Source of the DNA: an uncultured Ruminococcus sp.
Lineage (GTDB): Bacteria > Bacillota > Clostridia > Oscillospirales > Acutalibacteraceae
Length of the DNA stretch: 64,000 bases
Reading direction: 5' to 3'
Assembly (NCBI GenBank): GCA_902790475.1
Contig: CADASG010000009.1
Span: forward strand, 1-64,000
The position numbers were made by a program, and so were the translations under genes. This document shows positions 1 to 64,000 of this stretch, piece by piece. How positions within the stretch are numbered: the stretch's first letter is position 1; every line of letters starts with the position of its first letter. A model generated the notes under the pieces. That model saw only the letters and a program-made list of their open reading frames with translations, ran no database searches and was not told the origin of the DNA.

Positions 1-1
1 G

Positions 2-463
2 ATGATGAGTCAGATCATATCACGTTTGGATATTGAACAGTATTTGACAAGTGTACCGGGTGTCGGCAAAGTAATTGCCGCCAGCTTTATTGCAGAGACG
101 GGAGATTTCAATCGCTTCAGCGATTGGAAACAGGTACGCAAATTAGCCGGATTGAATTTGGTTGAACAAAGTTCAGGGCAGCATAAAGGAAAGACTACAA
201 TCAGTAAGAGAGGGCGCCCTGATTTGCGCAGAATCATATATATCATAGGCGATAAAGGAATGTTAGTAAGCACTGAAATGATGGAGTTTTACCAGTATCT
301 GCGTCATCGACCAAACAATCAGCTAAAGCATGATCAAGCTGTTCTTGCAGTCGGGCTAAAGCTAATGCGCATTTTATTCCATGTCGTAAAGCACAGAGAG
401 CTATATGATCCTCAAAAAGCTCTGGGAGAATACCGTATTTCTCAAATAGTTAATGCCGCCTAA
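2..463 (+). CDS. IS110-family transposase, C-terminal part (cut by window edge)
   Basis: Transposase of the IS110/IS1111 type, which recombines DNA using an N-terminal DEDD RuvC-like domain and a C-terminal Transposase_20 domain with a serine. Only the C-terminal part is inside the window. A helix-hairpin-helix-like SVPGVGKVIAASFIAETG stretch (about residues 17-34) is followed by the LAGLNLVEQSSGQHKGK and ISKRGRPDLRRI signature (about 48-77). The reading frame is open to the window edge, so the first Met is probably internal. IS110 proteins are usually 300-400 residues. The frame is intact here, so it may be a live element. Family assignment is firm; completeness is unknown. Confidence 0.85.
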   Translation: MMSQIISRLDIEQYLTSVPGVGKVIAASFIAETGDFNRFSDWKQVRKLAGLNLVEQSSGQHKGKTTISKRGRPDLRRIIYIIGDKGMLVSTEMMEFYQYLRHRPNNQLKHDQAVLAVGLKLMRILFHVVKHRELYDPQKALGEYRISQIVNAA

Positions 464-862
464 TTGTCCGTTCCGGACATAGGATACAAATAGCAGGTGA
501 GGAAGGCTTTGGGCCACCCATTAAGGTATAACCTTGTGTTCTAGTGACAGCGCCTCACTTGCTCCCTTAAATCGGATGAAGGAATGTTTGAGCGTTTTCA
601 TAACGACTCTGATGGACATGATAGGGTTAATTCAGGGAGCTGCTTACATAACAAAATTTTCAGTTCACATACCTGTGGGCTTAATAAACTGCGGTCAAAA
701 CATGCACTTTTGCGCATCATAACGGAAATGAGACAAGCACATTTTCTTATTACACCGAATCCGTGTTTTTGAAAATTTCGCATTTCTATGAATTATTGAG
801 AATAAACGAGTATTCGTAAGCAAGGGGTGGATAGGGAAGAGCCATAATTTATAGTTTATAAA
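464..862. other. Non-coding flank of the IS110-type transposase
   Basis: About 400 bases without a credible gene; the short frames here have no ribosome binding site or family resemblance. The stretch precedes the first recognisable host repeat and probably includes the 3 prime non-coding end of the insertion element. IS110-family elements lack long terminal inverted repeats and none was seen. The exact element boundary cannot be set from one copy. Confidence 0.4.
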
Positions 863-892
863 GCGGTCAGGTTTGCTCCCTGACCGTTTATT
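863..892 (+). terminator. Terminator-like hairpin GCGGTCAGG/CCTGACCG
   Basis: GCGGTCAGG pairs with CCTGACCG across a loop of about seven bases, followed by a T-rich tail. Nearly the same hairpin follows glgA at 46582-46612. Confidence 0.6.
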
Positions 893-893
893 T

Positions 894-1300
894 CAGCTCG
901 CGTACTTAATGTCGGGCGTATTGGTAACTTCGGCATTTCGCGGGATAGAATTGTGCTATGGAAACAACGTTTCCTATATATGTCATTTCGAGCCCTTAAC
1001 ACGTTTCCTATATATGTCATTTCGAGCGGTGCCCGAAGGGCAAAATCACGAAGTGATTTAGTCGAGAAATCTCCCTGATAGAGAACAATGCTGCGTCGCT
1101 GAAGGAGATTTCTCCACGCGTTTTTTGGCTCGCGTACTTGACGTCGTATTAAAAAGGTAACCTCGGCGTTTCGCGGGATAGAATAGAAATATCGGAAGTT
1201 ATGAGGGCAAAGGAAACGACGTTTTTTTCAGCTCGCGTACTTATCGTCGGGCGGTTTGGTAACTTCGGCGTTTCGCGGGATAGAATAGAAATATCGGAAG
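894..1300 (+). repeat. Repeat island: three family-B copies plus one family-A copy
   Basis: Family B, recognised by GCTCGCGTACTT and TTTCGCGGGATAGAAT, occurs at 894-952, 1127-1198 and 1229-1300. Between the first two lies a family-A unit (about 973-1123). It starts with a doubled TGTCATTTCGAG and carries GTCGAGAAATCTCCCTGA and GGAGATTTCTCCACGCG, which can fold back on each other. No coding frame here is credible. Confidence 0.75.
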
Positions 1301-1350
1301 CTTTCAACTTTCCTCTTTCCCCTTCTCCGGTTAAACTTCCGAATCAGATT

Positions 1351-1374
1351 CACGCGAAATCGCGTGTTTTTTTA
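1351..1374 (+). terminator. Rho-independent terminator
   Basis: CACGCG and CGCGTG form a short stem with an AAAT loop, followed by seven T. It closes the repeat island just before the MBOAT promoter. Confidence 0.55.
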
Positions 1375-1403
1375 TTGACTAAAATTCAAAAGTGCGGTAC
1401 AAT
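1375..1403 (+). promoter_or_regulatory. Promoter of the MBOAT-DHHW operon
   Basis: TTGACT, 17 bases, TACAAT: a near-consensus sigma-A type promoter about 40 bases before the start codon. Confidence 0.75.
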
Positions 1404-1441
1404 GGTTTTGTATGTGCAAATAATGACAGAGGGGTGATCAT

Positions 1442-2842
1442 GTGGTATTTTCAAGCTTAGTGTTTTTGTTTGCGTATCTTCCGATAACCTTGCTGATTTA
1501 CTACATTGTGCCGAGAAAGGGACGCAATCTGTTCCTGTTCTTTATCAACCTGGTATTTTACGGCTGGGGAGAACCGATGCTGGTTTTCCTGATGCTGTTC
1601 AACGTGCTTTTCAACTACATAGGCGGTTGGCTGGTGGACAAGTACCGTCAGGACGCCAAAAAGAAAAAGCTGTTTTTGGTGCTGACCTGTATACTGGATA
1701 TCGGCATTCTTGCGGTGTTCAAGTACACCGGCATGGTGACCGACACGCTCAATATGCTGCCGTGGCTGAATATTCCCGATCTGAACATCAGCCTGCCTAT
1801 CGGAATCAGCTTCTACACCTTCCAGACGATGAGCTATGTTATCGACGTGTACCGCGACGACGCACCCGTCAGCAAGAGCTTTATCAACTTCGGAACATAT
1901 TTGGCGCTGTTTCCGCAGCTTATCGCGGGTCCCATCGTTCGCTACCGCGACGTTGCCGACCAGATGATCCACCGCCGCGAAACTCTCGCGCAGTTTACAA
2001 AGGGCGTTAAGATCTTCTGTATCGGTCTCGGAAAAAAGGTTTTGATCGCTAACCAGATGGGACTTATCACCAAAGCGCTGTTTGAAACGACGGGCGCTCA
2101 GCCTCACGGAGTGCTCGGCACCTGGTTCGGTATAGCGGCGTATACCTTCCAGATCTATTTTGACTTTTCGGGCTACTCCGACATGGCGTGCGGCTTGGGC
2201 AACATGCTCGGCTTTGAGTTCCTCAAAAACTTCAATTACCCGTATATCTCCAAATCAATAACCGAATTTTGGCGGCGCTGGCATATTTCGCTTTCGACCT
2301 GGTTCAAGGAGTATGTGTATATTCCTCTGGGCGGCAACCGCAAGGGGGTGAAGCGCCAGATCATCAACCTGCTAATCGTCTGGGGTCTGACAGGCTTGTG
2401 GCACGGCGCTGCGTACAACTTCATTTTCTGGGGACTGTACTACGGTCTGCTTCTGATTTTGGAAAAGTTTGTACTTAAAAAGTTTCTGGACAAGCTGCCC
2501 TCCGCGCTGCAGCACGTTTACACTATGTTCATTGTGCTTATCGGCTGGACGCTGTTCTATTTTACCGACGTCAACCGCCTGTTTGCAGCGCTGGGCGACA
2601 TGTTCAACTTCGGCAACGGTATCATAAGCGACACCACGCTGAACCTGCTGCTCAGCAGACTGCCCGTGATGATCGTCGCGGCTGTCGCAAGCACTCCGCT
2701 GGCGGCGAAGCTCTACGAGCGCTTCAGGCACGCGCGGTTCATGTGGGCGGCGGAGTCGCTGTTTGTGGCGGCGGTGCTGTTTTTGAGCACGGCAAGTCTG
2801 GTAAACCAGAGCTATAATCCGTTTCTGTACTTTAGATTCTGA
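1442..2842 (+). CDS. MBOAT family membrane-bound O-acyltransferase (AlgI/DltB type)
   Basis: Polytopic membrane enzyme that moves an acyl group (usually acetyl) across the membrane to an exported polymer. Hydrophobic segments fill most of its 466 residues. The MBOAT signature is clear: EFWRRWHISLSTWFKEYVY at about 275-293, and GLTGLWHGAAYNF around 315-327 with the conserved active-site His. The start is a GTG, preceded by GAGGGGTG. It overlaps the next gene by one base, so the two are translated together. In known systems such an enzyme works with an AlgJ/AlgX/DHHW-type partner, as here. The substrate (teichoic acid, capsule or peptidoglycan) cannot be read from the sequence. Confidence 0.9.
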   Translation: MVFSSLVFLFAYLPITLLIYYIVPRKGRNLFLFFINLVFYGWGEPMLVFLMLFNVLFNYIGGWLVDKYRQDAKKKKLFLVLTCILDIGILAVFKYTGMVTDTLNMLPWLNIPDLNISLPIGISFYTFQTMSYVIDVYRDDAPVSKSFINFGTYLALFPQLIAGPIVRYRDVADQMIHRRETLAQFTKGVKIFCIGLGKKVLIANQMGLITKALFETTGAQPHGVLGTWFGIAAYTFQIYFDFSGYSDMACGLGNMLGFEFLKNFNYPYISKSITEFWRRWHISLSTWFKEYVYIPLGGNRKGVKRQIINLLIVWGLTGLWHGAAYNFIFWGLYYGLLLILEKFVLKKFLDKLPSALQHVYTMFIVLIGWTLFYFTDVNRLFAALGDMFNFGNGIISDTTLNLLLSRLPVMIVAAVASTPLAAKLYERFRHARFMWAAESLFVAAVLFLSTASLVNQSYNPFLYFRF

Positions 2843-2856
2843 TGGGGGTGAAAAAA

Positions 2857-4062
2857 ATGACGCACAACGCAAAGGGCAGGCACTATGCCGAGTCCGAACG
2901 CCGGGGCGAGCCTTCCAAGGCGCCGCAGTATTTGCCAGCGTTTTTGTTTGTCGGCTTTATTTTCGCCATGGCGATCTGGTTTATCGCGGGTCCCAAGCTC
3001 AGCTACAGCGCCTCGGAAAAGCGCTATCTGCAAAAGTTCCCCGACGCGTCCTTTGAACACGTTAAGGACGGCACCTTCGGCAAGGAGTTTGAAACCTTTT
3101 TCGCCGACCAGTTCCCGGCAAGAAACATGTGGGTCGGCGTGAACGCTTACTCAATCTTGGCTGAGGGTAACAACGGCGCAAACGGCGTGTATAAATGCAA
3201 GGACGGCTACCTGATAAACAAGCCCGTGTCAAAGGACAACGGGATCATGAAAAATATAGGAGCTATCGAAGAATTCCACAGCCTTGACGCGGTGAAAAAT
3301 GTTCCGGCTACGGTCATGCTCGCTCCTTCCACCGGCTATGTATGCGAGGACGTGCTGCCTGCGATACACGATAAGTACAACGACGACGAATACTTTGAGA
3401 GCGTAAAAAAATCCCTCGCGCAAAACGGAATAGGATTCACCGATCTGCGCGAGACGTTCAAGAGCGCTTACAAAAACGGCAGTCAGCTTTATTATAAGAC
3501 CGATCACCACTGGAACACACGCGGCGCATATACCGCATACCGTCAGCTGTGTCAGACGCTGGGGCTGAAAGCGGCGGAGGAAAGCCTGTTTGTCAAGGAA
3601 CCCACAGAGGGCTTCTACGGCACCACGTATTCCTCAAGCGGCTTTTGGCTGACTGAGCCGGATACGCTCGAGGTGTGGAACAACACAAGAAATACCGACA
3701 AAAATATACATGTGAAAATCACCGAGGGCAGCGGTTCGCAGGAATACGGCTCCATGTTCTTCCCGGATCATTTGAAGGAGGACGATAAGTATCCCGTGTT
3801 CATCGACGGCAACCATGCGCTTACGGAGATCACAAACACCAACGCCGAGCGCGGTACGCTCGTGGTCATAAAGGACAGCTTCAGCCACTGCATGGCTCCG
3901 TTTTTGGCTGAGAATTATAAAAAGGTCGTGCTGGTGGATCTTCGTTATTATAAGATGGAAAACGTATCTGCTCTGGTTCAGCGCGAAAAACCCGAACAGC
4001 TGCTGGTGCTCTACGGAATAGATAACCTCGCCACCGACACCGACCTCGTGTGGCTGCAGTAA
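2857..4062 (+). CDS. DHHW family protein (AlgJ/AlgX-like), partner of MBOAT
   Basis: Membrane-anchored extracytoplasmic protein of the SGNH-like DHHW group, thought to complete polymer O-acylation started by the MBOAT. One N-terminal transmembrane segment (about residues 27-45 from this start) is followed by an outside domain. The YYKTDHHWNTRGAY motif lies at about 212-225, and LVVIKDSFSHCMAPF near 340 probably supplies the Ser/His side. An ATG at 2842 overlapping the upstream stop is also possible; 2857 is preferred because GGGGGTG lies a proper distance before it. No terminator with a good T-run follows directly; a hairpin with a weak tail sits at 4151-4170. Confidence 0.85.
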   Translation: MTHNAKGRHYAESERRGEPSKAPQYLPAFLFVGFIFAMAIWFIAGPKLSYSASEKRYLQKFPDASFEHVKDGTFGKEFETFFADQFPARNMWVGVNAYSILAEGNNGANGVYKCKDGYLINKPVSKDNGIMKNIGAIEEFHSLDAVKNVPATVMLAPSTGYVCEDVLPAIHDKYNDDEYFESVKKSLAQNGIGFTDLRETFKSAYKNGSQLYYKTDHHWNTRGAYTAYRQLCQTLGLKAAEESLFVKEPTEGFYGTTYSSSGFWLTEPDTLEVWNNTRNTDKNIHVKITEGSGSQEYGSMFFPDHLKEDDKYPVFIDGNHALTEITNTNAERGTLVVIKDSFSHCMAPFLAENYKKVVLVDLRYYKMENVSALVQREKPEQLLVLYGIDNLATDTDLVWLQ

Positions 4063-4834
4063 GATTGCGATACGGAGCGGATTTTTCTGTCGGCGGTTTT
4101 TTGTCCGGGTGTTGATAGAAAATATCCTTACGTCCGGCAATGAACAAAAAGCCTTCTCCCAAGAGAAGGCTTTGGTGCGGCGACAGACGTTGTTTTCCTG
4201 TCCGCATGTTGATAGGAGCAAAAAGTTTAATGCAACAAACTCGGACGCGCAATGCGCGCCCCTACGCCGACAATGGATATTTTTCATTCAATTGCGATAA
4301 AAATAAAACCGTTTTCGCAATACCGACAGTTTACCTCACGATGTCATTTCGACCAAGTGGAGCGAAGCGGAACGCGTGGAGAAATCTCCTTGGAGGTGAA
4401 CCGTGGCTTCCTTTCAGGGAGATTTCTCGACTATTCGCTGCGCGAATTCGGCTTACGCCGACCGCTCGAAATGACATATGGAGGAAATGTGCCGACGTTA
4501 TTTTCTTGTCCGCATGTCGATATAAGCAGAATGTTTTGCGCAGCACCCTCGGGCGCACACGCAGGTGCGCCCCTACGTAGAAAAGGAAAACGGCGACGTT
4601 TTCTCGCGTAATGGCGATGTTACTTATCGTGCCGCACCATGGTCCGCGAGCTGACAGCGGCGGTACGCCGCCCTCGGACGCGCAATGCGCGCCCCTACGA
4701 AGTTGAGGAAAACGATGATTAAGAAAACGCCGTTTCCATTGCCCTCACAGCTTCCCGTAGCACAATTCTATCCCGCGAAACGCCGACGTAACCGATAAAC
4801 CCGACGTTAAGTACGCGAGCTAAAATAAACAGAA
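4063..4834. repeat. Repeat island (families A, B and D)
   Basis: About 770 bases without a gene. A family-A palindromic unit spans 4341-4477: it begins ATGTCATTTCGA and ends TCGAAATGACAT, with two inverted AGAAATCTCC/GGAGATTTCT blocks inside. Family-D fragments (CGGACGCGCAATGCGCG with CCCCTACG) lie at 4242-4284 and 4675-4700, with a variant at 4545-4578. A reversed family-B copy lies at 4760-4823. Short frames across the region are repeat translations and are not called. Confidence 0.75.
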
Positions 4835-4863
4835 AAAGCCCTGCCGGAGTGGGCAGGACTTTT
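4834..4863. terminator. Bidirectional terminator-like hairpin
   Basis: AAAAG-C-CCTGCC pairs with GGCAGG-A-CTTTT. Read on the minus strand, it would end a transcript coming from the structured stretch 4880-4975. Confidence 0.45.
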
Positions 4864-5058
4864 CCGTCTGTAAAAAATGAGGGGTACAATCGCGGGTCTC
4901 TGAATCGACCCGCCTTGAGGAGGGTAGAACAATCATACTCGACGGTTGCGGTTCCGTCTTTTGAGTACATTGTTATTAAACACTATTTTTATGAAAACTG
5001 TGTGAAATATGCTTGAATTTATATTGAAATTTTTGAAATAAATTTTTTGATTTATTTA

Positions 5059-5070
5059 AAACAAATGTTT
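5059..5070. promoter_or_regulatory. Probable LexA operator
   Basis: AAAC-N4-GTTT, a variant of the Firmicute LexA (SOS) box GAAC-N4-GTTC, overlaps the -35 of the lexA promoter. This fits autorepression, as in known lexA genes. Confidence 0.5.
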
Positions 5071-5097
5071 GCTAAATCAAAAGAGATATGTTATAAT
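5069..5097 (+). promoter_or_regulatory. lexA promoter
   Basis: TTGCTA, 17 bases, TATAAT, about 43 bases before the lexA start codon. Confidence 0.65.
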
Positions 5098-5139
5098 ATA
5101 ATTGATAAGCAGTATACTAAGTTTTCGGGGGATAATGAT

Positions 5140-5730
5140 ATGAAAGCTTTAAGCAAAAGTCAACAGAAGATCCTGGACTATTTGAAGCAGTGCTCCTGCG
5201 ACGGCAGGGTTCCCAGCGTTCGTGAGATCTGCGACTACGTAGGACTTAGATCGACCTCAACCGTACACCACCATTTGTTGGCGCTGGAGGATAAGGGACT
5301 GATCTCGCGCGAGCACGGCGTGAACCGCTGCATCCAGATAACGGGCGAAACCAGAAGCGTCGGAGTTGCGGTGCTGGGCAGAGTCGCCGCAGGCAATCCC
5401 ATAGTCGCGGAAGAGGACATTGAGTGCTATGTTCCCGTACCCGAGCAGCTTAAACGAGGAAGAGAGCTGTTCGCGCTGCGTGTCCAGGGCGAAAGTATGA
5501 TAAACGCCGGGATCTTCGATAACGATATCGTGATAGTCCACCGCACGCCCGTAGCGGAAAACGGAGAGATCGTTGTGGCGCTGGTGGAGGATTCCGCTAC
5601 CGTCAAGCGTTTTTACAGAGAGGACGGTCACTATCGCCTGCAGCCCGAGAACGACGATTTTGAACCCATAATCGTTGGCGAGGTCGTGCTGCTGGGCAGG
5701 GTGATATCACTTGTGCGTAACTATGAATGA
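5140..5730 (+). CDS. lexA: LexA repressor
   Basis: SOS-response repressor that cuts itself when RecA filaments form. The 196 residues are of normal length. An N-terminal winged helix (about 1-65, with VREICDYVGLRSTSTVHHHL as recognition region) is followed by an S24 peptidase domain. The cleavage site is Ala84-Gly85 in RVAAGNP, the catalytic Ser is about residue 119 in VQGESM, and the catalytic Lys is about 156 in ATVKRF. The frame is open further upstream to 5047, but this ATG is chosen because GGGGGA precedes it and LexA proteins begin here. The LOG-family gene follows after 22 bases, so they probably share a transcript. Confidence 0.96.
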   Translation: MKALSKSQQKILDYLKQCSCDGRVPSVREICDYVGLRSTSTVHHHLLALEDKGLISREHGVNRCIQITGETRSVGVAVLGRVAAGNPIVAEEDIECYVPVPEQLKRGRELFALRVQGESMINAGIFDNDIVIVHRTPVAENGEIVVALVEDSATVKRFYREDGHYRLQPENDDFEPIIVGEVVLLGRVISLVRNYE

Positions 5731-5752
5731 TACTTTTTGCGGAGATAAAACA

Positions 5753-6319
5753 ATGAAAAATATATGTGTATTCGGCTCGTCAAGCGAAAGCATTGACGAG
5801 CAATATCTGCGCCACGCCGAAGAGCTCGGCAGTATGCTGATCCAAAACGGCTACAGCGTGGTTTTCGGCGCAGGCAAATACGGCGTTATGGGCGCGGTCG
5901 CAAGGGGTGTAAAGGCGCAGAACGGCGAGCTGATCGGCGTCAGCCCCGAGTTCTTTACCGAGCTGAACGTGCTTGACGACGGCTGCACCGAGCTTATTTT
6001 GACCGAAACCATGCGCGAGCGCAAGGCGGTCATGGAGGACAGATCGGACGCTTTTGTGATCTGCGCCGGAGGAATAGGAACCTTTGAGGAATTCTTTGAG
6101 GTTATCACGCTCAAGCAGCTGCAGTGCCATGAAAAGCCCATCATAATCTATAATGACAACGGTTTTTACGATCAGCTGCTGGATCTCATACACAGCTCGG
6201 TGGAAATGCGGTTTATGTCGCCAATGGTCAATAACCTGTATTCCGTTGCAGGGAGCATCAGCGAGGTGCTCAGTCAGCTCGCAGACTACGTTCCCTTTAC
6301 TTACAAAAAATACGAGTGA
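5753..6319 (+). CDS. LOG family protein (TIGR00730)
   Basis: Rossmann-fold nucleotide-binding protein of the family containing the cytokinin-activating phosphoribohydrolase LOG, which hydrolyses nucleoside 5-monophosphates. The N-terminal strand ICVFGSSS is followed by VFGAGKYGVMGAVARG and the AGGIGTFEEFFE motif (about 105-116). That motif is the family PGGxGTxxE signature with Ala in place of Pro. Older annotations call such proteins lysine decarboxylases, which is wrong for this family. Its 188 residues are of usual length. The start is set by GGAG about nine bases upstream. The physiological substrate in this organism is not known. Confidence 0.88.
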   Translation: MKNICVFGSSSESIDEQYLRHAEELGSMLIQNGYSVVFGAGKYGVMGAVARGVKAQNGELIGVSPEFFTELNVLDDGCTELILTETMRERKAVMEDRSDAFVICAGGIGTFEEFFEVITLKQLQCHEKPIIIYNDNGFYDQLLDLIHSSVEMRFMSPMVNNLYSVAGSISEVLSQLADYVPFTYKKYE

Positions 6320-6327
6320 GGCGGATC

Positions 6328-6501
6328 ATGGCGGATTACTGTGAACAGTGCGCGCATTATGTCACCGACGAGGAATTCGGCGACTATTGCAGCGTGAACT
6401 TAGACGAGGACGAAATGGAACGCTTTTTGACGCAGAGCGTTAAAAGCTGCCACTATTTTCAGCTTTACGACGAATACAAGATAGTCCAAAAGCAGAATTA
6501 G
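6328..6501 (+). CDS. Small cysteine-rich acidic protein (DUF6472-like)
   Basis: A 57-residue protein beginning MADYCEQCAHYVTDEE, with four Cys, an LDEDEMERFL block and a CHYFQLYDEYKIVQKQN end. Small proteins of this pattern, sometimes listed as DUF6472, are common in Clostridia and probably bind a metal; no function is established. GAGGCGG lies before this ATG, which is preferred over the ATG four codons upstream. It starts 8 bases after the LOG gene and ends 20 bases before murT, so it sits in the middle of an operon. Confidence 0.75.
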   Translation: MADYCEQCAHYVTDEEFGDYCSVNLDEDEMERFLTQSVKSCHYFQLYDEYKIVQKQN

Positions 6502-6521
6502 CGGCAGGAACGGAGATTGCT

Positions 6522-7847
6522 ATGAGAATGATTTTTACCATACTGGTGTGCAAGCTGCTGCGCATAATAGGCAAGGCGGTCGGCAAGGGCAGCAGCCTGC
6601 CCGGTCAGGTCGCGTTAAAGCTCTGCCCCGATATTTTGAGCAGGGTCAAGCTGCCGTCATATATTATCGCGGTCACGGGCAGCAACGGCAAAACCTCGAC
6701 CGTGGAAATGATCGCGCATATCCTGACAAGCAACGGAAAAAAGGTAGCGTGGAACAAGGAAGGCTCCAACCAGATAGAGGGAGTCACCACGCTGGTGCTG
6801 AACAGCGCCACACTCGGCGGCAAAGTGAAAAGCGATATTTTGCTGATCGAAAGCGACGAGCGCTTCGCAAAATATACCTTTCGCTATATCAAGCCCACCC
6901 ACTACGTGATCACTAACCTGTACCGCGACCAGCTCACGCGAAACGGTCATCCCGAATGGGTCTACAATGCGCTGAAGGACAGCATCCACGAGGGAACGCA
7001 GCTGATTTTGAACGCCGACGATCCGCTGGTGTCACGCTTCGGCGCGGACAGAAAGGACGTCGTCTGGTTTGGCGCGGACAAGCTGTCGAGCGATACCGAA
7101 ACGCTTGAAAGCGTGTATAACGACGGCGCCTACTGCCCCGTGTGCAAGGCTCCGATGACCTATACCACCCACCACTACAACCATATCGGTCACTATAGAT
7201 GTACCGAATGCGGCTACAGGCGGCAGGATACCGAATACACCATCACGGCTGTGGATCTGGACAAGGGCGTAATGGAGATCGACGGCAAATACCGCATTTC
7301 GCTCGCGCTGAAATCGCTGTATAATATCTACAATATCCTGTCGGCGTATACCGTGGCGCGTATCGCAGGTATCAGCGGAGAGAAGATCGCCGCCGATATG
7401 AACAACTACGTGCTGCAAAACGGCAGGGTGATCACATTTACGCTGGGAAACCGCAGGGGAACGCTGCTTACCTCAAAGCATGAGAACAGCATTTCCTACG
7501 ACCAAAGCCTCCGCGTAGCCTGCGCGTACAAGGAAGGCTGCGACGTTATGATCATAGTTGACGCGGTCAGCCGCAAGTATTTCACAAGCGACGTGTCGTG
7601 GCTGTGGGATATCGACTTTGAAATGCTGCGCAGTCCAAACGTGCGGCAGATCGTGCTCGCGGGTAAGTATGTAAACGATTTGGCGGTGCGTTTTTCCTAT
7701 ACGGACATTCCAAACGACAAAATCAAGCTTTTTGAGGATATCGACGAAGCGGCGGACTATCTGAACTCCGACCGCAAGGAGTATATCTATGTGATAACCT
7801 GTTTCTCGGACAAGGGCAAGTTTTTGGGAAAGGTAAAGGTTGACTGA
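6522..7847 (+). CDS. murT: MurT-like lipid II isoglutaminyl synthase, ligase subunit
   Basis: Mur-ligase-fold protein. In known MurT/GatD pairs it activates the alpha-carboxyl of D-Glu in lipid II with ATP, and the partner then delivers ammonia. The ATP loop VTGSNGKTSTVEMI lies at about 51-64. LLIESDERF follows near 107. A Cys4 zinc ribbon is at about 205-230 (CPVC and CTEC), and the MurT C-terminal domain (DUF1727) follows. The 441 residues match the family. The gatD-like gene starts one base after its stop, so the pair is translationally coupled. The partner has lost its nucleophile (next entry), so the reaction may differ from the textbook one. Confidence 0.9.
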   Translation: MRMIFTILVCKLLRIIGKAVGKGSSLPGQVALKLCPDILSRVKLPSYIIAVTGSNGKTSTVEMIAHILTSNGKKVAWNKEGSNQIEGVTTLVLNSATLGGKVKSDILLIESDERFAKYTFRYIKPTHYVITNLYRDQLTRNGHPEWVYNALKDSIHEGTQLILNADDPLVSRFGADRKDVVWFGADKLSSDTETLESVYNDGAYCPVCKAPMTYTTHHYNHIGHYRCTECGYRRQDTEYTITAVDLDKGVMEIDGKYRISLALKSLYNIYNILSAYTVARIAGISGEKIAADMNNYVLQNGRVITFTLGNRRGTLLTSKHENSISYDQSLRVACAYKEGCDVMIIVDAVSRKYFTSDVSWLWDIDFEMLRSPNVRQIVLAGKYVNDLAVRFSYTDIPNDKIKLFEDIDEAADYLNSDRKEYIYVITCFSDKGKFLGKVKVD

Positions 7848-7848
7848 C

Positions 7849-8562
7849 ATGAAGCTGCTTCATTTATACGACGACATCATGAACCTGTACGGCGACTACG
7901 CCAATGTTGCGGCGCTGCGCAGGATCCTGGAAAACAGCGGAGAGACCGTAACTGTTGATAAGATAAGTCTCGGCGGTCAGGCTGAACTGACGGACTACGA
8001 TTTTGTGTACATCGGCTCCGGCACCGAGGAAAACCAAAAATTAGTCATGAAGGATCTCGCGCGTTACCGCGAATCGCTAAAGGCTTATATTCAGGACGGC
8101 AAAACAGCGCTGCTTACCGGCAACGCCTTTGAAATGCTCGGAAAAAGCGTTACGGACAGCGAAGGCAAGGTACACGAGGGCTTGGGGCTGTACGATTTCA
8201 CCGTCACCGAGCAGAGCAAAACACGGGTAACGGGCGACGTGATTTACGAGTCGGATTTTCTTGACAAGCCGCTCGTGGGTTTTGTCAACAAGTGCAGCGA
8301 GATACAAGGTATAAAAGACAGCCTTTTCACCGTAAAGATGGGCTTGGGCGACTTTGAGGGCGCCAAAGCCGAGGGCATACGCGACCGAAACCTGTTCGGA
8401 ACCCACCTGACGGGACCCGCGCTGATAAAGAATCCGCACCTTTTGGCTTATATCGCGCAGTGCGTAACGGGCAAACAGCCCGAGACCGCCTATTTGGAGC
8501 ACGAGCGCGCCGGCTACGAGATAACGCTGAACGAGCTGACCAAACGCACAGGCGAAAGCTGA
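7849..8562 (+). CDS. GatD-like class I glutamine amidotransferase lacking the nucleophilic Cys
   Basis: By position and overall sequence this is the GatD partner of MurT (CobB/CobQ-type GATase, 237 residues). The family has an ICGGYQ-type nucleophile elbow after the central strand. Here the aligned stretch is ALLTGNAFEMLGK (about 87-99), with Gly91 where the catalytic Cys should be. The His of the triad region remains: FGTHLTGPALIKNP, His about 186. As read, glutamine hydrolysis by the usual thioester route should not work. The protein may be structural, use free ammonia, or have another role. The codons are clear (ACC GGC AAC), with no frameshift nearby. The start is the ATG one base after the murT stop. 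Confidence 0.75.
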   Translation: MKLLHLYDDIMNLYGDYANVAALRRILENSGETVTVDKISLGGQAELTDYDFVYIGSGTEENQKLVMKDLARYRESLKAYIQDGKTALLTGNAFEMLGKSVTDSEGKVHEGLGLYDFTVTEQSKTRVTGDVIYESDFLDKPLVGFVNKCSEIQGIKDSLFTVKMGLGDFEGAKAEGIRDRNLFGTHLTGPALIKNPHLLAYIAQCVTGKQPETAYLEHERAGYEITLNELTKRTGES

Positions 8563-8646
8563 CGCGGATCACAGAGCACGCCAAAGTGCTCTACCGGGAG
8601 CAATGCCAACACTTAGAAAATATTTATGTTGTTATAATCAGCGACA

Positions 8647-8677
8647 AAAAACGCAGATGGATTTCCTCTGCGTTTTT
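8647..8677. terminator. Bidirectional terminator between convergent genes
   Basis: AAAAACGCAGA pairs with TCTGCGTTTTT around a loop of about nine bases. It serves the gatD-like operon (+) and the A-T-R gene (-). Confidence 0.8.
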
Positions 8678-8686
8678 CGTTTGATA

Positions 8687-11467
8687 TTATTTTGATTCGT
8701 CCGTCCATTTAAAGCCGAGATCCGTAAGCTCGCGCAGGGTTTTTTCCATATTGAAGGCGGTGTTAAAGCCGTCCTGCTTCATGCGGTAATACAGCGACAG
8801 GATCGCCGCGTCTCTGTCGTCGCCGTTTTCGGCAAGCTTTGCGGCGAACTGAGCGTCCGAAATCATTTCGGCACCCGTCAGCTGTCCTATTCCGCGTACA
8901 AACGGATTCATGATATGCCAAATACAGCCTGTGCCGCCGTTTTCCGCGAGAAGCACGATCGCTCCCGCAGCCTCGTCAACCGCGGTGGAATCATACAAAA
9001 CGTCAGCCATGCTTTCGGGATATACGCCCAGCTTCTTAAAGGCAGCGAGCTGCGACGCAAGACCGTTTTCATCGGCGTTGATCTGGAATTTGCTGTCCGA
9101 AACACGGGCTGTCAGATTGCCCACGCGGAATATGGTCGAAGCGACCCCTTTTCCGCGCGCCGAGAGCACCAGCTCCTCACCCTGATATTTTGTTTGGATA
9201 TACGGATTCTGAATGATCTCCTGACCGATATCAAGCACGTCCTCGGTCAGCGTTCCGTTTGAGTTAAAGCCCGAAATCGCGTAAGAGGAAATGTGGTAGA
9301 GCTGAGCGTCCGCGTTCGCGCAAAAACGGATAACCTCACGCGTGCCGTCAACGTTTACTTTATACGAAGCCTCTCCGCTGCCGACATGGCTTACAAGAGC
9401 CGCTGCGTGGAACACGGTATCGGTTTTTTTACAAAGCCGCTCATATTCGTCCTTTGAAAGTCCCAAATCGGGCTTGGTGATATCGCCTGTCACCAAACTG
9501 ACGTTATCATATTCGGGAATACCGTAATACTCGCGCGCTTTCTCAAACTTCTCCGCGTTTCTTACGAGGCACACGATATTTTTTCCGCGCTGTGCAAGCT
9601 CGCTAAGCAGGTGCATTCCCAAAAATCCGCCCGCGCCCGTCAGCAGCACATTGCCGCCCGGCTTGAGCTTCTCATTATTTTGAGAGATAAAGCGGTTGAT
9701 ATCCGCCTTTTTTATGCCGTCGCTTATGGAGCGTTCCGCGCTGTCAGGAGCGCTGTACTCAGACAGCCTGCGAATGGTTCTGCATTCGTACACCACGGAG
9801 GGATCGCAGCGCATAAGCATCGCAAGGTGGATCGCTGTCAGGCTGTCAAGACCGCAGTCAAACAGGTTTTCGTCGATTCCGATCTCACCGGCGTTGGGAA
9901 GAAGCTGTTTGACCGACTCGGCGATTTGCCTCTGCGACTCGTTTTGAGGAAGCGTGATATTCTTTTTGCCGCTGCCGTCGTCAGTCAGCTCCTTCATTAC
10001 CTCCGCGCGACGGATTTTCAGCGAGGTCGTCATCGGGAACGGCTTTGAACGGAAACGCACATCGGGGATCTTGGAGTAATTCGGCATAGCTTCATTGAGC
10101 TTATCCACCGCTGCGCTGACCTCGCGCTGTTTTTCCTCCGAGTTATCCTTAAGGAACAAAACCGCGGTCAGGTGATTGTTGAGCGAGCACACCATCGCCG
10201 AAGCCACGCCGTCAATGTTCAGAAGCTTGTCCTCTATCGCCTCGGGATAAATCTTCTCGCCGTCGGCGGTTTTTATCATATTGTCCTTTCTGCCAAGAAT
10301 AATGACATAGCCCTCGTCGGTGATCTCAGCCAAATCTCCCGTATGAAACCAATCGCCCTCCATCACCTTAGACGTAAGCACGGGCATTTTGTAGTAGCCC
10401 TTCATTATCATATCGCCGCGCAGACAAAGCTCTCCGTCGGAAAGCTTCATCTCCATTCCCTTGACATAGGGAGCGCCTGCTTCCAGCGGACGTATCGACG
10501 CGTCGCAGTTTGCCAAACATCCGCCCGTGGATTCCGTAAGACCGTAGCCCACGAATACGGTGATACCCGCTTTCGCGAGGATATCTATGACCTCCCTGCT
10601 CGCAGAAGCTCCGCCTATCGTTATCCTTCTCAGTCTGCCGCCCAAAAGCATTTTCATTTCATCGATCGTTTTACCCGCCTTCAAGCCCTGAGCGATCATA
10701 TTTGCCACCAGATTCGCGAGAGCGGGAACGGCGACGACGATCGTGATGCCGAAGCGCGTAAGGTTCGGGAGCAGATTAGCCATGCTGTCGTTGATGCAGA
10801 TCGTGCCGCCCAGATACAAATACTTCATCTGTCCGACAAATATCTCGAAGCAGTGATGTATCGGCAGCACCGAAAGCAGCCTGTCTCCGGGAACGCAAAG
10901 CGGTACGGGGCCGATAACGTCGGCGATTATTCCCCTGTGGGTGATCATTGCCGCCTTCAGCGCGTCGCCCGAGGTGCCCGAGGTAAACATCAGCGAAGCT
11001 AACGCGTCGCAGTCTACCTTCATATCCTTAAGCTCCAAAGCCGTTTCGGGTGCGGCTTCGGGGAAGTCCTCCATAGTCAGCACTTCCTCGACCTGCTTGC
11101 AGTTTTCAAGGATATGATCCTTGAGCGCTTCGTATTTGCGAGAAAGGAACACCACGGAAACATCGGCAAAATCCAGCTGAGCCGCGATTTGTTCCATACT
11201 CAGCTTAACGTCCGTGGGCACGGAAATATTGGAGCTGCACATGATACCGTAATACACGTTTATCCACGAGTAAGAGGTATCGCCGATCAGCGCCATTTTT
11301 TGGCGCGTACCGAAACGCGAGGTTATCCACGCGGCAGTCCGCGCCGCTTCGCCGCGCAGCTCCGCAAATGTTTTTGATACAAGCTTTTCCCCCTCGCCCC
11401 AAACGTAGGCTTCAATATCGCCGTATCGTTCTGCGGTATACTCTAAAAATTCATTTAATGTTTTCAT
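8687..11467 (-). CDS. Free-standing adenylation / carrier / thioester-reductase protein (A-T-R)
   Basis: Single-module enzyme expected to activate a carboxylic or amino acid as adenylate, load it on its own phosphopantetheine arm and release it reductively as an aldehyde. There are 926 residues from this start. The AMP-binding domain (about 1-500) has LMFTSGTSG near 159, GYGLTEST near 307, WFHTGDLAE near 373, GYVIILGRKDNMI near 386 and KIRRAEV near 484. The carrier domain (about 515-580) has FDCGLDSLTAIHL with Ser near 542. The reductase domain (about 600-870) has NVLLTGAGGFLG and the YxxxK pair in NPYIQTKYQGEE. There is no condensation domain. No pathway genes lie beside it; it is divergent from pncB. 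The layout resembles carboxylic acid reductases and terminal NRPS modules. The substrate is unknown. AAGGGAC precedes the chosen ATG. Confidence 0.85.
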   Translation of the reverse strand: MKTLNEFLEYTAERYGDIEAYVWGEGEKLVSKTFAELRGEAARTAAWITSRFGTRQKMALIGDTSYSWINVYYGIMCSSNISVPTDVKLSMEQIAAQLDFADVSVVFLSRKYEALKDHILENCKQVEEVLTMEDFPEAAPETALELKDMKVDCDALASLMFTSGTSGDALKAAMITHRGIIADVIGPVPLCVPGDRLLSVLPIHHCFEIFVGQMKYLYLGGTICINDSMANLLPNLTRFGITIVVAVPALANLVANMIAQGLKAGKTIDEMKMLLGGRLRRITIGGASASREVIDILAKAGITVFVGYGLTESTGGCLANCDASIRPLEAGAPYVKGMEMKLSDGELCLRGDMIMKGYYKMPVLTSKVMEGDWFHTGDLAEITDEGYVIILGRKDNMIKTADGEKIYPEAIEDKLLNIDGVASAMVCSLNNHLTAVLFLKDNSEEKQREVSAAVDKLNEAMPNYSKIPDVRFRSKPFPMTTSLKIRRAEVMKELTDDGSGKKNITLPQNESQRQIAESVKQLLPNAGEIGIDENLFDCGLDSLTAIHLAMLMRCDPSVVYECRTIRRLSEYSAPDSAERSISDGIKKADINRFISQNNEKLKPGGNVLLTGAGGFLGMHLLSELAQRGKNIVCLVRNAEKFEKAREYYGIPEYDNVSLVTGDITKPDLGLSKDEYERLCKKTDTVFHAAALVSHVGSGEASYKVNVDGTREVIRFCANADAQLYHISSYAISGFNSNGTLTEDVLDIGQEIIQNPYIQTKYQGEELVLSARGKGVASTIFRVGNLTARVSDSKFQINADENGLASQLAAFKKLGVYPESMADVLYDSTAVDEAAGAIVLLAENGGTGCIWHIMNPFVRGIGQLTGAEMISDAQFAAKLAENGDDRDAAILSLYYRMKQDGFNTAFNMEKTLRELTDLGFKWTDESK

Positions 11468-11668
11468 AATAATGTCCCTTCGCCGCCGCATTACGCGCGG
11501 CTATTTAATTGATTTGATTTTACCATAAATAACAACTATATACAATGTTCTGATTTTACAATTATTCAATCGGTTTTTTAGTGAATACTTATAAATATCT
11601 ATCGCATTCTTTTGATAAATCTCAGAGATTCCCCGAACCGATTTCAGCTCCCTTTTTTATGTGAACGA
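11468..11668. other. AT-rich divergent promoter region
   Basis: About 200 bases between the divergent A-T-R gene and pncB. Apart from the pncB promoter just downstream, only AT-rich sequence was seen. Confidence 0.5.
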
Positions 11669-11697
11669 TTGACAAAGAGGCGTTCTGTTGTTACAAT
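11669..11697 (+). promoter_or_regulatory. pncB promoter
   Basis: TTGACA, 17 bases, TACAAT: near-perfect sigma-A type promoter about 39 bases before the start codon. Confidence 0.8.
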
Positions 11698-11735
11698 AGA
11701 AATACCGAAACACTCATACGGTGAGGAAGATGATA

Positions 11736-13178
11736 ATGAGTAAAATGAACCTTGCCATGCTGTGCGACTTCTATGAGTTCACCATGGCGAACGGCTATTT
11801 CAAAAACGGCATGTATAAAAAGAACGTCTATTTTGACGTGTTTTTCCGAAAAGTCCCCGACGACGGCGGCTTTGCCATAACCGCCGGACTGGAGCAGGTG
11901 ATCGACTATCTTAAAAACCTGCGCTTTTATGAGGAGGACATCGAATATCTGCGCTCAAAGGGAATATTTGACGAGGAGTTTCTGGCATATCTGCGCGACT
12001 TCCGCTTTACGGGCGACGTATACGCGATCCCCGAGGGTACGCCCGTGTTCCCCAACGAGCCTGTGCTGACGGTCAAAGCGCCTGCGATCGAGGCGCAGCT
12101 TATCGAGACCTTTGTGCTGCTCTGCCTTAACCATCAAAGCCTGATCGCCACCAAAGCCAACCGCATCGTGCGCGCGGCTCAAGGCAGAGCGGTGATCGAG
12201 TTCGGCTCACGACGCGCTCAGGGCGCGAGCGGCGCCGTAGTCGGAGCGCGTGCGGCGTATATCGGCGGCTGCGTCGGCACAGCCTGCACCCTGACCGACG
12301 AGCTCTACGGAGTACCTGCCGGCGGCACCATGGCTCATTCGTGGGTGCAGATGTTTGATAACGAATACGAGGCGTTCAAAACCTTCGTGGAGCTGTATCC
12401 CGACAATCCGACGCTGCTGGTAGACACCTACAACACACTGAAAAGCGGAGTTCCAAACGCTATAAAGGTGTTCAAAGAAGTGCTGCTCCCAATGGGCAAG
12501 ACGCGCTGCGCCATCAGACTCGATTCCGGCGATATCTCCTATCTTTCCAAAAAAGCACGCAAAATGCTCGACGACGAGGGGCTGACCGACTGCAAGATCA
12601 CCGCTTCAAACGCGCTGGACGAAAAGCTTATCCGCGACCTGATGATGCAGGGAGCGCAGGTGGACACCTTCGGCGTGGGCGAACGGCTGATAACCTCTCA
12701 AAGCTCCCCCGTGTTCGGCGGCGTGTATAAGCTTGTGGCGGTGGAAAACGACGCAGGCGAGATCGAGCCCAAGATCAAGGTCAGCGAAAACACCGCGAAG
12801 ATCCCCGTTCCGCATTTCAAAAAGGTTTACCGCTACTACGACAACGAGAGCGGCAAGGCGCTTGCCGACGAGCTCTGCGTTTTTGACGAGGTGGTGGACG
12901 ACAGCAAAAACCACATTATCTTTGACCCCAACGCGACCTGGAAAACCAAGGAGCTGTACAATTTCACCGCGCGGGAGCTGATGAAGCCGATATTCCAAAA
13001 CGGAGTATGCGTCTATCAGTCTCCCTCCATCCAAGAGATCGCCGACTACTGCCGCGAGCAGGTCGATCTGCTTTGGGACGAGGTGAAGCGTTTTGAAAAT
13101 CCCCACTCCTACTATGTGGATATCTCGGAACGCCTTTACGAGATCCGCAGTATCCTTCTCAGCGTTCATAAAATGTAA
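11736..13178 (+). CDS. pncB: Nicotinate phosphoribosyltransferase
   Basis: Makes nicotinate mononucleotide from nicotinate and PRPP in the NAD salvage (Preiss-Handler) pathway, in the cytosol. Its 480 residues are typical of the bacterial type. The N-terminus LCDFYEFTMANGYF is a family hallmark, followed by AVIEFGSRRAQG (about 153-164), the PAGGTMAHSWVQMF substrate region and a RLDSGDISYLSKKA phosphate-binding region. The start chosen is the ATG eight bases after GAGGA; an ATG two codons upstream is too close to it. The zinc-ribbon gene follows after 17 bases and is probably co-transcribed. Confidence 0.95.
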   Translation: MSKMNLAMLCDFYEFTMANGYFKNGMYKKNVYFDVFFRKVPDDGGFAITAGLEQVIDYLKNLRFYEEDIEYLRSKGIFDEEFLAYLRDFRFTGDVYAIPEGTPVFPNEPVLTVKAPAIEAQLIETFVLLCLNHQSLIATKANRIVRAAQGRAVIEFGSRRAQGASGAVVGARAAYIGGCVGTACTLTDELYGVPAGGTMAHSWVQMFDNEYEAFKTFVELYPDNPTLLVDTYNTLKSGVPNAIKVFKEVLLPMGKTRCAIRLDSGDISYLSKKARKMLDDEGLTDCKITASNALDEKLIRDLMMQGAQVDTFGVGERLITSQSSPVFGGVYKLVAVENDAGEIEPKIKVSENTAKIPVPHFKKVYRYYDNESGKALADELCVFDEVVDDSKNHIIFDPNATWKTKELYNFTARELMKPIFQNGVCVYQSPSIQEIADYCREQVDLLWDEVKRFENPHSYYVDISERLYEIRSILLSVHKM

Positions 13179-13195
13179 AAAAGGAGAGTTGAAAA

Positions 13196-14560
13196 ATGAT
13201 TTGTCCCAAATGCAACTCGCAAATAGATGATGACTTCAAGTTTTGTACCATGTGCGGCGCTCTGCTGAAAGGCGATGATCCTGACGGATCGTCCGCGCCT
13301 GCGGCTGACGATATCCAAAACGAGCAGCCCGAGCATGAGCCTCAGCCCGAACAGCCTGATACTCAGCCTCAGCCTGAGCAGCCCGAGTATGAGCCCCAGC
13401 CCGAGCAGCCCGATACTCAGCCGCAGCCTGAGCAGCCTGTTTATGAGCCGCAGCCCGAGCAGCCTGTTTATGAGCCTCAGCCCGAGCAGCCTGTGTATCA
13501 GCCTCAGCCCGAGCAGCCTGTGTATCAGCCTCAGCCCGAGCAGCCCGAGCATGAACCGCAGCCCGAGCAGCCTGTGTATCAGCCCCAGCCCGAGCAGCCC
13601 GTATATCAGCCGCAGCCCGAGCAGCCCGTGTATCAGCCTCAACCCGAGCAGCCCGTGTATCAGCCTCAGCCCGAGCAGCCCGTATATCAGCCGCAGCCCG
13701 AGCAGCCCGTATATCAGCCGCAGCCCGAGCAGCCTGTTTATGAGCCGCAGCCCGAGCAACCTGTGTATCAGCCGCAGCCCGAGCAGCCCGTGTATCAGCC
13801 CCAGCCCGAGCAGCCTGATACTCAGCCGCAGCCCGAGCAGCCTGTTTATCAGCAGAATGTATTTCAGCAGAATCGGAATCAGGCTCCCTACCCCAATTCA
13901 AACGCGCAGTACTCGCAGCAGTTCCAACAGTTTCAGCAGTCAAACCAACAGTTTAAGAACCCCAACTACGCCAATCAAGGCTATCCCTACAATCAGGCAA
14001 AAGACTTAGGCTTTCCGCAGGCTCAGAAAAAGAGCAACGTACTGCCGATCGTCATTATTTCGGCGATAGCGCTGTTTGCGGTCGCGGGCATTGTGTTCGG
14101 TATCATTCTGGTTTTCTCCGGCGGAGGAAGCAGCGAAAAGATAGTAGCGCACTTCACCGAGGCTGTCAATAAGCGCGACATTAATTTGATCAAGGATGAT
14201 GTTTTCCCCGAATTCGCAGGTATTTTAGAGGATAACTTTGACATCGCCGCGCTGACACGCACTATTCCCTCCAACGTTAAGCTTGAAACAAAGGTGACCA
14301 ACAAGGAGATCTCCAAAAAAGGCGACTTGAAATTTGACAGGTACGCAAAGCTGATCGCGGATAATGTTGACTCGGTCGCAAGTGAAGCGGATATCACCGA
14401 GCGCAATATCCTGACGGTCGTTATGTCCGCAAAGGGAATGGAATCCTTAGGCACCCATACCTTCTACTTCGACACCGTGCGCGTCAAGGGAAAATGGTAT
14501 CTGGTCAACATGAACGAAGAAAGGATCGCGCTCGATTCCTTCCTTTCATACGCGAACTGA
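13196..14560 (+). CDS. Zinc-ribbon membrane protein with long Pro/Gln/Glu octapeptide repeats
   Basis: A protein of 454 residues with no firm function. The N-terminal zinc ribbon has Cys 3, 6, 17 and 20 (CPKC and CTMC). About residues 44-218 are an 8-residue repeat of the type PQPEQPVY(Q/E), roughly 19 copies in a row. A Gln/Asn-rich stretch follows, then one transmembrane segment (about 281-304, LPIVIISAIALFAVAGIVFG) and a C-terminal domain of about 145 residues that resembles DUF4878/NTF2-like folds. Expected topology is zinc ribbon and repeats inside, small domain outside. A strong AAGGAG precedes the ATG. The repeats are 24-bp DNA repeats, so length may vary between strains. Long frames on the opposite strand are repeat artefacts. 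Confidence 0.8.
   Translation: MICPKCNSQIDDDFKFCTMCGALLKGDDPDGSSAPAADDIQNEQPEHEPQPEQPDTQPQPEQPEYEPQPEQPDTQPQPEQPVYEPQPEQPVYEPQPEQPVYQPQPEQPVYQPQPEQPEHEPQPEQPVYQPQPEQPVYQPQPEQPVYQPQPEQPVYQPQPEQPVYQPQPEQPVYQPQPEQPVYEPQPEQPVYQPQPEQPVYQPQPEQPDTQPQPEQPVYQQNVFQQNRNQAPYPNSNAQYSQQFQQFQQSNQQFKNPNYANQGYPYNQAKDLGFPQAQKKSNVLPIVIISAIALFAVAGIVFGIILVFSGGGSSEKIVAHFTEAVNKRDINLIKDDVFPEFAGILEDNFDIAALTRTIPSNVKLETKVTNKEISKKGDLKFDRYAKLIADNVDSVASEADITERNILTVVMSAKGMESLGTHTFYFDTVRVKGKWYLVNMNEERIALDSFLSYAN
13325..13850 (+). repeat. 24-bp tandem repeat array inside the zinc-ribbon gene
   Basis: About 19-20 in-frame copies of a 24-base unit (CAGCCCGAGCAGCC core plus a variable CTGTTTAT, CTGATACT or CCGAGCAT part). Copies differ mostly at third positions, which suggests selection on the peptide. 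Not a CRISPR: there are no unrelated spacers. Confidence 0.9.
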
Positions 14561-14582
14561 TTTTTTCATTGTTTTCCTATAA

Positions 14583-14622
14583 GAAAGACGAGCAGAAGGC
14601 TCCATGCCTCCTGCCCGTCTTT
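14583..14622 (+). terminator. Terminator after the zinc-ribbon gene
   Basis: AAAGACG...GCAG pairs with CTGC...CGTCTTT over a long stem. Confidence 0.7.
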
Positions 14623-14634
14623 CCCTTATGCAGA

Positions 14635-14666
14635 AAAAACAGCCTTGCCTGAGCAAAGCTGTTTTA
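14635..14666 (-). terminator. Terminator after the HgdB-like gene
   Basis: AAAACAGC and GCTGTTTT form a stem. Read on the minus strand it ends in a T-run just after the stop at 14676. Confidence 0.65.
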
Positions 14667-14675
14667 TAAATACGC

Positions 14676-15968
14676 TTATTGGTTCTCGTTGTTTTGATTT
14701 ATGCGTTTTTCCAGCTCTTCCCTGCCTACGGCGAGCATGAGCTTTATGCGGTTTTCCTGGTTTACCTTCGGCGCGCCTGGGTCGTAGTCGATGGTCACTA
14801 TATTGGCGTTGGGCATTACCTCTTTGATTTTGCGGATAGCGCCCTTGCCGTTGATATGATTCGGCAGACAGCCGAACGGCTGTGTACACACGATGTTTTC
14901 ATAGCCGTTTTCGGCAAGCTCGAGCATTTCGGCTGTGAGCAGCCAGCCCTCGCCCATCTTGCTTCCGTAGCCGATCACGCCCTTGACGAGCTCCTTGGTG
15001 TGGTTGTAGCGGTGCGGCGGCACAAAGTTGAACCGCTCAGCCGCCTCTACCATCAGCGTTTCAAGCTTGATAACGTAATCGAGAAGGCGTTTGCAGACCT
15101 CATATTTCAGCCTGTTGCCGCCGAACATTTTGTAGTCCTCTATGCGGTTGTCTACCTTGAACGCGGCAAAGCCCATGATGCCCGGCACGCAAACCTCGCA
15201 GTCCTGCTCCGCCAAAAAATCCTCCAAGCCGTTGTTTGCCATTTTGGAGTACTTTACATAGATCTCGCCGACTATGCCCACCTTTACCTTCGGGGTTTTG
15301 TTCAGCTCGATTTTTGAAAAATCCTTGGTGAGCTTGTGCAGGTTCTCGTCGATCTCCTCGAGCGTGTAGCCCCTGCCCTCAACAAGCAGGTTGGAAATGC
15401 GCTCGCTCCAGGTTTCCACCAGCTTCATGGTCTCGCCCTTGTTCACCTCATAGGGCTTGGTCTGGTTTGACAGCAGCATGAGCTGGTCGCCGTATACCAA
15501 ACCGCCCACAAAGCGGCGGATAAGGGGGATCGTCAGTGAAAAGCCGGGATTCTTTTCCATGCCGAACGACAGTGAGATAACGGGCACAAATTCAAAGCCC
15601 GCCTTTTTGAGCGCCTTGCGCAGCAGAAAAATATAGTTGGACGCACGGCAGCCGCCTCCCGTTTGGGTGAGCATCAGCGCGGTCTTGTGAACGTCGTATT
15701 TGCCGCTCTGCAGCGCGTGGATAAACTGACCGATGACCAGCAGCGCGGGATAACAGGTATCGTTGTGGACGTATTTCAAGCCCGTCTGCGCGATCTCGGG
15801 TCCCACGGTCTCCAGCAGCTCCATTTTGTAGCCGTAATGCTTGAACACATTTATCAAAATGCGGAAGTGTATCGGCGACATGTTGGGAGCCAGGATGGTG
15901 TATTCCTTTTTCATCTGCTTGGTGAAAATCAGGCGGTCGCTTTTCTTGTCGTATTTTAATTCTGCCAT
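14676..15968 (-). CDS. 2-hydroxyacyl-CoA dehydratase-like protein (HgdB family)
   Basis: Member of the HgdB/FldB/BcrC-like superfamily: iron-sulfur proteins that receive an ATP-driven low-potential electron from an HgdC-type activase. The 430 residues include an NDTCYPALLVIGQF region (about 68-81) with the usual Cys, TQTGGGCRASNY (about 101-112), and CVPGIMGF and VCTQPFGCLPNHI with further Cys. The activase gene is directly upstream in the same operon. No acyl-CoA transferase, acyl-CoA dehydrogenase or second dehydratase subunit lies nearby, so a classical amino acid fermentation role is unlikely. Such activase-linked orphans have no proven reaction. AAGGAAC before the ATG at 15968 fixes the start. 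Confidence 0.8.
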   Translation of the reverse strand: MAELKYDKKSDRLIFTKQMKKEYTILAPNMSPIHFRILINVFKHYGYKMELLETVGPEIAQTGLKYVHNDTCYPALLVIGQFIHALQSGKYDVHKTALMLTQTGGGCRASNYIFLLRKALKKAGFEFVPVISLSFGMEKNPGFSLTIPLIRRFVGGLVYGDQLMLLSNQTKPYEVNKGETMKLVETWSERISNLLVEGRGYTLEEIDENLHKLTKDFSKIELNKTPKVKVGIVGEIYVKYSKMANNGLEDFLAEQDCEVCVPGIMGFAAFKVDNRIEDYKMFGGNRLKYEVCKRLLDYVIKLETLMVEAAERFNFVPPHRYNHTKELVKGVIGYGSKMGEGWLLTAEMLELAENGYENIVCTQPFGCLPNHINGKGAIRKIKEVMPNANIVTIDYDPGAPKVNQENRIKLMLAVGREELEKRINQNNENQ

Positions 15969-15993
15969 AGCGCAGTTCCTTTCAGACCACGGC

Positions 15994-18897
15994 TCAGTCG
16001 TTGTCGATCGCGGCAAGCAGACTGCGGATACGGATTTTCACCGCGCCGAGGTTTGTGATTTCATCTATTTTAATTTGAGTATATATCTTGTTTTCGGCTT
16101 CAAGTATCTCGCGCACCTCGTCGGTGGTTATAGCGTCTACGCCGCAGCCAAAGGACACAAGCTGGACGAGCTCCATATCCTTTCGCGTAGTGACGTACTT
16201 TGCCGCCGCGTAAAGCCTTGAATGGTATGTCCACTGATTGAGCACGTGGGTGGTAAAACGCTCCACACGCGGAGAAACAACGTCCTCGCTGACTATCGCT
16301 ACGTCAAAGCTCGAGATCAGCTTGTCGATACCGTGGTTGATCTCAGGGTCGATGTGGTAGGGTCTGCCTGCCAGCACAAAGATTTTTTTGCCCTCTTTTT
16401 CGGCTCGGGCAATGATCTCGTCGCCCTTGGCTATGACCTTGCGGCGGTACTGCTCCTGTTCCTCGTAAGCCTTTTTTGCGGCTATGCGCACCTCGTTGAG
16501 CGTGAGGTCGGGGAAATAGAACGACAGCCGCTCATACGCCTTGCCCGGGAAATCCTTGGGGCGGTGGATACCGAAGTATTCCTTGATGAAGTGGACCTTT
16601 TTAATGTCCTTCATGTTGTTCTTAATGACCTCGGGATAGTACGCAACAACGGGGCAGTTGTAGTGATTGTCGCCCAAATGCTCGTCAAAATTATAGGAAA
16701 GACAGGGATAGAAGATAGTTTTTGCGCCCTCGTCAATCAGCGTCTGGATGTGTCCGTGCATAAGCTTCGCAGGGAAGCATATCGTGTCGCTGGGGATCGT
16801 CTGCTGACCGCGCTGATAAAGCTTTCGGTTGGAGAACGGAGACTTGAACACCTCGAATTTCAGCTCGGTGAAGAAGCGGTACCAGAACGGATACAGCTCA
16901 AACATGTTAAGTCCCATGGGGATGCCCAGCTTGCCGCGCAGTCCCTCAACGGGCTTGTAGCTGTTGAGAAGCTCCAGCTTGTATTCATACATATTCAGTC
17001 CCGTGACAGGCGCCTTTCGCGTTACGGGACGCTCGCAGCGGTTGCCGGCTATAAACCGCCGTCCGCCGCCGAAGGAATTTATGGTAAGGCGGCAGTTGTT
17101 GCTGCACATGCCGCAGTTTGTGACCTTGATCTCGTGAACAAAATTGCGCAGGGTCTCCCGGTCAGCCAGCCGGCTCTTGCCGCTGCCCTTTGATTTTTTG
17201 CGGGCGTACAGCGCGGCGCCGTATGCGCCCATCAGTCCTGCTATGTTGGGGCGAACTACCTCGGTGCCCATTTCCATTTCAAAGGAGCGCAGCACCGCGT
17301 CGTTCAAAAAGGTTCCGCCCTGAACGACTATTCGCTTGCCCAGCTCGTCGGGGCTTGACGCGCGGATGACCTTGTAAAGAGCGTTTTTGACAACGCTCAG
17401 CGAAAGTCCTGCCGAGATGTCCTCGATGGTCGCGCCGTCCTTCTGCGCCTGCTTGACGCTGGAATTCATGAACACCGTACAGCGCGAGCCCAAATCAACG
17501 GGACGTCCGGCAAACAGTCCGAGACGGGAGAACTCCTCGATCTCATAGCCGAGAGCGTTGGCGAAGGTCTGCAAAAAGCTTCCGCAGCCTGAAGAGCAAG
17601 CCTCGTTTAGAAAGATATTGTCGATTGCGCCGTTGTGTATCTTAAAGCACTTGATATCCTGTCCGCCGATGTCGATGATAAATTCCACATCGGGCATAAA
17701 ATGCTTGGCGGCGGTAAAGTGGGCAATGGTCTCCACTATGCCGTAATCCGCGTCAAAGGCGTTTTTGATGATATCCTCGCCGTAGCCGGTCACAGCGGAC
17801 GAAACCACGTTGAGGGATGGGTTCTGCTCGTAGATCTCCTCTAAAAACGCCTTGATGATCTCCACGGGATTGCCCTTGGAGGGCAGATATTTTGAATACA
17901 GCAGCTCGCCGTCGTCGTCGATCACCACACCCTTAACGGTGGTGGAGCCTGCGTCCATGCCGATATACGCCTTGCCCTTGTAGCCCTTGAGCTCCTTTTG
18001 CTTAACGGTCGCTTTGGCGTGACGCGCCTTGAACGCGTCGTATTCCGCCTGACTGCGGAACAGCGGCTGATTGAAGGCAAAGTTGCCCGAGCCGCGGTAG
18101 TTTTTAACTTTTTCGATAGTTTCGTCAAAATCAATAGGCTGATCCGCGCACAGCGCCGCGCCGCACGCAACGTAGTAGAGCGAGTTCTCGGGACAGATGC
18201 CCTTGACGCCCAAGGTGCGGTCAAAGCAGTTGCGCAGCTCGCTCATAAAGGTGAGAGGTCCGCCAAGATAAACGACCTGACCTTCGATCTCACGACCCTG
18301 AGCCAGTCCCGCAACGGTCTGGCTTACAACGGCGTTGAAAATACTCTCAGCAATATCCGCCTTTCGAGCCCCTTGATTGAGCAGCGGCTGGATGTCGGTT
18401 TTCGCGAACACTCCGCAGCGTGAGGCGATGGTGTAGGTCTTTTCATGCTGCTTTGCCAGCTCGTCCAGATCCTCCAGCTCAACGTTGAGCAGAGTAGCCA
18501 TCTGGTCGATGAACGCGCCCGTGCCTCCTGCGCAGGTGCCGTTCATGCGCACCTCCAAGCCGTTTGTCAAAAAGAGGATCTTTGCGTCCTCGCCGCCCAG
18601 CTCGATCACCACGTCGGTGCCGGGAAGAAAGGTGTTCGCCGCCACACGGGTAGCGTAGACCTCCTGAACGAACTCAATGCCGCAGTCCTGCGCCACTCCC
18701 ATTCCCGCGGAGCCCGACAGCGCTACCGCCGCGTTCTCCACTCCGTCGATCTCGCCTCTGACCTTGGTTAAAATCTCCGCGATCTTGTCCGTGATCTGCG
18801 AGAAGTGACGTTCATATATACTGTAAATCAGCTTGTTGTTATCGTCGAGCACAACACACTTTATCGTGGTTGAGCCGATATCAAGTCCTAACTTCAC
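15994..18897 (-). CDS. Large acyl-CoA dehydratase activase (double BadF/HgdC domain plus DUF2229)
   Basis: ATP-driven electron activator of the ASKHA fold. The 967 residues contain two BadF/BadG/BcrA/D/HgdC modules. The first has LDIGSTTIK near 5, GTCAGGTGAF with Cys about 122, and SRCGVFAKTD with Cys about 161. The second has MDAGSTTVK near 314, NEACSSGCGSF with Cys about 434/438, and SRCTVFMNSS. Then comes a long CoA-activase-associated region (about 620-960) with more Cys. Known HgdC dimers hold one [4Fe-4S] cluster between subunits; a fused pair could do this alone (inference). The start is GTG, preceded by a strong ACGGAGG. It has its own promoter and is followed by the HgdB-like gene 25 bases on. 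Confidence 0.85.
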   Translation of the reverse strand: MKLGLDIGSTTIKCVVLDDNNKLIYSIYERHFSQITDKIAEILTKVRGEIDGVENAAVALSGSAGMGVAQDCGIEFVQEVYATRVAANTFLPGTDVVIELGGEDAKILFLTNGLEVRMNGTCAGGTGAFIDQMATLLNVELEDLDELAKQHEKTYTIASRCGVFAKTDIQPLLNQGARKADIAESIFNAVVSQTVAGLAQGREIEGQVVYLGGPLTFMSELRNCFDRTLGVKGICPENSLYYVACGAALCADQPIDFDETIEKVKNYRGSGNFAFNQPLFRSQAEYDAFKARHAKATVKQKELKGYKGKAYIGMDAGSTTVKGVVIDDDGELLYSKYLPSKGNPVEIIKAFLEEIYEQNPSLNVVSSAVTGYGEDIIKNAFDADYGIVETIAHFTAAKHFMPDVEFIIDIGGQDIKCFKIHNGAIDNIFLNEACSSGCGSFLQTFANALGYEIEEFSRLGLFAGRPVDLGSRCTVFMNSSVKQAQKDGATIEDISAGLSLSVVKNALYKVIRASSPDELGKRIVVQGGTFLNDAVLRSFEMEMGTEVVRPNIAGLMGAYGAALYARKKSKGSGKSRLADRETLRNFVHEIKVTNCGMCSNNCRLTINSFGGGRRFIAGNRCERPVTRKAPVTGLNMYEYKLELLNSYKPVEGLRGKLGIPMGLNMFELYPFWYRFFTELKFEVFKSPFSNRKLYQRGQQTIPSDTICFPAKLMHGHIQTLIDEGAKTIFYPCLSYNFDEHLGDNHYNCPVVAYYPEVIKNNMKDIKKVHFIKEYFGIHRPKDFPGKAYERLSFYFPDLTLNEVRIAAKKAYEEQEQYRRKVIAKGDEIIARAEKEGKKIFVLAGRPYHIDPEINHGIDKLISSFDVAIVSEDVVSPRVERFTTHVLNQWTYHSRLYAAAKYVTTRKDMELVQLVSFGCGVDAITTDEVREILEAENKIYTQIKIDEITNLGAVKIRIRSLLAAIDND

Positions 18898-18943
18898 AAT
18901 TTTCCTCCGTAAAGAGATACTTATCCATAATCGCTAATATCAT

Positions 18944-18973
18944 ATTATAACTCATTATTAAACAAAATGTCAA
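18944..18973 (-). promoter_or_regulatory. Promoter of the activase operon
   Basis: On the minus strand TTGACA, 18 bases, TATAAT, about 45 bases before the GTG start. Confidence 0.65.
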
Positions 18974-19127
18974 TATGTTCGCATAACGGATTTATACGCG
19001 TTTTTTCACGATTTTTAGTCAATTCCTCAAACTCAAAACATTCGCCTGCCAAACAGCCCAGAAGCAAAAACAGGGTACTCCTTGGAGCACCCTATGTCAT
19101 TTATTCTTTAAGCAATACCGCATAATT

Positions 19128-19414
19128 GTTGCGAATATTAAAAAAGCGTTTCCGCTCACTTATTTGACGGTTTTTCAGTTTTCAGTTTTCAATATTCATT
19201 ACAAAAATCCTGTCGAACCGAACTGAAAAATGAAAACTTAAAACTTAAAAATGAATAATACACGCAAATTGCAATAGCACGTTGCGAATTTTTAAAAAGC
19301 GTTTCCAACCGGCTATTTGACGGTTTTTCAGTTTTCAGTTTTCATTATTCATTACAAAAATCCTGTCGAACCGAACTGAAAAATGAAAACTTAAAACTTA
19401 AAAATGAATAATAC
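19128..19414. repeat. Direct repeat of a 134-base unit with internal inverted arms
   Basis: Both copies contain GTTGCGAAT, AAAAAGCGTTTCC, TTTGACGGTTTTTCAG and CCTGTCGAACCGAACTG. In each, CAGTTTTCAGTTTTCA and TGAAAACTTAAAACTTAAAA can pair, so each copy is an imperfect palindrome. Confidence 0.7.
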
Positions 19415-19456
19415 AAAGCAAAAATCCCGTCACTTTCGTGACAGGATTTTTGCTTT
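19415..19456. terminator. Strong symmetric hairpin
   Basis: AAAGCAAAAATCC-GTCAC pairs with GTGAC-GGATTTTTGCTTT with a single mismatch and a TTTC loop. It could terminate in either direction. Confidence 0.6.
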
Positions 19457-19615
19457 GGCTCGCCCGAAGTACCTTTGGCTTGGAGGTTATGTTCTTCTCG
19501 CCTTATGGGTTCACTTGCTGTGGGAAAAGTTTCTTCTGCGCTCTCGCTAAAAACGTGCCTCAGGCACGTTTTCTTTACGCTCGCCTTCAAATCCCTTCGG
19601 TTTTTGTGCGGACAA

Positions 19616-19652
19616 TTTTTCAGGGATACCCCTTTGGGGTATCCCTGAAAAA
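19616..19652 (-). terminator. tRNA-Arg terminator
   Basis: TTTTTCAGGGATACCCC pairs with GGGGTATCCCTGAAAAA around TTT. It lies directly after the CCA end of the tRNA. Confidence 0.85.
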
Positions 19653-19729
19653 TGGCCCGCCCGAAGGGATTTGAACCCCTGTTCTCCGGAATCGGAATCC
19701 GTTGCGTTATCCAGCTGCGCCACGGGCGG
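19653..19729 (-). tRNA. tRNA-Arg (anticodon CCG)
   Basis: A 77-base cloverleaf on the minus strand with encoded CCA. The acceptor stem is CCGCCCG/CGGGCGG, the D arm contains AGCTGGATA, and the anticodon loop is TTCCGAT with CCG at plus positions 19693-19695. The T arm is AGGGG-TTCAAAT-CCCTT. It reads the Arg codon CGG. The D stem has one mismatched pair. A terminator follows it, and a promoter lies upstream at 19809-19837. Confidence 0.93.
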
Positions 19730-19760
19730 TTATGTCGGACGCGGCGCGCCCGATTGTCTG

Positions 19761-19803
19761 TTAAGACAATACCGCATAATTCAAACGTGCGGTGTTGCCT
19801 TAA
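19761..19803. repeat. Mini family-E palindrome in the tRNA leader
   Basis: TTAAGACAATACCGCA pairs with TGCGGTGTTGCCTTAA around an 11-base loop. It lies between the tRNA promoter and the tRNA. Confidence 0.7.
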
Positions 19804-19808
19804 ATACT

Positions 19809-19837
19809 ATTATACACCATTTGCCGAAATTACGCAA
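19809..19837 (-). promoter_or_regulatory. tRNA-Arg promoter
   Basis: On the minus strand TTGCGT, 17 bases, TATAAT, about 80 bases before the tRNA 5 prime end. Confidence 0.55.
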
Positions 19838-19870
19838 GCAATATTTTGTCGCAGCGCTTTGAGCAGCTTA

Positions 19871-20614
19871 TCACTCGACGACGACCTTGATCTTTACGTT
19901 GAATTCACCTGCGCCTACGCTGGCAAACTCCTTGCAGATGGCGCAAAGACTGCCGCTGCCGTCGAAAAACAGCGAGCAGTTTTTTATGTTGTCGTCGCTG
20001 AGAGTGTTTTCATAATTGATGTAATAGTCGTCCTTGAAGTTGTCAAATTTGAATTTTGACACATAGTCGCTTTGCAGGGCTGTTTCCACGGCGGCGTAAA
20101 CTGCGCTCTCGTCCCTGTCCATGTAAGCGGCTATACCGCTGTTGTCGAGCCGCTTGTTTTTTTCAATGTCATAGTTGTAGACGCTGTAGCTCACGTTGTG
20201 CCCGGAGGTAGTCCGCGTTACGACAAGGCTGAGAACCTCGTCGTTTATAAAGCACTCGTAGCCGAGCTCGCTGACGCTCAGAGCTTTGTTCTGTCCGTTC
20301 TCCTTGGCGGCTGTTTCAAAATCCTTCGCGTATTCCTTTTCGATCGCCGAGTTGACGGCTTTTGCGTCGCTGCTGTCGGCAGTCAGCCTCGGGATGCTGT
20401 AGGTGACGGGATCGCCGTCGCCTGTTTCAAAGGTCTCCTCCCTCGCTGTCTTGACATATGCTTCGATGCCGTCGGGCGTCGGGTCTTCCGTTTCGGTCGG
20501 CGCTTCGGTCACCACCTGATAATAAGCCTGCCCGGAGCTTTGCTCCTGCTCCTGCGGTGCGCAGGCGCAGAACAGCAGGCACAACAGCGCCGACACTATC
20601 GTTATTATCCTCAT
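19871..20614 (-). CDS. Lipoprotein, DUF3298/RsiV-like
   Basis: Exported lipoprotein with signal peptide and lipobox LFCAC (Cys about residue 18), then a low-complexity linker rich in Glu, Thr and Pro and a globular domain to 247 residues. The VTYSIPRLTADSSDAKAVNSA block and later Tyr-rich strands resemble the DUF4163/DUF3298 pair found in RsiV and PdaC. RsiV itself binds lysozyme, but no sigma factor gene is near, so an anti-sigma role is not supported. The ATG eight bases after GGGG is preferred over a GTG three codons earlier. It follows the HisJ-like gene after 12 bases. Confidence 0.7.
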   Translation of the reverse strand: MRIITIVSALLCLLFCACAPQEQEQSSGQAYYQVVTEAPTETEDPTPDGIEAYVKTAREETFETGDGDPVTYSIPRLTADSSDAKAVNSAIEKEYAKDFETAAKENGQNKALSVSELGYECFINDEVLSLVVTRTTSGHNVSYSVYNYDIEKNKRLDNSGIAAYMDRDESAVYAAVETALQSDYVSKFKFDNFKDDYYINYENTLSDDNIKNCSLFFDGSGSLCAICKEFASVGAGEFNVKIKVVVE

Positions 20615-20626
20615 GGTCTTCACCCC

Positions 20627-21406
20627 TTACGGCTTTGCCACGGCAAAGGTGTCCCACGCTGCAGGAGTTATCCCTAACCTTGCAAGCTTGCCGTGACATT
20701 CGTTATAAACATCTGTATTGCTCAGCGCTTTCGGGGAATGAGCGTCAAATCCGAGCACCGTTTTATTGCCTGTACGAGCCGCGACACGCCAAAAAGCCGG
20801 GTCGGGGTAGCTTCGTCCGTTTTGATACCCCAGCATGTTGAACTCGAGCGGCACATCAAGCTGTTTGGCTACGGCGCAGAGCTTTGACATCTCGCCTTCA
20901 TAAACATCACGGCTTCCGCCGAAATAGGCGATATCCGGGTGAGCGAAACAGGTGAACTCCCCCGTGCGCAGCGCTTCCGAAACCTGCTTTGTATACTGCC
21001 GCAGATAGCGTTCGCCGTATTTTCCGTTGTCCAGATACAGCTCCTCGTCGTATTCGTTGCCGACAAAATGCTGACCCAAAATCATGTAGTCGATCTCAAA
21101 CGGCGCGATAAACTCGTGCAGCCTGTCAAAGCATTCTGGATAGTATTCGGTTTCGAGTCCGAGCAATATCCGGATATCATCTCGGTATTCCCTTTGCAGT
21201 GCGCGAATACTCGTTACATAATCCTCGAACTGCCCGGGGCGCATACGAAAGTGACTGTAGTATCCGTGCGGCTTGAAAAACTGCGGACTGTGGTCGGAAA
21301 ATCCGAGCACCTCGAGCCCTGCTCCGATCGCAGCCTCCACATATTCCCTGTCCTCGCCTTTGGCGTGATTGCAGCGGTAGGTGTGAGTGTGTAAATTATA
21401 CAGCAT
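20627..21406 (-). CDS. hisJ: PHP-domain histidinol-phosphatase (HisJ type)
   Basis: Metal-dependent phosphatase of the PHP superfamily; HisJ removes phosphate from histidinol phosphate in histidine synthesis. There are 259 residues. Metal-binding motifs visible are NLHTHT near the start, GFSDHSP near 35, LGLETEYYP near 83, ILGQHFVG near 108, CFAHPDIAYFGG near 151 and GFDAHSP near 220. No other his gene is in the window, so the exact substrate is an inference from family. The start at 21406 is set by GAGGAAG. It probably forms an operon with the TIGR01440 gene upstream and the lipoprotein downstream. Confidence 0.82.
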   Translation of the reverse strand: MLYNLHTHTYRCNHAKGEDREYVEAAIGAGLEVLGFSDHSPQFFKPHGYYSHFRMRPGQFEDYVTSIRALQREYRDDIRILLGLETEYYPECFDRLHEFIAPFEIDYMILGQHFVGNEYDEELYLDNGKYGERYLRQYTKQVSEALRTGEFTCFAHPDIAYFGGSRDVYEGEMSKLCAVAKQLDVPLEFNMLGYQNGRSYPDPAFWRVAARTGNKTVLGFDAHSPKALSNTDVYNECHGKLARLGITPAAWDTFAVAKP

Positions 21407-21430
21407 AAATCTTCCTCGCAAGAACCGTTA

Positions 21431-21973
21431 CTATATGCCCTCGGGGTAAACGGCGCGTTCGCCGCCGATGTATTTGGGGCGTGTGCGCGCACAGATCAAT
21501 ATCGCGCTGCCTATATGGTCGATACTCAGCCTGACAGGGACGGCTACATGCTTGAGGTGCATACCGATCAGCGTTCCGCCGATATCCATACCCGCGTCCG
21601 CTTTGATCTCCTCGAGCATAACCGGTTCCTTAAAGGTTTGGTAGGCGGTGGTGGCAAAGGAGCCCCCTGCCTTAGGCTGCGGCATAACGCACACGGTTTC
21701 CGCACCTGGCACGGCTTCTTTTTCCGTAACGACAGCGCGGTTGAGGTGCTCGCAGCACTGCGCGGCGAGGTATACGCCGTTTTCACGCAGCGCGTCATAT
21801 ATTCCTCCGAACACCGCCCGGGCTGCTTCCAGGCTGGACGCGTGTCCGATCACGCCGCCCGTTATCTCGCTGGAAGAGCAGCCGACGACCATTATATCGC
21901 CCGGCTTGAGCTTCGCTTTTTCGCACAGCTCACGCGCCGCGCGGTTTGCCTGATCATATAATTCCTGATTCAT
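21431..21973 (-). CDS. TIGR01440 / YwlG family protein
   Basis: Conserved Firmicute protein of 180 residues without assigned function. Recognised by DIMVVGCSSSEITGGVIGHASS (positions about 26-47), LAAQCCEHLNRA and the C-terminal ADAGMDIGGTLIGMHLKHVA. Soluble, no signal peptide. GTG and ATG starts exist slightly upstream (21991, 21982); the ATG at 21973 has GGAG at the best distance. It ends 25 bases before the HisJ-like gene. Confidence 0.88.
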   Translation of the reverse strand: MNQELYDQANRAARELCEKAKLKPGDIMVVGCSSSEITGGVIGHASSLEAARAVFGGIYDALRENGVYLAAQCCEHLNRAVVTEKEAVPGAETVCVMPQPKAGGSFATTAYQTFKEPVMLEEIKADAGMDIGGTLIGMHLKHVAVPVRLSIDHIGSAILICARTRPKYIGGERAVYPEGI

Positions 21974-22019
21974 TTTTATCATCTCCGACACTATTATAGC
22001 ACAAAAGCGAAAAAAAATA

Positions 22020-22061
22020 AAGGGGCTGACTCAAAAGTAAAATGAGCCGACCCCTTAAATA
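22020..22061 (-). terminator. Terminator after the aquaporin gene
   Basis: AAGGGG-TGACTCA pairs with TGAG-CCCCTT. Confidence 0.65.
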
Positions 22062-22075
22062 TTTAATAGATCCGA

Positions 22076-22771
22076 TTATTTCTCAAGAGCTTTGTAGGTA
22101 ACTGCCGCGATAGCTGCGCCTGCAAGAGGACCTACGATGAATACCCACAGTGCGCCCAAAGGAGCCATGTTGCCGGTGAAAGCAGCAACCAAAGCGGGAC
22201 CAAAGCTTCTGGCAGGGTTTACGGAGGTGCCTGTCAGACCGATACCGAGAATGTGTACCAGTGTCAGGGTCAGACCGATAACCAGACCGCCGAAGGAACC
22301 GTGCTTTGCCTTCTTTGAGGTAACGCCCAGGATAGCCAGTACAAACACGAAGGTCAGCACGCACTCAACCAGCAGACCTGCAAAAGCGTTTTCGTTTACG
22401 CCTGCGAGACCGTTGGAACCGAAGCCGCCTGTCTGATCCTTAACGCCGCCGAGACCGAAGATAGCCGCCAGAATGCCTGCGCCTGCGAAAGCGCCCAGGC
22501 ACTGAGAAACGATGTAGCCGATGAATTCGGTGACGCTCATGCCGCCGGAAATCAGCACGCCCAGTGAAACCGCAGGGTTGATGTGACAACCCGAGATGTT
22601 GCCGATGCTGTACGCCATACCGACGATAACCAGACCAAATGCGAGAGCGGTCAGGATATAGCCGCAGCCGTTTTTGGCGTCACAGCCCACCAGCATTGCG
22701 GTTCCGCAGCCTAATACGACCAGAACCATTGTGCCGATAAACTCAGCGATGTACTTTTTTGTTGAACTCAT
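22076..22771 (-). CDS. aqpZ: MIP-family channel, aquaporin Z type
   Basis: Inner-membrane water channel with six transmembrane segments in 231 residues. The two NPA half-helices are GCHINPAVSLG (about 61-71) and GTSVNPARSFG (about 180-190). The residues around the second NPA and the short loops fit aquaporin Z rather than the glycerol facilitator GlpF, which has longer loops and GFAMNPARD. A strong GGAGGAG precedes the ATG. It stands alone, with its own promoter and terminator, and is divergent from sdpR. Confidence 0.9.
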   Translation of the reverse strand: MSSTKKYIAEFIGTMVLVVLGCGTAMLVGCDAKNGCGYILTALAFGLVIVGMAYSIGNISGCHINPAVSLGVLISGGMSVTEFIGYIVSQCLGAFAGAGILAAIFGLGGVKDQTGGFGSNGLAGVNENAFAGLLVECVLTFVFVLAILGVTSKKAKHGSFGGLVIGLTLTLVHILGIGLTGTSVNPARSFGPALVAAFTGNMAPLGALWVFIVGPLAGAAIAAVTYKALEK

Positions 22772-22834
22772 AAATTTCTCCTCCTTAATATTTTTCGGGT
22801 CGATGCCCGTTCAGGACTTTTTTTCCATAACATA

Positions 22835-22863
22835 AATATATCACACTATCTCGCACATTGCAA
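22835..22863 (-). promoter_or_regulatory. aqpZ promoter
   Basis: On the minus strand TTGCAA, 17 bases, TATATT, about 65 bases before the start codon. Confidence 0.55.
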
Positions 22864-22935
22864 GTGAATTTTTACATAAAATTTTTATTAACTTTTCATA
22901 AAAAGAATCTGTGGGTGTTTTTTTGACGAAACCCC

Positions 22936-22964
22936 TTGACAAACGGCAAAAAGTGTTATATACT
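22936..22964 (+). promoter_or_regulatory. sdpR-sdpI promoter
   Basis: TTGACA, 17 bases, TATACT, about 50 bases before sdpR. Confidence 0.75.
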
Positions 22965-22976
22965 GTCGTTAGACAG

Positions 22977-22992
22977 TTAGACAATTTTCTAA
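22977..22992. promoter_or_regulatory. Probable operator for the SdpR-type repressor
   Basis: TTAGACAATTTTCTAA is an imperfect palindrome at the expected transcription start. Related half-sites (TTAGACAG, TATCTAA) flank it. Binding by the encoded ArsR-type protein is inferred. Confidence 0.5.
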
Positions 22993-23015
22993 TTATCTAA
23001 AAAAGGAGGAACGAT

Positions 23016-23282
23016 ATGGGCGATGTATGGAAGGCTCTTGCCGATCCGTCCAGACGGGAGATACTGGTGCTGCTGCGCAAGCGGGATATGAACGCCGGAG
23101 AGATCGCGGAAAACTTTGATATGTCAAAGCCGTCCGTCAGCAATCACCTGAATATTTTAAAGCAGGCGGATCTTGTCAGCGCGGAAAAGCGAGGGCAAAA
23201 TGTTGTTTATTCACTGAAAACAGGCGTATTTGAGGAAATAATGAGGCTTCTGATGAGCCTGACTGACAAGCAGGAGGACTAA
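23016..23282 (+). CDS. sdpR: ArsR/SdpR-family autorepressor
   Basis: Winged-helix DNA-binding protein of 88 residues. It opens WKALADPSRREILVLLRKRD and has the recognition helix SKPSVSNHLNILKQADLV, as in SdpR. The metal-binding Cys pair of ArsR itself is absent, as in SdpR. In Bacillus subtilis SdpR represses its own operon until SdpI traps it at the membrane when the SdpC toxin is present. GGAGG precedes the ATG, and sdpI follows after three bases. Confidence 0.85.
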   Translation: MGDVWKALADPSRREILVLLRKRDMNAGEIAENFDMSKPSVSNHLNILKQADLVSAEKRGQNVVYSLKTGVFEEIMRLLMSLTDKQED

Positions 23283-23285
23283 ACT

Positions 23286-23960
23286 ATGAAAAAGGCTTTT
23301 TTACTGATAGCAGGACTGATAAATCTGGCAGCTTCGGCGGTGTATATCGCCTGCTCGCCTGCGGACATCGTTCCGACTCACTGGAACTATCAGGGCGTTG
23401 CCGACGGCTTTATGCCCAAGTGGACCATGATGATCATGCCGATAATAACCCTTCTTTACGGTATCACGGCGTTTGTGATCGAAATCGTCATGTCAAAACG
23501 CGGAGAAGGGAAAAATCTAAAATATGTGCGCAAGATTTTCTTAGCTTTGTTTTTGTTTGCCGCAGCGCTGTCATGGCTGTTCTTGCCGTTGAGTATGCGC
23601 CGCACCAATAATATAGGCTGCATCGTCAACTCCGCAATGCTGTTGCTTTTGGGTGCGCTTATAGTATTTATGGGAAACCTTCTGCCAAAGGTCAGCCAAA
23701 ACGGCTGGCTCGGCGTGCGCACCTCCTCTACCCTGTCAAACGAAACCGTTTGGCGCAAAACCCACCGTTTGGCAGGCTATCTCGGAGTGGGAACAGGCTT
23801 GCTGATGATAGTGATGGGCGCTGTGAACGCCGCTTTGGGAATAGATCAGCCTTATCTGATACTGATATGCGCGGCAGTTATTCTGATCACCCTCGCGCTG
23901 ATTCCTTCTGTCTACGCGGCACGGCTCAGTAAAAAGCTTAACTCCCAAAACCAATTGTAA
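23286..23960 (+). CDS. sdpI: SdpI-family immunity membrane protein (DUF1648 plus SdpI)
   Basis: Integral membrane protein of 224 residues with about six helices. The N-terminal DUF1648 block has the VPTHWNYQGVADGF motif, and the SdpI block has NGWLGVRTSSTL and ETVWRKTHRLAG. In B. subtilis this protein gives immunity to the SdpC killing peptide and acts as its receptor. No sdpC, sdpA or sdpB homologue is seen on either side, so the pair is an orphan. It may sense a toxin made by other cells or have another signalling role (inference). Confidence 0.85.
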   Translation: MKKAFLLIAGLINLAASAVYIACSPADIVPTHWNYQGVADGFMPKWTMMIMPIITLLYGITAFVIEIVMSKRGEGKNLKYVRKIFLALFLFAAALSWLFLPLSMRRTNNIGCIVNSAMLLLLGALIVFMGNLLPKVSQNGWLGVRTSSTLSNETVWRKTHRLAGYLGVGTGLLMIVMGAVNAALGIDQPYLILICAAVILITLALIPSVYAARLSKKLNSQNQL

Positions 23961-24003
23961 AATATACACAATTTTTTAATTATTTATTTATACAGATTAA
24001 TCA

Positions 24004-24032
24004 TTGCTAAGAGGGAGCTGTTGCGGTACAAT
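24004..24032 (+). promoter_or_regulatory. Promoter of the Big_2 protein gene
   Basis: TTGCTA, 17 bases, TACAAT. A hairpin in the leader (24045-24067, CAGCTTCC/GGAAGCTG with a T-rich loop) lies between it and the gene. Confidence 0.6.
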
Positions 24033-24093
24033 AGAGTTATCGAACAGCTTCCGTTTTTTGGAAGCTGCAAAATAATCACAAGGAGCATACGTT

Positions 24094-25602
24094 ATGAAAA
24101 AAAACAACAAGTTTACCTCTGTCATTCTGGCTGTAATTCTGGCGGCAAGCGCGCTTTGCGCGGCTCCGTTTTCAGCGGACGCGGCTGACTACAAAACAAC
24201 CTTTATCAACACTCTTATGAATAACCGAAGCAAATGGTACTACTCCTCGTACGGATACACGGGCGTAGACGGCGAAATTATGTTCACCGACCTCAACTTC
24301 GACGGAAAACCCGAGCTGATTATGCAGTACGCCGGAGGCACCATGCGCAACTGCGACGCGGACGCGTTTTATCTCAGCGGTTCAACGCTGCAAAAAGCGA
24401 CCTCCACCGACAACATGACCGCCGTAATGGGAACCTTCACAAATTTCCTGACCGCGTATTACGATACCTCGACAAACAAATACCGTATGCTCGGCACTAT
24501 TTACAGACGCAACGGCGCAGCTTACAGCTGGAGCGGCGAGTTTGAATTGAATTTCAACGGAAAATCCATCAGCAGCAAAATGATTTCCTCATACAGCGTC
24601 GAGGATCCCAAATATACCGGAAATCCCACTTATACCTATTATAACGGCTCCAATCAAAAAGTTTCCAAAACCACGCACGACTCCATTCTTAAAAACTATA
24701 AGAAAAACCTTGTTAACGTTGATTTGAAGCGGGTAAGAATCTCCTGCCGCGACTGGGACAATTACACCACAGCTCAAAAGCGCGAGGCACTGGAGCGCGC
24801 CTATGACGGCTTCTCATACACAAAGAAAACACCCTCTCCCACCTCTGTAAAGCTAAACCGCAGCACACTCGGCTTGGGCGTCGGCGAAAACTACGGCTTG
24901 CTTAAGACTGTTTCTCCCTCAAACGCGAACCAAAGCGTAAGCTGGACAAGCAGCAACAGCAGCGTGGCGACCGTCAGCAGCAGCGGAAACGTTGTCGGCA
25001 AAAAAGCGGGTACGGCAACTGTGACCGTCAAAACCTCAAACGGCAAAACAGCAAGCTGCAAGGTGACAGTCAAAGCCGCGCCGTCAAGCATAAAAATCAA
25101 TCCCGCGTCATTCAAGCTGGGCGTCGGCGAAGCCTACACTGTTTCCGAAAGCACCAACAGCAACTCCTACGCCAACGCCGCGAATCTGCGCTGGTCGAGC
25201 AGCGATACAAGCGTGGCGACTGTAACGAAAACCGCGGGCACCAACAAAGCTGTTGTCACAGCGAAAAAGGCGGGAACCGTCACAATCAATATCAAAACCT
25301 ATAATGGTAAAACGGCAAGCTGCAAACTGACTGTTTGTCCCGCGCCGTTAAGCGTAAAACTCAGCAATACCTCGCTGACCCTGAACAAAGGACAAAGCTA
25401 CACTATCAGTGAAAGCAGCCCTGCCGGAAGCTACGCAAACGCGGCGAATTTGAAATGGACAAGTTCCAACACCAAGGTTGCGACCGTAACCAAGGGCAGC
25501 GGCAACAAAGCCACTGTTAAAGCGGTAAGCAAAGGTACAGCTACCGTAAAAATCACCCTATTCAACGGCAAAACAGCCACCTGTAAAGTAACCGTAAAAT
25601 AA
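24094..25602 (+). CDS. Secreted protein with three bacterial Ig-like (Big_2) domains
   Basis: Exported protein of 502 residues with a signal peptide ending near SADAADYK (cleavage about residue 31). An N-terminal domain of about 220 residues contains an EF-hand-like DLNFDGKPEL stretch. Three Big_2 domains follow (about 248-330, 331-415 and 416-502), each with SVATV or KVATV and a KxGTxTVxxxxxNGKTAxCKxTV end. Such domains often mediate adhesion or extend cell-surface proteins. No sortase motif, SLH domain or dockerin is present, so it may be released. A strong AAGGAG precedes the start. Confidence 0.8.
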   Translation: MKKNNKFTSVILAVILAASALCAAPFSADAADYKTTFINTLMNNRSKWYYSSYGYTGVDGEIMFTDLNFDGKPELIMQYAGGTMRNCDADAFYLSGSTLQKATSTDNMTAVMGTFTNFLTAYYDTSTNKYRMLGTIYRRNGAAYSWSGEFELNFNGKSISSKMISSYSVEDPKYTGNPTYTYYNGSNQKVSKTTHDSILKNYKKNLVNVDLKRVRISCRDWDNYTTAQKREALERAYDGFSYTKKTPSPTSVKLNRSTLGLGVGENYGLLKTVSPSNANQSVSWTSSNSSVATVSSSGNVVGKKAGTATVTVKTSNGKTASCKVTVKAAPSSIKINPASFKLGVGEAYTVSESTNSNSYANAANLRWSSSDTSVATVTKTAGTNKAVVTAKKAGTVTINIKTYNGKTASCKLTVCPAPLSVKLSNTSLTLNKGQSYTISESSPAGSYANAANLKWTSSNTKVATVTKGSGNKATVKAVSKGTATVKITLFNGKTATCKVTVK

Positions 25603-25631
25603 TCCGGTTTCTTTCCAAATAAAATAAACAG

Positions 25632-25662
25632 AGCCGGTAAAGCTTTTATAGCTTCACCGGCT
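25632..25662. terminator. Terminator shared by convergent genes
   Basis: AGCCGGT-AAGC pairs with GCTT-ACCGGCT, followed by a T-rich stretch on the plus strand. It overlaps the last codons of the minus-strand lipoprotein. Confidence 0.7.
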
Positions 25663-26214
25663 GATTTGATTTTTTGCTTTCTGCCGATCAAAATACATAC
25701 TTTTGAAGATCGTTTTTATCGGCTCGTCATTCTCCGTCAATCCGATGCAGGTCATTTCATAATCATTTACATCATCACCCGCAATCAGAAAAACACGGCT
25801 GTCCAAACCGTCGGACTTAAAGTTTACAGCGGTCACGGGGTACAAATAACTGTAGATTTCTTTTCCCTTTGAGTAGCCCTCGTTGTCTTCAATGAGCCGC
25901 TCCACACAATCCTCTATACGGGGATCGCCGGAAGAGTCCTTGTTGATAAGCGTGATCGTTCGTTTCGGATCTTCTTTATCAACGAGCGAAACCGTATATT
26001 TATCCTTACTTTCGGTTTTCTGAAAGTTCTGCGGCATTTTAAACCAAACGAATCCAAAATCTGATAAAGAACCTGAATCTCTCGTTGCAGTTTTGTCTGA
26101 AACCGTCTGACTTCCGGTTTGTGTGTTTTGGTTGCTTTCGCACGCGCAAAGCGCAGTACTGAGAATGAGCGCTGCGCCTAACAAAAGCACTGAGCTTTTT
26201 AACCGACCCGTCAT
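25654..26214 (-). CDS. Lipoprotein of unknown function
   Basis: Exported 186-residue protein with lipobox ALCAC (Cys about 25) and a Gln/Thr/Ser-rich linker. Its globular part contains FGFVWFKMPQNFQ, YTVSLVDKEDPKRTITLINKD and a Tyr-rich end. It is not recognised beyond this, and the DUF4854-like pattern of the next genes is not evident. GAGGTCGG precedes the ATG. It is the last gene in a four-lipoprotein run, 16 bases after the previous one. Confidence 0.65.
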   Translation of the reverse strand: MTGRLKSSVLLLGAALILSTALCACESNQNTQTGSQTVSDKTATRDSGSLSDFGFVWFKMPQNFQKTESKDKYTVSLVDKEDPKRTITLINKDSSGDPRIEDCVERLIEDNEGYSKGKEIYSYLYPVTAVNFKSDGLDSRVFLIAGDDVNDYEMTCIGLTENDEPIKTIFKSMYFDRQKAKNQISR

Positions 26215-26230
26215 TATTCCGACCTCAAAT

Positions 26231-26617
26231 CTATGAAATAGTTTTATTTGTGATCTCTTTTCCGTCCTTATCCTTGACTATGTAGACGATATTCGAGTTA
26301 TTGTCCTCGGATTTTTGGCGCAGTCCGGGCAGGTAGGGCTTCAGCATCTCCTCAACCGCCGAGTAATCCCCCTCGCCGTTGTCTGGAAGCGAAGCTTTCA
26401 CGGTGATCTCGATCACCAGATCGCTGCCTCTGCCAAAGGTTTTTACGTCCACAGTGTCGCCGTAGATCGCTTTCAGATGACTGATCTGAGTGGAAAACGC
26501 GGAGTTTTCCTTGATGTAATCGTTTACCTTTCCCTCGTGGGGATTAAAGCAGCCGCTGAACGACACACAAATCAGCGCCGCTATCACCAGCGCCGCCGCT
26601 TTTATTGAATGTTTCAT
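26231..26617 (-). CDS. Small lipoprotein, DUF4854-like
   Basis: Lipoprotein of 128 residues with lipobox SFSGC (Cys near 23). The mature part has VNDYIKENSAFSTQISHLKAIYG and VKTFGRGSDLVIEITVKASL, then an acidic region. The pattern of a short acidic helix, a Gly-x-x-Leu strand and a second helix matches its two upstream neighbours. The ATG at 26617 lies seven bases after GAGGTG and is preferred over an in-frame GTG three codons earlier. Function unknown. Confidence 0.65.
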   Translation of the reverse strand: MKHSIKAAALVIAALICVSFSGCFNPHEGKVNDYIKENSAFSTQISHLKAIYGDTVDVKTFGRGSDLVIEITVKASLPDNGEGDYSAVEEMLKPYLPGLRQKSEDNNSNIVYIVKDKDGKEITNKTIS

Positions 26618-26674
26618 TTTACGCACCTCACTGTAATGATCTGTCCCGGCTTATCAATCGCAGCTTGGCGGTTA

Positions 26675-27382
26675 CTACTCCGGAATCGGTAAGTCACTGT
26701 CGTCACCGACTATCTCCTCCGCCGAGATCTCCTCGTCAGGGTTTTCCGTTGCCGCCTGCTCTGTTGTTGCCTGCTCAGCCGTTGTTTCCTCTGCTTTAGT
26801 CGGCTTGACCGCTGTGGTGGGCTCGGCAGCTGTTGTCGGCTCGGTAGTTGTATTATTGCCTGAATATCCTGACGATACTTTGTCGTCGGGCATAAAGTTT
26901 TTTTCAAACGCGGCGGTTTTCGATTTGACGGGAACGACCGCGACTTTTACCGTTGCGTTGGGAACGAGAAGCTCGTTTCTCATTTTTGCGGCAAGCGCTT
27001 TAAAGCTGCTCTCCGACGCCGTGATTTTTTCAAGGAACGCCTGCAGATCCGCCTTGTCAAATGACTTGAGCGCGGTATAGGTGTACGTCAGCGCCGTTTC
27101 CTCAGCGGATACCGTCAGGTTGAATCCGCTTTTTTCGGCAGCCTTTTTAAGCGCGGCTGTTTTGCCGGCGAAATCCTCTGTCTCTGTCAGCGCCTGAATT
27201 CGCTGTGCAGGAGAGCTGCCGTAAAGCATACGGTACTCGGGACTCATGTCGGCTGCGGCGGTGGTCGCAGTCGTCACGGGCTTTGAAGGTTCACTTTTAC
27301 AGCCTGTGAAATTACAGGCGATCGTCATTGAAACTGCGGCGACTGCCGTAAGCAGTACCGCTGAAAATCTTATTCTTTCCAT
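26675..27382 (-). CDS. Lipoprotein, DUF4854-like, with Thr/Glu-rich C-terminal tail
   Basis: A 235-residue protein with lipobox NFTGC (Cys near 28). A central domain of about 100 residues includes LKKAAEKSGFNLTVSAEETA, TYTYTALKSFDKADLQAFLE and NELLVPNATVKVAVV. A tail of about 60 residues is rich in Thr, Glu, Ala and Pro (repeated TTAEPTT type). Extended tails of this kind usually span the wall. Its start overlaps the end of the upstream lipoprotein gene by 13 bases, so they are in one operon. GGAAGAG precedes the ATG. Confidence 0.65.
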   Translation of the reverse strand: MERIRFSAVLLTAVAAVSMTIACNFTGCKSEPSKPVTTATTAAADMSPEYRMLYGSSPAQRIQALTETEDFAGKTAALKKAAEKSGFNLTVSAEETALTYTYTALKSFDKADLQAFLEKITASESSFKALAAKMRNELLVPNATVKVAVVPVKSKTAAFEKNFMPDDKVSSGYSGNNTTTEPTTAAEPTTAVKPTKAEETTAEQATTEQAATENPDEEISAEEIVGDDSDLPIPE

Positions 27383-27978
27383 AATAACTCTTCCGTAGTG
27401 GTTTCCGGTGTATCGGGCTCATACTCTTTTCTTAAAACAACGCTGCCGTCGCCGTTCTTGTAAACCAGCGCGACCTTCGGGGACTTCAGCTCATAAATGT
27501 CGCGCAGCTTTGAGGCTATACCCGAATACTTCTTTATATTGCTTTCCGAACTTAGATCCTGTTCCATCTTTCCCCTGACTTTCGCGCATTCCTCTGCGCT
27601 TAGAGTCTTGACAAAATCATACTCGTAAATCAGAGTGGTGCCTTCCGCATAAGCCTTGACATCCTTATATATATCCTTATAGGAATCCTTAGCCGTTGCG
27701 ATTTGCTTCTGCAGATCCTCGTCGCCCCTGATAAGCGAATTGATCTTTGCCTCGTCGAGCGACTTTTGCAGCTCGGGAGAATTGGTCTCGGTAGGAACTT
27801 CCTCGTATATCTCGTCGTAAGTGCTCAGCCAAAGCTCGTCGGCGCTCGCGTCGTCGGATACAACAAGGTTCGGCGGCGCGGTAACATAGTTCTTGCCGTC
27901 GTTCACCGTTGCTGTGCATGAAGCAAGGAATAAAACAGATAACGCGGAAGCAAGGATAACGGATAGGTATTTTTTCAT
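27370..27978 (-). CDS. Lipoprotein, DUF4854-like, first gene of the lipoprotein operon
   Basis: A 202-residue protein with signal MKKYLSVILASALSVLFLASC and lipobox LASC. The mature part has the same pattern as its neighbours: an acidic region (SLIRGDEDLQKQIATAKDSY), KDVKAYAEGTTLIYEYDFVK, then a helix (SAEECAKVRGKMEQDL) and VALVYKNGDGSVV. The frame is open further upstream, but AAGGGGA before the ATG at 27978 and the signal peptide fix the start. A promoter lies at 28037-28065. Confidence 0.7.
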   Translation of the reverse strand: MKKYLSVILASALSVLFLASCTATVNDGKNYVTAPPNLVVSDDASADELWLSTYDEIYEEVPTETNSPELQKSLDEAKINSLIRGDEDLQKQIATAKDSYKDIYKDVKAYAEGTTLIYEYDFVKTLSAEECAKVRGKMEQDLSSESNIKKYSGIASKLRDIYELKSPKVALVYKNGDGSVVLRKEYEPDTPETTTEELLWKE

Positions 27979-28036
27979 GTTTATCCCCTTTGTTACCGGC
28001 GGTATCAACACATCATCATTAAACATATCATCTTTT

Positions 28037-28065
28037 ATTTTATTATATTAACCCGCCAATGTCAA
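28037..28065 (-). promoter_or_regulatory. Promoter of the lipoprotein operon
   Basis: On the minus strand TTGACA, 17 bases, TAAAAT. Confidence 0.6.
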
Positions 28066-28332
28066 TGGCTGAGCAAAAGAAAAACTTGACATTTTTATTT
28101 TTTGTGTTCCAAAACAATGAAATATTGTGGTATCCTCGAAACTGATTTTATTTGGCAGGAAGTATCTTTTTGTTGAGCGGTGTTCGATTAAGCTTAAGGC
28201 AACACCGACACAGCGTTTTTTCACAACTTGGAAAACATGTGAATACTCTTCACTTAATTCTGAGTGTACAGCACCTCATTACGTCGCTTTTTATGCTATA
28301 CTAAAATTATTAAACGCAAAGGAAGTGTGAGA
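28066..28332. other. Divergent intergenic region
   Basis: About 270 bases with no gene seen. It contains a family-E fragment near 28197 (TTAAGGCAACACCG) and a TATACT -10-like hexamer at 28297-28302 without a convincing -35. Confidence 0.45.
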
Positions 28333-29580
28333 GTGATAAAGAGATATTTTTCGGTTTTGCTGATCGTGCTGATTGCCGTGCCGGCTGCTCTGCATACTGC
28401 AAACGCCGCGCCCGACCTTTCTTCTCTGCGCAGCTGCCGCAAGCTGTATTCCTACAGCGGTTCCTCTCATGCTTATTTCTACGGATTTGAAAACCGCGCC
28501 GCCTACAGCGCCGAGGTGCTTCCGGGCGGCGTTTCCCGCAGCATTTCCGTTGACGGAGTTATCCGCGCGGTCTGTCATGACGAGCACAGCCTTCACGCTT
28601 TATACGAAACAAACGGCAAATACCGTGTCGCTTCTCTGAACATGAGCAGCGGAAAGCTGACTGACGACTCGTTGGACGCGCGCAGCGACAAGGTGCTTTA
28701 CTTCTCCTTCGCTGCGGACGGAAAGAGCGCTTTTCTGATCATTAACGGCGGAACTTATTCCAAAGTCGTGCGTTACGCGCGCGGCGGCAAGCAGCTTCAA
28801 AGTTACTCCATGCCCGACGGCGCGGAATGCGTATTTGTGAACGGCGGCAAAAGCTACGCCAAGTCGTACTCCGGTGAGATTTTTGAGCTGACGGACAGCG
28901 GACGAATCAAACGCGCCGAGCTGAGCCGCTACAAGGAATTCAGCAATGCAGGCGTCGGACTGATCTACAGCGAGGACGGCGAGCTGATATCTTTGCTCAA
29001 CGGCAGCACACGTCGTGAAAGCGGCGCGTTTTGCGTGCAAACCGACAGGGACATATTCCGCTGCGGCTCCGGAAAGCTGTTCGCGGCAGCGGGTGCTTCC
29101 TCTGCAACGCTGAGCGACAGCTGGCAGCTGTCATACCAAACGCTTGAAAGCGCCGTTTCCGAAGCTCCCCAAAAAAGCCAAACATCCGGCGGTCAGACGC
29201 AGCGGACTCAAACTCGCAGCTATCCCAAGCTGCCGCTGCATAACAAAACCGTGCTTATTGAAAAAGCAGGTATAACGGTCACAAAGCTCAAAAAACAATA
29301 TCCTCAGATCACTGCCGTTTTTGACGGCAACGGAAGAAATATCACAAGCGGAATCATTAAAACCGGCTATTCACTCAGAGCCGACAACAGGGATTATCCG
29401 ATAGCGGTCAAGGGCGACGTCAGCTGCAACGGCAAGGTGAATTCCACCGACCTGCGCGAAGTGATGAAAGCTATTCTGAATATCGTAACACTAAACACAG
29501 TGAAAAGCACGGCAGCCGACATCAACAGCGACGGCATAATAGATACCCGCGACGTAGCGCTGCTGGCACAAATGTACTGA
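28333..29580 (+). CDS. Secreted protein with C-terminal type I dockerin
   Basis: Exported protein of 415 residues. The signal peptide (about 1-25, ending HTANA) is followed by a region of about 260 residues with repeated Tyr/Gly-rich strands, suggestive of a propeller-like beta fold. A Gln/Ser/Thr linker and a small domain come next. The last 55 residues are a dockerin with two calcium loops: GDVSCNGKVNSTDL and ADINSDGIIDTRDV. Dockerins plug enzymes into cohesin scaffolds such as cellulosomes or amylosomes. No catalytic domain is recognised. GTG at 28333 is chosen because AAGGAAG lies seven bases before it. Confidence 0.8.
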   Translation: MIKRYFSVLLIVLIAVPAALHTANAAPDLSSLRSCRKLYSYSGSSHAYFYGFENRAAYSAEVLPGGVSRSISVDGVIRAVCHDEHSLHALYETNGKYRVASLNMSSGKLTDDSLDARSDKVLYFSFAADGKSAFLIINGGTYSKVVRYARGGKQLQSYSMPDGAECVFVNGGKSYAKSYSGEIFELTDSGRIKRAELSRYKEFSNAGVGLIYSEDGELISLLNGSTRRESGAFCVQTDRDIFRCGSGKLFAAAGASSATLSDSWQLSYQTLESAVSEAPQKSQTSGGQTQRTQTRSYPKLPLHNKTVLIEKAGITVTKLKKQYPQITAVFDGNGRNITSGIIKTGYSLRADNRDYPIAVKGDVSCNGKVNSTDLREVMKAILNIVTLNTVKSTAADINSDGIIDTRDVALLAQMY

Positions 29581-29591
29581 TATCAGTAACA

Positions 29592-29646
29592 AAAAAACAG
29601 ACTTGGATTTGCGAATAATATCTTTGCAAATCCAAGTCTGTTTTAT
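29592..29646 (+). terminator. Strong terminator after the dockerin gene
   Basis: AAAACAGACTTGGATTTGC pairs perfectly with GCAAATCCAAGTCTGTTTT across a 13-base loop. Confidence 0.85.
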
Positions 29647-29802
29647 TTTGCAATGTCATCAACTTAAAAATCTCCATGACAGGTAACCGGTGTGCATTGC
29701 CTAAGGGGATATTTCGACTATTTGATGTCGCAAATCTTCCTGTCGGCGACCGATCAAAATGACAGCTGATCCTTATGTTGACGACATTACCCTTTGTGTA
29801 AT

Positions 29803-30552
29803 CTACTTTTTGCCGATGGACTCCGAGAGGGTCAGGGAGATGTCTATGTCTCTGAGACGTCCGGTGGCGCTGTCGGTGCGAACCACTATATAGGCTGTGC
29901 CGTTTTTTAGCTTGACGGTGTACTTGTTATAGGTACTGTAGTAATAGCCCTGAATGTTGTACGTCGCGGTCGAGACGAGTTTTTTCAGTTCGGTTTCAAA
30001 GCTTTGGCGGTCGGTACACTTCGCCAAATCGAGCCTGCCGCCGAAGCAGCGCAGCTTATTGACCGCGAACATGGTGTCGTATCTGCCGTTGAGCTGGATT
30101 TTTGACAGCGCACAGTCCTTTGTAGGAAGCTTTTTGTCCGTTATGTTTCGGTAGCTTATAAACAGTTTGTCGCCGGTTTCCTCATATTTCAGCATTTTCG
30201 CGATCACGTTTACGCTGTGGGCTGAGAGCTTTTGATTTTCGGGGATCTTCTCCCAGCTCTTTTCATCTTTTATCCAACCGTTGTCAAGAAAATCACCGAC
30301 GGTCGATTCGCCGAGACTGTAGGTCTTGCCGTAAAGCGAGAGCGAAAGCTCGAGGGCGCTGTTGTCGCCGCTGCCGTTGAGCGTGCCCTTTTCCCTCACC
30401 TCATCGGTGGTGGCAAAATCCGACGGTAAGGTGACCGATTTATCGGGCGCAGGCGCTACGGCGGAGGCGGTCGGCTCCTTCGCCTGACAGCCGCCGAGCA
30501 GCATGGTCGCTGCCGTCAGCAGTAAACATATTATTGCTTTGCGTTGGTTCAT
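29803..30552 (-). CDS. Lipoprotein of unknown function
   Basis: Exported 249-residue protein with lipobox LLGGC (Cys about 22) and an Ala/Pro-rich linker. Its domain includes LELSLSLYGKTYSLGESTVGDFL, a KLFISYRNITDKK strand and a Tyr-rich NIQGYYYSTYNKYTVKLKNGTAYIVV end. Not recognised further. GGGAGAG precedes the ATG at 30552; the frame is open seven codons further. It follows metH in the same direction after a 66-base gap, so read-through is possible. Confidence 0.65.
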   Translation of the reverse strand: MNQRKAIICLLLTAATMLLGGCQAKEPTASAVAPAPDKSVTLPSDFATTDEVREKGTLNGSGDNSALELSLSLYGKTYSLGESTVGDFLDNGWIKDEKSWEKIPENQKLSAHSVNVIAKMLKYEETGDKLFISYRNITDKKLPTKDCALSKIQLNGRYDTMFAVNKLRCFGGRLDLAKCTDRQSFETELKKLVSTATYNIQGYYYSTYNKYTVKLKNGTAYIVVRTDSATGRLRDIDISLTLSESIGKK

Positions 30553-30618
30553 TGCGGTTCTCTCCCGGAACAAGATTCAAGCAAGCCGCGTGTCATGAAT
30601 TGTACGGTCTTGCCTCTG

Positions 30619-33000
30619 TTATCCAAGCACGAGCTTGGCGGTATCGACGCTTTCCTTAGCGTCTCTGCAATAGTAGTCCGCGCCGATTTTCATGGCGTAG
30701 TCCTCGGTCAGTACCGCGCCTCCAACGAACACCACGCACCTGCTTGTGCCGTCGGGATTTTGCAGCGCCCGGGTCTGACGGATCAGGCGGATCGTCTCCT
30801 CCATGCTGCCCAGCGTGGTCGTCATAAGCGCGGACAGTCCTATCATTTTGATGTTTTGCTCCACCGCTGTGTCTACGATAAGCTGCGGATCGACGTCGCG
30901 TCCCAGATCGATCACGGTGTAGCCGTAGTTGTCAAGCAGCACCTTGACTATGTTTTTACCGATATCGTGAATGTCGCCCTTTACCGTGGCGAGAATGATC
31001 TTTCCCTTGCTCACGCTTTGGCTGCCCGACTGCGCCAGCCGCGCCTTGATAACGTCAAAGCACTCCTGAGCGGTGTTGGCGCTCTGGATAAGCTGTGGCA
31101 GAAAAATCTTGTTCTTCTCAAAATCCTCGCCCACCCTGTCCAGCGCAGGTATCAGCATCTCGTTGACGATGGTCATTGGGTCGGCGCTTTCCAGCATCTT
31201 CGCGGTAGCCGCCGCCGCTTCACCCTTCAAGCCGCTGTAAACCGCGTCGGCAACGCTCAGCTCCGTCTGCGCCGCAGGCTTTGGAACAGCAGGCGCGTCG
31301 CCGCACGAGGCGATAAAGTCAGCTGCGCCGCGGTCAAAGCCCTTGAGCACGCGGAACGCCCTGACCGCGCCTATCATGCCGGCTGAGTTGGGGTTCATTA
31401 TGGGCAAATCGAGCCCTTCCTCCAGCGCCATTGTCAAAAAGGTGCTGTTGACAAGCTCGCGGTTCGGCAGGCCGAACGAGATATTCGACACGCCTAAGCA
31501 GGTCTTGCAGCCAAGCTCCGTCTTTACGCGGTGAAGCGCCTTTAGGGTCTCGCGGCACGCGTCCTGCTCGGCGGAAACCGTCAGCGTAAGGCAGTCGATA
31601 TACACGTCGCGCCGGTCGATGCCGACAGCCTCGGCGCGTTCGACGATACGCTTCGCTATTTGGAAACGTCCCTCGGCGGTGGGCGGTATACCGTTTTCGT
31701 CAAGGGTCAGTCCCACCACGGAAGCTCCGTATTTCTTTACGACAGGCAGCACCGTGCTCAGACTTTTTTCCTCGCCGTTGACCGAGTTGACTATCGGTCT
31801 GCCGTTGTAGCTGCGCAGACCCTCCTCCAAAACGTCGGGCTTGGTGGAGTCGATTTGCAAAGGCGCGTCGCATACGCTTTGGATAGCCTTTATCACGCGC
31901 GCCATCATTTTCTTTTCGTCGATCTCGGGGTGTCCCACGTTGACGTCCAAAATCTCGGCGCCGCCGCTGATCTGGCTTAACGCCTGAGAAAGAATGTAAT
32001 CTATATTGTTATCAACAAGCGCCTGCTTGAACAGCTTTTTGCCCGTCGGGTTGATACGCTCGCCGATCACGCGCGGCTGATCGATCTCCGCTACGCTGAC
32101 GGCGCTGCAAGCCGCCGTATCTGCGGTTTTGGGGCAGGGAGCGAAGCTCCTGTCCGAAAGCATGGTTTTCAGCGCTTTGATATATTCGGGCGTAGTGCCG
32201 CAGCATCCGCCGACAAATTTCACGCCGTAGGGCAGGAGCCGCTGCACATACGAAGCGAACTGCTCGGGAAGAATGCTGTATTCGTTGCTGTTGGGGTCGG
32301 GAAGTCCTGCGTTTGCCTTGACTATCAGCGGAAGGTCGGTATAGCGCGTCATCTCGGCGATAACAGGCTCCAGCTCGTCGGGACCGAGGGAGCAGTTTAC
32401 TCCTACCGCGTCAACTCCGAGCCCCTCCAAAGTCAGCGCAGCCGCAGCAGGCGAAACGCCCGTAAAGGTGCGCCCGTTTTTCTCAAAGGTCATTGTTGCT
32501 ATCACCGGCTTGCGGCTGTTTTCCTTTGCGGCAAGCACCGCTGCCTTTAGCTCATAGAGATCGGTCATGGTTTCAAAGACGATCAGATCGGCGTCCTGTC
32601 CGGCTTCGATCTGTTCCTTGAAATATTCGTAGGCGCTGTCAAAACTCATTGAACCCGCAGGCTCTATGAGCATTCCGACCGGACCGATGTCCAGCGCGGT
32701 CAGCGCATCCGTTCCCTCGGCGGCTCTTTTGGCGTTAGCGACGGCGGCGGAGATTATCTCGCTGACCGAATAACCGCTCTGCTCCAGCTTGTAGGAGTTC
32801 GCGCCGAAGGTGTTGGTATAAAGTATATCCGCACCGGCGTCGATATAAGCCTTGTGAAAGGACTCTATCAACTCGGGACGGGTGATGTTCAGTGTCTCGG
32901 GCGCGTGGTCATAACGCGCTCCGCTCTTCTGGAGCAGGGTGCCCATGGCTCCGTCGAGCAGTATCATTTCTTTATTTTTCAGCAGGGTATTAAAATCCAC
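30619..33000 (-). CDS. metH: Cobalamin-dependent methionine synthase, short form without reactivation domain
   Basis: Transfers a methyl group from methyl-tetrahydrofolate to homocysteine through cobalamin. There are 793 residues. The homocysteine domain (about 1-300) has zinc Cys in GVNCSLGP and GGCCGT. The pterin domain (about 310-580) starts VIGERINPTGKKLF. The B12 cap and Rossmann domain (about 600-793) has the cobalt-ligand motif KGDIHDIGKN near 675. The C-terminal reactivation domain of E. coli MetH is missing and is supplied by the upstream gene, which overlaps this start by 11 bases. The start is GTG, nine bases after AAGGGGG. Confidence 0.93.
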   Translation of the reverse strand: MDFNTLLKNKEMILLDGAMGTLLQKSGARYDHAPETLNITRPELIESFHKAYIDAGADILYTNTFGANSYKLEQSGYSVSEIISAAVANAKRAAEGTDALTALDIGPVGMLIEPAGSMSFDSAYEYFKEQIEAGQDADLIVFETMTDLYELKAAVLAAKENSRKPVIATMTFEKNGRTFTGVSPAAAALTLEGLGVDAVGVNCSLGPDELEPVIAEMTRYTDLPLIVKANAGLPDPNSNEYSILPEQFASYVQRLLPYGVKFVGGCCGTTPEYIKALKTMLSDRSFAPCPKTADTAACSAVSVAEIDQPRVIGERINPTGKKLFKQALVDNNIDYILSQALSQISGGAEILDVNVGHPEIDEKKMMARVIKAIQSVCDAPLQIDSTKPDVLEEGLRSYNGRPIVNSVNGEEKSLSTVLPVVKKYGASVVGLTLDENGIPPTAEGRFQIAKRIVERAEAVGIDRRDVYIDCLTLTVSAEQDACRETLKALHRVKTELGCKTCLGVSNISFGLPNRELVNSTFLTMALEEGLDLPIMNPNSAGMIGAVRAFRVLKGFDRGAADFIASCGDAPAVPKPAAQTELSVADAVYSGLKGEAAAATAKMLESADPMTIVNEMLIPALDRVGEDFEKNKIFLPQLIQSANTAQECFDVIKARLAQSGSQSVSKGKIILATVKGDIHDIGKNIVKVLLDNYGYTVIDLGRDVDPQLIVDTAVEQNIKMIGLSALMTTTLGSMEETIRLIRQTRALQNPDGTSRCVVFVGGAVLTEDYAMKIGADYYCRDAKESVDTAKLVLG

Positions 33001-33634
33001 AGTGTGTTCCCCCTTTTCTGTAGCGGCAGGTTTCGCGCATGGAGCACACGGCACAGCCGCGCTTCTTTTGCTCCACGGGACGATCTGAGATCCCGGCGAT
33101 AGCCGTCACAGACTTCGAAGGGATCAAAATATGGTTTTCGTTGGCGCTCAGTCCGATTTTGCGCGGCGCGTCCAGCTCGGTCAAAAAGCGCTTTTGAAGG
33201 GCTATCGGATAATCTCCGTAGCCCGGGCTGAACCGAAAGGTGAGATATGCGCCTGATATGCGTTCGGCGATCTCGCGTTCCGCTTTGTCGCAGAGCTGCT
33301 CAACAGCCGCCGAAGCGAGGCTGTCCAGCACCACTGCGCGCGCCATATCGGACACCTGAGCTACGCGGATAAGCTTGTCGATCTCCGCTCCTAAAGTCGC
33401 GCACAGCAGCACAGCCCTGTCACAGCCCTCCAAATGGGCGGCGATATCCTTTCCCTCGGTGAACCGCTCGTCGGGCAGATCGATGATTTTATAGAGAAAC
33501 GCGGGACGGGCGCCGCCGAGGATCTGCGCCTCGCAGTCGTCGATCAGAGCGTTCAGCCTTTCGTCGGGAACCGCTCGCGCGCCGCCCATGTAGCGCAGCG
33601 CTTCCTCACGGCTGAGTCTGTCAAGCGTTATCAT
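32990..33634 (-). CDS. Separate methionine synthase reactivation (AdoMet-binding) domain protein
   Basis: A 214-residue protein matching the vitamin B12-dependent methionine synthase activation region, which reductively remethylates inactive cob(II)alamin with S-adenosylmethionine. The motif FRFSPGYGDYPIALQKRFL is the family signature (AdoMet-binding RxxxxGY). A Cys-rich tail (CAVCSMRETCRYRKGGTHC) is absent from E. coli MetH and could bind metal or an iron-sulfur cluster (inference). It overlaps metF by four bases (ATGA type) and metH by 11, a tight metF-activator-metH operon. Confidence 0.88.
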   Translation of the reverse strand: MITLDRLSREEALRYMGGARAVPDERLNALIDDCEAQILGGARPAFLYKIIDLPDERFTEGKDIAAHLEGCDRAVLLCATLGAEIDKLIRVAQVSDMARAVVLDSLASAAVEQLCDKAEREIAERISGAYLTFRFSPGYGDYPIALQKRFLTELDAPRKIGLSANENHILIPSKSVTAIAGISDRPVEQKKRGCAVCSMRETCRYRKGGTHCGF

Positions 33635-34491
33635 AGCAGGCTGCGCACCGCCTCGGTGATTTTCGTCGCAACATACGGATTGTTCATGGTGTACAGATGG
33701 ATGCCGTCCGCGCCGTTCGCCAGCAGATCGACGATCTGCTCGGTCGCGTAGGCTATGCCGGCGTCGCGCAGTGCCTCAGGGTTGTTCTCGTAGCGCTGCA
33801 TGACCTTGGCGAATTTTGACGGCAGGCTTGCGCCGCACATCGAAACCATGCGCTCGATCTGTTTTTTGTTGGTCACGGGCATGATTCCGGCTTCTATCGG
33901 AACGTTTACGCCTGCGATACGCGCACGCTGTAAAAAGCTGTAAAAAACGCTGTTGTCAAAAAACAGCTGAGAGATAAGGTGGGTCGCGCCGGCGTCAACC
34001 TTTTTGCGCAGATTGAGAACGTCCTCCACCTCGTCCGTCGCCTCCTGATGGACCTCGGGGTAGCACGCGCCGCAGATGTCAAAGCCGCCCTTCTCCTTGA
34101 TATAGGCGGCAAGGTCGGAAGCGTAGTGAAAATCATCAGAGAGAGCTGCGCCGGGCGCGAGATCTCCGCGCAGCGCCAGAATATTCTCGATACCGTGCGC
34201 CTGAAAGTCGCCCAGCATAAAATCTATCAGTTTTTTGTTGCTGCCCACGCAGGTCAGGTGAGCCATGCTTTCAACACCATAGGTATTTTTTATCCGCGAG
34301 GCTATCTCGCAGGTGCGGCTGTGGCCGCCCGAACCGCCCGCGCCGTAGGTGACGCTGACAAAATCGGGAGCAAGTGCGCAAATTTCCTCCAGCTTGCCGT
34401 AGACAGACTCGATCGGTGATTCCTTCTTCGGCGGAAAAACCTCAAAGGACAGCACCGCTTTATTTTTTTGAAACAGGGAAGTAAGCTTCAT
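33631..34491 (-). CDS. metF: Methylenetetrahydrofolate reductase
   Basis: Flavin enzyme reducing methylene-THF to methyl-THF, the methyl donor for MetH. The 286-residue TIM barrel has LSFEVFPPKKE near 14, the folate-binding region FVSVTYGAGGSG near 43, NILALRGD near 102, and ATHLISQLFFD near 168. It is first in the metF-activator-metH operon. The frame is open 10 codons further, but this ATG follows a GAGG at a good distance. The leader after the promoter is short and shows no SAM riboswitch. Confidence 0.95.
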   Translation of the reverse strand: MKLTSLFQKNKAVLSFEVFPPKKESPIESVYGKLEEICALAPDFVSVTYGAGGSGGHSRTCEIASRIKNTYGVESMAHLTCVGSNKKLIDFMLGDFQAHGIENILALRGDLAPGAALSDDFHYASDLAAYIKEKGGFDICGACYPEVHQEATDEVEDVLNLRKKVDAGATHLISQLFFDNSVFYSFLQRARIAGVNVPIEAGIMPVTNKKQIERMVSMCGASLPSKFAKVMQRYENNPEALRDAGIAYATEQIVDLLANGADGIHLYTMNNPYVATKITEAVRSLL

Positions 34492-34529
34492 AACCTCGAC
34501 CTCATTTTCTTCGTGATTCACATACCGCT

Positions 34530-34558
34530 ATTATACCACAATATTTTCCGGAACACAA
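34530..34558 (-). promoter_or_regulatory. metF operon promoter
   Basis: On the minus strand TTGTGT, 17 bases, TATAAT, about 40 bases before the metF start. Confidence 0.6.
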
Positions 34559-34627
34559 TGCATTATTGAAAAGACGCACAAAAACCGCGGTTTTTCAGGA
34601 GAAGAAAGAGGTCCCCTATATTAAGGC

Positions 34628-34669
34628 AATCCCCCGCAGCACTGCGAAAACAGTACTGCGGGGGGGATT
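34628..34669 (-). terminator. Terminator after the asparagine-synthase-like gene
   Basis: AATCCCCCGCAG-ACTG pairs with CAGT-CTGCGGGGGGATT over about 17 pairs. Confidence 0.8.
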
Positions 34670-34678
34670 GATTATTTA

Positions 34679-36217
34679 TCAAAACTTCAAATCATACCAG
34701 ATCAGGAAGGCGTAGATCGCGTAAACGCGGTTCCAGAGGAGCTCCTCGCCGCCGATAAAGCTCTCCCACAGCTTTTTGACAGCGTTTTGGTCGAAGAATT
34801 TCTTTGAAGCTTCTCCGAACAGCTTGTCCTCGATCGGCTTGTTAAAGCGGCTGTCGCTCAGCCACTTGCGCACGGGTACGGCAAAGCCGACCTTTTTGCG
34901 GAACGCTACCTCCCCGGGCAGCTTGCGCGAAGCAGCCTTGCGGAACACATACTTGTTCTGATCGTGCGCGAACTTAAACTGTGCAGGGATACGGCTCGCA
35001 ACGTCAAAGAGCCTTACGTCGCTGAACGGAGTATGAAGCTCGATACCGCAGGCTGTTGAGGTGCGATCGGTGTTCAGGTATATGTCGCCCTCGAGCCACA
35101 GGGAAATGTCGATAGTCAGCTTCTGCGCCAGAGGATCCTGTCCCTGCACCTCCTGCCACAGCTGATCGACGGGGTCTTCGGGGCTGACGCTCTCGTCGTA
35201 GTCGAGCATGAGCGACTTAACGACGTCCGTTGACATGATATGGGAGCAGGTCAGGTACTTCCACTCCTTGGGCAGCTCGCGCTTGTGGGCGTTGTAGCCT
35301 CCGAAAAACTCGTCTATGCCCTCGCCGGAGTACACTACATCGGCGTGCTCCTTAACGGCGGCGCAGCCCAGCGAAAACGCCACGGCGGAAGCGTCGCCCA
35401 GCGGCTGACCCATCTTGGCGACAACCTCGGGGATACGCGCAAAGTATTCGTCGGGAGCTATCATCTTGACGCGGAAGTCCTTTCCGAGCACCTCGGCGGT
35501 CTGCCGTGCCAGCGCAGACTCGTCAAAGCCCGACTCCGCATAGCCCACGGTGTTGGCGCACTGTGCGTCGCCTGCCGCGAACAGGTATGAGGAATCCACT
35601 CCGCCCGACAAAAACGATTCCTTGTAGGGGCATTCGCTGTCGGCGCGTTCCTCGCCGAGTATCTCCTCTACGACCTTCTCGATCTCGTCAGCCCACTCGT
35701 CCTCTGTTTTGCTGTTATCAGGCTCGAACGCAGGGAAGAAATAGCGCTGTAAGCTGAGATTTTTGCCGTCCCACTCCAAAACGTGACCCGGCATCAGCTT
35801 GAAAACGTTTTCATAGAACGTTTCCTCTCCTATGGGGTAGCCGTAGAACAGGTACTGCTGCAGCATACGCTTGTTGAGCTTCTTCTCAAAGCGCTGATCC
35901 TTAACTATCGCGTCAATGTCGCCCGAGCAGATCAGGTCATCGCCGCACATGGCGTAAAACAGCTGCTTCTGTCCCACCTGATCGCGGAAGGCGACCAGCT
36001 TTTTCTCCGCGTCGTCCCACAGCACAGCCGCGAACATGCCGCAAAGGTGCTTGGGAGCGTCAAAGCCCCATTTTAGGTACGCCGCCTTTAAAATCGCCTG
36101 CTCGCGCGCCTCTCGGCTGAGTCCATCGTCAATGCCCAGCTCTGCGCAAAGCTTTTTGTAGTTGCGGATATAGCCGCTGAAATACTGTATCCTAACTGAA
36201 TCTGTCGTTTTTGTCAT
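34679..36217 (-). CDS. Asparagine-synthase-like amidotransferase with altered N-terminus
   Basis: Resembles class B asparagine synthetase: an N-terminal glutaminase-like (GATase II) domain and a C-terminal ATP-PPase domain (about 190-512). The PP-loop FLSGGVDSSYL lies near 203, and VVYSGEGIDEFFGGYNAH near 307 matches the active-site loop. The N-terminus MTKTTDSVRIQYFSGY has no Cys2, the nucleophile that frees ammonia in AsnB, and the first roughly 60 residues of the glutaminase domain seem replaced. It may use free ammonia or make a different amide or lactam. Start is set by AGGAGGT before ATG 36217. It is monocistronic with its own promoter and terminator. Confidence 0.8.
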   Translation of the reverse strand: MTKTTDSVRIQYFSGYIRNYKKLCAELGIDDGLSREAREQAILKAAYLKWGFDAPKHLCGMFAAVLWDDAEKKLVAFRDQVGQKQLFYAMCGDDLICSGDIDAIVKDQRFEKKLNKRMLQQYLFYGYPIGEETFYENVFKLMPGHVLEWDGKNLSLQRYFFPAFEPDNSKTEDEWADEIEKVVEEILGEERADSECPYKESFLSGGVDSSYLFAAGDAQCANTVGYAESGFDESALARQTAEVLGKDFRVKMIAPDEYFARIPEVVAKMGQPLGDASAVAFSLGCAAVKEHADVVYSGEGIDEFFGGYNAHKRELPKEWKYLTCSHIMSTDVVKSLMLDYDESVSPEDPVDQLWQEVQGQDPLAQKLTIDISLWLEGDIYLNTDRTSTACGIELHTPFSDVRLFDVASRIPAQFKFAHDQNKYVFRKAASRKLPGEVAFRKKVGFAVPVRKWLSDSRFNKPIEDKLFGEASKKFFDQNAVKKLWESFIGGEELLWNRVYAIYAFLIWYDLKF

Positions 36218-36263
36218 AACCAATACCTCCTGTAACTCACAAAAAATGTCGAAGTCTGTCAAG

Positions 36264-36292
36264 ATTATAACACTTGCGGCGCTCGTAGTCAA
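36264..36292 (-). promoter_or_regulatory. Promoter of the asparagine-synthase-like gene
   Basis: On the minus strand TTGACT, 17 bases, TATAAT, about 47 bases before the start. Confidence 0.7.
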
Positions 36293-36741
36293 TGTAAAAC
36301 AAGCTTTTTCCCACGGAAGTCAATTTTGTGATAATGAGCGCCAAAGCGCTCGATTCATGCCGCATGGCGGCTATTCACGGCGACGCCTATTCATGACCAA
36401 CGGTCTGTTCATTCCTGTTGCCGGCGTAAGTTGTTGTTTGATACTAATCTCAGATAAAAAGTGGACAAAGATTTGCGAGGATATTTTTCGCAAGACGAGG
36501 CGGAGGACGCCGCAAGGCTGTCGCCTTGCAAGGACGACAAAAGATTGTCTATTTTTTATTTGAGTTTAGTATGAAACGTGGGAGCGCCGATAATCGCAGA
36601 CGCAGGAATGAATGGCTGCTTCGCAACATGAATAAACCGCGTCATGAATGGTGCTTCCGCACATGAACGGCAGCGCTGCTGCATGTGTTTTCCCAATAAC
36701 TGTGTAATAATTGATTTCCGCGGCATTTTCAGACAACAAAA
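36293..36741. other. Intergenic region with MITE-like element and ATGAAT mini-hairpins
   Basis: About 450 bases, no gene. A terminal-inverted-repeat element lies at 36441-36572. On both sides short palindromes are separated by ATGAAT or ATTCAT words (36350-36420 and 36605-36690). Confidence 0.6.
36441..36572. mobile_element. MITE-like element, 132 bp
   Basis: Left end ATACTAATCTCAGATAAAAA and right end TTTTTTATTTGAGTTTAGTAT are inverted repeats with few mismatches. The inside holds a small GCAAGGCTGTCGCCTTGC palindrome and no gene, so it is presumably non-autonomous. Confidence 0.55.
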
Positions 36742-36769
36742 CAGGAGCGCCGGCGATCGGCACTCCTGG
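36742..36769 (-). terminator. Terminator after rny
   Basis: CAGGAG-GCCG pairs with CGGC-CTCCTG. Confidence 0.6.
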
Positions 36770-36791
36770 ATCAATACAATGTAAATCACTA

Positions 36792-38348
36792 TTATTTCGC
36801 GTAGTCGGCGGCTCGGCTTTCCCTGATGATATTGACCTTGATCTGTCCGGGATATTCGAGCTCCTCCTCGATCTTTTTGCAGATCTCTCTGGCAAGCGGG
36901 ATCATGCGCTCGTCCTTGACCACCTCGGGCTTGACCATAACGCGCACCTCGCGGCCTGCCTGAATGGCAAAGCTGCGCTCAACGCCGTTAAAGCTTGAGG
37001 CGACCTCCTCGAGCTTCTGCAAACGCTTGATGTAATTTTCAACATTTTCACGTCTCGCGCCGGGTCTTGCGGCTGACAGCGCGTCGGCTGCCTGAACAAG
37101 ACACGCCACGATAGTTTTGGCTTCTACGTCGCCGTGATGCGCGTGGATAGCGTGGATCACCGCGTCGCTTTCTTTATATTTACGGGCAAGGTCAACGCCG
37201 ATTTGGATATGCGTTCCCTCAACCTCGTGGTCAATGGCTTTACCGATATCGTGCAGCAAGCCTGCGCGCTTAGCCTGCGTGGGATCAAGACCCAGCTCGC
37301 TCGCCATAAGACCTGCAAGCTGCGCGACCTCTATGCTGTGGTTGAGCACATTTTGACCGTAGCTGGTACGATAACGCAGACGTCCCAGCATTTTTATCAG
37401 TTCGGGATGGATATGATGGATGCCCAAATCAAGCACCGCTCGTTCGCCTGTACGCTTGATGGTAGCGTCAACCTCACGGCGTGATTTTTCGATGGTTTCT
37501 TCAATTCTCGCGGGATGGATACGTCCGTCCGCGATCAGTTTTTCAAGCGCGATACGCGCGACCTCGCGTCTGACGGGCTCAAAGCACGACAGAGTGATGG
37601 CTTCGGGAGTATCGTCAATTATCAGATCGACGCCCGTAAGCGTTTCGATCGCACGGATATTACGTCCTTCACGGCCGATGATACGACCCTTCATTTCGTC
37701 ATTGGGGAGAGGCACAACAGATATCGTAGCCTCTGCGACCTGCTCGGCGGCAAGTCTCTGTATGGCGAGCGAAATCACGTTTCTGGCTTTTTCGTCCGCC
37801 TCTTCTTTAAGCTGCTCCTGATATTCCAGGATCTTCACGGTCTTTTCGTGAGTCAGCTCACTTTCAAGCTGGGATAACAAATGGTTCTTTGCCTGTTCAG
37901 CAGTATAGCCCGAGATCTTTTCAAGCATTTCAAACTCGCTCTTCTTGAGGGTCTCTACCTCCTCGAGCTTAGCTTCCGCATCCCGCAGCTTCTTTTGAAC
38001 CTTGTCCTCTTTTTTCTCGACATTATCAAGCTTGCGGTCCAGCGTTTCTTCCTTTTGCTGGATCCTGCGCTCCTGACGCTGAACCTCGCGTCTGCGGTCG
38101 GCTATCTCCTTTTCACTCTCGCTGCGGAACTTGTGAACCTCTTCCTTGCCCTCGAGCACAACCTCTTTCTTTTTAGCCTCGGCTGTTTTGATGGCGTCCT
38201 CAACAATACGCTTAGCCTCGTCCTCGGCGCTGCCTATCTCCTTTTCGGCAGTGTTTTTACGTATTTTGATACCCAAAAAGATTCCCGCGGCGACGCCTGC
38301 TGCCAGCGCTGCCACAATGCAGATAATCAAAATCGGCAAAAATTCCAT
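36792..38348 (-). CDS. rny: Ribonuclease Y
   Basis: Membrane-anchored endoribonuclease that starts mRNA decay in Firmicutes. There are 518 residues in the standard order. One N-terminal transmembrane helix (about 5-27) is followed by a long charged coiled coil (about 30-200). The KH RNA-binding domain has [15 protein letters not shown] near 226, and the HD metal phosphohydrolase domain has [12 protein letters not shown] near 368. All catalytic His/Asp are present. GGAGGTG precedes the ATG. Confidence 0.96.
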
Positions 38349-38786
38349 TTCCCTGACACCTCCTTTAAAAGATTTGCTGTTAGTTTCAATCGTTAAACAA
38401 CCAAACCCCGCAAGGTGCCGTTAAACAGATATTCAGTTTTAAACTTCACGCAAAAATACAATACTTTTTATATATGGCGTACGACAGAATGTCATGGGTG
38501 TAAATAAAAAATATCTATATATAACGGCTCTGAACAGAGTCTGATTAAAAAAATCGCAAAATGATGTGATTTTATCCTACACTTTAATCACATAATTATG
38601 GATTCTAAATCCTATTCTAATATAAAAACAAAAGCTTGTCAAGACGCATACTGACATTTTTACAAAAAAATAATTACATAAAAGAATAATATGTGTCATC
38701 TCCGGAAGATTGACGGGCAAAACGGGAATTTTTAAAAATTTTTGTTAAATAAATTAAAAAATATCCGTTAAATTTTTGACAAACTC
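38349..38786. other. AT-rich divergent intergenic region
   Basis: About 440 bases between rny and gap. AT-rich with several short inverted repeats (for example around 38580-38600, ATTATGG flanks), no credible gene and no repeat-family copy recognised. Confidence 0.5.
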
Positions 38787-38815
38787 TTGCAGTATTTAAA
38801 AAAATGTAATATAAT
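38787..38815 (+). promoter_or_regulatory. gap promoter
   Basis: TTGCAG, 17 bases, TATAAT, followed by an AGGAGG ribosome binding site. Confidence 0.65.
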
Positions 38816-38848
38816 AGTCTTATCTTATTTTTAGGAGGATATTTTATT

Positions 38849-39880
38849 ATGTCAGTAAAAGTTGCAATTAACGGCTTCGGCCGCATCGGTCGTCTGGCTT
38901 TCAGACAGATGTTCGGCGCTGAAGGTTATGAAGTAGTAGCGATCAACGATCTTACCGATCCCAAGATGCTCGCTAACCTGCTCAAGTACGATACAGCTCA
39001 GAAGGGCTATTGCGGTACGATCGGCGAGGAGCTCCACACTGTTGAGGCAGGCGAGAACTCCATTATCGTTGACGGCAAGGAGATCACAATTTATGCTAAG
39101 CCCAACGCTGCAGAGCTTCCCTGGGGCGAGATCGGCGTAGACGTTGTTCTCGAGTGCACAGGCTTCTACTGCTCCAAGGCTAAGAGCCAGGCTCACATCG
39201 ACGCAGGCGCAAAGAAGGTCGTTATCTCCGCTCCCGCAGGCAAGGATCTGCCCACTGTTGTATTCAGCGTAAACGAGGATATCCTCACCGCTGAGGACAC
39301 CATCATCTCCGCAGCTTCCTGCACAACCAACTGCCTCGCTCCCATGGCTGACACTCTCAACAAGTACGCTCCCATCCAGAGCGGTATCATGAGCACCATC
39401 CACGCTTACACCGGCGATCAGATGATCCTTGACGGTCCCCACAGAAAGGGCGACCTTCGCCGTGCAAGAGCAGGCGCTGCCAACATCGTTCCCAACTCCA
39501 CCGGTGCTGCTAAGGCTATCGGTCTGGTAATCCCCGAGCTCGACGGCAAGCTCATCGGCTCCGCACAGCGTGTTCCCGTTCCCACCGGCTCCACCACTAT
39601 CCTCACAGCTGTTGTTAAGGGCACAGACGTTACCGTTGAGGGCATCAACGCTGCTATGAAGGCTGCTGCTTCCGAAAGCTTCGGCTACAACGAGGATCCC
39701 ATCGTTTCCTCCGACGTTATCGGTATGCGTTACGGTTCTCTGTTCGACGCTACCCAGACCATGGTTTCCAAGGTTGCAGACGATCTGTATGAGGTTCAGG
39801 TCGTTTCCTGGTATGACAACGAGAACTCCTACACCAGCCAGATGGTAAGAACCATCAAATACTTCGCAGAGCTCGGCTGA
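38849..39880 (+). CDS. gap: Glyceraldehyde-3-phosphate dehydrogenase, type I
   Basis: NAD-dependent glycolytic enzyme of 343 residues. The Rossmann motif INGFGRIGR lies near 7, the catalytic [12 protein letters not shown] has Cys near 158, and [23 protein letters not shown] and the C-terminal [13 protein letters not shown] are typical. Codon choice is visibly more biased (CTC, ATC, GGC, GTT) than in neighbours, as expected for a highly expressed gene. A long open frame on the opposite strand is a by-product of this bias. Monocistronic with strong AGGAGG. Confidence 0.97.
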
Positions 39881-39906
39881 TAACCGCCTGTAAAACAAAA
39901 TTTTTC

Positions 39907-39937
39907 GGGGCTGTCCGCATGGACAGCCTCTTTTTTT
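39907..39937 (+). terminator. gap terminator
   Basis: GGGGCTGTCC pairs with GGACAGCCTC around GCAT, followed by seven T. Confidence 0.85.
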
Positions 39938-40090
39938 GTGCCTCCCGAAGCACAGGCTAATCTTTTGTTTTTTGACGAAAACGGGCAAAAAACGTCGCTT
40001 AGGGAGCGCTTTTTGGGCTAAATCTCATCATTTTTGTTCAACTATTATAAAAAATACACTAAATTTTCTTTTATGAATTTTTGAATTTGC

Positions 40091-40119
40091 TTGAAATCCA
40101 CATAATTTTTTGGTATTAT
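40091..40119 (+). promoter_or_regulatory. Promoter of the GlgB-like gene
   Basis: TTGAAA, 17 bases, TATTAT, about 55 bases before the start. Confidence 0.55.
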
Positions 40120-40175
40120 ATATATTAGGAAATTAATCTAAAATACCATAACTGTTTGTGACAGGAGTTGAGTTT

Positions 40176-42071
40176 ATGGAGCACGGCTTTAACGATATGC
40201 GTGAGGCTTTCAAGCTGTTTACCGACGGCGACAGCGTCCGCGCTTATGAGTTTCTCGGAGCGCGTGTTGCAAGCCGGGATGAAGAGAGCGGCGTGCTGTT
40301 CCGCGTATGGGCTCCCAACGCGCTGAGCGTTTCGGTGGTCGGTGACTTCAACGACTGGAACAAAACCGCCCACTTTATGAAACGTGCGTATGAAGGGATA
40401 TGGGAGCTGTTTGTACCCGGTATCCCGGAATTCGGACTGTATAAATACTGCATTGAAACTCCGTGGTTCGAGAAGATACTGAAATCCGACCCATACGCCT
40501 ATTACGCGGAGGTGCGGCCGGACAACGCTTCGCGCGTGTACGATATCGAGGGCTATGAATGGCATGACAGGGAGTGGCTTGAAAAACGCGCCGCGACCGA
40601 TCTGACGCGCGAGCCCGTGAATATCTATGAGCTTCACGCAGGCACGTGGAAGCGCAACCCCGACGGAAGCTTTTACACCTACACGCAGATCGCCGACGAG
40701 CTGGTGCCGTATATGACGGACATGCGCTATACGCATGTCCAGCTCATGCCGATAATGGAGTACCCCTTCGACGGAAGCTGGGGGTATCAGACAACGGGCT
40801 ACTTCGCCCCGACCGCGCGTTACGGCGAGCCCAAGGAGTTCATGTATCTGGTGGACAGGCTCCATCAGGCAAACATAGGCATAATCCTGGACTGGGTACC
40901 CTCCAACTTTCCCAAGGACAGCTTCGCGCTGGCGAAGTTTGACGGAACGGCACTGTATGAGGACGAAAATCCGCTCAAGGGCGAACGTCCCCTGTGGGAC
41001 ACCTGTCTGTTTGATTACTCAAAACCCGAGGTAGTCAGCTTTTTGATCTCGAACGCGAACTTCTGGCTGGAAAAGTATCACGCCGACGGCATTCGCTTAG
41101 GAGCGCTGTCGTCAATGCTTTACCTCGACTACGCCAAGCAGCGCGGAGAGTGGATACCAAACGCTCTGGGAGGCAAGGAGAATCTTGAGGCTGTCGCCTT
41201 TGTTAAAAAACTAAACGAAACCGTACACGCCCTGCACCCCGGTATCATAATGTGCGTGGAGGAGGTCACCTCATGGCCGAAGCTGACCTACAGCGTTGAA
41301 TCGGGCGGACTGGGCTTTGACTACAAGTGGAACATGGGCTGGATGAACGACATGCTCCATTATATGACGCTGGATTCCCAGTGGCGGCCGTTCAACCACG
41401 ATAATCTTACCTACAGCTTTTTCTACGCTTTTTCCGAGCATTTTCTGCTTCCGCTTTCGCACGACGAAGCGTCTGGCGGCAAGGGCTCCCTGCTCAGCCG
41501 AATGCCCGGCGGCAGCAAAAAGGGCTTTGACGACCTGAGGGCTTTCCTGACCTATATGTACGCTCATCCCGGCAAGAAGCTGGTGTTTATGGGCATTGAA
41601 ACCGGTCAGACGCAGGAGTGGAACGAAGAAACCGTGCTCGACTGGCAGACTTCCGACAACATCGCGCGCGAACAGCTCCACGTGTTCTTCAAGGAGCTGA
41701 ACAAGCTTTACATAGAAGCAAAGCCGTTTTATACGATGGACACCATCTGGAAGGGCTTTGACTGGATCCACCACGACGACTTCACCAACTCCGTCATAGC
41801 CTTCAAGCGCAGCGACGAGGAGGGCAACGAGATAATCGCCGTTTGCAACTTCCGTCCCGTTAAGCACGAGCGCTACAAGATAGGCGTGCCTGTTTACGGC
41901 GTATATGACGAGATCTTTAACTCTGACGACGAACGCTTCGGCGGCACGGGCGTGAGCAACGGTCACCGCATCATCACAGAACAGATACGTCTCCACGGCT
42001 ACAACCAAGGACTCGCTCTCACCCTCCCCCCCATGAGCGTTATATATTTAAAATGTATTGAGAAGCTTTGA
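40176..42071 (+). CDS. GlgB-like 1,4-alpha-glucan branching enzyme with a changed active site
   Basis: A 631-residue protein with the GlgB layout: CBM48 domain (GVLFRVWAPNALSVSVVGDFNDW near 45), GH13 barrel, C-terminal beta domain. The catalytic residues have drifted. Region I is DWVPSNFP, with Asn244 where GlgB has His. Region II is GIRLGALSSMLYLDY, with Gly309 (codon GGA at 41100) in place of the nucleophilic Asp. Glu362 (VEEVTSWP) and His429-Asp430 (LSHDEA) remain, but the following VVHGK-type loop is ASGGK. It should not branch glucan by the usual mechanism. It may bind glycogen or regulate. It is first in the glycogen cluster; AGGAG sets the start. Confidence 0.85.
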   Translation: MEHGFNDMREAFKLFTDGDSVRAYEFLGARVASRDEESGVLFRVWAPNALSVSVVGDFNDWNKTAHFMKRAYEGIWELFVPGIPEFGLYKYCIETPWFEKILKSDPYAYYAEVRPDNASRVYDIEGYEWHDREWLEKRAATDLTREPVNIYELHAGTWKRNPDGSFYTYTQIADELVPYMTDMRYTHVQLMPIMEYPFDGSWGYQTTGYFAPTARYGEPKEFMYLVDRLHQANIGIILDWVPSNFPKDSFALAKFDGTALYEDENPLKGERPLWDTCLFDYSKPEVVSFLISNANFWLEKYHADGIRLGALSSMLYLDYAKQRGEWIPNALGGKENLEAVAFVKKLNETVHALHPGIIMCVEEVTSWPKLTYSVESGGLGFDYKWNMGWMNDMLHYMTLDSQWRPFNHDNLTYSFFYAFSEHFLLPLSHDEASGGKGSLLSRMPGGSKKGFDDLRAFLTYMYAHPGKKLVFMGIETGQTQEWNEETVLDWQTSDNIAREQLHVFFKELNKLYIEAKPFYTMDTIWKGFDWIHHDDFTNSVIAFKRSDEEGNEIIAVCNFRPVKHERYKIGVPVYGVYDEIFNSDDERFGGTGVSNGHRIITEQIRLHGYNQGLALTLPPMSVIYLKCIEKL

Positions 42072-42772
42072 TAGAGTTGAAAGTTGAAAGTTGAAAATTT
42101 CGGTCGGGCAGACAGGTCGGTTTGTTTCCGACGTTTAATTCCCGGTTGGATAAACAGAGGGTTTGAGTTGAGAATTGAGAGTTGAGAGTTTCGGTCGGGC
42201 AGACAGGTCGGTTTGTTTCCGACGTTCGGTGCCCGGTTGGATAAATAGGGGTTAGAATCTTTGCTGATGTCCGAAAAATATCCATTGTCGGCGTAGGGGC
42301 GCGCATTGCGCGTCCGCCCGAGGGTGCAGAGCTAAACTTTTGTTTCTGTCAAAACATACGGACAGGAACACAACCTTTGTCACCGCACCAAAGCCTCCTT
42401 TGTTAAAGGAGGTGGCGCGCCCTAAAGGCGCGACGGAGGATTTACACGGCAGGTGGTTATCTTTACGTTCAGCGTCATTCGATATAGCCTAACGTTGGAA
42501 TCCGGTAGAAAAAAACAGACGTTTGGGAAAATGCAGCACAACGGGCTTGCAATGCAAGCCCCTACAGGGTCTTTTTAGCAGACTTCCGGCGAAACGTCTG
42601 CTAAAACACTAATCATACATAAAAAACAAAATTATAATCAAACGTTTCCTTGAGTAAAGGAAGGCTTCCTTTTAAGGCACATCCTTTCCCGCGAAACGCC
42701 GACACTATATTAATAATCCGACACAAAGTACGCGAAATAAAGTACGCGAAACAAAAAATAGGAGGTATTTGA
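42072..42772. repeat. Repeat island inside the glycogen cluster (families C, D, B)
   Basis: About 700 bases, no gene. Two family-C copies lie at 42075-42154 and 42165-42250 (GTTGAAAG or GTTGAGAG microsatellite, then TTTCGGTCGGGCAGACAGGT, CCCGGTTGGATAAA). Family D lies at 42251-42340 (GTCGGCGTAGGGGCGCGCAT), a related GGCTTGCAATGCAAGCCCCT at 42542-42562, and a reversed family-B copy at 42683-42751. Confidence 0.75.
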
Positions 42773-43984
42773 ATGCAAATGTTCCCAAAAAAGGAGGTTG
42801 TCGCCATGCTGTTGGCAGGCGGTCAGGGCTCACGTCTTGGCGTGCTTACAAAAAAGCTGGCAAAACCTGCCGTACCTTTCGGCGGTAAGTACAGAATAAT
42901 TGACTTTCCGCTCTCTAACTGCGTCAACTCCGGCATTGAGGCGGTAGGAATTTTAACACAGTACCAGCCGCTGATCCTCAATGAGTATATCGGCAACGGT
43001 CAGCCGTGGGATTTAGACGGTATGCACTCGGGCGTGAATTGCCTGAGCCCGTATCAGGCGATCCAGGGCGCCGACTGGTATTCCGGCACTGCAAACGCTA
43101 TTTTCCAGAACATCAACTATATAGAGCGCTACGACCCCGATTACGTGGTGATCCTCTCGGGCGACCATATCTATAAGATGGACTACAACAAAATGCTCGA
43201 GTATCACAAGGAAAAGAACGCCGCCTGCACCATTGCGGTCATTGACGTTCCGATCGAAGAAGCGTCGCGCTTCGGCATCCTCAACACCCATGAGGACGGC
43301 GAGATATATGAATTTGACGAAAAGCCCGAGCACCCCAAGAGCACCAACGCGTCCATGGGCATCTATATTTTCAGCTGGAAAGAGCTTAGAAAGTATTTGA
43401 CCGAGGACGACGCGCTTGAAAATTCCAGCCACGATTTCGGCAAGGACGTGCTCCCTGCCATGCTCAACGCAGGCGAGAGAATGTACGCCTATCCCTTTGA
43501 GGGCTATTGGAAGGACGTCGGAACGATCGACAGCCTTTGGGAAGCCAATATGGATCTGCTCGACCCCAACGTTACACTCGACCTCAAGGACGTGTATTCA
43601 CGCAATCCCATGATGCCTCCGCACTATGTTTCCGCCGACGCGAATATTCAGAATTCACTGATCGCAGACGGCTGCAACGTCGAGGGCGATCTGGAATTCT
43701 CTATCCTGTTCTCGGGCGTCACCGTGGGCAAGGGCGCTACCGTCAATTCCTCGATCATCATGCCCGGTGCAGTGATCGAAGAGGGCGCGGTAGTCAAGTT
43801 TGCAATAGTCGCCGAAAACACCGTGATCAAAAAGGGCGCAAGAGTCGGTCAGAAGCCCGAAGAGGTCGATGACAAGGGAACTTGGGGCATCGCGGTCATC
43901 GGCGAAAACACCGTTATCCCCGAAAACGCCGTGATCAAGGCAAAAGAAATGATTGATAGTGAGGTGGCAGCAAGTGAGAAGTAA
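42773..43984 (+). CDS. glgC: Glucose-1-phosphate adenylyltransferase, catalytic subunit
   Basis: Makes ADP-glucose from glucose-1-phosphate and ATP, the committed step of glycogen synthesis. The 403 residues comprise a nucleotidyltransferase domain and left-handed beta-helix repeats. [29 protein letters not shown] (pyrophosphorylase signature and ATP site) lies near 14-42. [14 protein letters not shown] holds the metal Asp near 128, and [10 protein letters not shown] follows near 182. The beta-helix spans about 290-380. A strong AGGAGGT precedes the ATG. It overlaps glgD by 11 bases, which fits a heteromeric GlgC/GlgD enzyme. Confidence 0.95.
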
Positions 43985-45083
43985 TGATGTATTAGGCTTT
44001 ATTTTTGCCGGCACACTGGACGAAAAGATCCCCGAGCTTGCCGCGTCGCGAACCACCGCAAGCATACCTGTCGGCGGCAAGTACAGACTCATTGACTTTG
44101 TGCTTTCCAATATGTCGAACTCGGGCGTAAACAACGTGGGCATCGTGGCGAAGAAAAACTTTTTGTCTCTCACCGACCACGTGGGCAACGGCAGCGCCTA
44201 TGACCTTTCCAAAAGAAGAAGCAACCTGACCCTGCTCACTCCCTACGACGGCAAGGCGTTCTCAAATTACGTTGAGACGATATACAACATGCACGGCTAT
44301 ATCGAGCATTGCAGAGAGGAGTATATCCTGTTCTCCACCGGCAATGTAGTTACTAATTTTGACTACGGCGCGCTGTTTGATTTCCATTCAAGGCGCAATG
44401 CCGATATCACGATGATCTATAAAAAAGGCGTGATCCCGGCAGGCTACGACCGCCCCGTTACGCTGGAGATCGGCGAAAACAACAAGGTCACAAAGGTGCT
44501 GGTCAAGCCCGAGAACAACGGCGAAGTCGATAACCATTTTTACGGCTCCGTACTGGTAAAAAAGGATCTGCTGATGACCGAGATCCGCAACGCGCTCAGC
44601 GTCAACGAGCTCGATATCAAAAAGCTGCAGCAGCAAATGGCTGAAAAATACAACGTTTACGCTTATGAAAACAAGGGCTACACCGCGTTTATCAGCTCGA
44701 TAAACTCATACTTTGACTTCAACATGGATCTGATGAAGAAGGAAGTGCGCGACGAGCTGTTCAGTCCAAAGCGTCCGATCTATACCAAGGTGCGCGACGA
44801 CGCTCCGTCACGCTACGGTCTTAACAGCAAGGTCAAGAACTCCATTATCGCTCAGGGCTGCGTAATTGACGGCGAGGTGGAAAACTGCGTGATCTCCAAG
44901 GGCGTTTACGTTGACGAGGGCGCAAAGCTCTCCAACTGCATCGTGATGCAGGACACCAAAATAGGCAAAGACACAAACCTCAACTATGTAATTATTGATA
45001 AGGATGTGGCCATTAAGGACGGACGTTCGCTGATGGGCTTTGATTCTTATCCGATATATATCGCGAAAAAATCAGAAGTTTAA
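43974..45083 (+). CDS. glgD: Glucose-1-phosphate adenylyltransferase, GlgD subunit
   Basis: Regulatory or helper subunit of the Firmicute two-gene ADP-glucose pyrophosphorylase. The 369 residues are related to GlgC, but the N-terminal loop is [21 protein letters not shown] instead of GGQGSRL, and the metal-site GDH is replaced by [12 protein letters not shown] catalytic role alone is therefore unlikely. [20 protein letters not shown] and the C-terminal beta-helix repeats are kept. The start is GTG inside the end of glgC, after GAGGTGG. Confidence 0.92.
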
Positions 45084-45105
45084 CTTTTATTAGGAGGAAA
45101 ATACC

Positions 45106-46533
45106 ATGAGAATATTATACTGTGCGTCCGAAGCCAATCCGTTCTGCGGCAGCGGCGGACTTGCCGACGTTGCGGGCAGCCTTCCCCATACCCTTTGCAG
45201 AAAGGGTCAGGACTGCCGCATCGTGGTACCGCTTTACGGCACCATTCCCCAGGACTTGAAAAACCAGATGAACTTCATCACCAACTTCACCGTTCCGGTG
45301 GCATGGCGTCACCAGTACTGCGGCTTGTTCTGGGCGCGCTGGAATGACTGCACCTACTATTTCATTGACAATGAATACTACTTCAAGCGCGGCACGCTCT
45401 ACGGTCACTATGACGACGCGGAAAGATTCGCTTTCTTCTCACGCGCTATCCTTGAGATGCTGCCCTATATCGACTTCCATCCCGATATCATCCACTGCAA
45501 CGACTGGCAAACCGCGCTGGTTCCCGTATACTACTATCTGTTCTACTCGCACAGACCCTGGTATTATAATATCAAGAGCTTATTCACCATCCACAACATC
45601 CAGTATCAGGGCGAGTACGGCTGGGAGGTCAACACCGAGTGCGTCGGTATCCCTGCCAACGAGTGCGGCATTTTGGAGATGAACGGCAAGCTGAACATGA
45701 TGAAGGGCGCTATCGAAACCTCGACGCGTGTTTCAACCGTTTCGCCGAGCTACGCCGCAGAGATCAAAGATCCGTGGTACAGCTGGGGTCTGCACGACGA
45801 GCTGAACCTGCGCCACTACAAGCTTTGCGGAATCAAGAACGGCATCGACCAGGCAAGCTACGACCCTGCTACCGACTATCAGCTCTACTGCAACTACACC
45901 AAGGAGGACATGAGCGGCAAGGGCGAGTGTAAGCGCCGCCTTCAGGAGCGCCTCACGCTCGAGGTCAACTGGAGCATCCCGCTGGTCGCAATGGTCACCC
46001 GTCTGGTATCTCACAAGGGTCTGGATCTGGTTCGCATGGGTCTGGAAGAGCTGATGAACACCGAGAACATGCAGTTTGTTATCCTCGGCTCTGGCGACAA
46101 GGAATATGAGGACTACTTCAACTATATGCAGGGCAAATATCCCGGCAGACTGATCTTCTGTCACGGCTTTGTACCCGAGCTCGCCAGAAAGATCTACTCG
46201 GGCGCCGATATCTTCCTGATGCCCTCAGCGCAGGAGCCCTGCGGTCTTTCTCAGATGATCGCGCTGCGCTACGGCACTATCCCCGTTGTTCGCGAGGTAG
46301 GCGGCTTGAAGGACTCCGTATTCGATTCCGCCGACAACTACGGCAACGGCTTCACTTTCAAGAACTACTACACCGCAGACATGCAGCACGCCGTAAGACG
46401 CGCACTGTGGGGTATCCAGGACAACGAAGGCTGGCACCAGCTCATGTGGCGCGCAATGATGAGCGACAACAGCTGGGAACGCTCCGCACAGGACTATATC
46501 AACGTATACAGCGACACCCTCAACTGGGCATAA
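45106..46533 (+). CDS. glgA: Glycogen synthase, GT5
   Basis: Elongates alpha-1,4-glucan from ADP-glucose. The 475 residues have two Rossmann domains. HCNDWQTALVP, FTIHNIQYQGEYG, TRLVSHKGLDLV and MPSAQEPCGLSQMIALRYG (with catalytic Glu) are intact. The KxGGL motif near the N-terminus reads CGSGGLADVAGSLP, so residue 15 is Gly where E. coli has the ADP-glucose-binding Lys15. Variants without this Lys seem to occur in other Clostridia (recollection, not checked). AGGAGG precedes the ATG, 22 bases after glgD. A terminator follows. Confidence 0.93.
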   Translation: MRILYCASEANPFCGSGGLADVAGSLPHTLCRKGQDCRIVVPLYGTIPQDLKNQMNFITNFTVPVAWRHQYCGLFWARWNDCTYYFIDNEYYFKRGTLYGHYDDAERFAFFSRAILEMLPYIDFHPDIIHCNDWQTALVPVYYYLFYSHRPWYYNIKSLFTIHNIQYQGEYGWEVNTECVGIPANECGILEMNGKLNMMKGAIETSTRVSTVSPSYAAEIKDPWYSWGLHDELNLRHYKLCGIKNGIDQASYDPATDYQLYCNYTKEDMSGKGECKRRLQERLTLEVNWSIPLVAMVTRLVSHKGLDLVRMGLEELMNTENMQFVILGSGDKEYEDYFNYMQGKYPGRLIFCHGFVPELARKIYSGADIFLMPSAQEPCGLSQMIALRYGTIPVVREVGGLKDSVFDSADNYGNGFTFKNYYTADMQHAVRRALWGIQDNEGWHQLMWRAMMSDNSWERSAQDYINVYSDTLNWA

Positions 46534-46581
46534 GGCGTTAAGAGATTTTAGTCAGTGATTAATAATTAAAAAAATATTAGG

Positions 46582-46612
46582 CGGTCAGGTTTCCTCCCTG
46601 ACCGCTTTTTTC
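46582..46612 (+). terminator. glgCDA terminator
   Basis: GCGGTCAGG pairs with CCTGACCGC around TTTCCTC, followed by six T. The same hairpin occurs at 863-887. Confidence 0.85.
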
Positions 46613-46613
46613 A

Positions 46614-46853
46614 GTTGAGAGTTGAGAATTGAGAGTTGAGAGTTTTCGGTCGGGTAGATAAGTCGGCATAGTTCCAACGTTCGGTTCCCGGTTGGATAAA
46701 TAGGGGTTAGAATCTTTGCTGATGTTCGAAAAATATCCATTGTCGGCGTAGGGGCGCGCATTGCGCGTCCGCGATTGCTGCGCTAAACGTTATATTTCTA
46801 TCAACACTCGGACAAGAGAAACAACGTTCGCACAGTTTGTGCGTTTCCTCTAC
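46614..46853 (+). repeat. Families C and D after glgA
   Basis: Family C at 46614-46708 and family D at 46709-46789 run in the same order and orientation as at 42165-42340, so this composite block is a direct repeat flanking glgC-glgD-glgA. Confidence 0.8.
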
Positions 46854-47168
46854 ATGTCATTTCGAGCGGTCGGCGTAAGCTGAATTCGCGCAGCGAATAG
46901 CCGAGAAATCTCCCTGATAGGAAACCACGCTTCACCTCAACATGTCATTTCGAGCGGTCGGCGCAAGCCGAATTCGCGCAGCGAATAGTCGAGAAATCTC
47001 CCTGACAGGAAACCACGGTTCACCTCAATATGTCATTTCGAGCGGTCGGCGCAAGCCGAATTCGCGCAGCGAATAGTCGAGAAATCTCCCTGTCAGGGAA
47101 CCACGGTTCACCAACAAGGAGATTTCTCCACGCGTACTGACCACCGGGGCACCCGGTCGAAATGACAT
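46854..47168. repeat. Family-A palindrome with three 88-bp tandem half-units
   Basis: ATGTCATTTCGAGCGGTCGG starts at 46854, 46942 and 47030, an exact 88-base period. Each unit contains GAATTCGCGCAGCGAATAG and CGAGAAATCTCCCTG. The array is closed by an inverted half (GGAGATTTCTCCACGCG ... TCGAAATGACAT) ending at 47168. No coding content. Confidence 0.88.
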
Positions 47169-47355
47169 CGGGAGGTAAGTTGTCAGTATTGCAAAACATG
47201 GTTATAGTTTTATCGCAATCTCCCGGAAATCATCAAACCTCGATATAAAGACGCACTGCGCGTCCCTACGCCGAGGTTTGATAAATTTCGGACTTAATTA
47301 AGAGAGCCTCTGATAATTCAATATCGTGCAGAAGTGCAAGCGAACCATGGCGAAA
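47169..47355. other. Remaining intergenic part before the CobW gene
   Basis: Contains a reversed family-D fragment (47250-47275, GACGCACTGCGCGTCCCTAC) and no gene. Confidence 0.5.
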
Positions 47356-48303
47356 TCACAGGGAATTGTTAGTGGTTCCCATATACTTTTCTATAGCTTC
47401 TTCGCTGAGGTTTTCGCCGATCACTATCACGATATCCTGACCGGAGGAGGTTGGGGTCACGTTCAGCTGCGAGCGCGTGGCATTCAGCTCCAGCCAGCCG
47501 CCGTTGTCGCTGACAAAACCCTTTGCGCGGAACACCTCTCCGCAGGAGGGGTCGCTCATGATCGCCTTTACCGACGAAGTCAGCCGGTTTATGTCAAAGC
47601 TTCTGTTCAAAAAATACAGGGTGCCGTAGCCGCCGTGTTCAGTCAGCCGCTTCACAAAATCAGGTTCCGCGTGACCGCAGCGCGTCAGCGCTTCAAAGTC
47701 GCTGTCGTTAAGCTCGCTCCACGGCTTTGTCAGCACCTCGTCCGCCGAAATGCGTCTGTCGCAGCCGACTTCTTTCAGCGCTTCATTGAGCCGCCCAACG
47801 GTATTTCGGATATCCTCAGGTGAAGCGTACTGAGTTTTGCTCAGCATGATCTTGCCTGCAACCGCCGCCTGAGAAGCGAGCAGATACGAAGAATCCCTGC
47901 TCAGCTCGCGGTCTGTTTTAGCGTCAGCTACGGTTATCACACTGCCCGGCTCGTACCAGCGGTCGAGCGGACTTTCGTGCAGCGAATCGAAAAACTCGTC
48001 CACGTCAAAAATCCCCGACGGCTCGATAATCACGCGGTCGCAGCCGCTCATGGCAAGCGCGATCAGCTTGGTTTTAAAGCGGCGGCGGTGACAGTCCGCG
48101 TCACACGCGCCTGCCACCATTTCAAGAATGCAGTTGTCGCCCTCCAGTTCACTGAGCATGAGCATATCGGCGTTGACCGCGCCGTAATCGTTCTCGAGTA
48201 TACCTACGCGGTATCCTTGGCGAAGCAGATACGCCGCGTACAGTTTTAAGAATGTGGTCTTTCCTGCGCCCAGAAAGCCGGTGATCAAGTCTGCCTTGAT
48301 CAT
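47356..48303 (-). CDS. CobW/G3E-family P-loop GTPase
   Basis: G3E GTPases (CobW, YjiA, HypB, UreG) load metals or help cofactor insertion. There are 315 residues. Walker A is TGFLGAGKTTFLK near 7-19. GILENDYGAVNADM gives the switch region. CILEMVAGACDADCHRRRF replaces the usual CxCC motif with a more widely spaced Cys pair. VIIEPSGIFD is the E-P-S-G motif, and SKTQYASPE stands at the NKxD position (atypical). A CobW C-terminal-like region follows. It overlaps the flavodoxin gene by four bases. The metal or partner is unknown. Confidence 0.8.
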   Translation of the reverse strand: MIKADLITGFLGAGKTTFLKLYAAYLLRQGYRVGILENDYGAVNADMLMLSELEGDNCILEMVAGACDADCHRRRFKTKLIALAMSGCDRVIIEPSGIFDVDEFFDSLHESPLDRWYEPGSVITVADAKTDRELSRDSSYLLASQAAVAGKIMLSKTQYASPEDIRNTVGRLNEALKEVGCDRRISADEVLTKPWSELNDSDFEALTRCGHAEPDFVKRLTEHGGYGTLYFLNRSFDINRLTSSVKAIMSDPSCGEVFRAKGFVSDNGGWLELNATRSQLNVTPTSSGQDIVIVIGENLSEEAIEKYMGTTNNSL

Positions 48304-48794
48304 GCTTCGTTCTCCGTCAGCCGACGGCAAAAGTCATCGATCTTTTTCGCGGCCTCCCCGCTCTTGTTCTTCGGCTCAACAAGTGCCAGCTCGGCAGCCA
48401 GGCTGTCCGCGTCAAGTGCTTTTGTCAGCTTGGCAAGCGCCTTTTGGTCTCCGCTGCCCATGAAGCAGACGAATGCCGCCTTGCGCATTCGGCGCAGCTC
48501 TTCTCGTTGTTCCTCAATAAAAGTCCTCAGCGGCGGTGCGAATGAGCTTGCCCACACGGGCGAGCCGATAATCACCGTGTCATATTTGTCCGCGTTGAAC
48601 GAATAGGGCTGCAGCGCAGGCTTCGCGCCCATTATCGCGCTTTTACCGCCCCAAAAATATTTTTTGAATCCGGTGTCGGGATATTGCTTAACGGGAACGA
48701 GCTCCAGTGTGTCCGCTCCGATCCGCTTCGCGATAGCCTCGGCAACTAACTTTGAGTTGCCGCTCATGGAATAGTATACTATAACAGCGTTCAT
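48300..48794 (-). CDS. Flavodoxin
   Basis: Small FMN electron carrier of 164 residues. VIVYYSMSGNSKLVAEAIA (about 4-22) is the phosphate-binding loop. YDTVIIGSPVWASSFAPPLRTFI holds the WA flavin-stacking motif near 80-90, and FVCFMGSGDQKA follows. Resembles flavodoxin_4/NAD(P)H-oxidoreductase-like types common in Clostridia. AAAGG lies eight bases before the chosen ATG. It is upstream of and coupled to the CobW-type GTPase. Confidence 0.87.
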   Translation of the reverse strand: MNAVIVYYSMSGNSKLVAEAIAKRIGADTLELVPVKQYPDTGFKKYFWGGKSAIMGAKPALQPYSFNADKYDTVIIGSPVWASSFAPPLRTFIEEQREELRRMRKAAFVCFMGSGDQKALAKLTKALDADSLAAELALVEPKNKSGEAAKKIDDFCRRLTENEA

Positions 48795-48925
48795 AATCAT
48801 TACCTTTCCGCAATCATTTATAGAGCCTGAACAGCTTAGTGCCGAATGTACCGAACAGGCTCTTTTATTATACCCTCATTCGCCGCAGATTCCAATAGAC
48901 ATAATAAGGGAACCTCTAACAAATA

Positions 48926-48970
48926 AAAACCTCCCACAGCGATTCTTTTTTCCATTGCGGGAGGTTTTGC
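48926..48970 (-). terminator. Terminator after the amylase gene
   Basis: AAAACCTCCC pairs with GGGAGGTTTT around a long loop; T-rich on both ends. Confidence 0.65.
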
Positions 48971-49042
48971 TTTTATTTTGTTTTATTCGTTTTATTCGGG
49001 GTTATGCAAAGTATGTGCACAACGCCTTAACATTAAATCGGA

Positions 49043-51274
49043 TTATTTCAGATATGCGCCGTTGGTGCCGATTTTGCCGCTGATGCCTTTGAAGCCGGAA
49101 GCGCAGCATACATACACGCGCATGTTGCCCTTGCTGATTCCGCTGACGTTCAGTGTGCCGCCGGAAACCGTCTTAACGTCGCCGGTAACCGCGTCGATAT
49201 ACTTGCCGTTGGGCAGACCGGAGAAGCTTCCGCCGCCGGAGATGGCTACGCAGGCGAGGCTGTCGACGCCGTTTGCTGTGTAGCGGCGTACAAAGGACAT
49301 TCCGCCGCCGCCGACTGACTTGTACTGACCCTTTTGCAGAGCAGGTACCGCGCGTCTGATAAGGTTGAGCTGGCGCATATGGTTGGCAAGCGGAGCAGAC
49401 AGGGTGCTGCTCACTGTGCCGCTCGCGTTATATTTGCCGAAATCGCTGGCTGTAACGCTGCCCTCCAGATTTGTTCCGAAGTAAGCGCGTCCTGTTTGTT
49501 CAAGCGGCTTGTTGGGACCGACGTCGATCGGGCAGTCCTTCTTGAACTCAGTCTCGGTTCCGTAGAAAATACAGGGGATTCCGCGGAAGGTGAACATCAG
49601 GTTCATGTTTTCAGCCCATGCCTGAGCGCCGCCTCTGTAGCGGTAATCCTGCTGACCGTCGGGACCGTAGTCGTGAGAGTCAACATACATTACGTTCCAT
49701 GTGGAATCGTTGAAATACTTATCTTCTTCCAGACCCTTGCTGTAAGCGTCGTAGGCGTTGCCGAAGCTCCAGTGCATGGTAAAGTCGATGGTGCCGGTGC
49801 GGTTCGACTTGCTGTAGTCGGGAGTATGATAGTTCATGCCGTTAAGTGTGGCGTTGCTCGAGGTGAGAGCGCCGGCGCTGTTGGAGTGCTCCTGATAGTG
49901 CTTAACGGCGTTTTCGTTGTTTGACTTCTGGTCGGTCTTTGACCAGTTGCTTGTCCACTTGCTCTCGGTCTCCTTCCAGCCGTAGAACGGGCAGGAGCTT
50001 GCCATGATGCCGTGGTTCCACACGTCGCGCACACGGGCGCAGACCTCGCCGAAGATATAGAAGTTCTCGATCTTGTTAAATACGGGGAAGAACGCATGGT
50101 TGAGAGTCCAGCGGCTGATGTGCTTTTCGGTGTCAAGACGGAAAGCGTCAACGCCCATGTTGGCATAATCCATGTAACTGTCGGTCAAATACTTCGCTAC
50201 AGTGGGGTTCTCGGTGTTGACGTCAACACAGTCGTCCGCGATCTGACCAGTCTGCTCAGTGAAGGTCTCCCAGTCCATGGCTGCGCCGTGGTGATAATTA
50301 TTGGCGGGATCCTTGCTGTCCTCTTTCATGCACGCCAGTCTTGCACCGTACTGTGCGCTTGGATTCAAGCTGTTGTAGTTGGAATAGTATTTTGCCAGAG
50401 GACCGTTGGGGTTGATTTCCAGCGAATCGATACTGCCCAAATCCTGAACGGAGCTGTATTTTCTGTTGAACATGGGGCAGAGAGTTTTTTCGCCGAAGTT
50501 ACCGGTGTGGTTCCACACTACGTCCTGGATTATTTTCAGACCCTTTTTGTGGGCAGCGTCAATAACGTCTTGGAACGTTACGCCCTTGCTCTCGTAACGC
50601 GGATCGACTTTGGCAAAGTCAAAGGCATGGTAGCCGTGGTAGTCGTAGCCCGAGCAGTTCTCTACAACGGGAGTGATCCAAACCGCTGTGAAGCCCAGTG
50701 CCTTGATGTAGTCAAGTCTTTCGATCAAGCCCTTGAAGTCTCCGCGCCAGGGGGTGTCGGAATCGGGGTTGTTTGCCTTTTTATCCTCCCAGCAGTGGAC
50801 GTTGTTGCTTTTGTCTCCGTCATAGAAACGGGTGGTGATCAGAAAATAGATGGAATCCTCGCGCAGATCGCTGCGTTTCCATTGATTGATATCGTCCCAG
50901 TGATGGTCGTACCAACGGCCGTCTTTGTACCACCATTCGCCGGCGGATTCTCTTGAAAGCTCCTCGCCCTGCTTGCCGTTTGTCACCGTCATAAAGTTGA
51001 TTTTGGTGACGTTCGCAAAGCTGTACCTGTAGGTGTTGTCTCCCTCCGCAGTCATTTTGGGACCCGGATAGGTCGTGGTGATGTTGTTCGGCAGACTGTT
51101 CCAATAGTAAATATTTGGCGTGCCGCCTTCGTTGTAGATATGGACGGTAATGCCTCCTGCGGCAACGGCTTCGCCTGCGTCATCTTCCACGGCGGCGGTA
51201 ACCGAAATAGCGCCTGCCGTACAGATAACACACACAGCCAATACCAGAGCCAATATCTTTTTGAACTGTGCCAT
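49043..51274 (-). CDS. Secreted alpha-amylase, GH13 with N-terminal starch-binding module
   Basis: Extracellular starch-degrading enzyme of 743 residues with a signal peptide (about 1-27). A CBM26-like module follows (about 40-125: ITVHIYNEGGTPNIYYWN, with aromatic Trp/Tyr residues). The GH13 barrel begins near SIYFLITTRFYDGD. Catalytic residues are the nucleophile Asp in AFRLDTEKH near 381, the acid Glu in IFGEVC near 409 and Asp in YVDSHD near 532. A C-terminal beta domain follows. There is no dockerin or sortase signal, so it is probably free or held by its binding module. A strong AAGGAGG precedes the ATG. It supplies glucose for the adjacent glycogen genes (inference). Confidence 0.93.
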   Translation of the reverse strand: MAQFKKILALVLAVCVICTAGAISVTAAVEDDAGEAVAAGGITVHIYNEGGTPNIYYWNSLPNNITTTYPGPKMTAEGDNTYRYSFANVTKINFMTVTNGKQGEELSRESAGEWWYKDGRWYDHHWDDINQWKRSDLREDSIYFLITTRFYDGDKSNNVHCWEDKKANNPDSDTPWRGDFKGLIERLDYIKALGFTAVWITPVVENCSGYDYHGYHAFDFAKVDPRYESKGVTFQDVIDAAHKKGLKIIQDVVWNHTGNFGEKTLCPMFNRKYSSVQDLGSIDSLEINPNGPLAKYYSNYNSLNPSAQYGARLACMKEDSKDPANNYHHGAAMDWETFTEQTGQIADDCVDVNTENPTVAKYLTDSYMDYANMGVDAFRLDTEKHISRWTLNHAFFPVFNKIENFYIFGEVCARVRDVWNHGIMASSCPFYGWKETESKWTSNWSKTDQKSNNENAVKHYQEHSNSAGALTSSNATLNGMNYHTPDYSKSNRTGTIDFTMHWSFGNAYDAYSKGLEEDKYFNDSTWNVMYVDSHDYGPDGQQDYRYRGGAQAWAENMNLMFTFRGIPCIFYGTETEFKKDCPIDVGPNKPLEQTGRAYFGTNLEGSVTASDFGKYNASGTVSSTLSAPLANHMRQLNLIRRAVPALQKGQYKSVGGGGMSFVRRYTANGVDSLACVAISGGGSFSGLPNGKYIDAVTGDVKTVSGGTLNVSGISKGNMRVYVCCASGFKGISGKIGTNGAYLK

Positions 51275-51510
51275 TGATACTCCTCCTTATAGTGAAAATT
51301 CTAACTATACAATATATATTATATGATATGTATTTATTGCTATTTTTCTTTATTAGAAAAATAAAATTTCTTCCCTGCCAAAAAAGCAAACCGAAATTTA
51401 TTGAACTTTCACAAACCCGACCCCTATTTTGCTCTTGCGTGGAAAATGTTGAAAAAAAGCAAACGGTTTTCATTATAAACAGTAATGCCGGGGCTTTTTA
51501 AAAAATCAGA
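51275..51510. other. AT-rich divergent intergenic region
   Basis: Upstream regions of the amylase (minus) and mgtE (plus). AT-rich, no gene seen. A precise amylase promoter could not be picked. Confidence 0.45.
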
Positions 51511-51539
51511 TTGACAACAGCTTAAAAATGGAATACAAT
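51511..51539 (+). promoter_or_regulatory. mgtE promoter
   Basis: TTGACA, 17 bases, TACAAT, leaving a leader of about 225 bases. Confidence 0.8.
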
Positions 51540-51545
51540 AAAAAG

Positions 51546-51770
51546 GAATATGAGCACAGCTCAAAAAATGCGAGGTGAAAAGTTAATGGACGCGGACGGA
51601 AATTTAGGCGGAGTTCCCGGGCGAAGTAGAATGAACGCATCAGCCGCGTTCATGAACCCGTAATATATCACCCTGTTCTCAATGCGGTTTGATAGCACGG
51701 TGATGTACTACGTATCACCCAGAACACGTCTCTTTCCACGATGCAGTAACACGCAAAAGGAGGAGAGAGT
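51546..51770 (+). promoter_or_regulatory. Structured mgtE leader, candidate riboswitch
   Basis: Long leader before a magnesium transporter gene. A perfect hairpin ATGAACGC/GCGTTCAT lies at 51631-51653. GGTGAT at 51699-51704 can pair either with ATCACC at 51667-51672 or with ATCACC at 51714-51719, so two exclusive folds exist. The conserved core of the M-box (ykoK) was not recognised by eye. Regulation by magnesium is inferred from the gene it precedes. Confidence 0.45.
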
Positions 51771-53147
51771 ATGGTTCAGGTAAACGTGACCCTAACCGAA
51801 ACTATCAAGGTGCTGCTTGACGAAAAGAAGTACGGCACCCTTCGGGACATCCTGGTGACGATGAAGCCCTATGATATCGCAGCGGTTTTTGAGGAATTAC
51901 AGGATGAAAAGACCCCGATTTTATTCAGGATTCTGCCAAAGGAGCTTGCGGCGGAAACTTTTGTTGAGATGGACGACGAAACGCAGGAGTTTCTTATCCA
52001 CGGCTTCAGCGATAATGAGCTGAAGGAAGTGGTAGACGAGTTGTTTTTGGATGACGCGGTCGATTTGATCGAGGAGATGCCTGCAAACGTCGTAAAGCGC
52101 ATTTTGCGCCAGGCGGATAAGGATATGCGCAAGCAGATCAACGAGCTGCTGAAATATCCCGAGGACAGCGCCGGTTCTATTATGACGACCGAGTTTATTG
52201 TGCTGCGCCCCGAAATGACGGCAGAAATGGCTATCAAGCGTATCCGCCGAACGGGTGTGGATAAGGAAACTATTTACACCTGTTATGTATGTGACGATAA
52301 CAATAAGCTTATAGGTATTTCCACCGTCAAGGATCTGCTTTTGGCGGAGGATGAGGACGTTGTGCGCGATATGATGGAGGAAAACGTCATTTCCGTACAC
52401 ACGCTGGACGACCAGGAGCAGGTTGCCCAGATGTTTTCCAACTACAACTTTTTGGCGCTTCCCGTCGTGGACAACGAAAAGCGTTTGGTCGGCATCGTAA
52501 CGATCGACGACGCTATCGACGTTATCCAGGAAGAAGCGACCGAGGATATCGAAAAAATGGCTGCGGTACTGCCCTCCGACAAGCCGTATATGCGCACGGG
52601 CGTGTTCGGACTATACCGCAAGCGCGTGCCGTGGCTGCTGATACTGATGCTGTCGGCGACCTTTACCAGCACCATCATTTCATCATTTGACGGCATTTTG
52701 GCTCAGATAATCATTTTGTCGTCGTTTATCCCCATGATCACAGGCTCAGGCGGTAACGCAGGCTCACAGGCGTCGGTATCGGTCATACGCGCGCTGTCGC
52801 TTGGAGAGATCGAATTCAAAAACATGTTCGGCGTTATCTGGAAGGAGATCCGCGTAGCGGTGCTGTGCGGTCTGACTTTGGCTGTGGCAAACTTCTTTAA
52901 GCTGCTGTTTTTCGATTTGCGCAGCTACACCGGTACGGGCGACCCTGTCCAAATCGCTCTGGTGGTTTCCGCAACGCTGGTCGGCACCATCATCATGGCG
53001 AAAATCGTCGGCTCGGGACTGCCGCTGCTGGCAAGCAAGGTCGGCTTTGACCCTGCGGTAATGGCAAATCCGCTGATCTCAACGGTCTGCGACTCGCTGT
53101 CTTTGCTGATTTATTTCGCCGTGGCAAAGGTTCTGCTGCCGCTTTGA
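51771..53147 (+). CDS. mgtE: Magnesium transporter MgtE
   Basis: Magnesium channel gated by its own cytosolic sensor. Its 458 residues comprise the N-domain (about 1-125), two CBS domains (about 130-250, SAGSIMTTEFIVLRPEMT and VDNEKRLVGIVTIDDAIDVI), a connecting helix and five transmembrane helices (about 285-458). The pore signature MITGSGGNAGSQAS lies near 324. Complete and of standard length. A strong AGGAGGAG precedes the ATG. The next gene follows after about 40 bases. Confidence 0.95.
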   Translation: MVQVNVTLTETIKVLLDEKKYGTLRDILVTMKPYDIAAVFEELQDEKTPILFRILPKELAAETFVEMDDETQEFLIHGFSDNELKEVVDELFLDDAVDLIEEMPANVVKRILRQADKDMRKQINELLKYPEDSAGSIMTTEFIVLRPEMTAEMAIKRIRRTGVDKETIYTCYVCDDNNKLIGISTVKDLLLAEDEDVVRDMMEENVISVHTLDDQEQVAQMFSNYNFLALPVVDNEKRLVGIVTIDDAIDVIQEEATEDIEKMAAVLPSDKPYMRTGVFGLYRKRVPWLLILMLSATFTSTIISSFDGILAQIIILSSFIPMITGSGGNAGSQASVSVIRALSLGEIEFKNMFGVIWKEIRVAVLCGLTLAVANFFKLLFFDLRSYTGTGDPVQIALVVSATLVGTIIMAKIVGSGLPLLASKVGFDPAVMANPLISTVCDSLSLLIYFAVAKVLLPL

Positions 53148-53189
53148 TTTTTTGATTTAAAATGACACTGCCCTTAGATGAGGAATAAG

Positions 53190-54005
53190 ATGAGTAACAA
53201 CAGGAACAGACGAAAAAGAAAGGGACATCCGCGCTCGATGGCTGAGTTTCTGGTGGTTTCGGCGGTGATCATCGCAACTCTGCTGGTGATCATCAACGTC
53301 GCGCCAATCGCGCCCAAGCCGAAGCCTAAGCCCGTTGAGGCGGCGCCTGCCGCGGCAACCGAGGCTCCCACGGAAGCTAAGACATATGAGATAAAAAATG
53401 TGCCGATAGTTTCGCAAAACGAGCTGAAAGCAGGCTGTGAGACCTACGCCTGCGTTATGATGCTGAAAACCCTCGGCTTTGACACCGATGAATTTGACTT
53501 CGCGGATAATTACCTGATCTGTTCGCCGATCTCCTACGGCGAGGACGGAACGCGATTCGGCCCCGACATGTATTCGGCGTTCGCCGGCACGGTGGATAAC
53601 GGCTACGGTATCTACTCCCCTGCAATGGCTAAGTCGATCAACAAGTTTTTCGAGGCTAAGAAGTCGCCGCTCAAGGCGACCTCTATCGTTGGAGAAACGC
53701 TTGAATCGCTGTCGCAGAAGTATGTCAAAAACAACATTCCCGTGATGGTGTGGGCGACCACCTATATGCAGGAGCCCTACGAAAAAGCCTCGTGGGTCGT
53801 TGATTTCGTGGACGAAAACGCAAAGACCAAAAAGGGCGACACCTTTACATGGCTGCAAAACGAGCACTGCATGGTGCTTATAGGCTACGACCAAAAGGAC
53901 TTTTATATGGCTGACTCGGTTGCCGGCAAGGTCTCGCATTTTGAACGCAAGCTTGCCGAGCAGCGCTTCAAGGAGCTCGGCTCACAGGCGATAGTGTGTC
54001 AGTAA
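53190..54005 (+). CDS. Membrane-anchored C39-like cysteine peptidase family protein
   Basis: Exported 271-residue protein. A basic N-terminus is followed by one transmembrane helix (about 20-39) and a Pro/Ala/Glu linker. A peptidase_C39_2 domain follows, with VPIVSQNELKAGCETYACVMMLK carrying oxyanion Gln and nucleophile Cys near 83, and NEHCMVLIGYD giving the His. Family members are proposed surface peptidases or immunity-like proteins; targets are mostly unknown. An ATG at 53178 is also possible; the later one follows GAGGA. A terminator follows. Confidence 0.78.
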   Translation: MSNNRNRRKRKGHPRSMAEFLVVSAVIIATLLVIINVAPIAPKPKPKPVEAAPAAATEAPTEAKTYEIKNVPIVSQNELKAGCETYACVMMLKTLGFDTDEFDFADNYLICSPISYGEDGTRFGPDMYSAFAGTVDNGYGIYSPAMAKSINKFFEAKKSPLKATSIVGETLESLSQKYVKNNIPVMVWATTYMQEPYEKASWVVDFVDENAKTKKGDTFTWLQNEHCMVLIGYDQKDFYMADSVAGKVSHFERKLAEQRFKELGSQAIVCQ

Positions 54006-54255
54006 ACCGTATTTTCCCGTAAACAAACGGAGCGGAGGGCAAAGCCCTTCGCTCCGTTTTCCGCTTTATAGAAACATTATGAGGAATGTCGTTGCAGCAG
54101 CGCCGTGCAGCCGTGCGCCGTTTTCTTGCGCGTGCCGACTGTGCTCTCCGCGGTTTTTTTCTGCGCACGTGTTTATCGGACGTGCCGAACAAAATCTGCT
54201 CCGCCGAGTCCCAAACCGCAAAAATAATAAAAACAAACAAGCTGAAATTGATCAT
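53968..54255 (-). CDS. Possible small Arg-rich membrane protein
   Basis: An open frame of 95 residues preceded by a good site (GGAGGGAAGGTATC then ATG). The start MINFSLFVFIIFAVW is hydrophobic; the rest is very rich in Arg and Lys. Against it: the frame runs through the C39 gene terminator into the end of that gene and has no recognised relatives. The true product could be shorter or absent. Confidence 0.25.
   Translation of the reverse strand: MINFSLFVFIIFAVWDSAEQILFGTSDKHVRRKKPRRAQSARARKRRTAARRCCNDIPHNVSIKRKTERRALPSAPFVYGKIRFTDTLSPVSRAP
54025..54060 (+). terminator. Terminator after the C39-like gene
   Basis: AAACGGAGCG-AGGGC pairs with GCCCT-CGCTCCGTTT around AAA. Confidence 0.85.
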
Positions 54256-54280
54256 GATACCTTCCCTCCGTTGATCTTCG

Positions 54281-54510
54281 TTAAGGCAATACCGCATAAT
54301 TCAGGTGTGCGGATTGCGCAGTAAGATTTTTCGTCAGGTTGTACAAATAAATTGAGGTAAGGCTGTCGCCTTGCCGAGTAATTTCACTGTCTTTATTATA
54401 AACCGCCGGGTGTTTCATAAAACGGACAATGCTTCTGAGCGGTCTGAACAGAGCGGAAAACGGGGGGATTTCTCCGCTCTCTGCACCGACTGAAATGACA
54501 TATGGCAGCC
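54281..54510. repeat. Family-E copy (one end) and degenerate family-A fragment
   Basis: TTAAGGCAATACCGCATAAT begins at 54281, followed by GTGCGGATTGCGCAGTAAG and AAGGCTGTCGCCTTGCC, as in the complete element at 60853-61008. The other terminal repeat is missing. A worn family-A piece (GGGGATTTCTCC ... GAAATGACATATGG) follows at about 54460-54507. Confidence 0.65.
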
Positions 54511-54569
54511 TTTGACGATCAGAACGGTAAAACAAAATCAGATTCACGTGTCGGATTGAAATAAAAGTA

Positions 54570-54598
54570 TTGATTGCAGCGAAAATTTGTGATATAAT
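54570..54598 (+). promoter_or_regulatory. aspS promoter
   Basis: TTGATT, 17 bases, TATAAT, about 46 bases before the start codon. Confidence 0.7.
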
Positions 54599-54644
54599 TT
54601 TAAAGAATAGGCAAAAGCAAAATTTCTGTGAAAGGACAGTTTTT

Positions 54645-56390
54645 ATGATAAAGGCGAATGAATACCGCACTGTGACCTGCGGTGAGTTAAGAGAAGAGAA
54701 TATCGGTCAGCAGGTGCGCGTAGCCGGCTGGGTGGAAAATATCCGCGACCACGGCGGCGTTATGTTTTTGGACATCCGCGACGAATACGGCGTGCTCCAG
54801 GTTGTCGTTCACAATGACGAGCTGCTGAAAAACATCAACAAGGAGTGTACCGTCACCCTCGGCGGCGAGGTCGTCAAGCGCGACGAGGACACCATCAATA
54901 AAAAAATCGCTACGGGTTTTGTAGAGGTCCACACCGAGGATATCAAGGTGCTCGGCAAATGCAAAAACGTTTTGCCCTTTGAAGTAGCCACCTCAACAAA
55001 CACAGGCGAGGACGTTCGTTTGAAATACCGCTTCCTCGACCTGAGAAATCCGAAGGTACACAACAATATCCTGCTGCGCTCCGAAATCGTTTCCTTCCTC
55101 AGAAGCAAGATGGAGGGCATGGGCTTCCGCGAGATCAATACTCCGATACTCTCCACCTCCTCTCCCGAGGGCGCGAGAGACTATTTGATCCCCAGCCGCA
55201 AGCACAAGGGCAAGTTCTACGCTCTGCCCCAGGCTCCGCAGATCTTCAAGCAGCTTTTGATGGTCAGCGGTTTTGACAGATACTTCCAGATCGCGCCCTG
55301 CTTCCGCGACGAGGACGCGCGCGCCGACCGTTCGCCCGGCGAATTCTATCAGCTCGATTATGAGATGGCGTTCGCCACTCAGGAGGATGTGTTCGACGTT
55401 GCCGAGGAGGTGCTGTACGAAACCTTCGCAAAGTTCAGCGACAAGGAAGTCAGCAAGCCTCCCTTTAGGCGTATCCCGTTTGCCGAAGCTATGCTGAAAT
55501 ACGGCACAGACAAGCCCGATCTGCGCAATCCGCTCGAGATCAAGGAAATCAGCGACATGTTTGAGGAAACCGACTTCGCGCCCTTCCGCAAAAAGTGCGT
55601 GCGCTCCCTCAACGTTCCCGGCGCGGCGGCTCAGAGCAAAAAGTGGTTCAAGCGCATGGAAGAATTCGCGCTTTCCATCGGCATGAAGGGTCTCGGCTAT
55701 GTCAAGGTCAACGACGATCTGACCTTTGACGGCCCCATTGACAAGTTCCTCAAGCCCGGTGACCGCGAGGAGCTGATCGAGCGCAACGGCTCCAAGGCAG
55801 GCGACGTGATCTACTTTATCGCCGACAGCGCTGCCGAAGCGCCCAAGCTGGCAGGTCAGATCCGTTCCGAGGTCGCGGAGCGCCTTGATCTGATCGACAA
55901 AAGCCGCTTTGAGATGTGCTTCATCGTTGATTTCCCGATGTATGAACGTGACGACGACGGCAAGGTGATCTTCACCCACAATCCGTTCTCCATGCCTCAG
56001 GGCGGTCTTGACGCGCTTCTCAACAAAGACCCCGAGGAGATTTTGGCGTATCAGTACGACATCGTGTGCAACGGCGTAGAGCTGTCCTCCGGCGCGGTGC
56101 GCAACCACGATATCGAGATCATGAAAAAAGCCTTTGAGATCGCAGGCTACAGCGAGGACGAGCTCAAAGCGAAGTTCAGCGCTCTCTACAAGGCGTTCCA
56201 ATACGGCGCTCCGCCTCACGCGGGCATGGCTCCCGGCGTTGACCGCATGATAATGCTGCTCACCGACGAGGAGAATATCCGCGAGGTCATCGCGTTCCCG
56301 ATGAATTCAAACGCGCAGGACGTTCTGCTCGGCTCTCCCGGAGAGGTGACCGAACAGCAGCTCCGCGAGGTTCATGTAAAATTGAGATAA
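54645..56390 (+). CDS. aspS: Aspartyl-tRNA synthetase
   Basis: Class IIb aminoacyl-tRNA synthetase of 581 residues, bacterial type. An OB-fold anticodon domain (about 1-105, VRVAGWVENIRDHGGVMFLDIRD) is followed by motif 2 (FRDEDARADRSPGEFYQLDYE), the bacterial GAD insertion (about 280-410) and motif 3 (GMAPGVDRMIMLLTDEENIRE). With gatCAB just downstream and no asnS in view, it may be non-discriminating and also charge tRNA-Asn with Asp for amidation (inference). AAAGGA before the ATG sets the start. Confidence 0.96.
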   Translation: MIKANEYRTVTCGELREENIGQQVRVAGWVENIRDHGGVMFLDIRDEYGVLQVVVHNDELLKNINKECTVTLGGEVVKRDEDTINKKIATGFVEVHTEDIKVLGKCKNVLPFEVATSTNTGEDVRLKYRFLDLRNPKVHNNILLRSEIVSFLRSKMEGMGFREINTPILSTSSPEGARDYLIPSRKHKGKFYALPQAPQIFKQLLMVSGFDRYFQIAPCFRDEDARADRSPGEFYQLDYEMAFATQEDVFDVAEEVLYETFAKFSDKEVSKPPFRRIPFAEAMLKYGTDKPDLRNPLEIKEISDMFEETDFAPFRKKCVRSLNVPGAAAQSKKWFKRMEEFALSIGMKGLGYVKVNDDLTFDGPIDKFLKPGDREELIERNGSKAGDVIYFIADSAAEAPKLAGQIRSEVAERLDLIDKSRFEMCFIVDFPMYERDDDGKVIFTHNPFSMPQGGLDALLNKDPEEILAYQYDIVCNGVELSSGAVRNHDIEIMKKAFEIAGYSEDELKAKFSALYKAFQYGAPPHAGMAPGVDRMIMLLTDEENIREVIAFPMNSNAQDVLLGSPGEVTEQQLREVHVKLR

Positions 56391-56466
56391 AACTATTGCG
56401 AGGCGCACCTGCGTGTGCGCCCGCGATCGTTTCAAGAGATTATAGAACAACCGAAAGGGTGACACC

Positions 56467-56745
56467 ATGGTAACCAGAGAAGATGTAGAAAACATTGCCC
56501 TGCTGTCCAAGCTTTTTGTTCCCGAGGAGGAGCTTGACGGGCTGACCGAGTCAATGCAGGAGATTATCAACTTTGCGGACGCGATAAACAACGCGCCCGC
56601 AGGCGACGAAGGCTTTGACAATATCAACAACCTGTCAAACGTTTTCCGTGAGGACGAGGTCATTGAGTCCTATCCCAGTGAAGAGATCCTTAAAAATGCC
56701 CCCGAACAGGCGGAGGATCACTTCCTTGTAAGAAACAGAGAGTGA
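56467..56745 (+). CDS. gatC: Aspartyl/glutamyl-tRNA amidotransferase subunit C
   Basis: Small subunit of GatCAB that wraps GatA and GatB together; the complex turns Asp-tRNA-Asn or Glu-tRNA-Gln into the amide. 92 residues, typical start VTREDVENIALLSKLFVPEEEL and typical end PSEEILKNAPEQAEDHFLV. AAGGGTG precedes the ATG. It overlaps the frame of gatA upstream of its start and is translated with it. Confidence 0.92.
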   Translation: MVTREDVENIALLSKLFVPEEELDGLTESMQEIINFADAINNAPAGDEGFDNINNLSNVFREDEVIESYPSEEILKNAPEQAEDHFLVRNRE

Positions 56746-56753
56746 GGCGGCGT

Positions 56754-58208
56754 ATGGGTAAGATAGCTAAAATTCATGAAATGCTCACCACAGGGCAGTG
56801 CTCCTGCGCTGAGCTTACCAAAAGTTATTTGAAGGCGATCGAAAGCGACAACGGCGAGCTCAACGCCTACGTGTGCGTCACGGGCGACGAGGCGATGAAA
56901 ACCGCTGAGGCGGTGGACAAAAAAATCGCCGCAGGCGAAACTATCGGACTGCTCGAGGGCGTTCCGATGGCGCTCAAGGACAACATGAGCACCAAGGGTA
57001 TCGACACCACCTGCTGCTCCAAGATACTGACAGGCTACAAGCCGATATTTGACGCGACCGTTTGGGAGCTTCTAAAGGAGCAGAACGCCGTCATGCTGGG
57101 CAAAACCAACATGGACGAATTCGCGATGGGCTCCTCGTGCGAGAACTCCTATTTCGGCGGCGCAGCCAACCCCGTTGACACCAACCACGTTGCAGGCGGC
57201 AGCTCCGGCGGCGCGGCAAGCGCGGTGGGCGGCAATATCGCGGCGTACGGCTTAGGCTCCGACACAGGCGGCTCTATCCGTCAGCCCGCGTCATTCTGTG
57301 GCGTGGTCGGCTTAAAGCCCACCTACGGCGCCGTATCGCGCTACGGTCTGATCGCTTACGCCAGCTCGCTTGACCAGATCGGCCCTGTTACCTCGAGCGT
57401 CGAGGATGCCGCGCTGGTGTTTGACGCAATTTCAAAGCCCGACAAGCGCGACTCCACCTGCAAGGGCAGCGCGTCTCCGACCTTTGACAAGCTGGGCAGC
57501 GATATCAAGGGCATGAAAATCGGTATCGCGCGCGAGTATCTTGACGGAGTGCGCGACGACGTTAAGGAAGCTGTGCTTGCCGCCGCGGAGCTTTACAAAG
57601 GAATGGGCGCGGAGATCGTTTATTTTGACCTGCCTATCCTCAAATTTGCCCTGCCCGTTTACTATATCATCGCCTGTGCGGAGGCTTCCTCAAACCTCGG
57701 CCGCTACGACGGCATCCGCTACGGCTACAAGACCGAGCACTACACGGGCACGCACGACATGATCTGCCGCACCAGAAGCGAGGGCTTCGGCGAAGAGGTC
57801 AAGCGCAGGATCCTTTTAGGTACATACGTACTCAGCGCAGGCTACTACGACGCATACTATAAAAAGGCTCAGGATCTGCGCGGCACCATCATAAAGGCGT
57901 TCAACAACGCGTTTGAACAGTGCGACGTCATTTTGGCGCCCACTGTCCCCATGACCGCATTTGAAAAGGGTCACGCTACGAGCGACCCGGTAGAAACATA
58001 TCTCACCGATATCTGCACCGTGCCCGTGAACATCGCGGGTCTCCCGGGCGTTTCGGTCCCCTGCGGCTTCAACCAAAAGGGAATGCCCATCGGAATGCAG
58101 CTTATCGGCAAAAGCTTTGACGAGGCTACTATCCTCAACGCCGCCTATCACTACCAGCAGGCGGCTCCGGATAAATTCAAGGAAACAAAGTGGGGTGTGA
58201 AGCTGTGA
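56754..58208 (+). CDS. gatA: Aspartyl/glutamyl-tRNA amidotransferase subunit A
   Basis: Amidase-signature subunit that releases ammonia from glutamine. There are 484 residues. The catalytic triad is Lys in GVPMALKDNMS, the cis-Ser in GSDTGGSIRQPASFCG and the Gly/Ser-rich loop AGGSSGGAASAVGG. GLKPTYGAVSRYGLIAYASS is the family signature. GAGGCGG precedes the ATG at 56754, eight bases after gatC. The gatB start GTG overlaps its stop. Confidence 0.95.
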   Translation: MGKIAKIHEMLTTGQCSCAELTKSYLKAIESDNGELNAYVCVTGDEAMKTAEAVDKKIAAGETIGLLEGVPMALKDNMSTKGIDTTCCSKILTGYKPIFDATVWELLKEQNAVMLGKTNMDEFAMGSSCENSYFGGAANPVDTNHVAGGSSGGAASAVGGNIAAYGLGSDTGGSIRQPASFCGVVGLKPTYGAVSRYGLIAYASSLDQIGPVTSSVEDAALVFDAISKPDKRDSTCKGSASPTFDKLGSDIKGMKIGIAREYLDGVRDDVKEAVLAAAELYKGMGAEIVYFDLPILKFALPVYYIIACAEASSNLGRYDGIRYGYKTEHYTGTHDMICRTRSEGFGEEVKRRILLGTYVLSAGYYDAYYKKAQDLRGTIIKAFNNAFEQCDVILAPTVPMTAFEKGHATSDPVETYLTDICTVPVNIAGLPGVSVPCGFNQKGMPIGMQLIGKSFDEATILNAAYHYQQAAPDKFKETKWGVKL

Positions 58209-59617
58209 AATACGAATTAGTCTCGGGTTTTGAAACCCATATCGAATTGTCAACCAAAACCAAGATCTTCTGCGGCTGCACCACCCAATTCGGCGGTGAT
58301 CCGAACACGCACTGCTGTCCCGTGTGCATCGGTCTGCCCGGCACTCTGCCCGTGCTCAACCGCGAGGTAGTGCGCTTCGCGATCAAGGCAGGTCTCGCCG
58401 TTCACGGCAAGATCGCAGATATCGCCAAAATGGACCGCAAAAACTACTGCTATCCCGACCTATCCAAGGCGTACCAGATCAGCCAGCTTTACGCGCCGCT
58501 GATCATCGGAGGCTATGTTGAGCTGTCCAACGGCAGAAAAATACGCCTGCACCACATCCACATCGAAGAGGACGCAGGCAAGCTTATCCACCGTCACGGC
58601 GACACCTATGTTGACTACAACCGCGGCGGCGTGCCGCTGATAGAGATCGTCTCGGAGCCGGACATCCGCTCCATTGACGAAGCAAAGGAGTATGTTGAGC
58701 GCCTGCAGCAGGTAATGCGCTGGGTAGGCGTGTCCGACTGCAAAATGCAGGAGGGCTCCATGCGGTGCGACGTAAACATCTCCGTGCGTCCCGAAGGCAC
58801 CGAGGCTTTCGGCACGCGCACCGAAATCAAGAATATGAACTCCATCACCAACATCGCGCGCGCCATGGAGTACGAGTACGACCGTCAGGTTGACCTGATC
58901 GAAAGCGGCGGCAAGGTGGTTCAGGAAACACTCCGCTTTGACGACGTGACCGGCACGACCTCCTCAATGCGCAGCAAGGAGGACGCGCACGACTACCGCT
59001 ACTTCCGCGATCCCGATCTGGTGACAATCAACGTTCCGCGCGACGAGGTCGAGGCGCTCAGAGCCGAAATGCCCGAGCTGCCTGCCGACAAGTGCCGCCG
59101 CTACATAGAGGAATACTCGATCCCCGAAAAGGACGCGCAGCTGCTCACCAAGTACCGCCGGATCAGCGAGTATTTTGACGAGGCTATCGACGGCGTGAAG
59201 TCGCCCAAGACCGTGTCTAATTTCATCATAGGTCAAATGTTCCGCCGCACCGAAACCGAAAGCGACAAGGAGCTGTTCGCCGTTCCCACCACTCCGGCTC
59301 AGCTCAACGAGCTTGTCAAGCTGCTCGACAGCGGCAAGATCCGCAACAACCTCGCAAAGTCCACGCTTGAAAAAATGCTGGACAGCGGCAAGGGCGCTAC
59401 CGACTTTATCAGCGAGAGCGACATGGGCGGCGTTGACGACGCGGCGCTGCTGGAGCTGTGCAAAAACGCCGTAGACAGCAACCCCAAGGCGGTTGAGGAT
59501 TTCAAAAACGGCAAGGAAAAGGCGATCAAGGCTCTGGTCGGCAATGTAATGAAAAACAGCCGCGGCAAAGCCGACGCCATGGCAGCCGAAGCAAAAATCA
59601 AGGAATTAATAGGATAA
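58205..59617 (+). CDS. gatB: Aspartyl/glutamyl-tRNA amidotransferase subunit B
   Basis: tRNA-binding and kinase subunit of GatCAB; activates the acyl-tRNA with ATP. There are 470 residues: a cradle domain ([17 protein letters not shown], zinc Cys in CGC and [14 protein letters not shown]), a helical domain, and a C-terminal YqeY/tail domain (about 325-470). The GTG start overlaps the gatA stop (GTGA). A terminator follows. Complete. Confidence 0.95.
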
Positions 59618-59623
59618 ATTTAA

Positions 59624-59648
59624 AACGCGGAGGCATCCCCTCCGCGTT
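59624..59648 (+). terminator. gatCAB terminator
   Basis: AACGCGGAGG pairs with CCTCCGCGTT around CATCC, then a T-rich tail. Confidence 0.85.
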
Positions 59649-59681
59649 GTTTTGATATTATTTTTTCAAGGAGGAAGGGTT

Positions 59682-60239
59682 ATGATTTTCAAAAAACGCA
59701 GGAACATTGACTCTGCGGTGCTTACCGATCTGCGTAGATATATTGACGAGGTCATGAATCCCGCGCACGAGGAGGAGCTTGCCTGCTTTGAGGCTTCGGC
59801 AGCTGACTCCGCTCCGTATATGGGCGATGGTATGCCGTTCAAAAGCGCCGGCAGACCTCCCGGTGTGTGCAGATCCGCCGTTCCTGTTGAGGTCGTGAAC
59901 ACGCTTGACGAGAGCTTTGCTCAGATGCTGTTCCGAAAGATCGACGAAAAAGGCATGACCGACGCTCAGTGCTACAAAAAGGCAGGGCGCGACCGCAAAC
60001 TGTTCTCAAAGATACGCAGCAATCCCGGCTACAAGCCCGGCAAGCCCACCGCCATAGCCTTTGCGCTTGCGCTGGAGCTCGATTACGACGAAACCGAGGA
60101 GCTGCTGCGCAAGGCAGGCTTCGCCCTCTCTCACAGCAGCAAGTTTGACGTGATCGTGGAATACTGCATAACCCACGGGATCTACGACATCATGCAGGTC
60201 AACGAAGCGCTTTACGAGTTCGATCAGGTGACCATATAA
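59682..60239 (+). CDS. HTH-like protein, a domain usually found fused to macro domains
   Basis: A 185-residue cytosolic protein. The C-terminal half (about 80-185) reads [52 protein letters not shown] and [19 protein letters not shown], a helical, HTH-like domain. The same domain is seen, from memory, after macro (ADP-ribose-binding) domains in Clostridia. Here no macro domain is present; the N-terminal 75 residues are short and acidic and end in a small [12 protein letters not shown] linker. Its own AAGGAGG lies before the ATG. Function unknown; DNA or RNA binding is a guess. Confidence 0.65.
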
Positions 60240-60280
60240 GTACTGTTATTAAGAGATCAGGAGGAAATGTTACGCTGTGT

Positions 60281-60826
60281 TCAAAAAACATAACCGATAA
60301 TAAACCGGTCGTCGCGCAGCTGCGAGAGTGAAAACGGCTGCGCGCGGTCGGTGCTGTGAAAATTGAGCGAAGAAAAGCCGCCGACGACGGGATAAATGCA
60401 GTAAAAGTGGATCCCGTCGGTGATCCTGTCGTTCCACGTGCAGACTATCGCCGCTTTGCAGCCGTCCAGCGCGGCTTTGAATTCTCCGCAGCGCCGAAAC
60501 TCCCGGCATGAAACGCCGTGATAGCTAAAGTACCTGCCCAGCTTTTTTGTCGCGGTGCCGAACCTGCCGCCGAAAAACGCCAGCCTAAGCAGCTCGCAGT
60601 CACGCGCGACGTCGGCAACGGGCTGATCCTTCCCCAAAAGCCGCATAACATTGTAGACCGCAGCCACTCCGCAGCCCACGTCAGCCACTGGCTTTTCGGC
60701 GCTGCCGTAGCGCAGGTCTCCCACAGGCTGTTTGCACTGTCCGAATATGAAGCCGTCAAATCCCTCGGCAAGCCTTTGATTGTCCGCATAGCGGCGCATT
60801 ATCCCCTTTTTCCCGAGTAGTTTCAT
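60281..60826 (-). CDS. Hypothetical protein with C39-like Cys-His arrangement
   Basis: Protein of 181 residues, no signal peptide. ADVGCGVAAVYNVMRLLGK (Cys near 52) looks like the nucleophile helix of papain-fold C39 peptidases, and GIHFYCIYPVVGGFSSLNFHS would give the His and Asn. The middle has FGTATKKLGRYFSYHGVSCREF. This is fold-level resemblance only. GGTGAT lies before the ATG. It is convergent with the preceding HTH-like gene; no terminator was seen between them. Confidence 0.6.
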   Translation of the reverse strand: MKLLGKKGIMRRYADNQRLAEGFDGFIFGQCKQPVGDLRYGSAEKPVADVGCGVAAVYNVMRLLGKDQPVADVARDCELLRLAFFGGRFGTATKKLGRYFSYHGVSCREFRRCGEFKAALDGCKAAIVCTWNDRITDGIHFYCIYPVVGGFSSLNFHSTDRAQPFSLSQLRDDRFIIGYVF

Positions 60827-60852
60827 CTTATATCACCGTCCGCCGAAAAGCT

Positions 60853-61008
60853 TTAAGGCAACACCGCACAATTCAAGGCGCACGGCTTGCTTGAATATTA
60901 TTCCGTCAGCTTGCCCAAAAAATCTCGGCAAGGCGACAGCCTTACCTCAATCTGACGAAAAATCTTACTGCGCAATCCGCACACCTGAATTATGCGGTAT
61001 TGCCTTAA
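60853..61008. mobile_element. Complete family-E MITE-like element, 156 bp
   Basis: Inverted ends of about 23 bases: TTAAGGCAACACCGCACAAT on the left, the complement ATTATGCGGTATTGCCTTAA on the right, with few mismatches. Inside are GGCAAGGCGACAGCC and TCTGACGAAAAATCTTACTG. No coding capacity. Partial copies occur at 19761, 28197 and 54281. Confidence 0.7.
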
Positions 61009-61017
61009 AAACAAAAA

Positions 61018-61035
61018 GGAGCGCCTCGGCGCTCC
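61018..61035 (-). terminator. acpP terminator
   Basis: GGAGCGCC and GGCGCTCC form a tight stem; T-rich on the minus strand after it. Confidence 0.75.
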
Positions 61036-61050
61036 CTTAAATCCTGATTA

Positions 61051-61278
61051 TTATGAATTAGCCTCGATATAGGAAACGAGAGCGCCAACGGTTTTGATGT
61101 TTTCGATTTCCTCGTCGGGAACCTCAACCTCAAACTCATCCTCGATGGACATCAGAAGGTCAACAACATCAAGAGAATCCGCGCCGAGATCTTCCTGCAA
61201 ATCTGTGTCTGCCGTGATCTTGTCCTCGTCAACATCAAACTGCTCGGCAAGAATCGCCTTAACTTTTTCTAATACCAT
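61051..61278 (-). CDS. acpP: Acyl carrier protein
   Basis: Carries growing acyl chains on phosphopantetheine in fatty acid synthesis. 75 residues, very acidic. LGADSLDVVDLLMSIEDEF holds the modified Ser (near 36). GGAGG before the ATG at 61278 fixes the start; the frame is open 19 codons further without a site. It stands alone rather than in a fab cluster. Could in principle serve a special pathway, but sequence and length are those of the housekeeping protein. Confidence 0.93.
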   Translation of the reverse strand: MVLEKVKAILAEQFDVDEDKITADTDLQEDLGADSLDVVDLLMSIEDEFEVEVPDEEIENIKTVGALVSYIEANS

Positions 61279-61562
61279 TATAATTTCCTCCCTAAAAATA
61301 ATTTGTACCCCATCTAAAGATATAGACAAAAGCACTCTTTTTATGATACAATGGTGAAAACAAACGCTGTTTGTTACTCTACAATATTATTGTTATTTTA
61401 CAGCTTTGTCAATATGTAAATCGAAAATTTTTTAAATTTTTTATTTTTTGCATAAAAAATACTGGTTTTATGCGAATAATCAATAAATGAATTGTGAATT
61501 TTTCCGCCCGTTTTGCTCATATTGAAGAGAAAACGGCAATTCCACATCAGGGGGTTTTTACA

Positions 61563-62405
61563 ATGCAGACAAAAAAATACGCGGTTATCGGTCATCCGAT
61601 AGGACATACCATGTCGCCGTTTATTCACGAAAGGCTTTTCGCTCTTAAAGGGATCGACGCGGAGTACGGAGTGCTCGATATCGCTCCCGAACAGCTGGAA
61701 CGGGAATACCGCGACACACTGCTCAAACTCGACGGCTACAACGTGACCATTCCGCACAAGCAGGCTATGCTTCCGCTGCTTGATTCGCTCGACGACAAGG
61801 CGAAGATGTACGGCAGCGTCAACACCGTCGCCAACTTCGGCGGCAAAGCCAAGGGCTACACCACCGACCCCGACGGCTTTTTAAAGGCGCTGGAAGCGGC
61901 AGGCATCGAGCTCAGCGGCAGGATAATGATTTTAGGCTGCGGCGGAGTTGCGCGCACCATGGCGTATGAGATCGCCCTCAAAGGACTGGAATTTGAATTC
62001 GCCGTGCGCAGAGAGGATGTCGGCGCGGCAGGGCTTTTGTGTCTTGACATAACCAAAAAGATCCCCGATGCCAAGGTGAGCTTCGGACTGATAGACCAGA
62101 TCATCGGAAACGTGGACGTGCTTATCAACGCAACGCCCATCGGCATGTATCCCAACGTGGACGAACAGCCCATCCATAACTGCGCGATCGGAAGGTGCAA
62201 AAGCGTGTTCGACGCGGTATACAATCCGCTGGAGACAGCTCTTGTAAAACGCGCCAAAGCAAACGGCAGCAAAGCCGAGGGCGGCATGAGTATGCTGGTT
62301 TGGCAGGCTGTAGTTGCTCACGAGCACTGGGACGGCTCGGAATATGATCCTGAAGAAATACGCATCCTGTGCGCTGACGCTGCAAAAGCGCTTGCCGAGC
62401 GCTGA
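61563..62405 (+). CDS. aroE: Shikimate dehydrogenase
   Basis: NADPH-dependent reduction of 3-dehydroshikimate in aromatic amino acid synthesis. There are 280 residues. The substrate-binding start is YAVIGHPIGHTMSPFIH, the catalytic Lys/Asp region GYNVTIPHKQAML and NTVANFGGKAKGYTTDPDGF, and the nucleotide loop ILGCGGVARTMAYEI. INATPIGMYP and GGMSMLVWQA are family signatures. AGGGGG lies about nine bases before the ATG. First of aroE-aroK-tyrA. Confidence 0.94.
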   Translation: MQTKKYAVIGHPIGHTMSPFIHERLFALKGIDAEYGVLDIAPEQLEREYRDTLLKLDGYNVTIPHKQAMLPLLDSLDDKAKMYGSVNTVANFGGKAKGYTTDPDGFLKALEAAGIELSGRIMILGCGGVARTMAYEIALKGLEFEFAVRREDVGAAGLLCLDITKKIPDAKVSFGLIDQIIGNVDVLINATPIGMYPNVDEQPIHNCAIGRCKSVFDAVYNPLETALVKRAKANGSKAEGGMSMLVWQAVVAHEHWDGSEYDPEEIRILCADAAKALAER

Positions 62406-62417
62406 CGGAGGATAAAG

Positions 62418-62918
62418 ATGGATAATATTGTGATCTGCGGCTTCATGGGCTGCGGCAAGTCCACCGTCGGAAAGTGTCTTGCAAAAAAGACAGGGCGCAA
62501 ATTTGTCGATATGGACGCGTATATCGAAAAGAAGGCAGGCATGACCGTAGCGATGATTTTTGAAAAATACGGCGAGCAGGGCTTCAGGGATCTCGAGCAT
62601 GAGGCGTGCGTGGAATTAGCCGCAGAAAACGGCTTGATCATCGCTTCCGGAGGCGGAGCGCTGACCTTTGAGCGCAACGTACAGGCATTCCGCGGAAAAG
62701 ACACGGTGATCCTGCTTGACGTACCGCTGGAGGTCATCAGGGTACGGCTGAAAAACGACACAAAACGGCCGCTGCTTCAACGTCCCGACAAGGATCGGGC
62801 TATGGAGGAGCTGTACAACAAGCGGCTGCCCTATTACCGAAAGGCGGCGGATATTACGATACACGGCAAGGACTCGCCGCTCAAAACCGCCTGCGAAATA
62901 ATGAACGCGGTTAAATAA
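62418..62918 (+). CDS. aroK: Shikimate kinase
   Basis: Phosphorylates shikimate with ATP. 166 residues; P-loop ICGFMGCGKSTVGK (about 5-18), substrate residues in FVDMDAYIEKKAGM and FRDLEHEACVEL, GGGALTFERN (GGG motif) and the lid TKRPLLQRPD. GGAGG lies in the 12-base gap after aroE. Complete. Confidence 0.95.
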   Translation: MDNIVICGFMGCGKSTVGKCLAKKTGRKFVDMDAYIEKKAGMTVAMIFEKYGEQGFRDLEHEACVELAAENGLIIASGGGALTFERNVQAFRGKDTVILLDVPLEVIRVRLKNDTKRPLLQRPDKDRAMEELYNKRLPYYRKAADITIHGKDSPLKTACEIMNAVK

Positions 62919-62960
62919 CGGCGATTACCACTATCTCTTTATAAACAGAAAGGCAAATTC

Positions 62961-63791
62961 ATGAACATTGCAGTCATTGGTTTAGGCATCATCGGCGGCA
63001 GCTTTTGCAAGGCGTTCAAGCTGCACACCGACCATCATATCATCGGTATCAACCGAACTCCCGAAACGGCAAAAAAAGCTCTTGAGGAGGGAGCGATCGA
63101 CGAGATCGGCAGCGCAGAGTCGCTTGAAAAAGCCGATGTGATCTTTTTGTGCATGTATCCGCAGGCGTGCGTGGATTTTATCAAGGAGCACGGCGGCAGC
63201 ATAAAAAAGGGCGCGATCGTCACCGATTCATCGGGTATCAAACGCGCGATCTGTCCGCAGCTCGAGGAGCTCAGCCGCGAATTCGGCTTTACATTCGTCG
63301 GAAGCCACCCCATGGCAGGCAAGGAAAAGAACGGCTTTGAGGCGAGCGAAGCGAGGCTGTATGAGGGTGCAAGCTTCATCATCACCCCGTGCGGCGCGCC
63401 CCGTGAAGCGGTGGAGACGCTTTCTCAGCTGGCGCTGTCCATCGGATTCGGACAGATAACGCTTAGTACGCCCGAGGAGCACGACCGAATGATAGCGTTC
63501 ACCTCACAGCTGCCGCATGTACTTGCCTGCGCTTATGTGTTAAGCCCGAGCTGTCCGAATCACAAGGGCTTTTCCGCAGGCAGTTACCGCGACGTGTCGC
63601 GTGTCGCCAATATAAACGCCAAGCTGTGGAGCGAGCTGTTTTTGGAAAACCGCGAACCGCTGCTTGAGGAACTGATTATTTTGGCGAACAATGTAAAAAA
63701 TATAATTGACGCGGTCAACGCAAACGACAAAAAAGCCCTGACCGCCCTGCTTGAACAAGGTCATCAGGTAAAACAGTCGCTGGGAGAGTAA
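62961..63791 (+). CDS. tyrA: Prephenate dehydrogenase
   Basis: Oxidative decarboxylation of prephenate to 4-hydroxyphenylpyruvate, the tyrosine branch. 276 residues; nucleotide loop IAVIGLGIIGGSFCKAF at the N-terminus, VTDSSGIKRAI, the catalytic GSHPMAGKEKNGFEA (His near 115) and TSQLPHVLACAYV, and a helical dimer domain with GSYRDVSRVA. No ACT or chorismate mutase domain. Follows aroK after 42 bases. Followed directly by repeats. Confidence 0.94.
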   Translation: MNIAVIGLGIIGGSFCKAFKLHTDHHIIGINRTPETAKKALEEGAIDEIGSAESLEKADVIFLCMYPQACVDFIKEHGGSIKKGAIVTDSSGIKRAICPQLEELSREFGFTFVGSHPMAGKEKNGFEASEARLYEGASFIITPCGAPREAVETLSQLALSIGFGQITLSTPEEHDRMIAFTSQLPHVLACAYVLSPSCPNHKGFSAGSYRDVSRVANINAKLWSELFLENREPLLEELIILANNVKNIIDAVNANDKKALTALLEQGHQVKQSLGE

Positions 63792-63794
63792 TTT

Positions 63795-64000
63795 TAGTTG
63801 AAAGTTGAAAGTTGAAAGTTTTGGTCGGGGAGACAGGTCGGCTTGATTCAGACGTTCGGTTCCCGGCTGGATAAATAGGGGTATTGAGTTGAGAGTTTCG
63901 GTCGGATAGACAGATTAGCGTGTTTCCTCCATATGTCATTTCGAGCCTTTAACACGTTACCTCCATATGTCATTTCGAGCGGTGCCCGAAGGGCAAAATC
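63795..64000. repeat. Families C and A at the window end
   Basis: Family C at 63795-63920, including a second partial copy from 63884. A family-A start at about 63931 resembles the copy at 973 (doubled TGTCATTTCGAG, then GCGGTGCCCGAAGGGCAAAA) and is cut by the window edge. Confidence 0.75.

Follow-up and report, generated by a model that had tools for sequence, protein, structure and literature searches.

What might a homologue of the glycogen branching enzyme GlgB do at the head of a glycogen cluster when the residue that performs catalysis is missing? The question is posed by pseudo-glgB, which lies within a window of 64,000 nucleotides from an uncultured Ruminococcus sp. (contig CADASG010000009.1) in the gene order rny, gapA, pseudo-glgB, glgC, glgD, glgA (Table 1). 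The reading frame, for which an alternative GTG start is possible at 40158, translates into 631 residues with no inner stop, and Pfam assigns to it a CBM48 domain (residues 27–108), part of the GH13 barrel model and an all-beta C-terminal domain. Frame and CBM48 domain are thus intact, as an earlier note made from the letters of this DNA had stated, and the protein has the CBM48–barrel–beta-domain architecture of GlgB in a structure that is predicted. It matches GlgB from end to end, is up to 45% identical to solved branching enzymes and passes all three curated GlgB models (NCBIfam NF003811, NF008967 and TIGR01515), with 847.3, 834.2 and 767.7 bits against cut-offs of 741, 577 and 463.95. The AlphaFold model, predicted from an input of 46 sequences, has a mean pLDDT of 91.4 and a pTM of 0.92, and Foldseek matches it to the branching enzyme of Cyanothece with a query-normalised TM of 0.96.

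Table 1. Positions in the window of pseudo-glgB, its altered codons and its neighbours
Feature	Position	Strand	Basis or remark
pseudo-glgB, GlgB homologue without nucleophile, 631 aa	40176..42071	+	translation, Pfam, curated models, structure model
Codon GGA, Gly309, replacing the nucleophilic Asp	41100..41102	+	translation; Gly in 49/49 close orthologues
Codon AAC, Asn244, replacing the region I His	40905..40907	+	translation; Asn in 49/49 close orthologues
CBM48 domain, intact	40254..40499	+	glucan-binding by family only
gapA	38849..39880	+	upstream neighbour; same place in many relatives
glgC, ADP-glucose pyrophosphorylase catalytic subunit	42773..43984	+	name from the earlier note; order conserved in relatives
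glgD, non-catalytic modulatory subunit of GlgC in Firmicutes	43953..45083	+	role from an excerpt of PMC9093745
glgA, glycogen synthase	45106..46533	+	order conserved in relatives
Candidate sigma-70-like promoter, TTGAAA-17-TATTAT, TG before the second hexamer	40091..40119	+	consensus match only; upstream of pseudo-glgB

The conserved regions of pseudo-GlgB read DWVPSNF (I), DGIRLGALSS (II), CVEEVTSW (III) and SHDEASGGKGS (IV). Region II aligns without gaps to the solved Cyanothece enzyme ('dgirlgalssmly' against 'dgirvdavasmly'), which places Gly309 at the position of the nucleophile; the earlier note had read both this substitution and the Asn244 that replaces the region I His, and translation and alignment agree with it. 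The remaining catalytic positions, D239, R307, E362, H429 and D430 (presumably E. coli D335, R403, E458, H525 and D526), are kept. Two hallmarks of GlgB, the nucleophilic Asp and the region I His, are therefore missing, and the acid/base Glu (E362) and the His-Asp pair of region IV (H429, D430) are present. Given the loss of the nucleophile, pseudo-GlgB is very likely non-branching. Some residual branching of the normal kind, with water, a nearby carboxylate or a displaced nucleophile standing in for the Asp, would be in keeping with the preservation of the rest of the site and of the predicted fold, but is hardly to be expected, since the nucleophilic Asp is essential in GH13 and no acidic residue stands beside the position in the displayed rows of the clade described below.

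The substitutions are shared widely among relatives. When 151 genomes of the genus were searched by similarity alone, with residues ignored and a match threshold of E <= 1e-278 at which partial copies fall out, 49 contained a close orthologue, and all 49 carry Gly309, Asn244, Arg307, His429 and Asp430. Asp239 and Glu362 are each found in 48/49 (the former is absent in L059, the latter in L072) and the Glu following His-Asp in 44/49. The earlier note would have abandoned its reading had the Gly been absent from all relatives; it is present in every one of these orthologues, and a sequencing error as the source of Gly309 is ruled out by the same 49 unselected sequences. Members of the clade are 60–83% identical to the window protein, indicating that the nucleophile-less state is old. 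The altered loop that the earlier note described after HDE is indeed present, but it is variable, with V433S in 43/47 rows and the HDE Glu gone in 5/49.

A scan of the genomes of 84,980 species for Gly in region II, using a pattern that requires an M-x-Y-x-D-Y context and so lets other contexts and other residues escape, returned 55 loci. Similarity and position place 52 of them, including those of R. bromii ATCC 27255, 5AMG and YE282 and Ruminococcus sp. FMBCY1, in the Ruminococcus bromii group, and three (L055, L058 and L076) lie outside it; we reject the notion that Gly is a common GlgB variant on these numbers. Gly is present in the 55 loci by construction and says nothing about itself, whereas Asn244, found in 47/47 full-length clade rows of the scan, is independent. 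In a 91-row tree, built with the columns around the catalytic residues removed, identical or contained rows merged and L055, L081 and L082 (<430 residues) dropped, 51 Gly proteins form a single clade (SH-aLRT 100), next to which stand the intact GlgBs of ten sister species. At seven sites where intact GlgBs have a conserved residue, all or nearly all of 47 distinct clade rows (each >=600 residues long) share a new one, namely Q189, S243, N244, G309, L311 (45/47), S312 (46/47) and S433 (43/47); the rows were grouped by their residue at 309, hence the information comes from the other six sites. Six of the seven fall within regions I, II and IV, and the replacements read as a coherent change rather than scatter. 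Tyr204 has become Phe in 24/47 rows. An essential catalytic residue has been lost, and the loss is fixed in one clade.

Retention of so much of the site might instead reflect altered catalysis, for instance the use of a beta-linked donor in a transfer reaction like that of engineered Asp-to-Gly glycosynthases; E362 would then act as acid/base, and D430 is retained. The near-invariance of E362 and D239 and the invariance of R307, H429 and D430 are what such chemistry would call for; the region I His is gone, however, L072 and L059 lack E362 and D239, no donor is known, and further residues have been lost in the parallel lineages of L170 and L247 (see below), so that we consider this very doubtful.

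Among the 52 clade loci, every one that is not cut by an edge has one long frame, L082 excepted. At that locus (L082:66-1638) the GlgB is split over two frames that overlap, through either a frame break or an assembly error. Median pairwise dN/dS (NG86, own script), from pairs that share branches and are not independent, is 0.157 for 123 pairs of the dead clade, 0.084 for 70 pairs of the intact paralogue and 0.047 for 11 pairs of the remaining intact copies. When species pairs are matched (47 pairs), the dead copy has a median of 0.184 and the intact copy one of 0.092, and the dead copy is higher in 47/47. Pseudo-GlgB is thus under purifying selection and is constrained less than the intact enzyme, and the low dN/dS together with the long frames rules out pseudogene status for the clade. 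The extra residue losses in some members indicate that constraint on the groove is incomplete. These losses and the higher dN/dS, together with the parallel losses in genomes that have another branching enzyme, would also be produced by slow decay of a redundant gene, kept as the first of the glg transcript (polarity) or just not yet lost. We regard such decay as unlikely, because dN/dS lies far below 1, the frames are long and single apart from L082, the replacement residues are fixed and not varied, and the divergence within the clade points to an old state.

The earlier note also predicted an active glgB elsewhere in the genome, of which the cluster copy would be a paralogue. Such a gene is found in the window genome (G000) on contig C35; its product is 53% identical to pseudo-GlgB and carries the signature residues, from which activity may be presumed. 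It lies outside any glg cluster and adjoins a gene that we read as acetate-kinase-like. A second GlgB is present in 31/32 distinct clade genomes, 10/10 in one set and 26/27 in another, the latter drawn from 30 of the 55 Gly loci (3 of these outliers) and the two sets overlapping by five as judged from identical coordinates. It is fragmented in G034, G087 and G088, and was not found in G081, a genome of 1.4 Mb that may be incomplete. All seven signature residues are present in 28/28 full-length second copies fetched. Judged by its sequence, pseudo-GlgB is very likely a true pseudoenzyme.

Nearly all intact GlgBs of the genus that were displayed (e.g. L035:5323-7386) bear a charged C-terminal tail, mostly rich in Lys/Ala/Pro (histone H1-like repeats) or else in Glu/Ala/Pro; the 12 dead copies displayed extend at most 9 residues beyond the core and have no such tail. 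The regular co-occurrence of the two copies and this difference in tails could also be accommodated if pseudo-GlgB formed mixed oligomers with the intact enzyme and limited branching in a dominant-negative manner; this dosage role is quite improbable, as the parallel lineages are accompanied by a branching enzyme of a different family.

The position of the dead gene is conserved. GlgB is directly adjoined by glgC in 44/55 Gly loci, and at the other 11, where glgC was not found, the stretch breaks off inside the gene or <=480 bases from the match. All eight longer clade loci (L110-L117) contain glgC, glgD and glgA, so the claim that the dead copy heads this cluster holds in the window and in relatives wherever the stretch is long enough. 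In other species of the genus, the GlgB in the cluster slot is intact in 9/10 loci (L119-L123, L125-L127 and L129), and the tenth (L124) has an intact glgB with no cluster around it. Within the clade, the syntenic copy is the one predicted to be without catalysis, and the intact copy sits elsewhere. Across 51 Gly loci, counting duplicates and two outliers, the gap from pseudo-glgB to glgC has a median of 75 bases and is <150 bases in 45 of them; in the window it measures ~700 bases. We note that this gap holds an 87-base direct repeat in two copies that are 87% identical (window:42074-42251).

A further observation concerns the GlgA of the cluster (window:45106-46533), in which GSGGL takes the place of the KTGGL motif of E. 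coli-type GlgA. GSGGL is common to all GlgAs of the genus with a matched motif (that of L072 did not match the search), and KTGGL is kept in those of L052, L053 and L055, outside the genus. The ADP-glucose-binding Lys of the cluster GlgA thus seems to be replaced.

Loss of GlgB catalytic residues has occurred in other lineages as well. The three outsiders of the Gly scan combine Gly at the nucleophile with Tyr (L058) or Cys (L076) for the region I His, or, in the partial L055, with a gap where region IV has its Asp. L170, from a genome related to that of L058, has its nucleophile replaced by Ser and its acid/base and region IV residues by Ala, and the other ten loci of the same search (L160-L169) are intact. 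A draw by order comprised 245 genomes, 169 of them with a GlgB match; 60 GlgBs were inspected from 59 genomes picked for low score or kinship, and 57 are intact. The exceptions are L247 and L259, of one genus, with Asn at the nucleophile, and L239, which keeps the nucleophilic Asp and has lost regions III and IV. Six more genomes with both types of branching enzyme (see below) yielded three intact GlgBs and three defective ones (L290, L291 and L292), which lack the region IV Asp and one further residue; in total, 65 of the 168 matching genomes of this draw were inspected, the window's own aside. On quick trees, whose long branches leave some placements unsure, loss of the nucleophile takes 6 changes (97 rows; well-supported branches force 6) and loss of any of the seven signature residues 8 changes (103 rows; 7 forced). 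In all ten cases (L055, L058, L076, L170, L247, L259, L239, L290, L291 and L292) the defective gene lies directly before glgC. The last seven are long homologues with two to five signature residues missing, and the two proteins submitted to the curated models, L282 and L283 (those of L170 and L247), are still called GlgB.

A second branching enzyme, of eukaryote type, is encoded in 9/10 of these genomes (G060, G061, G062, G110, G125, G293, G243, G298 and G301); none was found in G334, a 72% complete genome of the genus of G243. The closest solved relatives of the G061 enzyme are the human and plant enzymes, and we take this type to be GH13_8. By eye, its motifs are intact in six of the nine genomes (G243, G298 and G301 being outside the set), except that the region I motif is unmatched in one of two G110 copies; a flagged stop in the G062 match falls before the long frame found there. 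Across the order draw, the eukaryote-type enzyme is present in 35/245 genomes and stands alongside GlgB in 13/169. GlgB is defective in 5 of these 13 (G125, G293, G243, G298 and G301) and intact in 8, as against one defective (G334) among 52 inspected genomes without the enzyme (Fisher p = 0.0008, for related genomes and with the 52 not a random pick). G000, which has a dead GlgB, no eukaryote-type enzyme and a second GlgB instead, was kept outside this table. As a candidate backup, a GH57 branching enzyme was rejected, the search of five genomes giving no more than weak partial matches (one above the cut-off in G081, one below it in G062). Loss of catalysis goes with branching redundancy, which explains why the loss is tolerated and does not explain why the gene is kept.

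We suggest that pseudo-GlgB serves as a non-catalytic, glucan-binding subunit of glycogen synthesis, a reading to which we assign a probability of about 0.6 and in which we infer inactivity, binding, partner and effect alike. The ancestor of the R. bromii group would have carried glgB twice; the copy elsewhere would have retained catalysis and now bears the charged tail, and the cluster copy would have lost its nucleophile and then been retained. The CBM48 domain and the remodelled active-site groove may bind alpha-1,4-glucan chains, and the protein may dock on GlgA or GlgC/GlgD, encoded in the same cluster, or on the active GlgB, so as to position chains or tune its partner. This reading rests on the five residues invariant in 49/49 orthologues and the coherent replacement sites; on low dN/dS, a single clade and a confidently predicted GlgB fold; on the short gap to glgC in relatives and the second GlgB in 31/32 genomes; and on the parallel losses in the same slot and the precedents of ISA2 and GlgD. 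Counted against it are the approximately twofold higher median dN/dS, the extra residue losses and the incomplete constraint on the groove, as well as the ~700-base gap to glgC in the window, which co-transcription would have to span, and G081, in which no second GlgB was found. We would take it as an even bet that, wherever the cluster is glgB-glgC-glgD-glgA, GlgB has a second job independent of catalysis, that catalysis is dispensable given another branching enzyme and has been lost repeatedly within one order, and that the dead form of the R. bromii group is a remodelled glucan-binding subunit that became fixed.

The curated NCBI models score dead copies as branching enzymes, so that glycogen pathways of common gut and rumen bacteria are easily misread. 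That a dead GlgB is kept intact in the cluster across many species, with a normal enzyme elsewhere, suggests a non-catalytic job. Should the dead copy prove functional, glycogen synthesis in bacteria would possess a structural subunit comparable to plant ISA2, and the recurrent losses would be natural experiments that split the catalytic from the structural role of GlgB.

R. bromii is a starch-degrader of the gut. Table 1 of PMC5814915 lists for it an 'Amy13' with CBM48 and GH13 and the label 'glycogen' (641–639 residues in human strains, 632 in YE282), which by size, domains and label is probably pseudo-GlgB; Amy14 (767–762 and 717 residues) is probably the intact GlgB, matched by size only. 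The excerpt of that paper makes no mention of a lost nucleophile for Amy13, and in the portions of the open-licence literature searched no description of a GlgB lacking its nucleophile was met. Gut commensals are known to carry several glgB copies in one genome (excerpt of PMC10395257), and swine GlgB from Ruminococcaceae is described as an active enzyme (excerpt of PMC9960391).

Pseudo-GlgB resembles GlgB, the 1,4-alpha-glucan branching enzymes that we take to be GH13 subfamily 9, in length, CBM48 domain, barrel, C-terminal domain, cluster position, the three cut-offs passed and the TM of 0.96. It differs in belonging to a clade in which the nucleophilic Asp and the region I His are replaced, and is thus a family member by descent, its branching function being very likely lost. 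Another counterpart is plant ISA2, whose non-catalytic substitutions are kept through green plants: according to the excerpt of PMC12510319, it too is a conserved non-catalytic paralogue of an alpha-glucan enzyme of GH13, with a CBM48 domain, a lost nucleophile and faster evolution than its sisters. The fixed residue loss, purifying selection and intact paralogue (the second GlgB) that mark an ISA2-like pseudoenzyme are all found here. ISA2, however, is a eukaryotic member of the debranching family with an extra N-terminal domain and a known partner, ISA1, whereas the partner of pseudo-GlgB is proposed. GlgD, which the excerpt of PMC9093745 describes as an inactive modulatory subunit of ADP-glucose pyrophosphorylase in Firmicutes, shares inactivity and a gene beside glgC and modulates its partner, but belongs to a different enzyme family and step. 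Together, as far as these excerpts go, ISA2 and GlgD show that starch and glycogen synthesis can retain inactive relatives in the role of partners (PMC12510319, PMC9093745).
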